A DNA stretch of 38,472 nt, from positions 1 through 38,472 of the forward strand of contig CANIPU010000021.1 of assembly GCA_947469485.1 (NCBI GenBank), read 5' to 3'. Of the stretch, positions 1 to 38,472 are shown piece by piece. Each line of letters starts with the position of its first letter. Position 1 is the stretch's first letter. Below the pieces are notes generated by a model. That model was not told the DNA's origin. It searched no databases and was given only the letters and a program-made list of their open reading frames with translations. The stretch is from Chitinophagaceae bacterium (GTDB taxonomy: Bacteria > Bacteroidota > Bacteroidia > Chitinophagales > UBA10324). A program made the translations under genes and the position numbers.

Positions 1-1696
1 CTCCGGGGAAATTTTCCTGCATCACCCAGCGCACAATTTCGCCCCACGATTCAAATCGCGGAACAGCAACTTTTGCAATCTGCAAATGCGAAAGTGATTC
101 GGTGTGCGTTTTCACTTTCACATCTTTTCCGCGCACCTGATACACATAAAATTCATTGCGGTAGTTGTCGCATTTCTTTTTCCATTCGGCAATCAGTTTT
201 TTCACTTGTCCGTCTAAACGCAAATCATTTTCGGCATACAATTCTTCCAACTGCTTTTTCAGTTTTTCCTTATCTGAAATTTTTGAAGAAGAAAGTGTGT
301 CAATGGTTTGGCTGATGCTGTGAAGCTCCTGTGCGATTTTACTTTGATTCAAACTCCACTTATCATACGCACGATTGTTCTCCGAAATTTCACTGAGGTA
401 GCGAATGCGCGCAGGAGGGATGATGTAGATTTTTTCACTCATCTCCTCCGACGATTCAAAGTGAGAAGAAAGTTTGGAAGAAGTTTTTTCCGCAATTTTA
501 TCCATCACCGCGCGATACAAATTGTTCATGCCCGGGTCGTTGAATTGCGAAGCGATGGTGCCGAACACCGGAATTTTTTCATCCGCAATTTCAAAGAGTT
601 GATGATTGCGCTTGTATTGTTTTTTCACATCGCGAATGGCATCGAGCGCACCGCGTTTATCGAATTTGTTGAGCGCAATAATGTCGGCGAAATCAAGCAT
701 GTCAATTTTTTCCAGTTGCGATGCCGCACCATATTCAGGAGTCATCACATACAAACTCACATCGCTGTGGTCAGTGATTTCTGTATCGCTTTGTCCGATG
801 CCCGAAGTTTCAAGAATGATTAAATCGTAACCCGCAGCTTTCACAATATCCAATGCTTCCTTCACATATTTCGACAGTGCAAGATTCGATTGTCGTGTGG
901 CAAGTGAGCGCATATACACCCGAGGATTGTTGATGCTGTTCATGCGTATTCTGTCGCCGAGCAATGCACCACCTGTTTTTCGTTTCGACGGGTCAACAGA
1001 AATTATTGCAATCGTTTTGTCTTTGAAGTCAATGAGAAAACGGCGAACGAGTTCATCAACCAGCGAAGATTTTCCTGCACCGCCTGTTCCGGTGATTCCA
1101 AGTATTGGTGTCTTAACTGCTTTTGCTTTCTGATGAATTTCAGCCAGTGCGGGCTTCGCCACATCCGGAAAATTTTCTGCTGAAGAAATCAATCGCGCAA
1201 TCGAATGCGGATGCTTTGCATCTAAATGATTTATTTCTCCGTTCAATATTTCCCCTGTTGCGAAATCACATTGTTGTAATAAATCATTAATCATTCCCTG
1301 CAATCCCATCGAGCGGCCATCATCAGGATGATAAATGCGTGTGATGCCATAATCATGTAAGTCAGCAATTTCAGAAGGAAGAATTGTTCCGCCGCCGCCG
1401 CCGAAAATTTTTATATGACCACAACCATTTTCCTTCAGCATGTCGTGCATGTATTTGAAAAACTCATTGTGCCCGCCCTGATAACTGGTAATCGCAATCG
1501 CCTGTGCATCTTCCTGAATGGCGCAGTCCACAATTTCTTTCACACTCCGGTCGTGCCCCAGGTGAATCACCTCTGCACCACTCGCCTGAATAATTCGGCG
1601 CATAATATTTATCGCAGCATCGTGCCCATCGAAAAGCGATGCAGCAGTCACAATTCTGATTTTATTTTTTGGTTTATAAACTTCCGTCGGCTTCAT
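1..1696 (-). CDS. icmF: Fused acyl-CoA mutase IcmF, N-terminal part (cut by window edge)
   Basis: About 565 residues are visible from the ATG at 1696 down to base 1; the frame is still open, so the C-terminal substrate-binding mutase domain lies outside. Seen in order: a cobalamin-binding domain (residues about 12-140) with the lower-ligand motif DGHD (His25); a MeaI-type G-protein domain with P-loop GTGGAGKSS (Lys209) and guanine motif NKFD (343-346); then the linker leading to the mutase domain. This order, B12 domain then G-protein chaperone then mutase in one chain, is that of IcmF, which interconverts isobutyryl-CoA and n-butyryl-CoA or related acyl-CoAs using adenosylcobalamin. Methylmalonyl-CoA mutase has the B12 domain at the C-terminus and no fused G-protein. 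The exact acyl-CoA substrate cannot be read from this half. Confidence 0.9.
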
Positions 1697-1757
1697 GCAA
1701 TCTTGAAATTTTCAGGAGCGAAAATACAAGGGAATGACAATTGTAACTTACTAAAAC

Positions 1758-1792
1758 AAAAAGAGCCTTCAAAATATTTGAAGGCTCTTTTT
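1758..1792 (-). terminator. Rho-independent terminator after the 1813-2667 lipoprotein gene
   Basis: A 16-bp perfect stem (1758-1773 pairs with 1777-1792) has a 3-nt loop. It has A-runs on one side and T-runs on the other, so it can work in both directions. It sits 20 bp beyond the stop codon of the lipoprotein gene and would also insulate icmF from upstream transcription. Confidence 0.85.
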
Positions 1793-1812
1793 ATATATTT
1801 TTTATTTAGACT

Positions 1813-2667
1813 TTACTGCAATACAATGTTAAATACAACACCATTGATTTCTACAGTTGCCTGACTGTCGCATGAACCAGTGCCAAAATCAAGAATGCGA
1901 ACCGGTTTTCCATCAGGTGTGATTTCAATGGTTCCCTGTTTAATATATGGGCAACCAACAGCAATAATTAATGGATCAGTTATGCTTGCGGTAAAACTTG
2001 CACCGGCGCGACTTACTCCCTCAGCATTACCTGTTATTGAATACACATCATCCAGCGGTGTTAAAGTTGATTGTCCTTCCACCCATTCGCGGTTCCGTTG
2101 CGATGTCCAGCTCATGGTTGTTCCATCAGTAAATAGAATATTTGCTAAGCTGACATTAATGCCATAAGTATAGTGGCCTGCTCCGTTTAATCCATTATTG
2201 GTTACAGTCTTCATGTAGTCGTACTTATCACCGCTTACATAGTAATTGTGAGTTGAAATAGTAATAACTGTTCCTGCATCGCGGTATTTTCCGGTCCAGG
2301 TGGCTTTTATTTCTCCTTTGCGATACTTGTTATCCCAGCCACTGCACAAACAACCTTGTGAACTGGTAGTATCAAATAATATAGTGATTGATTTTTCGCC
2401 GGTAATTGTATCGGGAATTGTATCTAAAAACACTTCGGCACAAGAAGGAAGCAGTGCAAAATTTGCATCTTCCACTTTGTAAATACTGTTTTCATACGCC
2501 GATGAATTTATAGCATCCCAGATTCGGTCAGACTCGTTTTCTGCTTTAAAATTGTCAGCTGCTACGGAAGTATCATCATCACTTTGCTCTTTTTCACATG
2601 AGTTGAAAGTTGCAAGTGAGGCAAATAACATTGCGAGCAGCGAAAACTTAAAAATTCCTTTTTTCAT
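1813..2667 (-). CDS. Putative lipoprotein of unknown function, 284 aa
   Basis: The N-terminus has a Lys-rich start, a hydrophobic stretch and a lipobox-like end (FNSC, Cys24), so this is a predicted lipoprotein, probably on the periplasmic or outer-surface side of the envelope. After an acidic linker (residues 25-45) the rest is rich in Thr, Ser, Gly and Tyr and looks like a beta-rich globular domain, with Cys residues near 76, 107, 109, 239 and 266. I recognise no catalytic motif. The gene follows the Spy-like gene by about 100 bp on the same strand and has its own strong terminator, so it may be the last gene of the ECF sigma operon or an independent unit. Function unknown. Confidence 0.75.
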   Translation of the reverse strand: MKKGIFKFSLLAMLFASLATFNSCEKEQSDDDTSVAADNFKAENESDRIWDAINSSAYENSIYKVEDANFALLPSCAEVFLDTIPDTITGEKSITILFDTTSSQGCLCSGWDNKYRKGEIKATWTGKYRDAGTVITISTHNYYVSGDKYDYMKTVTNNGLNGAGHYTYGINVSLANILFTDGTTMSWTSQRNREWVEGQSTLTPLDDVYSITGNAEGVSRAGASFTASITDPLIIAVGCPYIKQGTIEITPDGKPVRILDFGTGSCDSQATVEINGVVFNIVLQ

Positions 2668-2771
2668 GTTTCTTTATTTTTTATGAATTTAGTTAATCAG
2701 ATGAAAATTTATCTAAAGAAGTTGTATCAGTGCAAGGGGCAAATGTATAAGCATTTCGTGTGCCAACAATA

Positions 2772-3266
2772 TTAATGCGGACCACCAGGGCCAGGACCTT
2801 TTGGCGGAGGCATTCCGTTTTCATTTTGTTGCTTTAATTGTTCAAGCAAGTAAAGCTTGAATTTTTGTTCGGCTACCCAGAATTTGGCTACCTTTTTTAC
2901 AGGCAGTACTTTTTTAAACTCTTCATTGTATTTCTTTTTTATGTTGAGTTCATCTAGCTGTGAACTGAATTCAGAATCAATAGTTTTTGCAACATCTGCA
3001 TCGCTCATATCATCGAAATTAATTTTAGCATTCATAAGTTTTGACATTCTGCTTTTCCTAATTGCTTCCATTTCAGTATCGAATTGATTGTAAACAGGCC
3101 AAAAAACTTTAGCCTCATCAGATGTCAGATTTAACTCCTTGGTTATATATCCAACTTTAATTGCTTCAATTTTTTCTTTTTTGTCGCCTCCACCGCCTGG
3201 GCCAGGTTGTGCTTTTGCGAGTAAACAACTCAACAAAATCGTAATTACTAAAATTGTCTTTTTCAT
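2772..3266 (-). CDS. Spy/CpxP-like periplasmic protein, 164 aa
   Basis: A signal peptide (residues 1-19, ending AKA-Q) is followed by a Gly/Pro-rich spacer and a helical, Lys/Glu-rich body. The body includes a stretch (about 40-65) starting LNLTSDEAKVFWPVYNQF, which resembles the LTxxQ-type helices of the Spy/CpxP/ZraP/CnrX group. The C-terminus is again Pro/Gly-rich and ends in GPH. Proteins of this group act in the periplasm as chaperones or as sensors that control ECF or two-component systems. It starts 22 bp after the stop of the anti-sigma-like gene and is the third gene of that module, which suggests a sensor or an output of envelope-stress signalling (inference). Confidence 0.7.
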   Translation of the reverse strand: MKKTILVITILLSCLLAKAQPGPGGGGDKKEKIEAIKVGYITKELNLTSDEAKVFWPVYNQFDTEMEAIRKSRMSKLMNAKINFDDMSDADVAKTIDSEFSSQLDELNIKKKYNEEFKKVLPVKKVAKFWVAEQKFKLYLLEQLKQQNENGMPPPKGPGPGGPH

Positions 3267-3288
3267 TTTGTAAAATTTATTTTATGAT

Positions 3289-3909
3289 TTATAGGTTTTG
3301 TATGTCGTCCAGAGTTATTCCATTTAAGTCGTTCAGCGATTCTTCAAAATCTGAATTTTGAACTTCAATTCCGGCATTCAGATTATTGAAGGATTTTTCA
3401 TTCATCTGAGCTACAATTGAGCTTTCGTCCAGCGATGATATATTTTCAGAAAGGTAGGAACTTATTTCTTCGTTGCTTATCTGTGCTAATGGAGATATGG
3501 TTTCAATTTCATCAACCGGTTTTGTTATAACAACAATTGCCAAAATCATAACCGCGAGCATTGGAGTTGCAGCCAACAAATGAGTCAAGCGAAAAGAATA
3601 TTGAAAATACTCGCTCACACTTTCTAAAATGGTGAGTGATTTTTTGCGGGAAGTTTTTTGGAGAATTTCGTTTGGCAATCGTTCGAAATATCCATAAGGC
3701 ACCTCAAACATTTCTTGCTTTTTAAAAGCGGCTAATCCTGAATTTTTTAATTCATGGCTAACAGATTCAGCCTGAATTTTTTCCATCACATTTTCTTCCA
3801 CCGTGCTGAAATAGTTTTCAGGAACAGTAAACAGATTCTCTTTTTTCCGTTCTGCCAGAAGCGGAGAGAGTTGTTTTAATTCATTCAATATGTCGTTCCT
3901 GTTTTCCAT
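3289..3909 (-). CDS. Membrane anti-sigma-like protein with duplicated VPxxYF motif
   Basis: The 206-residue protein has a cytoplasmic-looking N-terminal part, one hydrophobic segment (about residues 112-131, around LLAATPMLAVMILAIVVIT) and an acidic Ser/Asn-rich C-terminal part ending LDDIQNL. The N-terminal part holds two copies of one motif: LFTVPENYFSTVEENVMEKI near residue 26 and MFEVPYGYFERLPNEILQKT near residue 67. There is no zinc-finger anti-sigma motif. Position directly after an ECF sigma gene (41 bp gap) plus a single membrane span makes an anti-sigma role likely, by inference from gene order. The next gene encodes a Spy-like periplasmic protein that could contact the C-terminal part. 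Confidence 0.6.
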   Translation of the reverse strand: MENRNDILNELKQLSPLLAERKKENLFTVPENYFSTVEENVMEKIQAESVSHELKNSGLAAFKKQEMFEVPYGYFERLPNEILQKTSRKKSLTILESVSEYFQYSFRLTHLLAATPMLAVMILAIVVITKPVDEIETISPLAQISNEEISSYLSENISSLDESSIVAQMNEKSFNNLNAGIEVQNSDFEESLNDLNGITLDDIQNL

Positions 3910-3950
3910 TTTGTGTCGATATTACTATGATGTTTTAGTTGGCTGATGGT

Positions 3951-4502
3951 TTAATCAGCCAGTAAAAATTTCTCTACTTTTTTTACAGCATGATGAAATG
4001 AAGCTTTTAAAGCCCCTTCCGATGTGCGGAGCACGCGACTCATTTCTTCGTAAGGCATTTCGTCGTAGTAACGGAGATTGAAAACTATCCGTTGTTTTTC
4101 AGGTAAACTCAAAATGGCTTCCTGCAGTTTAAGTTCTGTTTTGCTCTCCGAAAAATTTCCGGAAGTGGTGAGTTTATTTTTTAATTCCTTAGTTACATCT
4201 TCTATCGGAAGATAAAACCGTTTCTTCTTGCTGTTTAAAAAAGTGATGCTTTCGTTGGTGGCAATCCTATACAACCAGGTAAATAGTTGAGAGTCTTCGC
4301 GAAAACCATCCAAGCTCTTCCACACTTTGATAAAAACATTTTGCAGAATATCATTTGCATCGTCGTGGTCAATTACAATGCGGCGGATGTGCCAGTACAA
4401 CCGCTCCTGATACCGACGAATGAGAATGGTATAGCTCTCTTCGCGCCTATCAGTGGTACGAAACTGCATTAATAGTTCTGCATCGGTTATTTGAAGGGTC
4501 AT
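3951..4502 (-). CDS. ECF sigma-70 family RNA polymerase sigma factor, 183 aa
   Basis: The length and two-domain layout are typical of an ECF sigma factor. Region 2 (about residues 22-90) contains DDANDILQNVFIKVWKSL and the -10 recognition stretch FTWLYRIATNESI; region 4 (about 128-180) contains LPEKQRIVFNLRYYDEMPYEEMS followed by a helix-turn-helix. It directs RNA polymerase to a small stress or envelope regulon. It leads a minus-strand module with the anti-sigma-like gene 41 bp downstream and the Spy-like gene after that, a common regulator-first layout in which the operon is often autoregulated (known for the family; no promoter demonstrated here). Confidence 0.9.
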   Translation of the reverse strand: MTLQITDAELLMQFRTTDRREESYTILIRRYQERLYWHIRRIVIDHDDANDILQNVFIKVWKSLDGFREDSQLFTWLYRIATNESITFLNSKKKRFYLPIEDVTKELKNKLTTSGNFSESKTELKLQEAILSLPEKQRIVFNLRYYDEMPYEEMSRVLRTSEGALKASFHHAVKKVEKFLLAD

Positions 4503-4592
4503 TCAGTTGCTAATATATTTTCAGAAAGTTGACATATTGACTATTTAGAATTCTCAGGGTTTAAAAGGATTAATTATTTAATTGTTTAAAAT

Positions 4593-4627
4593 AAAAAAAG
4601 CCGTCTCATGAATTGAGATCGGCTTTC
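4593..4627 (-). terminator. Terminator after the transketolase C-subunit gene
   Basis: A GC-containing stem (AAAGCCG-TCTCA against TGAGA-T-CGGCTTT, with one bulged T) is flanked by A- and T-runs. It lies 20 bp beyond the stop codon at 4647 and separates the transketolase/vWA operon from the ECF sigma module. Confidence 0.75.
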
Positions 4628-4646
4628 TTTCAATCTAAAATCTTGT

Positions 4647-5624
4647 TTATTTCCTGTCAACAACCTTCATCACCGCTTCTACCACATTTGGTGTATCAAT
4701 ATTGTACTTCGTTAAAAGCTCTTCGGGTTTTCCACTTTCGCCGAATGAATCCTGTACGGCAACCATTTCAATCGGTGCCGGAAAATTTCTGCTTAGTACT
4801 CCGGCAATGCTTTCTCCCAATCCGCCATATTGCTGATGCTCTTCGGTTGTTACACAACATTTTGTTTTACGCACTGAATTAAGAATAGCTTCTTCATCCA
4901 GTGGTTTTATGGTGTGAATGTTTATCACTTCGCACGAAATATTTTTTGCAGCCAGAATCTTTGCGGCTTCAATTGCTTTCCAAACCAGGTGACCACAAGC
5001 GAAAATGCTGACATCAGTTCCTTCGCTCATCATTTGTGCTTTCCCAATAATGAACTGTTCGGCAGTAGTGATGTTCGGAGTTTTTGGTCTGCCGAAACGC
5101 AGATAAACAGGCCCTTCATAATCAGCAATAGCAATTGTTGCTGCTTTTGTTTGGTTGTAATCGCATGGCACAATTACGGTCATACCCGGTAACATTTTCA
5201 TCATACCGATATCTTCAAGAATCTGGTGTGTGGCTCCGTCTTCGCCAAGTGTTAAGCCCGCATGCGATGCACATATTTTTACATTCTTCCCTGAGTAAGC
5301 AATGCTTTGGCGAATCTGGTCATACACTCTTCCGGTAGAAAAATTAGCGAAGGTTCCTGTATATGGAATCATTCCGCCAATAGTTAAACCAGCTGCCACA
5401 CCCATCATGTTTGCTTCAGCAATTCCTACCTGAATAAACCGCAAAGGAAATTCTTTAATGAACTCATCCATACGCAATGAACCTGCAAGGTCAGCGCTAA
5501 GTGCAACTACTTTTGGGTTTTTACGCGCAACTTCTGCGAGTCCGGCACCAAAGCCGCCTCGTGTTTCTTTCATGTCTTTATTGGTGTATTGTTCTAACAT
5601 GTTTATAGGTGCTTGTTCTATCAT
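4647..5624 (-). CDS. tkt: Transketolase, C-terminal subunit (split enzyme), 325 aa
   Basis: This covers the pyrimidine-binding and C-terminal transketolase domains. ETRGGFGAGLAEVA is followed by GIAEANMMGVAAG with Glu70, the residue that activates thiamine diphosphate, then ASHAGLTLGEDGATHQ and the C-terminal domain (about 200-325). The N-terminal half is encoded separately at 8417-9259, and the two chains should assemble into one active site moving two-carbon units between sugar phosphates in the non-oxidative pentose phosphate pathway. Halves of this type are also seen in archaea. The ATG at 5624 lies 2 bp after the upstream vWA stop codon; internal ATGs at residues 10 and 18 are possible alternative starts. 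It is the last gene of the operon. Confidence 0.9.
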   Translation of the reverse strand: MIEQAPINMLEQYTNKDMKETRGGFGAGLAEVARKNPKVVALSADLAGSLRMDEFIKEFPLRFIQVGIAEANMMGVAAGLTIGGMIPYTGTFANFSTGRVYDQIRQSIAYSGKNVKICASHAGLTLGEDGATHQILEDIGMMKMLPGMTVIVPCDYNQTKAATIAIADYEGPVYLRFGRPKTPNITTAEQFIIGKAQMMSEGTDVSIFACGHLVWKAIEAAKILAAKNISCEVINIHTIKPLDEEAILNSVRKTKCCVTTEEHQQYGGLGESIAGVLSRNFPAPIEMVAVQDSFGESGKPEELLTKYNIDTPNVVEAVMKVVDRK

Positions 5625-5626
5625 GA

Positions 5627-7018
5627 TTAAAATTTTGCGGAGGCAGTTCCCCCTTCTGTTATGTTAATGAGTTGTTCTTTTGAGTCAGTGGTTTTCTTCG
5701 ACATTTTCGTGCGAAAAATAATCTTGTAAGTGCCGGGTTGCAAGGCTACTGTTTCCACACCTCCAAATTCACCAAGGGTATAAATTTTTTGCCAGTTGGT
5801 TCCATTTAACCAAAGAATTCCTCCATAACCAGGAACCGATTTCTGAATAGTTAATACACCAGGTGTTGGAATTTCAATGGTTGTTGTTTTACTCTGAGCA
5901 ATATCAATATTGTGAAGCTTAGTTCTTGGAAGGGTTAAAAATTCAAGATCATATTTTCCGCAAATAAATTTTTGTTTGGAGTTAATTTCCTGAACATGCA
6001 CAGTTCCATATTTTTCAGATTGCTTTATCAGGCATTTTATTTTGTTGTTAATGTTATTGTTAATTGTTGTGCCTTGTAATTTGATAAATAAATATCCCTG
6101 AGGTGCAGGCACATCTACTTTGTTAATGCTTTTTGGAGCCAGTTCAATATCTTTTAATTCAACAGGTGGAGTTGTTTGAACAACCAGGTTATAAGCACTC
6201 ACCGGATCAAGATTTACAGTATCAGAAATTCCTTTGTAGTTGAGCGTGTGTGTGTAGTTGTATCTTATGGCTCCGCTTCGGTTATCATAAAAAGTCATAA
6301 CAGCATCAGTTTCTGAAGCATTATTATTTATATCGAGCAAATTCACCTGAATATAAGTCGGATTAAGTGCAGCATTCAGAATTTGCTGCATTGCATTTTT
6401 AAAACCCTGCGGGTCTTGTGCATTATAAAAAGCACCCATGCATTGGAGGTTGCTGATTATAGTATTGTCGGCATTTAATCCAATTATGAATGGTCGGAGG
6501 AACACACCGTTTTTTTGCAGTGCAAGAGAAACTGCGCAAGGATCAACATCACAACTTTCAGCACCATCAGTAATCAGAATAAGAATATTTCGCGAATTGT
6601 TGTCTTTAGGATAATCGTATGCTGCCTTTTCCATTGACATGCTTATTGGTGTAATCCCCATAGGCTCCAGCTTCTTTAAAGATTCTTTTATGATACCTGC
6701 ATTATCAGTTCCAAAGGGCACAAGCAACTTTGTATCGTTGCAATCATTGAGTGATGAAACAGACTGGCTACCATAAACGCGAAGGCCTAACTCAATATTT
6801 GGTTTTCGCTTTAGCGTATCAATAATTTCTCCGAGAATTCTTTTTGCAACATTCATTCGGGGCTCATTTCCCCACGACACCATCATACTGGATGAAGCAT
6901 CAACTAAAAATAAAATTCGTGTAATGGGTACTGAAGGAATAGTTTGCGCGCTGCTCTTTGACCTTCCAAGAGTGACTACGGCAATTGAAAAAATTAAAAT
7001 AAAAAAACAATTTCTCAT
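5627..7018 (-). CDS. Secreted von Willebrand factor A domain protein (paralog 2), 463 aa
   Basis: A signal peptide (residues 1-24, ending SSA-Q) precedes a vWA domain (about 33-215) with a complete MIDAS metal site: DASSS at 40-44, a Thr in GITPIS, and the Asp of LITDGAESC. Four Cys residues, in DCNDTKL, ESC, DPC and QCMG, recur at the same places in the neighbouring paralog, which fits disulfides outside the cytoplasm. The C-terminal half is beta-rich, with carbohydrate-binding- or PEGA-like strands, and ends FRTKMSKK...SAKF. No membrane anchor is visible. It overlaps the upstream vWA gene by 4 bp (ATGA) and ends 2 bp before the transketolase C-subunit, so all are probably cotranscribed. The family is protein-binding or surface-scaffolding; the specific role is unknown. 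Confidence 0.8.
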   Translation of the reverse strand: MRNCFFILIFSIAVVTLGRSKSSAQTIPSVPITRILFLVDASSSMMVSWGNEPRMNVAKRILGEIIDTLKRKPNIELGLRVYGSQSVSSLNDCNDTKLLVPFGTDNAGIIKESLKKLEPMGITPISMSMEKAAYDYPKDNNSRNILILITDGAESCDVDPCAVSLALQKNGVFLRPFIIGLNADNTIISNLQCMGAFYNAQDPQGFKNAMQQILNAALNPTYIQVNLLDINNNASETDAVMTFYDNRSGAIRYNYTHTLNYKGISDTVNLDPVSAYNLVVQTTPPVELKDIELAPKSINKVDVPAPQGYLFIKLQGTTINNNINNKIKCLIKQSEKYGTVHVQEINSKQKFICGKYDLEFLTLPRTKLHNIDIAQSKTTTIEIPTPGVLTIQKSVPGYGGILWLNGTNWQKIYTLGEFGGVETVALQPGTYKIIFRTKMSKKTTDSKEQLINITEGGTASAKF

Positions 7019-8370
7019 AGTTTCACCTGTGTGGTTTTGTTTGATGAAACTGTAAATATTTTTTGCTGAGTAAGGTTGGCTCTTTTTCCTTTATCAGGTC
7101 TTGAAATCAAAATATATTCTCCTGGCTGAATTTGTAAACTGGTGTTTGATTTCAAGGCATTGAAATCATAAACTTTTGTCAAAGTATTATTTTCTTTAAA
7201 TAACAATGTTGCCACTACCAGTTGCATTGGTTGTAAAGTAACTGTACCCGGAACCGGAATATGTATTTCGGTTTCAGGTGATTGTTGCAACCGCACTCCG
7301 TATTTATAAATTCTTGGCACAGTCAGAATTTCAAGATCATAATCGCCTGCCAGGTATTTTCGGGTGGAATTAAAATCCTGAACATATAATATTTCTTCAG
7401 TTCCGACCTTTCGAACAATACATTGAACCGGGGTATATGAATTTGTTTGACCATCGATTTTCAAATCCAGTTTGCCTTGCGGGATATCTAAAGCAATCAT
7501 ATTGTGTTTGCCGGGGAGTAATTCAATGTTGTTTTTTCTCGCTGAAGGGAATGTATGAATTATTAAATCGTATCTTCCTTTGGGATCCAATCGAAGCGTA
7601 TCAGGTATTCCATTCGCATCCAAAGTATGAATGAAATTGAAAAGTGTTTTTTGAGAATAATGATCAAGGAAGCTCATTTCTACATTCGTTTCTGTTGGCA
7701 TTCCATAAGCGTCCAGTAAATTTACCTGAACAGTTGTTCGGTTCAACGCTTGTTTTACTACTGCATTAAGGACTCCTCCGAATTCATTTTCATCAGCTAC
7801 ATCATAATAAGTTCCAAGGCAGTTAAAAAACTTTTTGAGGGAATCTGTAATTCCAAGCCCGACAATAAATGGTTTTAATGCAATTCTTTTTTGCTGAAAC
7901 GATTCGGCAAGATCGCACGGATTGCCGTTGCAGGTTTCAATACCATCAGTGATCAGTATAATTGAATTAAATGCAGTAGTGTCTTTTGGAAAATCATTCA
8001 GCGATTGTTCGAGAGAATAAGTTATTGGAGTTTGGCCCTGAGGAGTAATGCGCTTTAAGGCTTGTTTTATGTTCTCAGAATTTTTTTTTGCAAACGGAAC
8101 TTCAAGCTTTGTGTCTTTACAATTATTCTGAGCTTTCGGATATTGATGACCTAGCACGCGCAATGCAAATTCCACTTTAGGATTGGTGCGCTCCATGCTG
8201 TCAATAAACGAAACGAGAATATTTCCGGCTAATTCAAACTTTACCTGTTGTTGAAACTTTTGCTTCATGCTTCCACTTCCATCGAGGACAATAAGAACCC
8301 TTGAAATCTGTGCGAAATTTTTTTCGGCACTTAGAATTAGAAAAACAAAAAGTATAAGTTTTTTCAGCAA
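7015..8370 (-). CDS. Secreted von Willebrand factor A domain protein (paralog 1), 451 aa
   Basis: A signal peptide (1-20, ending NFA-Q) is followed directly by a vWA domain with MIDAS motif DGSGS at 30-34, the Thr of GQTPIT and the Asp of LITDGIETC. Beyond about residue 210 a beta-rich region runs in register with paralog 2: QVNLLDAYGMPTETNVEMSF here against QVNLLDINNNASETDAVMTF there. The two genes are therefore a tandem duplication that has diverged. The gene starts 46 bp after the stop of the transketolase N-subunit and shares an ATGA overlap with paralog 2, so translation is likely coupled. A metal-dependent adhesion or scaffolding role outside the cytoplasm is the family expectation; a link to sugar metabolism is not shown. 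Confidence 0.8.
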   Translation of the reverse strand: MLKKLILFVFLILSAEKNFAQISRVLIVLDGSGSMKQKFQQQVKFELAGNILVSFIDSMERTNPKVEFALRVLGHQYPKAQNNCKDTKLEVPFAKKNSENIKQALKRITPQGQTPITYSLEQSLNDFPKDTTAFNSIILITDGIETCNGNPCDLAESFQQKRIALKPFIVGLGITDSLKKFFNCLGTYYDVADENEFGGVLNAVVKQALNRTTVQVNLLDAYGMPTETNVEMSFLDHYSQKTLFNFIHTLDANGIPDTLRLDPKGRYDLIIHTFPSARKNNIELLPGKHNMIALDIPQGKLDLKIDGQTNSYTPVQCIVRKVGTEEILYVQDFNSTRKYLAGDYDLEILTVPRIYKYGVRLQQSPETEIHIPVPGTVTLQPMQLVVATLLFKENNTLTKVYDFNALKSNTSLQIQPGEYILISRPDKGKRANLTQQKIFTVSSNKTTQVKL

Positions 8371-8416
8371 TCAGTATGCTTTATTAAATGAAACGAAAAA
8401 AAATCTTCGCTATTGT

Positions 8417-9259
8417 TTAGTAATCACCTGATGAAACAGGTAATTGCTTCAATGCTTCTACGAGTTGTGCATCGTTAGGCGCAATACCATGCCATTCATG
8501 ACCTCCCATCATAAAATCCACCCCAAATCCCATAATTGTCTTCATCAAAATAACAGTTGGTTTTCCTTTTCCTGTAATTGATTTAGCTTTTTGCATGGTG
8601 GTTAAAATTTCTTCCATCACATTTCCATTCATTTGTAAAACCTGCCAGCCAAAAGACTCAAATTTCGCCTTCAAATCACCAAGAGCCATTACTTTTTCTG
8701 TAGGCCCGTCAATTTGTTGTCCGTTCCAATCTATCGTAGCAATCATATTATCCAGTTTGTGATGTGCAGCGAACATTATTGCCTCCCAGTTTTGACCTTC
8801 TTCCAGTTCTCCATCACCATGCAACGAATAAACCAAGTGGGAATCATTGTTCATTTTTTTTGTGTAAGCAGCGCCACAAGCAACCGACATACCTTGCCCC
8901 AATGAGCCACTTGCAATTCGTACCCCGGGTAATTGCTCGTGAGTTGTTGGATGACCTTGTAATCTAGTATTTAATTTTCTGAAAGTTGACAATTCACTAA
9001 CAGGAAAATATCCGTTTCGTGATAGTACTGAATAATAAACGGGACTGATGTGTCCATTAGAGAGAAAAAACAAATCTTCTCCAATGCCGTCCATATCGAA
9101 TTCTTTTTTTCGACTCATAATTTCAAAAAATAATGCCGTCAGGAAATCTGCGCAACCTAAAGAGCCTCCCGGGTGGCCTGACTGAACGGCATGTACCATT
9201 CGAACAATATCTCTTCTTACCTGTGTAGCTGTTTTTTTTAATTCTTCTGTTGAAGCCAT
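8417..9259 (-). CDS. tkt: Transketolase, N-terminal subunit (split enzyme), 280 aa
   Basis: This covers the thiamine diphosphate pyrophosphate-binding domain of transketolase. Visible are SGHPGGSLGCADFL (about 27-40), LSNGHISPVYYSVL, GSLGQGMSVACGAAY, and the metal and cofactor motif GDGELEEGQN (148-157) continuing into the conserved DWNGQQIDG stretch. It ends near residue 280, where full-length enzymes continue into the second half; that half is encoded at 4647-5624. It is the first gene of the minus-strand operon, with a 164-bp divergent intergenic region separating it from the C25 protease gene. The start is the first ATG and gives a normal N-terminus. Confidence 0.92.
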   Translation of the reverse strand: MASTEELKKTATQVRRDIVRMVHAVQSGHPGGSLGCADFLTALFFEIMSRKKEFDMDGIGEDLFFLSNGHISPVYYSVLSRNGYFPVSELSTFRKLNTRLQGHPTTHEQLPGVRIASGSLGQGMSVACGAAYTKKMNNDSHLVYSLHGDGELEEGQNWEAIMFAAHHKLDNMIATIDWNGQQIDGPTEKVMALGDLKAKFESFGWQVLQMNGNVMEEILTTMQKAKSITGKGKPTVILMKTIMGFGVDFMMGGHEWHGIAPNDAQLVEALKQLPVSSGDY

Positions 9260-9423
9260 TGAATAAATTTTATGCGGCTAAAAATAGGAGGGCATTTCAT
9301 TCAACAAATGACTGAATATTAACAATTGGTTTGAAACTTAATTTGCCGATCGTTGTTAGCATTTTGTAGTTTCAATAGAATTTCTACCTTTCACTTCTAA
9401 ATAAACAAAGTCAAGTCATAAAA

Positions 9424-11706
9424 ATGAAAAAAGTCAGCTCTCTTTTAGCTTCATTGCTTTTGATTTTATCTTTTCAATCATTTGCTTCCGATTCAAATGG
9501 CAAGGAAACCACTTTTACTGTTTTACATCAGTCATCAGACAAAATTGTAATTGAAGTGAAAGTCGGAGGATTTCAATTAGTAGAAGTTCAAACACCCAAT
9601 GGAATTGAATACAAAGCTATTCTTGATCAAGGATCTTCTATTCTGCAAAATGGTGCACCTGATGTACAAAAATTAACAGCTTCTCTGATAATTGCGGATA
9701 ATAAAACAATGGAAGTTTCCTCAACCATTTTGGAGTCAAGTATTCTTACAAACATAAATATTGCTCCCTCAAAAGGAAATATTATGAGAACAGTTGATCC
9801 ATCTACTGTTCCTTTTTCTTATTCGGATATTTATGATTCCAATAATTTTTTTCCGGTTACAACTACCTCGCTTTGCGAACCATATATCATTCGCGATTAT
9901 AGAGGATTGTCAGTTACAATAAATGCTATTCAGTATAACCCCATTACTAAGGAATTAAGAGTTGTCAAGGACATTATTGTAGAACTTACGGCTAATAACA
10001 GCCCGGCATTAAATCCGCTAACTCGCACAACCCCAATCAGTCATTTGAACGATCAGTTCGACATGATTTATTCCAACATTTTTTTGAATTATTCTGCTTT
10101 ACAAAATCAAACCCGTTACGCTTCAATTACCGAAAGCGGAAGAATGTTGATCATTTGCTACGACGCTTACATGTCTAACATGAAATCATTTGTTGATTGG
10201 AAAATGCAGGAAGGAATTCAAGTAGATCTTGTTGCAAAAAGCGCTGCTGGTTCGACTTCAATTGCTATAAAAACTTATGTTCAGAATTATTTAACAGCGC
10301 ATAGCGATTTTGCTTTTTTACTTTTAATCGGGGATGCCGCTCAGCTTCCAAGCAGCACAATCGGTGGCGAAGATTCTGATCAGGATTATGGATTTTTAGC
10401 CGGAAGCGATCACTACCCTGATGTAATCGTTGGCAGATTTTCTGCTTCAAGTGCAGCGCATGTTAGTACTCAGGTTGACCGCACAATTTTCTATGAAAAA
10501 ACTCCTGCATCTGGTTCATGGTATAAAAATGCAGTAGGAATTGCTTCTCCGCAAGGAGCCGGACAAGGTTATAATGGATTAGCTGATTGGGAATTTGAAA
10601 GAACTATTATTCGTCCACCGCTTATGGGATATAATTATTCTACAGTATCTGAATTATATGAAGGGTCACAAGGCGGTTCTGATGCTGCCGGAAATCCAAC
10701 CGCTTCGAATTTATCTTCATTAATAAATAGCGGTATAGGTGTATTAAATTACACTGGACATGGAAATTATGATCAGATTGTTACAACTTCGTTTTACAAT
10801 TCAGATATTGATGCACTAACCAATACAAATAAATTACCCTTCATCTGGATAGTTGGTTGTCAGACAGGGAATTTTGTTCCTTATACTTGTTTTGCTGAAA
10901 CATGGGCACGCGCTACAGATAATAGCGGAAATCCAACAGGTGCAATTGCATCAATGATGTCTACAATCAATCAATCATGGGAACCACCAATGTGGGCACA
11001 GATTGAGTTTAATAAGGTACTAACTGAGGGGGGCACAAATATTCGCAGGACATTTGGCGGAATATCAGTTTGCGGTCTGGCTTACATGAATCAAAATCAA
11101 TCAGGAACTAACGGAACCGACATGACTGATACCTGGACATGTTTTGGAGACCCATCAGTAATGGTTCGGACAGATGTGCCGGGTTCTATGGTTGTGAACC
11201 ACGCTGCAACGGTAACAAGAACTGCTACTAACTTCACTGTAAATTGCAATATTACAGGTGCTAAAGTGTGCCTTTATACTGCAAGCCAAATTAATGGAGT
11301 GGCTACTTTCAGCAGTGCATCTTCATCTATTCCATTTACTACCGGAAACCTGACGAGTGTGGCTGATGACTCCATTCTTGTAACTGTAACTGCCTACAAT
11401 AAAATTCCATATCAAGGTTGGGTAAGAATAGTAGAGCAAGGAGTTTCGGCCCAAGTAATTAAAGATGGAGAAATTTCTATTACTCCAAATCCGGCTTCTG
11501 ACCAAATTACTCTTGGATTCGGAAATGACTCTTTCTCAAAAGGTTCTGCAAAAATCTACAACTCAATCGGACAGTTAATGAACGAAATTTCATTTGAGGC
11601 TTCTTTGTATCAAACACTTGATATTTCTAATTATGCAACCGGATTTTATAATGTGGTGGTAATGCTTGATGAAAAAACTTATTACAATAAAGTAGTTGTG
11701 AAATAA
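9424..11706 (+). CDS. Gingipain-like C25 peptidase with type IX secretion sorting domain, 760 aa
   Basis: A signal peptide (1-21, ending FAS) leads into a beta-rich propeptide (about 25-220) of the gingipain type. The caspase-like C25 catalytic domain (about 225-590) follows: MLIICYDAYMSNMKSFVDWK, FLLLIGDAAQLPSS, then NYTGHGN with catalytic His446 and VGCQTGN with catalytic Cys479. An Ig-like segment (about 600-680) precedes a type A C-terminal sorting domain beginning ISITPNPASDQITLGF and ending YYNKVVVK, which directs export through the type IX system. The length and sorting domain point to a secreted or surface protease rather than PorU, the sortase of that system. It is a single-gene unit with its own terminator. 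Confidence 0.9.
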   Translation: MKKVSSLLASLLLILSFQSFASDSNGKETTFTVLHQSSDKIVIEVKVGGFQLVEVQTPNGIEYKAILDQGSSILQNGAPDVQKLTASLIIADNKTMEVSSTILESSILTNINIAPSKGNIMRTVDPSTVPFSYSDIYDSNNFFPVTTTSLCEPYIIRDYRGLSVTINAIQYNPITKELRVVKDIIVELTANNSPALNPLTRTTPISHLNDQFDMIYSNIFLNYSALQNQTRYASITESGRMLIICYDAYMSNMKSFVDWKMQEGIQVDLVAKSAAGSTSIAIKTYVQNYLTAHSDFAFLLLIGDAAQLPSSTIGGEDSDQDYGFLAGSDHYPDVIVGRFSASSAAHVSTQVDRTIFYEKTPASGSWYKNAVGIASPQGAGQGYNGLADWEFERTIIRPPLMGYNYSTVSELYEGSQGGSDAAGNPTASNLSSLINSGIGVLNYTGHGNYDQIVTTSFYNSDIDALTNTNKLPFIWIVGCQTGNFVPYTCFAETWARATDNSGNPTGAIASMMSTINQSWEPPMWAQIEFNKVLTEGGTNIRRTFGGISVCGLAYMNQNQSGTNGTDMTDTWTCFGDPSVMVRTDVPGSMVVNHAATVTRTATNFTVNCNITGAKVCLYTASQINGVATFSSASSSIPFTTGNLTSVADDSILVTVTAYNKIPYQGWVRIVEQGVSAQVIKDGEISITPNPASDQITLGFGNDSFSKGSAKIYNSIGQLMNEISFEASLYQTLDISNYATGFYNVVVMLDEKTYYNKVVVK

Positions 11707-11728
11707 TTTTCAATAGCAATAAAATAGT

Positions 11729-11765
11729 AAGAGGGCTGTTCGATTTCGAACAGCCCTCTTTTTTT
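11729..11765 (+). terminator. Rho-independent terminator of the C25 peptidase gene
   Basis: A perfect 14-bp stem, AAGAGGGCTGTTCG (11729-11742) against CGAACAGCCCTCTT (11747-11760), has a 4-nt loop and is followed by a T-run. It lies 22 bp after the stop codon. Confidence 0.9.
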
Positions 11766-11884
11766 ATTTTCATTTTGTACAGAACTATTTTTTCTGTTGA
11801 AACACTTTCGCTATTTCATTTTTGTTGAATTTATTTTTACGAAAGTATTTTCTGATTAATTCCTGTCAGGAAATCCGGAAACCA

Positions 11885-13441
11885 ATGAACAGTGTAATTA
11901 AAAAATTGGCAGGACAAATTGTAGTGTATGGATTATCAACCATGCTAGCGCGGTTTATTAATTACATGCTGTTACCATTGCACACTGCAGTTTTTATTCC
12001 ATCAGATTATGGAGTAGTGAGTGCGTTGTATGCATATGTGAGTTTAATGAATGTGCTTTTTACTTATGGAATGGAAACGGGCTTCTTCCGTTTTGCCACA
12101 CACGAAAAGAACAAGCAAAAGGTTTACGCGACTGCACAAATCTCTGTGCTCGTTAGCTCTGTTTTTTTTGGAGCATTGATTTCTTTTTTCGCCCCTTCCA
12201 TAGCCGCATTAATTGGATTTTCGAATCATGCTGATTATGTAATTTGTTTTGCATGGGTACTTGCGTTGGATGCAATCAGCGCCATTCCGTTTGCGCGGTT
12301 GCGTTTGGAAAATCGTCCGGTGAAATACGGAATGATAAAACTGATTAATGTATTAGTGAATGTTTGTTTCACTGTTTGGTTTCTGATTATTCAACCTTAT
12401 TTAAAAACCGGAGAGTGGTTTCATAAATTAGAATCTGATTCCATCATTTATGTATTTATCTGCAACCTGATTGCAAGTGCTGTTACGCTTGTTGTGGTTA
12501 TTTACATGGTACGGAATGTGAGAATGGAAAAATCAAAATCGGATTCTCTCGATTCCGAAATTGAAGCGGAAAATTCATCCGGAACACTGAAAATTGATTT
12601 CGTTATCTGGAAAAAAATGTTGCTCTACAGTTTGCCATTATTAATTGTGGGACTTGCAGGTATGGTGAATGAAGCATTCGACCGTGTTTTGCTTTTAAAT
12701 TTTCTTCCCTTTGATTCAATAAAAAATTTATCGCAGGTTGGCATTTATAGTGCAAGTTACAAAATCAGCATACTCATGACCTTGTTTGTACAGGCTTATC
12801 GAATGGCAGCCGAACCGTTTTTCTTTAATGAATCAAAAAAACTGGATGCGAAAATTATGTACGCTCGTACCATGAACTACTTCGTGATTGCATGTAGCAT
12901 CATTTTCGTTTTTGTGATGTGTTCGCTTGATATTTTCAAAACACTTTTTCTGCGTGATGTAAATTATTTCGAAGGATTGCAAATAGTGCCAATTCTCTTG
13001 CTGGCGAATTTGTGCCTGGGTGTTTATTACAACCTAACCATCTGGTACAAACTCACTGATAAAACATTATTCGGCTCCTACATTTCAGTGATGGGCGCTG
13101 TCATTACTATCTCGCTTAATTTTTATCTAATTCCAAAAATCGGATACCTTGGTTCGGCATGGGCAACACTGGCGTGTTATGCATGCATGATGATTGCCTC
13201 TTATTTCTCCGGGCAAAAATTTTATCATGTGCCGTATGATGTAAAAAAATTTTTGGTCTATGTCGGCCTTGCATTATTGATTGGTTGGTTTTGTAATCCA
13301 TATTTCCATCAACTATTTGAAAAAAGCCAGTTGCTATATATAGTATCATCATTTGCTACCGTTTCTGTATTCGCATTTACAGTCATTCAGATTGAGCGTC
13401 GTTGGAATAATCCTGAATGGAATTATGAACAACAGAAATAA
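11885..13441 (+). CDS. Polysaccharide flippase, Wzx/MATE-like membrane protein, 518 aa
   Basis: Many hydrophobic segments (about 12-14) are spread over the whole chain. The N-terminus, [20 protein letters not shown] followed by [19 protein letters not shown], is typical of the oligosaccharide flippase / polysaccharide biosynthesis family in the MOP superfamily. These proteins move lipid-linked sugars across the inner membrane. An upstream TTG at 11822 would add 21 polar residues; the ATG at 11885 gives a normal family N-terminus and is preferred. The stop is 34 bp before the dUTPase start, so it probably opens the long plus-strand operon. The substrate is unknown; the nucleotidyltransferase two genes downstream could supply a sugar nucleotide to the same pathway. 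Confidence 0.85.
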
Positions 13442-13475
13442 TTCTTTACATTTTCATTGTTTACTTTTGAGCGCT

Positions 13476-13910
13476 ATGAAAATCAAAATCATCAATCACT
13501 CTTCCAACTCATTACCGTCTTACGAAACCACCGGTTCAGCAGGAATGGATTTGCGCGCAAACCTTACTGCAACCATTGAGTTGAAACCGATGGAGCGCAC
13601 ACTAGTTCCAACAGGTTTATTCATTGAATTGCCACATGGATTTGAAGCACAGATTCGCCCACGCAGCGGACTGGCAGTGAAAAAAGGATTGACCATGCTA
13701 AACACACCTGGCACAATTGACAGCGATTACCGCGGTGAAATAAAAGTGATAGTGATAAACCTTTCAACCGAAACACAAATCATAGAACACGGTGAGCGCG
13801 TGGCGCAAATGGTGATTTCAAAATTCGAACAAATCAATTGGGAAGCAGTGGAAGAGTTGGAAGAAACTTCGCGCGGCGCTGGCGGTTTTGGTTCAACAGG
13901 AGTGAAATAG
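13476..13910 (+). CDS. dut: dUTP diphosphatase (dUTPase), 144 aa
   Basis: All five motifs of trimeric dUTPases are present: GSAGMDLRA (20-28), [11 protein letters not shown] (61-71), [11 protein letters not shown] (79-89, with catalytic Asp82 and uracil-stacking Tyr85), GERVAQMVI (106-114) and [10 protein letters not shown] (133-142). The enzyme hydrolyses dUTP to dUMP and pyrophosphate, which limits uracil in DNA and supplies dTMP synthesis. The frame is open further upstream, into the flippase gene, but the ATG at 13476 gives the standard N-terminus MKIKIINHS and the usual length. Confidence 0.97.
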
Positions 13911-13976
13911 TTTTAGAATTATAATTCACTGCAATCAAGCATTTTTACTTTTTAAATTTTACTTTTTAATTTATAC

Positions 13977-14978
13977 ATGAACATAATTATTCCAATGGCG
14001 GGTATGGGAAAACGGATGCGCCCGCATACACTCACCACACCTAAACCATTAATTGCGGTTGGCGGCAAACCAATTGTGCAGCGATTAGTGGAAGACATTG
14101 CTGAAATGTGCGCCGATGATATTCACGAAATTGCTTTTGTGGTCGGACACTTCGGTGAAGAAGTAGAAAAAAATCTTTTGGCAATTGCACAAAGTGTTGG
14201 CGCAAAAGGAAAAATATTTTATCAGGATGAAGCACTCGGAACTGCACACGCCATATTATGTGCCCGCGAATGCCTAACTGAAAATGTAATTGTAGCTTTT
14301 GCTGATACTTTATTCTACGCTGATTTTAAAATTGATAAATCGAAAGACGGAATAATCTGGGTGCACCGCATTCCCGACCCATCAGCTTTTGGTGTAGTGG
14401 TGTTGGATGAAAATCATGTGGTGAAAGAGTTCGTTGAAAAATCGCCGACATTTATTTCTGACCTCGCCATCATTGGCATTTATTATTTCCGCGATGGAGT
14501 GAATCTTGAAAAAGAATTGCAGTACCTGATAGATAATAACATCCGTATCAAGGGTGAATATCAAATTACTGATGCGTTGGAAAACATGAAGAACAAGGGC
14601 ATGAAACTCGTTACTGCCGAAGTAAAAGAGTGGCTCGATTGCGGCAACAAGGATGCAACAGTTTACACAAATCAGCGCGTACTTGAATTAACCAAGCACA
14701 AACAATTGGTCGCTGCGAGTGCGGTTATGGAAAATGCCGTAATTATTCCTCCTTGTTTTGTTGGAGAAAAAGTGGTGATAAAAAATTCGGTTGTTGGTCC
14801 GTATGTTTCAATTGGAGCCGGAAGTAGAATTGAAAACAGCAGAGTTGAAAACAGCATCATACAAAATCAAACACAAATTCGTTACAGAGTGATAATTAAC
14901 AGCATGATTGGAAGCAATGCCTCAATAGAATCAAAACCTTCCGATTTAAGTCTCGGCGATTATTCAACAGAATCATGA
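13977..14978 (+). CDS. Sugar-phosphate nucleotidyltransferase with hexapeptide-repeat tail, 333 aa
   Basis: Residues 1 to about 235 are a nucleotidyltransferase domain with the signature GMGKRMRPHTLTTPKPL, followed by GGKPIVQRLVEDI, EALGTAHAIL and FADTLFYADF. The C-terminal part (about 245-333) shows Ile/Val-spaced repeats (VVIKNSVVGPYVSIGAGSRI and onward) of a left-handed beta-helix. This layout matches RmlA/GlmU-type enzymes that make an NDP-sugar from a sugar-1-phosphate and NTP, but the substrate cannot be assigned. The stop overlaps the TPR gene start (ATGA, 14975-14978). It is part of the same operon as dut and the envelope genes, a neighbourhood often seen in Bacteroidota. Confidence 0.88.
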   Translation: MNIIIPMAGMGKRMRPHTLTTPKPLIAVGGKPIVQRLVEDIAEMCADDIHEIAFVVGHFGEEVEKNLLAIAQSVGAKGKIFYQDEALGTAHAILCARECLTENVIVAFADTLFYADFKIDKSKDGIIWVHRIPDPSAFGVVVLDENHVVKEFVEKSPTFISDLAIIGIYYFRDGVNLEKELQYLIDNNIRIKGEYQITDALENMKNKGMKLVTAEVKEWLDCGNKDATVYTNQRVLELTKHKQLVAASAVMENAVIIPPCFVGEKVVIKNSVVGPYVSIGAGSRIENSRVENSIIQNQTQIRYRVIINSMIGSNASIESKPSDLSLGDYSTES

Positions 14979-16795
14979 TTCAGTTTTCTAAAAATATTTC
15001 TCTCTCTCTTATTTCAGTAACCAGAAATTTTTCTTCCCGGAAAATTTCATGTTCAATAATTATTTCACTTTTCACTCTTCACTTTTCACTCTTCACTTCC
15101 TGCAAAACCACAGAGTCAACAACCAAAGTTGAAAATCAACCGGAAGCAAAAGTGAATGGCGTTGTGGGTCAAGACCCAAAAGCAACAGAACTTGAAAACA
15201 CTTTTCTCGAAGCAAAAAAACAGGAGATAATTGGCGATGCGCAAAAAGCATTATCGCTCTACGAAGCGTGTTTAAAAATTCAACCCGAGAATGATGCAGT
15301 GAATTTTCAGATGGCAAATATTTTATACCAGACACAGAAATACGCTGAAGCACTCGAGCACATAAAAATTTCGGTGAAGCAAAGTCCAACTAATAAATTT
15401 TACGAGCAATTGTATGCCGAGATTCTGAACCGAAGCGGAAATCCGAAAGCAGCAGGAGAGGTATATGGAACACTAAGCAAGCAATCGCCGAACAATGTCG
15501 ATTACCTTTTTAACTATGCTTATTTTCTTTCATTATCAGGTCAAAATCAACTGGCAATTGATCAGTACAATAAAATTGAACAACAGGTTGGTGTACAGGA
15601 AGATTTAGCAATGGAAAAGCAACGGCTTTACAATAAAATGGGCAAGGAGAATTCAGGAATTGCTGAAATTCAAAAGCTCGCTGATGCAAATCCCACGGAG
15701 CCGCGATTCCTCGCCATGCTCGCTGACATGTACACACAGGCCGGCCAAAACGATAAAGTAATTGAGGTAGTAAAAAAATTAGCTGAGGTTGACCCGAACA
15801 ATGCAACCGCACAACTCGCTTTGTCTGATTACTACAGAAGAGCCGGCGACAACGAAAAATATTTCGAAGCCATGAAAAAAGTTTTCGCTTCGCCGACAAT
15901 GGATATTGACAATAAAATAAAAGTGATGCTCAGTTACCTGTCGTATTTGAAAGACGAACCCAGAAAAAATGAAGCATTACAGTTAGGGGCCCTTTTAATT
16001 ACAACACATCCCACCGAAGCAAAAGCATTCGCCATGTATGCCGATGTGTTGAATCAGTTGGAGCAAAATGAAAATGCACTTCAGCAATATCAGGCAGCAT
16101 TAAAATTAGATAACAGCAAGTTCACCATCTGGCAGCAGGTTTTGTATTTAGAATCTGCAATGAAATTGAAAGACAGTTTAGCGAACGATGCCCAGCGATG
16201 CACCGAATTATTTCCGGCGCAAGGATTACCGTTTTACATGTTGGGCGCTTCGAAATTGCAGAGCAAAAAATACGATGATGCTGTAACAGCTATCTCGCAG
16301 GCAATTGTAATTGGTAGTGATGATAAAAAACTGATGGCTGAATTGTATTCAACAATAGCCGAAGCATACAATGGGTTGAAAAAATATTCCGCTTCCGATA
16401 GTTGTTACGAGTTGAGTTTATCGCTCGACAATGAAAATTATTTTGCCATGAACAATTATGCTTATTACTTATCGTTAAGAGGTGAGAAATTAGACCGGGC
16501 AGAAGTGGTAATACAGAAAGCAATAAAACTTTTACCAAACAGTGCAGGCAACTTAGACACTTATGCATGGGTGCTTTACAAAGCAAAAAAATACCAGGAA
16601 GCAAAAACACAAATTGAAAAAGCTTTGCTCAACGGCGGCGATAAAAACGGAACCATACTCGAACACTATGGCGATATTTTATTTCAATTAGGAGAAACCG
16701 ATAAAGCAATAGAAAACTGGATGAAGGCAAAAGAGTTTCATGCAGAATCAGAATGGCTCGACAAAAAAATCAACGACAAAAAGCTGTATGAATAA
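14975..16795 (+). CDS. TPR-repeat lipoprotein, 606 aa
   Basis: The start overlaps the preceding gene by 4 bp. A rather long N-terminus reaches a lipobox-like FTSC (Cys43), so the protein is probably an envelope lipoprotein. The rest is almost entirely tetratricopeptide repeats: from about residue 75, repeated helical pairs of the type ALSLYEACLKIQPENDAVNF, YAEALEHIKISVKQSPTN and RAEVVIQKAIKLLPNSAGN, at least 10 in number. Such repeats scaffold protein complexes. A 14-bp tandem repeat lies inside the signal-peptide codons (15066-15098). The stop overlaps the DUF4292 gene by 8 bp (ATGAATAA). Constant company with DUF4292 and EnvC-like genes suggests an outer-membrane or cell-wall assembly role (inference). 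Confidence 0.85.
   Translation: MIQFSKNISLSLISVTRNFSSRKISCSIIISLFTLHFSLFTSCKTTESTTKVENQPEAKVNGVVGQDPKATELENTFLEAKKQEIIGDAQKALSLYEACLKIQPENDAVNFQMANILYQTQKYAEALEHIKISVKQSPTNKFYEQLYAEILNRSGNPKAAGEVYGTLSKQSPNNVDYLFNYAYFLSLSGQNQLAIDQYNKIEQQVGVQEDLAMEKQRLYNKMGKENSGIAEIQKLADANPTEPRFLAMLADMYTQAGQNDKVIEVVKKLAEVDPNNATAQLALSDYYRRAGDNEKYFEAMKKVFASPTMDIDNKIKVMLSYLSYLKDEPRKNEALQLGALLITTHPTEAKAFAMYADVLNQLEQNENALQQYQAALKLDNSKFTIWQQVLYLESAMKLKDSLANDAQRCTELFPAQGLPFYMLGASKLQSKKYDDAVTAISQAIVIGSDDKKLMAELYSTIAEAYNGLKKYSASDSCYELSLSLDNENYFAMNNYAYYLSLRGEKLDRAEVVIQKAIKLLPNSAGNLDTYAWVLYKAKKYQEAKTQIEKALLNGGDKNGTILEHYGDILFQLGETDKAIENWMKAKEFHAESEWLDKKINDKKLYE
15066..15098. repeat. 14-bp tandem repeat inside a signal-peptide coding region
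   Basis: CACTTTTCACTCTT occurs twice back to back (15066-15079 and 15080-15093) and then partially (CACTT, 15094-15098). The unit length is not a multiple of three. Confidence 0.9.
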
Positions 16796-17540
16796 ACGGA
16801 TTGGAGTTTTAGTTTTCATTCTCGTTTTATTCAATGCCTGTTTCACATTTAAAAGAGCGGTGAAAAAAAACGAAATACTGGTTGATACCACCGACACGCA
16901 ATCTGTGCGCGACAGTATGCGCGAAAACAATTTCGAGTTCGAATATTTTTCTGCAAAAGCAAAATTCACTTTGGCCGACGACAAAGGTTCCCGAAGCGCT
17001 AATGCTAACATCAGAATTAAGCACGACAGTGCCATCTGGATTTCAATTTCTTCTTTAGGAGTTGAAGGTCTGAGAGTTTTTGCTTCACACGATTCGGTTT
17101 ATGTAATTGATCGGTTAAATAAAAAATTCTTCAGTTACGATTATAAATACTTCAGCAATTTCACTTCGGTTGAAGTCGATTACGATATTTTTGAAAACCT
17201 CATTACAGGTATCCCCATTTATTTCGACGAGAAAAAATTCAAGGCAAAAAAACAAGATTCTACTTATACCCTTAAAAATGATGGAAAAAAACGAACAAGT
17301 TTTATAGAGCTCAACCCCGATTACACAGTGCTAAGCACCGACCTGGTGGATAGTGCAATGGGCAAAAGTTTAAAACTGAAGTATAAAAATTATAACCGCG
17401 ACAACGCAAATCCTTTTGCTTTGGACAGAGAAGTTCAGCTCAACGATGCCGACAACACAAGGTTGTTCATCAATTTTTCGAAAGTAAAAATCAACGAGCC
17501 AATGAAATTTCCGTTCAATGTAAAAGAGAAATATGAATAA
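16788..17540 (+). CDS. DUF4292 family lipoprotein, 250 aa
   Basis: The ATG at 16788 overlaps the TPR stop by 8 bp and gives a short signal peptide ending LFNAC (Cys18), so this is a predicted lipoprotein. The body contains FEYFSAKAKFTLADDKGSRS, ANIRIKHDSAIWISISSLGV, and IENLITGIPIYF-like and FALDREVQL-like segments, which fit DUF4292. This Bacteroidota family has a predicted LolB/LolA-like fold that may bind lipids or lipoproteins. It lies between the TPR lipoprotein and the EnvC-like gene and overlaps both by ATGAATAA, so the three are almost certainly translated together. The molecular function of DUF4292 is not established. Confidence 0.8.
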   Translation: MNKRIGVLVFILVLFNACFTFKRAVKKNEILVDTTDTQSVRDSMRENNFEFEYFSAKAKFTLADDKGSRSANANIRIKHDSAIWISISSLGVEGLRVFASHDSVYVIDRLNKKFFSYDYKYFSNFTSVEVDYDIFENLITGIPIYFDEKKFKAKKQDSTYTLKNDGKKRTSFIELNPDYTVLSTDLVDSAMGKSLKLKYKNYNRDNANPFALDREVQLNDADNTRLFINFSKVKINEPMKFPFNVKEKYE

Positions 17541-18768
17541 GCATTTTAAAACACTCATTTCGTTTTTATTCCTGTTATTAATTGTTGCTGCTAATTCTTT
17601 TGCCCAGACAAAAGACGAACTGCAGAAGAAAAAAGATTCGCTGCTCAAAGAAATTGAGCAAATGCAAAAGGATCTCGACAAAACAAAAAAATCCAAAACC
17701 TCTTCACTCACCGAAGTAAAAGCGCTGCAGAAAAAAATATCATCGCGCGAAAAATTAATCGGCAATTACAATTCGCAACTCAACCAGATTGATAGTCAGA
17801 TAGGCGAAACAAAATCATCCATCAAAACAATGGATGGCAATTTAACCAAGCTGAAAAAAAATTATGCCGTCATGGTTTACACGGCCTACAAACACCGCAG
17901 CACATACAGTCGCTTGTTGTTTGTCTTGTCCGCCGAAAGTTTTAACGATGCAGTGCGCCGCATTCTATACCTCCGTAAATACAGCGCCTACCGCCGCACC
18001 CAGGCCGATTTAATAGTGCAGACAAAAACCACATTAACCGGAAAAGTAAAAGTGCTGAGCAAGCAGAAAAACGAAAAGAAAGAATTGCTCACGCAACAGC
18101 AGGCAGAAAAAGATAAACTGCAAAAAGAAAAATCAGATAAAGACAAAGTGGTAAAACAACTTTCCACGCAGGAGAAAAAAATAAAAGCCGACCTCGCAAA
18201 AAAGAAAACCGAGCAAACCAAACTCAACAAGCTCATATCCGATGCCATTAAAAAAGAAATAGCGGCTAGCACAAAAAAAACCACCACCACCGGCACCAAT
18301 TCCAAAACCACCACCGGCGGCACCATCACCACCACACCCGAAATCGCGGCAATGTCCAGTTCATTCGCTGCCAACATTGGCAAATTTCCGTGGCCTGTCG
18401 AGCAGGGAGTCATCATCGAATCGTTCGGCACACATCCGCATCCCGTTTTAAAAAATGTCACCACAAAAAATAATGGCTGCGATATAAAAACAAATGGCGG
18501 CGCCAATGTGCGCAGCATATTCAAAGGCACTGTGGTCAGCGTGCTCGCCAATCCCGGTTACCATACGGCGGTCATCATTCGTCACGGCGATTACTTCACC
18601 GTTTACAGCAACATGGCAAGTGTAACAGTCAAGCCAAACGACAAAGTAGAAACCAAGCAATCCATCGGTCGTGCCTACACCGATAAAGAAGAAGGCACCA
18701 TGGTTCACCTCGAAATATGGAAGGGCACCACCTTGCTAGATCCAGAAAACTGGCTGGCGCAGAAGTAA
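17533..18768 (+). CDS. EnvC-like murein hydrolase activator, degenerate LytM domain, 411 aa
   Basis: A signal peptide (1-24, ending SFA-Q) is followed by a long Lys/Glu/Gln-rich coiled coil (about 27-245), a Thr-rich low-complexity linker (about 246-275) and a C-terminal M23/LytM domain (about 285-411). The LytM metal site is incomplete: the first His of HxGxD is replaced (NNGCD, Asn313) and the first His of HxH is Met390, while Asp317 and His392 remain. EnvC proteins are inactive LytM proteins of this kind that activate amidases splitting septal peptidoglycan, so an activator role is more likely than a hydrolase. It overlaps the DUF4292 stop by 8 bp. Confidence 0.85.
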
Positions 18769-18821
18769 TTTTTCACTCTTCCCTTTTTCAATCTACATTT
18801 ACACCCACAATACAATCAGCA

Positions 18822-19037
18822 ATGCAACACATTCTTTTACTAAGCTTACCCGGCGGCAGCGAGTGGTTCCTTATTCTATTGGTAGTGCTTCTGTTTTTCG
18901 GAGGAAAAAAAATACCTGAACTGATGCGCGGCATCGGAAAAGGAGTTCGTGAATTCAACAGCGCCAAGGCAAATGTTGAAGCCGAAATTGAAAAGGGCAT
19001 GAAAGAAGAAGAACCAAAAAAAGAAATACCTAAATAA
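18822..19037 (+). CDS. tatA: Twin-arginine translocase subunit TatA/E, 71 aa
   Basis: One N-terminal membrane segment ([20 protein letters not shown]) is followed by the amphipathic helix [20 protein letters not shown] and a charged Glu/Lys-rich tail. The [16 protein letters not shown] hinge is the family signature. TatA forms the pore through which folded proteins with twin-arginine signals cross the inner membrane. The frame is open upstream into envC; the ATG at 18822 gives the normal start. TatC is not in the window. It sits 53 bp after envC and 29 bp before gatA. Confidence 0.95.
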
Positions 19038-19066
19038 ACAGGTACTTAAAACGCTCATTCAAAAAA

Positions 19067-20488
19067 TTGAATCCGCTTTACTCATCATTATCGCAAGTCA
19101 AATCTGACTTGGAGAGTGGAAAGACTGACTGTATAAGTCTGGTAAAACATTATCTCTCCAATATTGAAAAGAAAAAACACCTAAATGCTTTTCTCGAGGT
19201 GTATGCCGAAGAAGCATTGCAGCTGGCGGCCCTTGTTGACGAAAAAATAAAAAACAAAACTGCAGGTCGTTTAGCCGGAATGGTGATTGCGCTGAAAGAT
19301 GTGCTGTGCCACAAGGGACACAAAGTTTCTTCTTCGTCAAAAATTCTGAAAGGATTCACTTCACTTTATTCAGGAACTGCTGTTGAGCGCTTGCTGAATG
19401 AAGATGCCATAATCATAGGCAGAACCAACTGCGATGAATTTGCAATGGGTTCGTCGAACGAAAATTCGGCATACGGAAATGTGAAAAATGGTTTGGATGA
19501 ACAAAAGGTTCCGGGTGGTTCGTCAGGTGGAAGTGCAGTGGCAGTGCAAATGGATATGTGCCTCGCTTCGCTGGGAACTGATACCGGCGGAAGCATTCGT
19601 CAGCCCGCATCGTTCTGCGGAGTGATAGGAATAAAACCAACCTACGGAAGAATTTCGCGCTACGGATTAGTTGCTTATGCATCATCGTTCGACCAGATTG
19701 GCCCGTTCACACACACCATTTCTGATACAGCATTGTTGTTGGAAATCATGTCGGGTGCAGATGATTTCGACAGCACTGCTTCATCAAAACCGGTTGAGAA
19801 ATATTCTGAGAAACTCAACTTCAATCGCAAAGCAAAAATTGCCGTGTTTTCCGATTGCATCAATCATCCCGGAATTGACATTGAAATAAAAAGCCGCACG
19901 CTCAATTACATTGAAGAATTAAAATCAGCTGGACACGAAATTGAGTTCATTGATTTTCCGTATCTCGATTACCTGGTTCCGACTTACTATGTTTTAACAA
20001 CTGCCGAAGCATCATCGAATCTTTCGCGCTTCGATGGAATTCGTTTCGGATTTAAAAGTGAAAATGCAGTTGACCTTGAATCTACTTACAAAAGAAATCG
20101 CAGCGAAGGATTTGGTGAAGAAGTGAAGCGCCGGATTATGCTCGGTACTTTTGTTTTAAGCGCAGGATTTTATGATGCGTATTACACCAAGGGACAAAAA
20201 GTTCGCAGACTGATTAAAGAAAAAACAGAAGAAATTTTATCGCGCTTCGATTTTATTTTAACTCCGACCACACCCACCACAGCTTTCGGTTTAGGTGATA
20301 AAACCGATGACCCGATTGCCATGTATCTCGCAGATATTTTTACAGTACAGGCACCAATTGCGGGTATCCCTGCTATCACACTTCCATTGTTTCAGCATAG
20401 CAACGGAATGCCTTATGGCCTGCAATTGATGGCAGGTAGTTATAAAGAATCAGAATTATTAGCATTTTCTTCTGATTTGATGAAATAA
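19067..20488 (+). CDS. gatA: Glutamyl/aspartyl-tRNA amidotransferase subunit A, TTG start, 473 aa
   Basis: This is an amidase-signature enzyme with the full catalytic set: Lys77 in IALKDVLCHKG, the cis-Ser at 152 in GGSSGGSAVAV and nucleophile Ser176 in GTDTGGSIRQPASFCG. GatA frees ammonia from glutamine for GatB, which amidates misacylated Glu-tRNAGln or Asp-tRNAAsn. Close similarity to GatA outside the core (LTPTTPTTAFGLG, AGIPAITLPL) argues against a generic amidase. No in-frame ATG or GTG exists between the upstream stop codon at 19031 and the conserved N-terminus; TTG at 19067, followed by NPLYSSLSQVKSDL, fits best. gatB and gatC are not in the window. Confidence 0.93.
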   Translation: MNPLYSSLSQVKSDLESGKTDCISLVKHYLSNIEKKKHLNAFLEVYAEEALQLAALVDEKIKNKTAGRLAGMVIALKDVLCHKGHKVSSSSKILKGFTSLYSGTAVERLLNEDAIIIGRTNCDEFAMGSSNENSAYGNVKNGLDEQKVPGGSSGGSAVAVQMDMCLASLGTDTGGSIRQPASFCGVIGIKPTYGRISRYGLVAYASSFDQIGPFTHTISDTALLLEIMSGADDFDSTASSKPVEKYSEKLNFNRKAKIAVFSDCINHPGIDIEIKSRTLNYIEELKSAGHEIEFIDFPYLDYLVPTYYVLTTAEASSNLSRFDGIRFGFKSENAVDLESTYKRNRSEGFGEEVKRRIMLGTFVLSAGFYDAYYTKGQKVRRLIKEKTEEILSRFDFILTPTTPTTAFGLGDKTDDPIAMYLADIFTVQAPIAGIPAITLPLFQHSNGMPYGLQLMAGSYKESELLAFSSDLMK

Positions 20489-20614
20489 ATTCATCAAAAA
20501 TTCGTCTTCCCTTTCAAAACAAAATTTAAAGTAAATCGTAAAGCATTTTTTCGCTTTCGGTAACTTTTTTAGACATTTCGTTTTTTAGTTAAGGAAATGA
20601 ATGGTTTTGAGGTG

Positions 20615-20643
20615 TTGTTTAATAAAAATGGATTCCTATTTTG
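20615..20643 (+). promoter_or_regulatory. Candidate Bacteroidota-type promoter upstream of mltD
   Basis: TTG (20615-20617), 19 bases, then TATTTTG (20637-20643). The spacing matches the Bacteroidota consensus TTTG-N19-TAnnTTTG, but the -7 box is one base short. It lies 45 bp before the mltD start in a 199-bp gap with no gene. Confidence 0.35.
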
Positions 20644-20687
20644 CGAGCTAACATTTTTTCATCTGTGTAAACAAAATTGAAACAGTA

Positions 20688-22202
20688 ATGACGAAGCTGA
20701 ACAACTTTAAAAAACTTACTGCAACCTTTCTCTTCGCCTTTGGTTGCTGCATTTTAAACAGTTTGAGCACTTATGCTCAACAACCGCTCAACAGCATTAA
20801 CACCACCATTTCTCCGGCACCATTTATTAATAATGGAATGGATAGCATCAATGCAGTTGACAATTCACTCGATTCGTTAATCATGGAAACTTATGGCGAA
20901 AACAACTATAACCGTTTCCCGACTTTCGAAGATTCAGTCTATGATGCTCGATTGAAATCTTTCAATACCGTAATGCCACTTGTTTATAATGAAGAAGTGA
21001 AAAAATTCATTGACCTCTACACTTTACGCAGGCGCGATCAGGTAGAAAGAATGCTGGGGTTAAGTAAATTTTACTTTCCGATTTTCGAAAAAATATTAGT
21101 TGAAAATGGAGTGCCTGCCGATTTAAAATACATGGCTATTATAGAATCTGCATTAAATCCAATGGCTATTTCAAAATCAGGTGCAGTTGGATTATGGCAG
21201 TTTATGCCTGGAACTGCAAAGGTTTATGATTTAACAGTTAACTCTTATCTGGATGAACGCAGAGATATTATCCGATCTACCGAAGGTGCAGCTGCATACA
21301 TGAAAAACTCATACAACATTTATGGTGATTGGTTTTTAGCAATTGCTTCTTATAACTGTGGTCCGGGAAATGTAAACAAGGCTATTGCAATGTCTGGTGG
21401 CAAAATGGATTTCTGGTCAATCAGCAAGTACCTTCCAAAAGAAACACGCTCCTATGTTCCGGCATTTGTTGCCGCTATGTATGTGATGAATTATTACTAT
21501 GCACATGACTTGCATGTAAGAGAACCTGAACAAAGTGTTTGCGAAATATCAACAGTAGATGTGTATCAGAAATTAAGTTGCGAGCAGGTTGCTAAATACA
21601 CGAACCTTTCAGTTGAAATGGTGAAGTTTTTAAATCCGGGTTTGCGTACCAATGTTATACCGGCATTTAACGAACCCTATGCATTAAAACTTCCATCTGA
21701 TAAATATTGTGTTTATGATGCAATGAAAGATTCAATCATTTGTGCATCTAAAAATTGTCTGGTAAAAAATTATACTTCTTACAACGGAGTAAAAGGAAAT
21801 TACTACACACATACTGTTCGCAGTGGTGAATCGTTGGGACTGATTGCTTCAAAAAATAAATGCACAGTTGCTCAGTTAAAATCATGGAATGTGATTCACA
21901 ACAACATGATTTATGCAGGACAGAAAATAAAAATTTACAGCGGCAATGGATACAGCGAATCGCATCCGACAAGTGGAACAAAAACTACCACTACCACTTC
22001 AACAACAAAACCTACCACAACATCCACATCGTCTTCTTCAACAGGAACAAAAACTATTTATTATAAAGTTAAATCAGGAGACTCACTTTGGGCCATTGCA
22101 AATAAATACAGCGGTGTAACAGTTGCTGAAATAAAAGCTGCGAACTCACCTTCAAAATGGTCGCATCTGCAACCAGGGATGGTCTTGAAGATTAATCTGT
22201 AA
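20688..22202 (+). CDS. mltD: MltD-like lytic transglycosylase with two LysM domains, 504 aa
   Basis: A signal peptide (about 1-30) is followed by a helical region and an SLT domain (about 135-260), in which MAIIESALNPMAISKSGAVG carries the catalytic Glu153, and GLWQFMPGTA and ASYNCGPGNVNKAI are classic family blocks. LysM 1 (about 369-412) starts THTVRSGESLGLIA; a Thr/Ser-rich linker (about 425-450) precedes LysM 2 (about 455-504), with YKVKSGDSLWAIANKY. The enzyme cleaves the glycan strands of peptidoglycan to 1,6-anhydro ends and holds the wall through LysM. It is monocistronic, with a 199-bp upstream gap and a terminator downstream. No lipobox is evident, unlike E. coli MltD. Confidence 0.92.
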   Translation: MTKLNNFKKLTATFLFAFGCCILNSLSTYAQQPLNSINTTISPAPFINNGMDSINAVDNSLDSLIMETYGENNYNRFPTFEDSVYDARLKSFNTVMPLVYNEEVKKFIDLYTLRRRDQVERMLGLSKFYFPIFEKILVENGVPADLKYMAIIESALNPMAISKSGAVGLWQFMPGTAKVYDLTVNSYLDERRDIIRSTEGAAAYMKNSYNIYGDWFLAIASYNCGPGNVNKAIAMSGGKMDFWSISKYLPKETRSYVPAFVAAMYVMNYYYAHDLHVREPEQSVCEISTVDVYQKLSCEQVAKYTNLSVEMVKFLNPGLRTNVIPAFNEPYALKLPSDKYCVYDAMKDSIICASKNCLVKNYTSYNGVKGNYYTHTVRSGESLGLIASKNKCTVAQLKSWNVIHNNMIYAGQKIKIYSGNGYSESHPTSGTKTTTTTSTTKPTTTSTSSSSTGTKTIYYKVKSGDSLWAIANKYSGVTVAEIKAANSPSKWSHLQPGMVLKINL

Positions 22203-22223
22203 AATAAATTTCAATTTGAAATA

Positions 22224-22255
22224 AAAAAGTCCGGCTTGCCCGGACTTTTTTTATT
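22224..22255. terminator. Bidirectional terminator between mltD and the glycosyltransferase gene
   Basis: An 11-bp perfect stem, AAAAAGTCCGG (22224-22234) against CCGGACTTTTT (22240-22250), has a 5-nt loop and A- and T-runs on both sides. It serves the two convergent genes. Confidence 0.88.
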
Positions 22256-22268
22256 TATCTGAAAAATT

Positions 22269-23690
22269 TTATTGAACAGTTTTATTCTTCTGAAAGAGCC
22301 GTTCATACCACATATTAAAAACAAAAGCTGCAGGTATCAGCATTAAAATATCTGCAGGAAGAAAATATCGCATTTCTATATTTCGGAATTGTGGAGATGT
22401 ACCTGTACACAGCACAATATATAATGCTATAAAATATAAGCCAATAACAATTGATGCATTTCTCAATGTCTCTCTTTGTTTAAACATAAGCCACAATCCA
22501 AACATTCCTATTAGAAGAAGGAAAGTTCTATAAATAAACAAAAGGGAAGCAGCTTTTCGAATAAATGTTTTTGTATCATAAAGTGTCAATTTAAATAGTG
22601 CTTTTTTAAAATTTTGCAAAGGGACTTTGATCCAAAAATTTATCGGATTATTCTCAATCTGTTCTTGTCTTAAATCATCATAAATTTGCTTAATTTCAAT
22701 ATTGCAATTACTGTTTGTTATTGGTTGTTTCCAATATTCCCGCCAATAACTAAATCCTCGTCCGCAGTTTTGAGATAAATATGTAACTCTTTCAAGTTTC
22801 AATGAGTCTTCTGAGCTTAGATAAGAATCTTTTGGCCATTCAACTTTTTCGTTATGAATAATTTGGGAAAACTGAGGCTCCCACTCTGCTTTTACCGAAA
22901 AAATGTATTGCATAAAGGATAATGCATCTACATCCCAATTATTAATGCCACGCAAATCCTGAGTCAAAATTACTTTTTGATAATTTACATAATTTCTTAT
23001 TGGCCAAGGAGCATATGCAAAAAGAAACATACCTAAAAAATAAATTGATTTTTTAAAAAGAGGAAATTCAAATTGGTAAATAACTATTAAAACAAAAAGG
23101 AAAACAGGAACTAATAAAAGCAATTGAGGGCGAAATAGTACGGCTAAGCCTATAAATAAACCGCTTAAATGAAATTTATTTTGTGAAGGGTGAAAGAAGT
23201 AATTTAATGAAAGAAAAAGTAATACAATACTTATATATTCAGAATAAACAATTGGAGTCCAAATAATAATAAAAGGATAAATTGAATAAATGAAACTAAG
23301 TATTAATGCGACTCTTTTATTATTAAAAATTTTAATTCCAACTTCATAAACGAGTATTATTACAAAAAAATCTATAATAACTTGTGTCCATGCAATTATT
23401 GGAATTGCTAATTCCCAATTTTGACCACAAATCATATAAAAAATCCCAATAAAAAAACTATATCCAGGCATTCTTGCAAAATATCCATATTCTGCCCCAT
23501 GTAAGTCAATAGAATAAGTTCCATGATTAATCAAGTTGGAAATACAAATTTGCCATAATTGAGTGTCGCCATCTATAAAGAAATTTTCTCTATTAAAGTA
23601 ATATTTCGCACCAAACAATACGAATAGAATTCTTAGTAAGAAACCAAAAATTGCAATTATAAGAAGTGTCTTCTCTAATTTTATTTTCAT
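22269..23690 (-). CDS. Polytopic GT-C type glycosyltransferase (GT39/ArnT-like), 473 aa
   Basis: About 10-12 hydrophobic segments are present. An acidic DGDTQLW motif sits in the first extracytoplasmic loop (about residues 40-46), where GT-C enzymes keep catalytic acidic residues, and GYFARMPGYSFFIGIFY is typical of the dolichyl-phosphate mannosyltransferase / ArnT superfamily. Such enzymes take a sugar from a polyprenyl phosphate carrier on the outer face of the inner membrane and place it on lipid, glycan or protein. The preceding GT2 gene, 11 bp away, is of the kind that makes the polyprenyl-phosphate sugar donor, so the two likely form a pathway (inference). The gene is visibly more A+T-rich than its neighbours. 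The acceptor is unknown. Confidence 0.75.
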   Translation of the reverse strand: MKIKLEKTLLIIAIFGFLLRILFVLFGAKYYFNRENFFIDGDTQLWQICISNLINHGTYSIDLHGAEYGYFARMPGYSFFIGIFYMICGQNWELAIPIIAWTQVIIDFFVIILVYEVGIKIFNNKRVALILSFIYSIYPFIIIWTPIVYSEYISIVLLFLSLNYFFHPSQNKFHLSGLFIGLAVLFRPQLLLLVPVFLFVLIVIYQFEFPLFKKSIYFLGMFLFAYAPWPIRNYVNYQKVILTQDLRGINNWDVDALSFMQYIFSVKAEWEPQFSQIIHNEKVEWPKDSYLSSEDSLKLERVTYLSQNCGRGFSYWREYWKQPITNSNCNIEIKQIYDDLRQEQIENNPINFWIKVPLQNFKKALFKLTLYDTKTFIRKAASLLFIYRTFLLLIGMFGLWLMFKQRETLRNASIVIGLYFIALYIVLCTGTSPQFRNIEMRYFLPADILMLIPAAFVFNMWYERLFQKNKTVQ

Positions 23691-23701
23691 AAAAGTTAAA
23701 A

Positions 23702-24619
23702 TTAATCTAAAAATTCTCTTACAATAAAAATGGGGCGATTCTGAGTTTCAACAAAAATGCGATGAATATATTCTCCCACTATTCCAAGGAAAAACAATTG
23801 TACGCTTCCTAAAAAATAAATACTCACCAATATAGAAGTCCAACCACTTATTGCATCACCGGTCAGTTTTTTATATAGAACAATCGAAGAGCCGCCTAAA
23901 GAAAATAAAATTCCAAGCAATCCAATTATCCAACACAAACGAATCGGAACTTTGGAAAATGAAAACAGCGCATCTAATGCGAGTTTAAATAGTCGATTAA
24001 AATTCATTTTCGCTTCACCCGATTCGCGATCCGGTCGTTCGTATTCAACAAAGCCCTGACGGAATCCGATAAAATATCTGAGCCCTGGCAAGTATCGATT
24101 TTTTTCTTGCAGATTTAAAAATGCATTCAATGCTTTGCGATTCATCATCGAAAAATTTCCAACATTCGCGGGAGCATTAATATTCGATAAACGACTGAAT
24201 ATTTTATGAAATAATAAAATGATAATCCGTTTTAGAAATTTCTCTTTCCTTCCTTTTCGATGACCAAACACTACATCAAAATTTCCGGTGCTTAATAATT
24301 TATGCATCTCAGAAAAAAGTCTCGGTGGGTCCTGTAGGTCGCCATCCATCATTCCTACAAATTCTCCTTTAGCATAATTTAAACCTGCGGTATAAGCTGC
24401 CTGATGACCAAAATTTCTGCTGAGCACAACTATTTTTATTCGCGTTTCTTTTTTCCGGTATTCAATTAGTTTGTTTAGGCTTTCGTCCATGCTACCGTCA
24501 TCCACACAAATAATTTCAAAATCTTCAGAAAACTGTTTCAGCGACTTTACAGATTCATCCAATAGTCGGTCAATCAAAAGTTCTTCATTATAAATCGGGA
24601 TGACCAAAGAAATTTTCAT
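23702..24619 (-). CDS. GT2 family glycosyltransferase, polyprenyl-phosphate sugar synthase-like, 305 aa
   Basis: The GT-A domain (about 1-220) starts MKISLVIPIYNEE and has CVDDGSMDESL, LSRNFGHQAAYTAGL and the nucleotide and metal motif MMDGDLQDPP. Two C-terminal hydrophobic segments (about 225-250 and 260-285) follow. This is the layout of GtrB/ArnC/DPM1-type enzymes, which transfer a sugar from a nucleotide donor to undecaprenyl phosphate on the cytoplasmic face. The ATG at 24619 gives the canonical N-terminus; a TTG two codons upstream is less likely. It is the first gene of a two-gene unit with the polytopic glycosyltransferase. The sugar is unknown. Confidence 0.88.
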   Translation of the reverse strand: MKISLVIPIYNEELLIDRLLDESVKSLKQFSEDFEIICVDDGSMDESLNKLIEYRKKETRIKIVVLSRNFGHQAAYTAGLNYAKGEFVGMMDGDLQDPPRLFSEMHKLLSTGNFDVVFGHRKGRKEKFLKRIIILLFHKIFSRLSNINAPANVGNFSMMNRKALNAFLNLQEKNRYLPGLRYFIGFRQGFVEYERPDRESGEAKMNFNRLFKLALDALFSFSKVPIRLCWIIGLLGILFSLGGSSIVLYKKLTGDAISGWTSILVSIYFLGSVQLFFLGIVGEYIHRIFVETQNRPIFIVREFLD

Positions 24620-24751
24620 TGACAAAATATTTACAGGCGTCTAAAATAAAATTCAAATTCAAAACTATTTTATTATTTCATTTTCAATATTATAGAAAGA
24701 AGTAGTTCTCATGACTTTTTAAAATCCGCCATTACATTTACTGCGCAAAAT

Positions 24752-27280
24752 ATGAATTTAAAAAATTACACAGCGGAGCAGTTAGCCAAAATGATGCGGG
24801 GCAAACTGGTACAGAAAGGTCAGCAGGTTTCAATTGAAAATTTATTACTCGATAGTCGTAAACTCACATTGGCCGAGTCAACAGCATTTTTTGCCATCAA
24901 GGGCGACAGACGAAACGGTCATCAGTTCATCAACGACTTATATAAAAAAGGTGTTCAGTGCTTTGTGATTTCTGAAACGGTTGACTCAAAATCTTTTGCT
25001 GATGCAAATTTCATTTCAGTAAAGGATACTGTGGTTGCATTGCAGAATCTCACTGCGGCGCATCGCAAACTTTTTAATATTCCTGTTTTTGGAATCACGG
25101 GCAGCAACGGAAAAACAATTGTAAAGGAGTGGCTCTTTCAATTGCTCGAACCCGATTATAACATTGTTCGCTCACCGAAAAGTTATAATTCGCAAATCGG
25201 TGTTCCATTATCAGTATGGCAAATTGCCCCTTACCACAACCTTGGAATTTTTGAAGCCGGAATTTCTCAGCCTGACGAAATGGGAAATCTTGAAAAAATT
25301 ATTCAACCCACAATTGGAATATTCACAAACATAGGTGGCGCCCACAACGAAGGTTTTCTCGACATCCGACAAAAAGTAAATGAGAAACTAAGACTGTTCA
25401 CGCGCGCAGAAATTGTTATCTTCTGCAGAGATTATCTCGACATCAACGAGTGCCTGGTTACGGCACGCGACCGAATGAAGAAAGCAGATTCTGATTTTGA
25501 TGGATTCAAAACTTTTTCGTGGACACGCAAAAATCTTGATGCCGATGTCATAATCAATGCTGTTCACAAAGTCGGTAACTACACCGAAATAGATGCGCAG
25601 ATAAAAGATAAGAATTACAATTTCAGTATTCCGTTTATTGATGAAGCAAGTATCGAAAACGGAATCAACTGCTGGATGCTGATGATGTACATGAAAATGG
25701 ATCCTGCAGTTATTGCCCAGCGTATGTTAGCACTGAATAAAATTGCAATGCGATTGGAGATGAAGGATGCAATCAATAATTGTTCGCTCATCAATGATTC
25801 GTACAACAGCGATTTGAATTCATTGAACATCGCTATGGATTTTCTCAATCAGCAAAAGCAACACAACCGCCGTACAATTATTTTATCAGACATACTTCAA
25901 TCCGGAATGTCGGAAGATGATTTGTATAAAGAAGTTTCGCAAATGGTGGTCACCAAAGGAGTGAGCCGTATCATCGGGATTGGAAAATCTGTTTTCAAAA
26001 AGCAGAAATATTTTACGGATAAAATAAATCTCGAGTCAAAATTTTATCAGAGCACCGAAGAATTTCTGAAAGATTTTCAAACTGAAAATTTCAAAGACGA
26101 AACCATTCTGCTCAAAGGAGCACGCTCATTTGAGTTTGAACGCATCAGTAAAAAACTCGAACAACAGGCGCACGAAACCATTCTCGAAATCAACCTCAAT
26201 CACCTCGCACAAAATCTCGAAGTGTATCAGTCCTTGCTTAAACCCGAAACCAAAATGATGGTGATGGTGAAAGCTTATTCATACGGCAGCGGAAGTTTTG
26301 AAATTGCGAGTGTGTTGCAGCAACATAAAGTAGATTATCTTACTGTTGCATATACTGATGAAGGAGTGGAGTTGCGTAAAGCCGGAATCACAATGCCTAT
26401 CATGGTCATGAATCCCGAAGCTGGTGGTTACGAAGATCTCATTCATTACCGCCTCGAACCTGAGATGTACAATATGCGTGCATTACGGCAGTTCAACAGC
26501 ATTGCACAAAATCACCACGAAAATTATCCGAAAGGTTACCCTGTTCACATCGAACTCGAAACCGGTATGCACCGGCTCGGCATTGAAGAAAGTGAATTAG
26601 ATGAAGTCATTCATTTACTCACTGAAGAATCTGCGTTGCAAGTCCAAACAGTTTTTTCTCACCTGGCCGCAAGTGAAGATATTACACTTGATGATTATAC
26701 AAAAACACAAATCACAACTTTCGAAAAACTCAGTTCACGAATAATCAGCCAACTAAAATATCCTGTGAGCCGCCACATTCTCAACTCATCGGGTATCACA
26801 CGATTCACTCATGCGCAATTTGAAATGGTTCGCCTCGGTCTGGGCTTGTATGGAATAGATTCAAGTAAAAAATTGCAGCAGAAACTGAAACCCGTTGGTA
26901 CATTAAAAACCCGCGTGTCGCAAATCAAACATTTGAAAGCAGGCGAAACCGTTGGTTACAACCGTGCCGGAAAAACGGAACAGGATACAATCATCGCTAC
27001 AGTTGGAATCGGTTATGCCGATGGATTAAGCCGCCGCCTCAGTAATGGTGTGGGTCAAATGCTGGTGAAAAATAAATCCGCCAACATCATCGGTAAAGTG
27101 TGCATGGACATGACCATGCTTGATGTAACAGCTATTCCTGGTGTAGAAGAAGGCGACGAAGTAATTGTATTCGGCGAAGAACTGCCGCTGCAAACCATTG
27201 CAGAAAAAAGCGGTACCATTCCCTATGAAGTAATGACCGGCATCTCGCGAAGAGTGAAGCGGGTTTATTTTCAGGAATAA
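24752..27280 (+). CDS. murF-alr: Bifunctional MurF ligase / alanine racemase fusion, 842 aa
   Basis: The N-terminal part (about 1-470) is MurF, with the Mur ligase ATP loop GITGSNGKT (114-122), SYNSQIGVPLSVW, EAGISQPDEM and DSYNSDLNSL. It joins D-Ala-D-Ala to the UDP-MurNAc-tripeptide. From about residue 475 (ETILEINLNHLAQNL) a complete alanine racemase follows: PLP-binding Lys507 in MVKAYSYGSG, ELETGMHRLGIEE, RLGLGLYGID and catalytic Tyr736 in GYNRAGKTE, plus VCMDMTMLDV. The racemase supplies the D-alanine used for the MurF substrate, so the fusion joins consecutive needs of one pathway. Fusions of this kind are known in Bacteroidota. MurF P-loop Lys and both racemase bases are present, so both halves should be active. 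Confidence 0.95.
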   Translation: MNLKNYTAEQLAKMMRGKLVQKGQQVSIENLLLDSRKLTLAESTAFFAIKGDRRNGHQFINDLYKKGVQCFVISETVDSKSFADANFISVKDTVVALQNLTAAHRKLFNIPVFGITGSNGKTIVKEWLFQLLEPDYNIVRSPKSYNSQIGVPLSVWQIAPYHNLGIFEAGISQPDEMGNLEKIIQPTIGIFTNIGGAHNEGFLDIRQKVNEKLRLFTRAEIVIFCRDYLDINECLVTARDRMKKADSDFDGFKTFSWTRKNLDADVIINAVHKVGNYTEIDAQIKDKNYNFSIPFIDEASIENGINCWMLMMYMKMDPAVIAQRMLALNKIAMRLEMKDAINNCSLINDSYNSDLNSLNIAMDFLNQQKQHNRRTIILSDILQSGMSEDDLYKEVSQMVVTKGVSRIIGIGKSVFKKQKYFTDKINLESKFYQSTEEFLKDFQTENFKDETILLKGARSFEFERISKKLEQQAHETILEINLNHLAQNLEVYQSLLKPETKMMVMVKAYSYGSGSFEIASVLQQHKVDYLTVAYTDEGVELRKAGITMPIMVMNPEAGGYEDLIHYRLEPEMYNMRALRQFNSIAQNHHENYPKGYPVHIELETGMHRLGIEESELDEVIHLLTEESALQVQTVFSHLAASEDITLDDYTKTQITTFEKLSSRIISQLKYPVSRHILNSSGITRFTHAQFEMVRLGLGLYGIDSSKKLQQKLKPVGTLKTRVSQIKHLKAGETVGYNRAGKTEQDTIIATVGIGYADGLSRRLSNGVGQMLVKNKSANIIGKVCMDMTMLDVTAIPGVEEGDEVIVFGEELPLQTIAEKSGTIPYEVMTGISRRVKRVYFQE

Positions 27281-27290
27281 TTGCTTTGTT

Positions 27291-28367
27291 TCAACACTTC
27301 TCTAAAAAATTCTGAACAGTCTTTTCGAGTTGATTATTTGAATTTGGCAATTGAAATCCCGAGAAGTTTTCAATTTCATTCAGCGCATTCCTCAAACTGA
27401 AGGAAGATTGCGAAGCACAATAAAAAAACTTTTGGGAATGAAAATAATCGCCTAGATATTCCTGTTCGGTTTGTCCTGGCGTGGGAATGAGCATTGCTTT
27501 TTTTCCTGTAGCTGCTAAATCCATAATGGTACTGTATCCACTGCGACTCACAACATATTTCGATTGCATGATTGCTTTGTTCAGTTCATCAGCATTTAAA
27601 TGCGAAATGGCTTTGATGTGATTAGGAGTTTTTAGTTCAGTTTCATTTCCCGGAATACCGCGCACAATTAAAGTTTGCAGATTCATATCGCTTAACTGCT
27701 GCAACAGTTTTTCTTCGAGCACTGTGCGCTGGGGTTCAGGCCCTGAAAGAATTACGAGCAGATCATTTATTATTTCAAATCCTTCCAGTTTTTTAAATCG
27801 CGAAAGCGACCCAATAAAAGTTGTTTGCGGCGGCAGCGGGTATTTATGCGAAAGAATTCCTGAAAGATTTTCGTTGTCCGCATAATCGGGGACCCAGCAG
27901 CAATCATATTTATTCATGATGCGATAGTTCAGTTTGTAAATAAATCTTTCTGCCCACTTAAAAACCGACGGCATAATAATTCCCACCTGGTGAGTCATAA
28001 AAACACATGGTACATTATGATTAAATAATCCGAATCGGTTATCCGAAATTACTCCGTCGAGTTTTAATTCTTTGATTAATTGTTTCAGCTTTTTGTGTTC
28101 AGCGAAACCTGAATTAATCAGTTTCGGAATTTGCGGAATAATTGCCATGGCAAATGAACCTGATCGGCGATACCTGATGTCGTATCCATCAATCACACAA
28201 CTTTCCAGTTCGGGAAATTCCTGTTGCAGAATTTTCAGCGGCCTGCCATTGCTCCCGATAATTACTTCGGCATTTTGTTTTTGCAACTCACGAATAACAG
28301 GAATGCATCGTGTAGCATGCCCCAATCCCCAATCCAGTGGTGCTACCAATATTCGTTTTCGGTTCAT
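27291..28367 (-). CDS. MurG-like (GT-B fold) glycosyltransferase, 358 aa
   Basis: The N-terminal block ILVAPLDWGLGHATRCIPVI resembles the Gly-rich acceptor loop of MurG-type enzymes. The C-terminal half has a donor-site pattern, SRSGYSTIMDLAATGKKAML followed by PTPGQTEQEYLG, which is close to the MurG UDP-sugar-binding loop. No membrane span or signal is seen, so it is probably a cytoplasmic, membrane-associated transferase. The overall sequence is not MurG itself but the related uncharacterised family with a WGLGHATR start. The ATG at 28367 is preferred to the TTG one codon upstream. It converges on murF-alr with a 10-bp gap and no visible terminator. Substrates unknown. Confidence 0.78.
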   Translation of the reverse strand: MNRKRILVAPLDWGLGHATRCIPVIRELQKQNAEVIIGSNGRPLKILQQEFPELESCVIDGYDIRYRRSGSFAMAIIPQIPKLINSGFAEHKKLKQLIKELKLDGVISDNRFGLFNHNVPCVFMTHQVGIIMPSVFKWAERFIYKLNYRIMNKYDCCWVPDYADNENLSGILSHKYPLPPQTTFIGSLSRFKKLEGFEIINDLLVILSGPEPQRTVLEEKLLQQLSDMNLQTLIVRGIPGNETELKTPNHIKAISHLNADELNKAIMQSKYVVSRSGYSTIMDLAATGKKAMLIPTPGQTEQEYLGDYFHSQKFFYCASQSSFSLRNALNEIENFSGFQLPNSNNQLEKTVQNFLEKC

Positions 28368-28477
28368 CAATTATTTATCGGAGTGCAAATAAGAAAAAAC
28401 AAATTTCATCGTTGAAAATAATTACTGTTAATTAAAAACGATTGCTCAATTTTACAATCACAATAAAAACAAATCTG

Positions 28478-28651
28478 ATGTTTAATTATAAAAAAGCATT
28501 TAGCCGAATTGTTCTTCTGTTTAGTTTTGCATTATTATTTAACGGCTGTTTTTTATTTAAAAAGTGTGGCGATTGCCCTTCTTTTTCAAAGAAAAATATT
28601 AATCCAAATTCGGTTTTAGCTGTTCAAAAAAGTTTGAATACCAACCAATAG
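28478..28651 (+). CDS. Small predicted lipoprotein upstream of feoAB, 57 aa
   Basis: A hydrophobic segment (about 9-22) ends in a lipobox LFNGC (Cys24). The short mature part, with a CGDC motif (30-33) and Lys/Asn/Ser-rich residues, has no recognised domain. The ATG at 28478 is preferred to a TTG at 28442. It lies 72 bp before feoA on the same strand and may be cotranscribed; whether it belongs to iron uptake is unknown. Cys30 and Cys33 could bind metal or form a disulfide (inference). Confidence 0.55.
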   Translation: MFNYKKAFSRIVLLFSFALLFNGCFLFKKCGDCPSFSKKNINPNSVLAVQKSLNTNQ

Positions 28652-28685
28652 AATTTCCTGCTGATAAACATCATTTGTATAAATA

Positions 28686-28714
28686 TTGAAGCTTAAAGGC
28701 TTGTGCGTATTTTG
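28686..28714 (+). promoter_or_regulatory. Candidate promoter just upstream of feoA
   Basis: TTG (28686-28688), 19 bases, then TATTTTG (28708-28714), the same arrangement and -7 sequence (TATTTTGCG) as upstream of mltD. The feoA ATG is only 10 bp further, so a transcript from here would have almost no leader; this lowers confidence. No clear Fur box is seen. Confidence 0.3.
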
Positions 28715-28723
28715 CGCCTCCCA

Positions 28724-28960
28724 ATGAATAAGGTTGCTGTTCCACTGTCATTATTAAGAAAAGGCGATAAGGCAATAATCGTTTCTTTGGATGATTCAGC
28801 TATTTCTATCAAACTGATGGAAATGGGATGTATGCCCGGTGAGTTTTTAGAAGTAGATTATATTGCTCCTCTTGGTGACCCTATTTCAATTCGTATAGGA
28901 AATTATTTATTGGGATTAAGAAAAGATGAAGCGGTGGCCATAAAAGTGATAAAGCAGTGA
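28724..28960 (+). CDS. feoA: Ferrous iron transport protein A, 78 aa
   Basis: This is a small SH3-like protein. PLSLLRKGDKAIIVSLDD, followed by LMEMGCMPGEFLEVDYIAPLGDPISIRI and the tail GLRKDEAVAIKVI, is the full FeoA pattern. It works with FeoB in Fe(II) import, probably as a cytoplasmic partner. The ATG at 28724 gives the usual start. Its stop overlaps the feoB start by 4 bp (GTGA), so the two are translationally coupled. Confidence 0.95.
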   Translation: MNKVAVPLSLLRKGDKAIIVSLDDSAISIKLMEMGCMPGEFLEVDYIAPLGDPISIRIGNYLLGLRKDEAVAIKVIKQ

Positions 28961-31077
28961 GTGAACAAAAGAAAATTATTATAGCGCTTGCCGGAAATCC
29001 GAACTGCGGAAAAACATCGCTGTTCAATGTTCTCACGGGCATGCGGCAAAAAGTGGGAAATTTTCCCGGTGTTACAGTCGACAAAAAAACCGGTGTGCTT
29101 TTTCTTAATGATAAAACAGAGGCACTTGTTGTTGATCTTCCGGGAACATATAGTATTTATCCGCGGCGCATTGACGAGATGGTCACATTCGATGTGCTTG
29201 CAAACCCTGATAACGATTCGCACCCCGATGTGATTGTTTTGTTAGCCGATGCATCTAACCTGAAACGAAATTTATTGTTCTGTACACAGGTTATAGACAT
29301 GGGTATTCCAACCGTGATTGCGTTGAATATGATGGATGTGGCGGAAAAAAATAATATCCGCATTGATGTCTCAAAACTTGAAGAAGAGTTAGGAGTGCCT
29401 GTAATTCCTATGAATGCCCGAGATGGAAAAGGAGTAGACAAACTATTAAAAATATTATCTGCGGATGTATTAAAACCAAAGCGCAATTTTATTGATATTC
29501 AGAAACTGTGCGGCGAAGCAACTGAATTGAGCAACAAAATCCCTTATTCAAATGAATACGAAGCGGCACTTCTGGCGGTTCTACATAAAGAGTTAACAGA
29601 TTTTCCAGAGGAGAAGCATAAACTGATTGATGAGTGGGTTGCCGAAAAGAAATTTATAGCAGCTCGTTTTCAAGCAGAGGAGGTTTTGCAGCGATATAAT
29701 TCAATCAATCGAGTTGTTCAAAATTGTGTGAACGAAGAGCAAAAAGAAAATAAGAGTCTGGAAAACACATCACGAATTGATAAAATATTGTTGCATCCTG
29801 CCTGGGGATATCTGATTTTCCTTGGGGTTTTCTTTTTTGTATTTCAGGCAATATTTGCTTGGGCTCAGTACCCAATGGATTTAATCAGTTCAGTTTTTTC
29901 ATCGGCCGGAAACTATCTGCATGATTTATTGCCTGCCGGGATGATTAATGATTTGTTGATTCAGGGATTGTGGGCAGGAATTGGCGGAGTTGTGGTTTTT
30001 ATACCTCAAATAATGTTATTGTTTGGGTTCATTACCATATTAGAAGATACCGGTTATATGGCTCGTGTAAGTTTTCTTATGGACAAATTGATGCGCTCAA
30101 CCGGTCTCAGCGGAAAATCAACAGTGCCACTCATCAGTGGAATGGCCTGTGCAATTCCTGCCATTATGAGTACACGCAATATTGAAAGCTGGAAAGACAG
30201 GATAATCACAATAATGGTTGTGCCATTTATGAGTTGTTCAGCAAGATTGCCGGTTTATACTTTGCTGATAAGTTTTGCCGTTCCAAGTCAAACTATTTTC
30301 GGGATTTTTAACATCAGAGGAATGTGGATGCTTGGATTATATCTTTTTGGTTTTTTATCTGCAATTGTCGCGGCATTTATAATGAAACTTATTATAAAGA
30401 CAAAAGAGAAAAGTTTGTTCCTGATGGAACTGCCGATTTACCGATTGCCCAGATGGGGAAATGTTGGAGTTACTATGTTGGAGAAAGCAAAAGTATTTGT
30501 GACTGATGCTGGAAAAATTATAGTTGCAATATCAATTGTGCTTTGGTTTCTCGCCAGTTATGGACCAGGAAATGAAATTCAAGAGGTAGAAAAAAAATTT
30601 ACTGATACCGCATTTACCTCTCAATTTGACGCAATTGAATTGGATGCTTTACAACAAAGTGAAAAATTAACTCATTCTTATGCAGGACATATTGGCCACT
30701 TTATTGAACCTGCAATAATGCCTCTGGGCTTCGATTGGAAAATTGGTATTTCTTTGATTACTGCATTTGCAGCACGAGAAGTTTTTGTTGGGACTATTGC
30801 AACAATTTATAGCGTTGGCTCAACCGGTGATATGGATATGAATAAACTTCGCGCACGCATGCATAGTGAAATCAATCCGCAAACAGGTGAGAAGGTTTTT
30901 TCATTCGCTACTGTTGTTTCATTGATGATATTTTTTGCTCTTGCTATGCAATGCATGAGTACAATTGCTGTAGTTCGCCGTGAAACAAAAAGCTGGAAAT
31001 GGCCAATGATTCAACTTTTCTATATGACTGGAGTTGCGTACCTGGCAAGTTTTATAACATATCAATTATTGAAATAA
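28957..31077 (+). CDS. feoB: Ferrous iron transporter B, GTG start, 706 aa
   Basis: The N-terminal G domain has GNPNCGKTSLFN (G1, 13-24), NFPGVTVDKKTG (G2), DLPGTYSIYP (G3) and LNMMD (G4), followed by a guanine-dissociation-inhibitor-like helical part (about 165-260). The membrane part (about 275-706) has the two Gate-type repeats with GFITILEDTGYMARVSFLMD, LISGMACAIPAIMSTRNI and MSCSARLPVYTLL. FeoB imports Fe(II) across the inner membrane. The GTG at 28957 overlaps the feoA stop and gives MSEQKKIIIALAGNPN; no ATG lies closer. The stop is 4 bp before the end of the convergent cupin gene. Confidence 0.97.
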   Translation: MSEQKKIIIALAGNPNCGKTSLFNVLTGMRQKVGNFPGVTVDKKTGVLFLNDKTEALVVDLPGTYSIYPRRIDEMVTFDVLANPDNDSHPDVIVLLADASNLKRNLLFCTQVIDMGIPTVIALNMMDVAEKNNIRIDVSKLEEELGVPVIPMNARDGKGVDKLLKILSADVLKPKRNFIDIQKLCGEATELSNKIPYSNEYEAALLAVLHKELTDFPEEKHKLIDEWVAEKKFIAARFQAEEVLQRYNSINRVVQNCVNEEQKENKSLENTSRIDKILLHPAWGYLIFLGVFFFVFQAIFAWAQYPMDLISSVFSSAGNYLHDLLPAGMINDLLIQGLWAGIGGVVVFIPQIMLLFGFITILEDTGYMARVSFLMDKLMRSTGLSGKSTVPLISGMACAIPAIMSTRNIESWKDRIITIMVVPFMSCSARLPVYTLLISFAVPSQTIFGIFNIRGMWMLGLYLFGFLSAIVAAFIMKLIIKTKEKSLFLMELPIYRLPRWGNVGVTMLEKAKVFVTDAGKIIVAISIVLWFLASYGPGNEIQEVEKKFTDTAFTSQFDAIELDALQQSEKLTHSYAGHIGHFIEPAIMPLGFDWKIGISLITAFAAREVFVGTIATIYSVGSTGDMDMNKLRARMHSEINPQTGEKVFSFATVVSLMIFFALAMQCMSTIAVVRRETKSWKWPMIQLFYMTGVAYLASFITYQLLK

Positions 31078-31081
31078 GAAA

Positions 31082-31525
31082 TTACTTGCAGTAAGAAAGG
31101 CCCCATGGTCCTTCACAATTGAGTTGTAAAATCGCCCCCTCACTTTTTGTGTAAACAAAATGGTGAGAAAGTGCAGGATTGATATAAAAATCTCCGGCTT
31201 TAAATTCTGTTCCATTATTAATATCAACTTCTTCACCAAAACCAATAAAAACGCTTCCGCTTATCACAGTCACTCGTTCATCTTTCGGATGAAAGTGTGC
31301 GGGTAAAATGTAGTTTGGTGGAAACGCCACACGAATGGTAAATAAACCTTCCTGTTTTGAACTGCCTTCCATCAAAACAATTTTTGCTCCGGATGGAAAA
31401 GGTGCAGGCGCATCCTTCCATTGTAATTCTTCAGTATGAATCCGGATTGTGTCCTTGGTAATACCATTTTGTGCTAATGAAAAAAATGGTGAACAGAAAA
31501 AAAGGAAAATTAAAAGTTGCTTCAT
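31082..31525 (-). CDS. Secreted cupin-domain protein, 147 aa
   Basis: A signal peptide (1-18, ending SLA-Q) precedes one cupin barrel. Motif 1 is exact (HFHPKDERVTVISG: HxH, three residues, E, six residues, G), so a divalent metal is probably bound; motif 2 is GDFYINPALSHHFVY. A C-terminal pair of Cys (CEGPWGLSYC) may form a disulfide. The export signal makes it a periplasmic or secreted cupin. The family includes ChrR-like sensors and various dioxygenase-type enzymes, so the function is open. A 7-bp perfect inverted repeat lies 49 bp upstream (31574-31592). Confidence 0.82.
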   Translation of the reverse strand: MKQLLIFLFFCSPFFSLAQNGITKDTIRIHTEELQWKDAPAPFPSGAKIVLMEGSSKQEGLFTIRVAFPPNYILPAHFHPKDERVTVISGSVFIGFGEEVDINNGTEFKAGDFYINPALSHHFVYTKSEGAILQLNCEGPWGLSYCK

Positions 31526-31573
31526 TTGAAATATTATTAAAGAGTTAATGGCCTTTCAATTGTAAATAAAGTC

Positions 31574-31592
31574 TTACGATAATGAATCGTAA
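31574..31592. repeat. Inverted repeat upstream of the cupin gene
   Basis: TTACGAT (31574-31580) and ATCGTAA (31586-31592) are separated by 5 bases. No T-run follows on either strand, so an operator fits better than a terminator. It is located between the cupin start (31525) and the stop of the next minus-strand gene (31617). Confidence 0.5.
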
Positions 31593-31616
31593 ATGAACTT
31601 TTTCTTGTTTGAATTA

Positions 31617-32111
31617 TTAATGCAAGCATCCCATATACAATTTCATCTTTTTTATATATGCAGTTGGCACAACCTCCTGCACTGATTTCAATTGGAGTAA
31701 AGCTGATTTCTTAGAATCAAAAATTCCTGTAACAATTATCATTTTTGTTGTGTCAGTATTCTTCATATTTCCAGTCGAATAATACCACATCATCTCAATG
31801 CTTATTAAGCTTGTGCTGTACCTTCTTGGAAAATATGACCCTGCATAGATTTCATCATCTGAACTGTCGGGCGCTATCATTCCTCTTTTTGAATCGTAAA
31901 CTAAATTGTTTGAATATTCGATTCCGGTTTTTTTACTGATCTCTTTTGAAAGATTATCAAGAGCATGAAAATCTGCAGAAGTGCCGGCAATTACAATGTA
32001 TCTCTGAGCTGTTAACTCTTCAAAAGAATCGCTAAAGTCATTCTTGGAATTATTTTTCTGCGCCACGCATTCAAAAGAAAAAAATAAAGCAGGGAGAAAA
32101 AAATAGTTCAT
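31617..32111 (-). CDS. Secreted protein of unknown function, 164 aa
   Basis: A signal peptide (1-18, ending CVA-Q) is followed by a 146-residue body that I do not assign to a family. RYIVIAGTSADFHALDNLSK and the C-terminal stretch IIVTGIFDSKKSALLQLKSV have the spacing of SPOR-like repeats (a strand, then a Lys-rich helix named for peptidoglycan binding), but the match is loose. EIYAGSYFPRRYSTSLISIE in the middle and the final MGCLH look like conserved blocks. The ATG at 32111 is preferred over a TTG two codons upstream. The gene starts 8 bp after the uvrA stop codon on the same strand, so it may be cotranscribed with uvrA. Confidence 0.6.
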   Translation of the reverse strand: MNYFFLPALFFSFECVAQKNNSKNDFSDSFEELTAQRYIVIAGTSADFHALDNLSKEISKKTGIEYSNNLVYDSKRGMIAPDSSDDEIYAGSYFPRRYSTSLISIEMMWYYSTGNMKNTDTTKMIIVTGIFDSKKSALLQLKSVQEVVPTAYIKKMKLYMGCLH

Positions 32112-32118
32112 CTTCAAA

Positions 32119-35001
32119 TCAATCTTTCAATTTTCCCCTCAAATAATTCGCAGTATGCGAATTGCAGGTTTCTATCATTTCTTCCGGAGTGCCTTGAAAT
32201 AAAAGCTTCCCGCCTTCATCACCTCCATCCGGACCGAGGTCAATAATGTAGTCTGCACATTTTATCACTTCCATATTATGTTCAATGATTAAAACAGAGT
32301 GTCCGTTTTCAATCAAAGCATTAAATGATTGCAAAAGTTTACTGATGTCGTGAAAATGCAACCCGGTTGTTGGTTCATCGAAAATAAACAGCACTGGATT
32401 TTGCGAACTTCCTTTTCCGAGGAACGATGCAAGCTTAACACGCTGTGCCTCACCACCCGATAAAGTGCTCGATGACTGACCGAGTTTCACATAACCTAAT
32501 CCAACCTGTGCGAGCGGAAGAATGGAATCATGCAGATTTTTTTCATCAATAAAAAATTCAATTGCCTCATCAACAGTCAGGTCTAAAACATCAGCAATAT
32601 TTTTTCCTTTATAATTTACTTCCAACACTTCATCCTTAAATCGTTTGCCTTTGCACACTTCGCACAACAAATGGACATCACTTAAAAACTGCATCTCTAC
32701 CACAATTTCTCCTTCGCCCTTGCAATTATCACATCTACCACTATCCACATTAAATGAAAAATGTTTAGGTTGAAATCCTTTAAGCTGCGAACCGCGTTGC
32801 TTAGCATACAATTCGCGAATCAAATCATAAGCTTTTATATAAGTAACAGGATTGCTGCGCGATGATTTGCCAATCGGATTCTGATCAACCATTTCAATTT
32901 GTGTAAGAAGATTCATGTCTCCTTTCATTTCATAAAATTCACCAGGCTTGTCGCCAAAATTTCCGCATAAACGGGAAAGCGCAGGAAATGCAATTTGTTT
33001 AACCAAAGTTGTTTTGCCTGATCCACTTACCCCTGTCACTACTGTAATTACATTTAAAGGAATAGTAATATTTATGTTTTGTAAATTGTTTTGAGCGCAA
33101 CCATTGAACTCAATTTTATTAATCCAGTTTCTTCTTGTTTTTGGAATAGAAATTTTATGAACCCCGGTTAAATATTTTCCGGTAAGTGAATTTTTGTCTT
33201 TCAGGATTTCATCGAATGTTCCGCTGAAAACAACTTCGCCACCATGAGCACCTGCAAGCGGACCCATATCAATAATCTGGTCTGCATGATTCATGATTTC
33301 TTCTTCGTGTTCTACAACTAAAACGGTATTTCCAAGGTCGCGCAATTTGTGTAATACCTTAACAAGTTGACCGGTGTCTTTTGGGTGCAGTCCGATGCTT
33401 GGTTCATCCAATATGTAAAGAGAACTGGTGAGATTGCTTCCAAGTGTACGCGTTAAATTAATTCGTTGAGTTTCGCCACCTGAAAGTGTCGAAGAAATCC
33501 GGTTTAGTGTAAGATAGCCCAAGCCTACTTCCATCATAAACTGTAAGCGATTATTTATTTCAAGCAATAATCTTTTTGAAACTTCTTTTTCATAAACAGA
33601 AAGATTTAATGCAATAAAAAATTTCTGTAATTCTTTAACCGGCATCAATACCATTTCGCCAATTGACATTCCATCTACCTTTACATAAGATGATTCAATA
33701 CGCACTCTTGCGCCATGACAATCAGGGCAAGTTGTTTTACCACGATAGCGGGAAAGCAAAACACGGTACTGAATTTTATAACTCTGCTTTTCAAGTTCTT
33801 TGAAAAACTCATCGAGTCCATGAAAATATTTATTGCCAGTCCATAATAATTTTTTTTCACTTGCTGTCAGTTCTCGATATGACCGATGAACAGGAAAATC
33901 AAATTTATGAGCGCTTTTAATTAATAGTGTTAACCATTCACCCATTTTCTCACCTTTCCAGGGTGCAATAGCACCTTCATACACTGACCGGTTTTTATCT
34001 GGAATTACCAGATTTTCATCTACACCAATTACACTTCCGAAACCTTCACACTTACGACATGCACCGTATGGATTATTAAAGCTGAATAAATGAGGAGTTG
34101 GTTCTTCAAATAAAATTCCATCCATTTCAAATTTGTTGCTGAATTGTTTTTCGATTCCATCATGCAGAATGGTGCACATGCCATGCCCCTCAAAAAAAGC
34201 AACACCCAATGAATCAGAAATGCGCGACTGTAAATCTTCATCGTCCTTCTTCCACACAATTCTGTCCACCACCAACTGAAAAGTTTTCCCTTTCAGATTT
34301 TTCAACTGTGCATCATCAGCCAGTAATTCTTCTATCTTATAAACTTCTTTTTCCGATATAATTCTTGCAAAACCTTTTTGATTCAAAATCTGCAATTCCT
34401 GCTTTAAGGTTCGTGCCGTCGCAACAGTCGAATCTTTTACAACCTTCTTTGTTTTTGCCTGAGCATCAATTGCTGGAGTGCGTTGAGGCGAAAGAATAAA
34501 AACTGTGGTTGCTTCTTTCAGCGATTTTACAAAATCAACTACATCACTAACTTCATGTTTCTGCACTTCTTTTCCTGAAACAGGAGAATAAGTTTTTCCG
34601 ATGCGTGCATACAGCAGGCGCAGGTAATCATAAATTTCAGTAAGCGAACCAACAGTGGAACGCGAACTGCGCGTTGAAACTTTCTGCTCAATCGCAATCG
34701 CAGGACACAAACCCTTGATATAATCCACATCGGGCTTGTTCATGCGCACCAGAAACTGCCGCGCATAAGCCGACAGACTTTCGACATAGCGGCGCTGCCC
34801 TTCGGCGAACAAAGTGTCAATGGCGAGCGACGATTTCCCGGAGCCGCTCACCCCTGTAATCACCACTAATTTATTGCGACCTATTTCTAAATCTACATTC
34901 TTTAAATTGTGAACGCGCGCACCTTTGATGAGAATATTTTTCTCGTCTTTTTTAAATTTTATTTTGTCGTTCGGAATTTTATCTGATATTTGGCTCAACA
35001 T
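32119..35001 (-). CDS. uvrA: Excinuclease ABC subunit A, 960 aa
   Basis: Two ABC-ATPase halves are present. The first has Walker A GVSGSGKSSLAIDTLF and signature SSTLSGGETQRINL; the second has GVSGSGKTTLVKQ and SSTLSGGEAQRVKL. The first zinc-binding site shows CRKCEGFG and the matching CPDCHG; the second shows CDNCKGEG and CEVCKGKRF. UvrA dimers find bulky DNA lesions and load UvrB for nucleotide excision repair. The length matches the family. The frame is open 54 bp further upstream, but the ATG at 35001 gives a normal N-terminus. No clear LexA-type operator resembling the one at lexA is seen before this gene; a 5-bp inverted repeat (35010-35024) is noted only. Confidence 0.97.
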   Translation of the reverse strand: MLSQISDKIPNDKIKFKKDEKNILIKGARVHNLKNVDLEIGRNKLVVITGVSGSGKSSLAIDTLFAEGQRRYVESLSAYARQFLVRMNKPDVDYIKGLCPAIAIEQKVSTRSSRSTVGSLTEIYDYLRLLYARIGKTYSPVSGKEVQKHEVSDVVDFVKSLKEATTVFILSPQRTPAIDAQAKTKKVVKDSTVATARTLKQELQILNQKGFARIISEKEVYKIEELLADDAQLKNLKGKTFQLVVDRIVWKKDDEDLQSRISDSLGVAFFEGHGMCTILHDGIEKQFSNKFEMDGILFEEPTPHLFSFNNPYGACRKCEGFGSVIGVDENLVIPDKNRSVYEGAIAPWKGEKMGEWLTLLIKSAHKFDFPVHRSYRELTASEKKLLWTGNKYFHGLDEFFKELEKQSYKIQYRVLLSRYRGKTTCPDCHGARVRIESSYVKVDGMSIGEMVLMPVKELQKFFIALNLSVYEKEVSKRLLLEINNRLQFMMEVGLGYLTLNRISSTLSGGETQRINLTRTLGSNLTSSLYILDEPSIGLHPKDTGQLVKVLHKLRDLGNTVLVVEHEEEIMNHADQIIDMGPLAGAHGGEVVFSGTFDEILKDKNSLTGKYLTGVHKISIPKTRRNWINKIEFNGCAQNNLQNINITIPLNVITVVTGVSGSGKTTLVKQIAFPALSRLCGNFGDKPGEFYEMKGDMNLLTQIEMVDQNPIGKSSRSNPVTYIKAYDLIRELYAKQRGSQLKGFQPKHFSFNVDSGRCDNCKGEGEIVVEMQFLSDVHLLCEVCKGKRFKDEVLEVNYKGKNIADVLDLTVDEAIEFFIDEKNLHDSILPLAQVGLGYVKLGQSSSTLSGGEAQRVKLASFLGKGSSQNPVLFIFDEPTTGLHFHDISKLLQSFNALIENGHSVLIIEHNMEVIKCADYIIDLGPDGGDEGGKLLFQGTPEEMIETCNSHTANYLRGKLKD

Positions 35002-35156
35002 TTTTACAACTCTTCTCGTAAGAGGGAGCAAATAAAAGATAAACTCACACAGCAACGAAACACTTCTACACTCAATTTCAAGAAGTTTTATAAGTTAAGA
35101 TCTACATTACTTAGTCGCTGTTAATCATTAAACCCCTGTTTCAAATTCATGGCTTG

Positions 35157-35203
35157 AATTCTACAATTCATTTAACCCTTTATTCATCAAAAATTGTAGA
35201 ATT
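35157..35203 (+). promoter_or_regulatory. Perfect 12-bp inverted repeat ending at the ECF sigma start codon
   Basis: AATTCTACAATT (35157-35168) and AATTGTAGAATT (35192-35203) are exact reverse complements separated by 23 bases. The second arm ends on the base before the ATG at 35204. In RNA it would form a hairpin covering the translation start region; in DNA it could be a spaced operator. Confidence 0.6.
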
Positions 35204-35791
35204 ATGCAAACCAACCAAACCCTTAATGACCATGCTCTGGTGCAAGCTTACCAGCGTGGCAACGAACAGGCATTAACCACACTCGTGCAAATGCACAAGC
35301 AGCGCGTGTTTTCAGCCATTTACATGTTTGTGCGCGACCGGTATATCGCCGAAGATTTATTCCAGGAAACTTTTATTAAGGTGGTGGACAAGCTCCGGCA
35401 AGGGCAGTATCACGAGGAAGGAAAATTTCTTCCGTGGGTGTTGCGCATTGCGAATAATCTGTGCATTGATTATTACCGGAAAGTAAAGCGCACACCAAAA
35501 GTTAAAGTCACTACTTCTGACGGAACAGATATTTTCAAGTACATAAAATTTGAAGGCGACAACGGGCACGATGCAATGGTGCGCGAGCAGGCGTATGTGC
35601 GTGTTCGCAAGTTAGTGGATATGCTTCCCGAAGAGCAGAAAGAAGTAATCATACTTCGTCATTATGCCGATTTAAGTTTTAAGGAAATTGCCGACCTCAC
35701 CGGTGTCAGCATCAATACTGCACTCGGAAGAATGCGCTACGGACTCATCAATATCCGCCGGTTGATGGAAGAGAAGAAAATTGCATTGTAA
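35204..35791 (+). CDS. ECF sigma-70 family RNA polymerase sigma factor, 195 aa
   Basis: Region 2 (about residues 20-95) includes RDRYIAEDLFQETFIKVVDK and LPWVLRIANNLCIDYYRKVK. Region 4 (about 135-190) includes LPEEQKEVIILRHYADLSFK and a helix-turn-helix, GVSINTALGRMRYGLINIRR. The 35-residue linker between them is longer and more basic than in the other sigma factor here (3951-4502), so they are not recent duplicates. A short anti-sigma-like gene follows after 198 bp. A perfect 12-bp inverted repeat ends directly before the ATG and probably controls this gene (inference). Confidence 0.92.
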   Translation: MQTNQTLNDHALVQAYQRGNEQALTTLVQMHKQRVFSAIYMFVRDRYIAEDLFQETFIKVVDKLRQGQYHEEGKFLPWVLRIANNLCIDYYRKVKRTPKVKVTTSDGTDIFKYIKFEGDNGHDAMVREQAYVRVRKLVDMLPEEQKEVIILRHYADLSFKEIADLTGVSINTALGRMRYGLINIRRLMEEKKIAL

Positions 35792-35903
35792 CCTTTAGTA
35801 AAATTTGTTTCAGGCACACACAATAACCCAAAAGTGTTTGCGTTAAGCACCACATAAATGGAAACTGTCATTCAGCAATCAATAAAAATGAACTCCACCT
35901 TTT

Positions 35904-35935
35904 CCCTTCCCGCCTTGGGAAGGGTTAAAGGCGGG
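35904..35935. repeat. GC-rich element with two mutually exclusive hairpins
   Basis: CCCTTCCC (35904-35911) pairs with GGGAAGGG (35917-35924), and CCCGCCTT (35909-35916) pairs with AAGGCGGG (35928-35935). The stems share 35909-35911 and cannot form together. The element is much richer in G+C than its surroundings and looks like the small dispersed palindromic repeats found between genes in Bacteroidota. Confidence 0.55.
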
Positions 35936-35989
35936 CCACACAATAATTCAGTAATCACTTCGTTAAAAATTAAAATCAATAACAAATAC

Positions 35990-36217
35990 ATGAAAACTTT
36001 TACAACTGATGATTTAGTTCGCTTCGTTTACAACGAAACAACAGCAGAAGAATCTTCTGCTATCAAGAAAGCGATTCTCGAAAATCTTGATTTAGCAAAA
36101 ACCTACCAGGGCATGCTCACTGCCAAAGAAGAACTCGAGCAAGGGAAATTAAATCCCAGCGACAGCAGTATTGAGATTATCATGCAATACAGTCGCAATA
36201 CAGTCGCAACACTGTGA
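35990..36217 (+). CDS. Mini anti-sigma-like protein, 75 aa
   Basis: The short soluble protein starts MKTFTTDDLVRFVYNETTAE, followed by an acidic amphipathic helix, ESSAIKKAILENLDLAKTYQ. This resembles the first helices of anti-sigma domains (a 'two-helix, acidic linker' start), but there is no zinc motif or membrane span. It lies downstream of an ECF sigma gene on the same strand, so a regulatory partner of that sigma factor is the best guess. The frame is open back to 35858, but that part only translates the GC-rich repeat, so the ATG at 35990 is preferred. An 11-bp tandem duplication (36184-36205) at the 3' end changes the last residues. Confidence 0.6.
   Translation: MKTFTTDDLVRFVYNETTAEESSAIKKAILENLDLAKTYQGMLTAKEELEQGKLNPSDSSIEIIMQYSRNTVATL
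36184..36210. repeat. 11-bp tandem duplication at the 3' end of the mini anti-sigma gene
   Basis: GCAATACAGTC occurs at 36184-36194 and 36195-36205, followed by a partial GCAAC. The unit is not a multiple of three, so it changes the reading frame of the last codons. Confidence 0.85.
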
Positions 36218-36260
36218 AAAGCGCAAGTCACTTTTAGATATTTTTCATTTTATTTTTTGG

Positions 36261-36300
36261 ATTCAACGGTACCACAATTTTTGTGGTGCTGTTGAATTTT
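36261..36300 (+). terminator. Hairpin terminator after the sigma / anti-sigma-like pair
   Basis: There are two stacked stems: ATTCAAC (36261-36267) with GTTGAAT (36291-36297), and inside it ACCACAA (36271-36277) with TTGTGGT (36281-36287), a 3-nt loop and a 3-base internal mismatch. A short T-run follows. Confidence 0.65.
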
Positions 36301-36357
36301 AATTTGGGAAGGAAAAATTTTTGAATTAAGATTTTTCAGGGAGCATACATTCGCCTC

Positions 36358-37017
36358 ATGACCCGCAAAGATTTATTTGATTTTGTTATTCAGTACTTTG
36401 AAAAAAATATGCCCGTTGCCGAAACTGAACTCGTGTATGAAAATCCGTTTCAGCTTTTAGTATCAGTCATTCTTTCAGCACAGTGTACCGATAAACGGGT
36501 GAACATGACTACTCCGGCGCTCTTCAAAGAATATCCAACTCCCAAAAAACTTTCAGAAGCAACTTTCGATGAAGTGTTTCCTTTAATTAAAAGCATCTCG
36601 TATCCCAACAACAAAGCCAAACACCTGATTGGTATGTCGCAAATGCTTGTAGAAAAATTCAGCAGTGAAGTTCCATCCGATACAGAACTGTTACAGCAAT
36701 TGCCCGGAGTTGGAAGAAAGACAGCGAATGTGATTGCTTCCTGCATTTTCAATCAACCAAAAATGGCGGTTGACACACATGTGCAAAGAGTAGCAGCGCG
36801 AATCGGTTTAACACGGGCCGCAAAAAACCCACTGCAAACCGAATTGCAACTCATAAAATACATTCCCGAAAACCTGATTTCGAAAGCGCATCACTGGCTT
36901 ATCTTGCATGGACGATATGTTTGTGTTGCTCGAAAACCTAAATGCGAGGAGTGTGGTTTACGCGAGGTTTGTAAATATTTTCAGAGCACTTTGCCAAAAG
37001 TGAAGATGAAGAAGTAG
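36358..37017 (+). CDS. nth: Endonuclease III (DNA glycosylase/AP lyase), 219 aa
   Basis: The helix-hairpin-helix LPGVGRKTANVIAS carries catalytic Lys121, and VDTHVQRVAARIGL carries Asp139; these match Lys120 and Asp138 of E. coli Nth. The C-terminal CVARKPKCEECGLREVC has the C-x6-C-x2-C-x5-C spacing of the [4Fe-4S] loop. It removes oxidised pyrimidines and nicks the abasic site in base excision repair. The length is normal. It is convergent with the LexA-type gene, with only 3 bp between stop codons, next to recA. Confidence 0.97.
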   Translation: MTRKDLFDFVIQYFEKNMPVAETELVYENPFQLLVSVILSAQCTDKRVNMTTPALFKEYPTPKKLSEATFDEVFPLIKSISYPNNKAKHLIGMSQMLVEKFSSEVPSDTELLQQLPGVGRKTANVIASCIFNQPKMAVDTHVQRVAARIGLTRAAKNPLQTELQLIKYIPENLISKAHHWLILHGRYVCVARKPKCEECGLREVCKYFQSTLPKVKMKK

Positions 37018-37020
37018 GTT

Positions 37021-37647
37021 TTAAAATTTCTTAACCACATCCAACACCTTCCCACTTATTCTGAAATCATCATCGCGATGAATAAAGATTGGTGAATAAT
37101 CTTTTGTTGATTCAGAAAGCAGTACGATTCTGTCGTTGGCTTTATCGAGGCGATACTTTTTAATATTCGCCATACCATCTATAATAGAAACAACATAGTC
37201 GTTGTCTTTTGGAGAAATATTTTCACTGTCAACAATCACAAAATCGCCGCTTTCAATATTTTTTCCTTTCACACTTGATCTGTTCAGCGAGTTACCATCG
37301 GCTTTTATCACATACAATCCTTTTTTATATGGTACAAGGTTGCGCGAAATTTTTAAGTACCCTTCAATATTTTCATTGGCATAAATCTCCGCCGGTCCGC
37401 AATTCGCAGAGCCAACTATCGGAAGCGAAACAAACAGGTTATCTGTTTTCGCTTTGTTGCTGATGCGCTTGATGGTTTGATTTCGCTTGTCAATTAAGAT
37501 AAACCCTTTCGCCTCGAGCTGACTCAAATGATGTTTTACTTTTTGTGGAAGTTTTTCTCCAATGAGATCACCTATTTCACGAAGTGTGAGATTGCCTATA
37601 TTCTTACGGTCAATTTCACTGAGCAATTGTTCCTGTAGCGAATGCAT
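37021..37647 (-). CDS. lexA: LexA-type SOS repressor with Cys-Gly cleavage site, 208 aa
   Basis: The N-terminal winged helix (about 1-62) has TLREIGDLIG and HHLSQLEAKGFILI, which align with the LexA DNA-binding domain. The C-terminal S24 domain begins LPIVGSANCGPAEI, with the self-cleavage bond Cys83-Gly84, then Ser120 in ADGNSLN and Lys163 in NIKKYR; E. coli LexA uses Ala84-Gly85, Ser119 and Lys156. RecA filaments would trigger self-cleavage and induce repair genes. The Cys-Gly bond is the one used in UmuD, but UmuD lacks the DNA-binding domain. The ATG at 37647 lies inside an inverted repeat; a TTG at 37665 would add six residues. Divergent recA, 227 bp away, supports an SOS role. Confidence 0.85.
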   Translation of the reverse strand: MHSLQEQLLSEIDRKNIGNLTLREIGDLIGEKLPQKVKHHLSQLEAKGFILIDKRNQTIKRISNKAKTDNLFVSLPIVGSANCGPAEIYANENIEGYLKISRNLVPYKKGLYVIKADGNSLNRSSVKGKNIESGDFVIVDSENISPKDNDYVVSIIDGMANIKKYRLDKANDRIVLLSESTKDYSPIFIHRDDDFRISGKVLDVVKKF

Positions 37648-37652
37648 ATTCG
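37639..37652. promoter_or_regulatory. CGAAT-N4-ATTCG inverted repeat over the lexA start codon
   Basis: CGAAT (37639-37643), GCAT, ATTCG (37648-37652). The start codon lies in the spacer. The arrangement resembles the Gram-positive LexA box CGAAC-N4-GTTCG, so it is a candidate autoregulatory operator. Confidence 0.4.
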
Positions 37653-37707
37653 AATGTTTCCGCAAACTTAAATAAATTTCATTAATTATTCTGTAAATAT
37701 TTATTTA

Positions 37708-37725
37708 TTGACAAACTTGACAAAT
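37708..37725. repeat. Direct repeat TTGACAAA overlapping the recA promoter
   Basis: TTGACAAAC (37708-37716) is followed at once by TTGACAAAT (37717-37725); a third GACAAA occurs at 37765-37770. The second copy contains the -33 TTG of the recA promoter, so a bound regulator could block transcription. Confidence 0.45.
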
Positions 37726-37746
37726 TCAGAAAAACATTTATATTTG
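37717..37746 (+). promoter_or_regulatory. recA promoter, Bacteroidota type
   Basis: TTG (37717-37719), 19 bases, TATATTTG (37739-37746). This matches the Bacteroidota housekeeping consensus TTTG-N19-TAnnTTTG very well. The expected start of transcription near 37753 leaves a leader of about 120 bases before the recA ATG. Confidence 0.65.
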
Positions 37747-37874
37747 CCTCAGATTCTACAAAAAGACAAATAAAAATTGTGAATAAATATTTCCCGAACT
37801 TTCGTTGTTTAAAAGACTGTGATGATTCAATTTCGTGGAGTATAGCAATACAATCAGTTAAAAAATTTTAAATC

Positions 37875-38472
37875 ATGGCTAACATATCTTCAGAAAAACT
37901 CAAGGCGCTCAAACTTGCAATGGACAAGCTTGACAAAGATTACGGTAAAGGAACTGTAATGAAACTCGGCGACACGGTTATTGAACCGCTCGAAGCCATT
38001 TCAACCGGCTCGCTCGGATTGGATGTAGCGTTAGGAATTGGCGGATTGCCAAAAGGTAGAGTCGTAGAAATCTATGGTCCTGAGTCGAGCGGAAAAACCA
38101 CCCTCGCTACTCATGTGATTGCGGAAGCGCAGCGCCGCGGAGGCATTGCCGCTTTCATTGATGCAGAACATGCATTCGATAAAGGGTATGCGCAAAAACT
38201 TGGTGTTGATGTTGAAAATCTTTTAATCTCACAACCCGACAATGGCGAGCAGGCATTGGAAATTGCCGACAACCTAATTCGCTCTGGAGCGATTGATGTG
38301 ATAGTGATTGACTCTGTTGCAGCGCTTGTACCGAAGGCTGAAATAGAAGGCGAAATGGGTGATAGCAAAATGGGATTGCATGCACGATTAATGAGTCAGG
38401 CAATGCGCAAACTCACAGGCACCATCAGCAAAACTGGTTGCCTTTGTATTTTCATTAATCAGTTGCGCGAAA
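37875..38472 (+). CDS. recA: Recombinase RecA, N-terminal part (cut by window edge)
   Basis: About 199 residues run open to the end of the window. The start [20 protein letters not shown] is followed by [29 protein letters not shown], Walker [40 protein letters not shown] (Walker B and onward) and [10 protein letters not shown], ending in the INQLRE block. RecA coats single-stranded DNA, pairs homologous strands and activates self-cleavage of LexA. It is divergent from the LexA-type gene. The Walker B and loop residues visible are normal; the C-terminal third is outside the window. Confidence 0.98.

Follow-up and report, generated by a model that had tools for sequence, protein, structure and literature searches.

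In the 38,472-nucleotide stretch of a Chitinophagaceae genome analyzed here (contig CANIPU010000021.1; hereafter, the window), a perfect 12-bp inverted repeat leads directly into the start codon of an ECF sigma factor gene. We consider it probable that the leader of this sigma factor mRNA carries a cis-acting translational switch (translation attenuation), in which a minute open reading frame (mini-ORF) is combined with a helix covering the sigma start and, judging from the related leaders, the inverted repeat in the window is one copy of this putative switch, which is widespread in Bacteroidia. Comparison across loci demonstrates a conserved predicted pairing and a start, stop and Shine-Dalgarno (SD) signature of the putative mini-ORF; the relief of the sigma start by a ribosome footprint is an in silico result, and the direction of control and the signal we infer. 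The features of the window are as follows, all on the plus strand.

34964..34992, plus strand: candidate promoter TTG-N18-GATATTTG, weak, with one mismatch in the -7 element
35064..35069, plus strand: further TTCTAC copy, found in the sequence and also in the genus, not preceded by a mini-ORF; might serve as an alternative left arm
35090..35098, plus strand: mini-ORF 1, ATA-AGT-TAA (from sequence)
35099..35105, plus strand: GATCTAC, the left element behind mini-ORF 1 (from sequence)
35149..35157, plus strand: mini-ORF 2, ATG-GCT-TGA, the last base of which is the first base of the left arm (from sequence)
35157-35168, plus strand: left arm of the predicted sequestering helix, AATTCTACAATT (sequence, folding)
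35169-35191, plus strand: helix loop, 23 bases (sequence)
35192-35203, plus strand: right arm AATTGTAGAATT, adjoining the start codon (sequence, folding, own-pairing tests)
35204..35791, plus strand: ECF sigma factor gene, 195 aa (Pfam Sigma70_r2 4.7e-15, Sigma70_r4_2 2.7e-11)
35990..36217, plus strand: small soluble protein, 75 aa from ATG 35990, the ORF after the sigma gene

The Pfam matches to sigma70 regions 2 and 4 place the gene among the ECF sigma factors. It is divergent from uvrA and is followed by the small ORF and then by nth. A homolog was found in 59 of 60 related genomes and, as the presumed ortholog, in 339 of 395 genomes sampled from the class (E<=1e-38); one genome contains two homologs in tandem (G447 contig 2, 1080347-1082029). 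The 75-aa protein is a possible partner or anti-sigma of the sigma factor. The longer version of its ORF (35858-36217) has no Pfam or NCBIfam match; similar small ORFs lie 3' of the sigma gene in several relatives, and no comparable one was found in L028, L035, L036, L041 and L057. Relatives of the 75-aa protein in several families have a common C-terminal pattern near PSxxSIxIIxYS. We considered the EcfO-Reo pair of Bacteroides and Phocaeicola, likewise an ECF sigma stress regulon in Bacteroidia, as the identity of the locus; however, the Reo-type anti-sigma spans all cell compartments (PMC13114119, in part), whereas the ORF behind the sigma gene of the window encodes a small protein and is followed by nth, with no adjacent large membrane-spanning anti-sigma, and this identification was dropped.

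The inverted repeat before the sigma gene was the subject of an earlier note on this DNA. It is real, with exact arms and a 23-base loop, but not located one base before the start codon, as had been stated: the right arm abuts the ATG (35204-35206) directly, with zero bases between. The exact arm-loop-arm pattern occurs once in the window, in none of 100 shuffles, and at a single place in the 3.08 Mb genome. Because the window contains six centers of perfect 12-bp inverted repeats with a 3-60 base loop, compared with a mean of 0.30 (largest 2) in 30 dinucleotide shuffles, such a repeat by itself is only mildly notable; it is more than chance because the pairing is conserved in relatives. Folded alone, positions 35140-35215 reach -12.5 kcal/mol (z = -3.34). 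The stem over the start codon is A/U-rich, which had prompted the suggestion of a useful melting range, that is, of an RNA thermometer exposing the sigma start upon heating. This explanation is extremely unlikely: opening the sigma start of the window is predicted to cost 8.9 kcal/mol at 37 C and still 5.4 kcal/mol at 55 C, and the mean unpaired probability predicted for the start region rises only from 0.19 (5 C) through 0.22 (37 C) to 0.31 (55 C), so that in silico, between 5 and 55 C, the window leader shows no start opening in the growth range. Furthermore, a thermometer has no need for a conserved upstream motif.

Such a motif is found in much of the class. We assembled 177 leaders, including close relatives and a few duplicate genomes, 110 from the first sets and 67 from a later class search (L098, where no ATG was found, and the truncated L113 were excluded, and L131-L140 were not added); the relatives sampled include Chitinophaga, Pedobacter, Ferruginibacter and others, from which we infer the class to be Bacteroidia. 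The motif consists of two parts, GCCTATHG and YTCTAC, separated by 4-11 bases. It scores at least 19 in 101 of the 177 leaders (76 below), compared with 1.1% of mononucleotide shuffles, and at least 18 in 120 (57 below), compared with 6.7% of mononucleotide-shuffled leaders. Among 50 labeled groups, each a family except that the window's family was divided into 7 genera, and with unlabeled loci left out, the best leader scores at least 18 in 35 and at least 19 in 27. Some Chitinophagaceae and relatives (e.g. L042, L047 and L059) lack the motif, and the window leader itself scores below 18, with the genus members L003 and L005 at 18.1 and 18.2. The score rewards T, A, T, A/C/T, G, GCC and YTCTAC, whereas stops, SD spacing and pairing are unscored; counts of start codons and motif columns are thus partly built in, because TAT, A/C/T and G are rewarded. 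Removal of 17 near-duplicates from the 101 leaders scoring at least 19 left 84 motif-bearing loci. A covariance model built from 23 leaders and run with strict filters against the 395 genomes yielded 10 hits at E<=0.01, 9 of them directly 5' of the sigma gene and one (L139) elsewhere. Because this Chitinophagaceae-like model did not recover the window's own copy in the same search, diverged copies might also exist at other genes.

Across the relatives, the partner of the left arm around CTAC is the stretch immediately 5' of the sigma ATG, which in some loci extends over the ATG itself. In an alignment-free comparison of 84 loci (111 rows minus L098, without an ATG, and L102 and L111, with <130 nt upstream, and then minus 24 near-duplicates among the remaining 108), own pairings scored 1536, whereas 20000 re-pairings averaged 1292 and never exceeded 1405; anchored on the motif, they reached 1342.5 against a mean of 1083 and a maximum of 1217 (84 loci, 20000 re-pairings), and with one locus per group (35 groups, 33 families; 20000 re-pairings) 506 against a mean of 403 and a maximum of 481.5, where the three sets overlap and the statistics ignore the kinship of the loci. 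Few loci stand out singly, the own pairing exceeding the 90th percentile of foreign pairings in 28 of 84 and the 99th in 3 of 84, and the pairing signal is therefore collective. The compensating changes in relatives envisaged in the earlier note are thus present, with the pairing kept and the arms changing together across loci: ACTTCTAC/GTAGAAGT in Chitinophagaceae, GACGTTTACT inside CAGAGACGTTTACT/AGTAAACGTCTATG in L024, TACTCTTTTA/TAAAAGAGTA in L191, ATAAAACCTCT/GGAGGTTTTAT in L141, CATAATTTCTACTTTTTA/TAAAAAGTAGATATTATG in L185, and CATACTTCTACA/TGTAGGAGTATG in L084. U.G pairs occur in the arms. The covariation signal lies between families, not inside Chitinophagaceae: among the 23 Chitinophagaceae-like leaders, where the arms hardly vary, covariation was not above shuffles, and RNAalifold on the Chitinophagaceae alignment gave only -1.49 kcal/mol.

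The place of the partner differs among loci. With a score cut of 14, a strong start-proximal helix is present in 50 of 84 loci and absent in 34. In these 34, the left arm pairs with the first sigma codons instead (503 against 417 +- 12; 0 of 5000 re-pairings as good), and no pairing with upstream sequence was detected (3324 of 5000 as good), nor any pairing with the loop in 25 loci without a start-proximal arm (4899 of 5000). Within one group, CTAC-A-CTAAT faces ATT-AGT-G and CTAC-G-CTAAT faces ATT-AGC-G; of the 9 loci with A in the left arm, 8 have a facing codon with T in third position (the remaining codon is AGA), and of the 8 with G, 7 have a facing codon with C there (Fisher test on the T/C cells, p = 0.0014; 17 loci, with L011/L012 and L027/L052 being near-duplicates). 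In a sliding-window profile over 60 loci (24 of the 84 were omitted for too little sequence), z was 4.9 at -24..-5 and 6.4 at -12..+7, compared with -1.3 and 0.1 in two upstream windows; class-wide, the same 60 loci gave no signal for pairing with codons at +0 to +55 (z about 0 to -0.9), and z was 2.2 at +48..+67, 1.0 at +60..+79 and negative beyond.

As a separate observation, AGGAG or GGAGG lies at -17 to -4 of the sigma start in 27 of 177 leaders (e.g. L168-L172, L141 and L165) in a class that rarely uses SDs, and in several loci, such as L141 and L157, the helix covers this SD. In four Sphingobacteriaceae leaders (L063, L070, L071 and L103), the sigma start also offers a partner, CCTATG or CTCCTATG, to the leader SD region CATAGGAG, as judged in part by eye. 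The possible outer helix so formed would tie use of the SD to access to the start.

The arms could in principle be DNA sites, either bound by a dimeric regulator, as the earlier note suggested, or belonging to a promoter of the sigma factor itself. The inverted symmetry of the window copy and the strong conservation of CTAC even in loci without an ATG-proximal arm fit a DNA site; however, we regard this as very unlikely. The distance from the motif to the ATG varies from +41 to +161, so that there is no fixed helical spacing, U.G pairs are tolerated in the arms, the right arm frequently extends over the ATG or falls among the codons, and promoter-like sites lie upstream. No regulon of CTATMG-N4-9-ACTYCTAC sites was seen in 25 genomes: of the 15 matches to the pattern, compared with 40 for the reversed control, 7 were at the sigma gene, and we judged the other 8, which were at different places, to be chance by their surroundings. 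An autoregulated ECF promoter, suspected from GCCTAT...CTAC, was dropped because this search was negative and the spacing varies.

The promoter-like sites suggest that both arms are transcribed. The Bacteroidetes promoter consensus is TTTG/TANNTTTG at -33/-7 (PMC6847099, in part). Upstream of the unit, TTG-N18-21-TANNTTTG is present in 16 of 81 leaders, compared with 0.4 in shuffles (most 3), and in 51 of 81 when one -7 mismatch is allowed, compared with 6.4 (most 14); 3 of the 84 loci, with <150 nt of upstream sequence, were omitted. In the window, the candidate at 34964-34992 is the only match in 34801-35210 and lies inside the first codons of the divergent uvrA. Leaders of Chitinophaga and Pedobacter contain conserved blocks. 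The arms are thus probably transcribed, and the mRNA can therefore fold over the sigma start, as the earlier note had proposed; of that proposal, the pairing is upheld by its conservation and transcription of the arms is probable. Elsewhere in the window, the gap (37708-37788) between a LexA-like gene (TIGR00498 83 bits, under the cut-off of 111) and recA contains a tandem TTGACAAA repeat, a promoter of textbook form (TTG-N19-TATATTTG) and an inverted repeat with imperfect arms, ATTCTACAA...TTGTGAAT, a possible SOS-type operator.

Immediately 5' of the left arm lies the mini-ORF, which the earlier note missed and through which the stem could be opened more specifically. Read from the A of TAT-H-G in the 84 non-redundant motif-bearing loci, the frame starts with AUA in 49, AUC in 26, AUU in 8 and AUG in 1, counts that are partly built into the score; the infC-type starts AUU, AUC and AUA thus account for 83 of 84. 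A G follows the start codon in 75 of 84 (the score favors G). Evidence that owes nothing to the score comes from stops and SDs. A stop occurs within 8 codons in 60 of 84 loci in the mini-ORF frame, compared with 23 and 22 in the other frames (Fisher 1.7e-8 and 6.3e-9), and at codon 3 itself 31 of 84 have one (TAA 21, TGA 5, TAG 5), compared with 3.0 per 84 at nearby offsets; with one locus per group, codon 3 is a stop in 13 of 35, and the frame contrast within 8 codons is weaker (24 compared with 14 and 11 of 35). Most stops occupy codon 3 or one of codons 7-9, positions around the left arm; 11 of the 84 frames have no stop within 13 codons. In 10 of 84 loci the 40 nt 5' of the frame include AGGAG or GGAGG, and its distance to the start codon is then invariably 4-7 nt (7 nt in 9 of 11 matches); 8 of these 10 loci belong to or resemble Sphingobacteriaceae and the other two are from families f44 and f71, and L172, L186 and L201, outside the 84, look like SD-bearing loci by eye. 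The frames are mostly 2 to about 13 codons long, and by eye they have no common stalling peptide. A uORF started by ATG and read through CCTAT was also considered and is not general, because only 10 of 68 loci have an in-frame ATG within 12 codons upstream.

In the window, the upstream frame (mini-ORF 1) starts with AUA and the arm-adjacent frame (mini-ORF 2) with AUG. By reading, mini-ORF 2 is present in 6 of 6 genomes of the genus; in L006, the lone locus with an AUG among the 84 and a member of the window's own genus, it is the pick of the motif scan (score 19.1). The window copy is divergent, with a clear helix, a weak match to the class motif and a mini-ORF, identified by architecture only, with AUG.

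We propose that in the OFF state the left arm, with its core CUAC, would block ribosome loading by pairing either with a right arm located at the sigma start or, in certain families, with the opening codons of the sigma gene. In the ON state, a ribosome starting on, or terminating at, the mini-ORF would cover the left arm and free the sigma start. In agreement with this geometry, the start-occluding helix has, in silico, one arm within the footprint of a ribosome on the upstream frame, as in uORF attenuators, and blocking the footprint on the mini-ORF lowered the predicted opening cost of the sigma start by 3.56 kcal/mol on average (25 C, 84 loci), whereas an equal block placed upstream yielded 0.28 and one in the loop -0.04 (74 loci). 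Relief of >1 kcal/mol was predicted in 54 of 84 loci with the mini-ORF block, compared with 14 of 84 with the upstream block (Wilcoxon 1.8e-10) and 14 of 74 with the loop block. The 34 loci without a strong start-proximal arm had a smaller relief (1.64 compared with 0.36), and for the window the predicted cost fell from 11.4 to 4.4 with a footprint set from 35151, two bases off. Because the left arm lies inside the assumed footprint, these figures check the geometry more than the mechanism.

The same helix could instead be opened by an RNA-binding protein, a small RNA or a ligand recognizing GCCUAUHG/ACYUCUAC, with the frame being incidental. GCC and CUAC are conserved beyond the need for a start codon, albeit in part through the score, and the mini-ORF switch does not explain the conservation of GCC before AUH; the covariance hits, nine of ten before the sigma gene, are also compatible with a binding element. 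However, a binding site would not be expected to come with frame-specific codon-3 stops of every type or with a fixed SD spacing, and no Rfam family was found at threshold in the window leader (34900-35400; best 21.6 bits against a cut-off of 90) or in the loci of 10 relatives. We therefore hold such an opener to be unlikely.

For the mini-ORF switch, a possible signal is the state of translation initiation. The infC gene of E. coli starts with AUU. IF3 discriminates against AUU, AUC and AUA starts and over-long SDs (PMC4611024, in part), and the rare infC start codon is linked to IF3 autoregulation (PMC13009471, in part). In 7 of 16 genomes of the class (L208-L223), the open frame of infC is devoid of ATG, GTG and TTG, leaving AUA, AUU or AUC; the window genome is among the 7, its infC appearing to start AUA-GCA. 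A strong SD precedes the AUA-GCA in L217 and L220 and the AUU in L214, similar to the SD-bearing mini-ORFs. Because AUA, AUC and AUU are codons rejected by IF3, the mini-ORF would probably be read when initiation is relaxed or the state of the ribosome is altered; because such starts are common to mini-ORFs and infC, we propose that the switch reads the initiation state, and this analogy suggests that it may sense it. In its most specific form, the switch would be a class-wide sensor of initiation fidelity, responding to IF3 or to the ribosome assembly state and turning on a conserved ECF sigma, with a two-codon frame and an IF3-rejected start built like the infC start site; this version we offer tentatively, as a minority view. 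The arm-adjacent frame of the window speaks against a reading of the initiation state, because it starts with AUG, a codon that IF3 does not reject.

Alternatively, and compatible with the main model, the mini-ORF may be translated and sense slow termination, recycling, or antibiotic-stalled ribosomes, or bS21-lacking ones able to read SD sequences, rather than IF3, a possibility to be taken seriously although it falls clearly short of likely. The stops around the left arm, the strong SDs at the mini-ORF, at some infC genes and at the 27 sigma starts noted above, and the AUG of the arm-adjacent mini-ORF in the window all fit this version, and in Flavobacterium the loss of bS21 raises translation of strong-SD reporters (PMC9976891, in part). 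It leaves the rarity of AUG at the mini-ORF (1 of 84, L006) unexplained.

Among known systems, the switch would work like a uORF attenuator. Attenuation of the ermC type is controlled by a uORF. In such systems, which include vmlR of B. subtilis (PMC9226507, in part), a ribosome on a short upstream frame refolds the leader and the downstream gene is expressed. New in comparison with vmlR and ermC would be that the frame in the sigma leader, often only start, codon and stop, begins with the IF3-rejected AUA, AUC or AUU in most motif-bearing loci and encodes no conserved stalling peptide by eye; the regulated gene also differs, encoding a sigma factor and not a resistance function. In S. aureus, infC, ccpN and cvfC1 initiate at start codons that IF3 rejects (PMC13009471, in part), and infC-type starts resemble the mini-ORF in the AUA or AUU codon and, at times, a strong SD; however, there the codon starts the regulated protein itself, whereas in the sigma leader it starts a tiny frame that would act via RNA folding. 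In Bacteroidia, bS21-less ribosomes mediate an SD-dependent autoregulation of rpsU (PMC9976891, in part), which likewise employs rare strong SDs as regulatory signals in a class seldom using them; its target, however, is bS21, not a sigma factor, and "hairpin" and "uORF" are absent from the main text of that source. No description of such a leader was found in the open-licence literature surveyed, part of which was judged by titles and abstract starts.

If the proposed switch exists, it would link the status of protein synthesis to a sigma factor with a homolog in 339 of the 395 genomes of the class, and its sensing element, often a start codon, one codon and a stop, would be among the smallest imaginable. 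It would also give rare start codons a function, and likewise the rare Shine-Dalgarno sequences of a class that mostly lacks them. Should the switch indeed read initiation fidelity, initiation stress would be converted into a transcriptional response.
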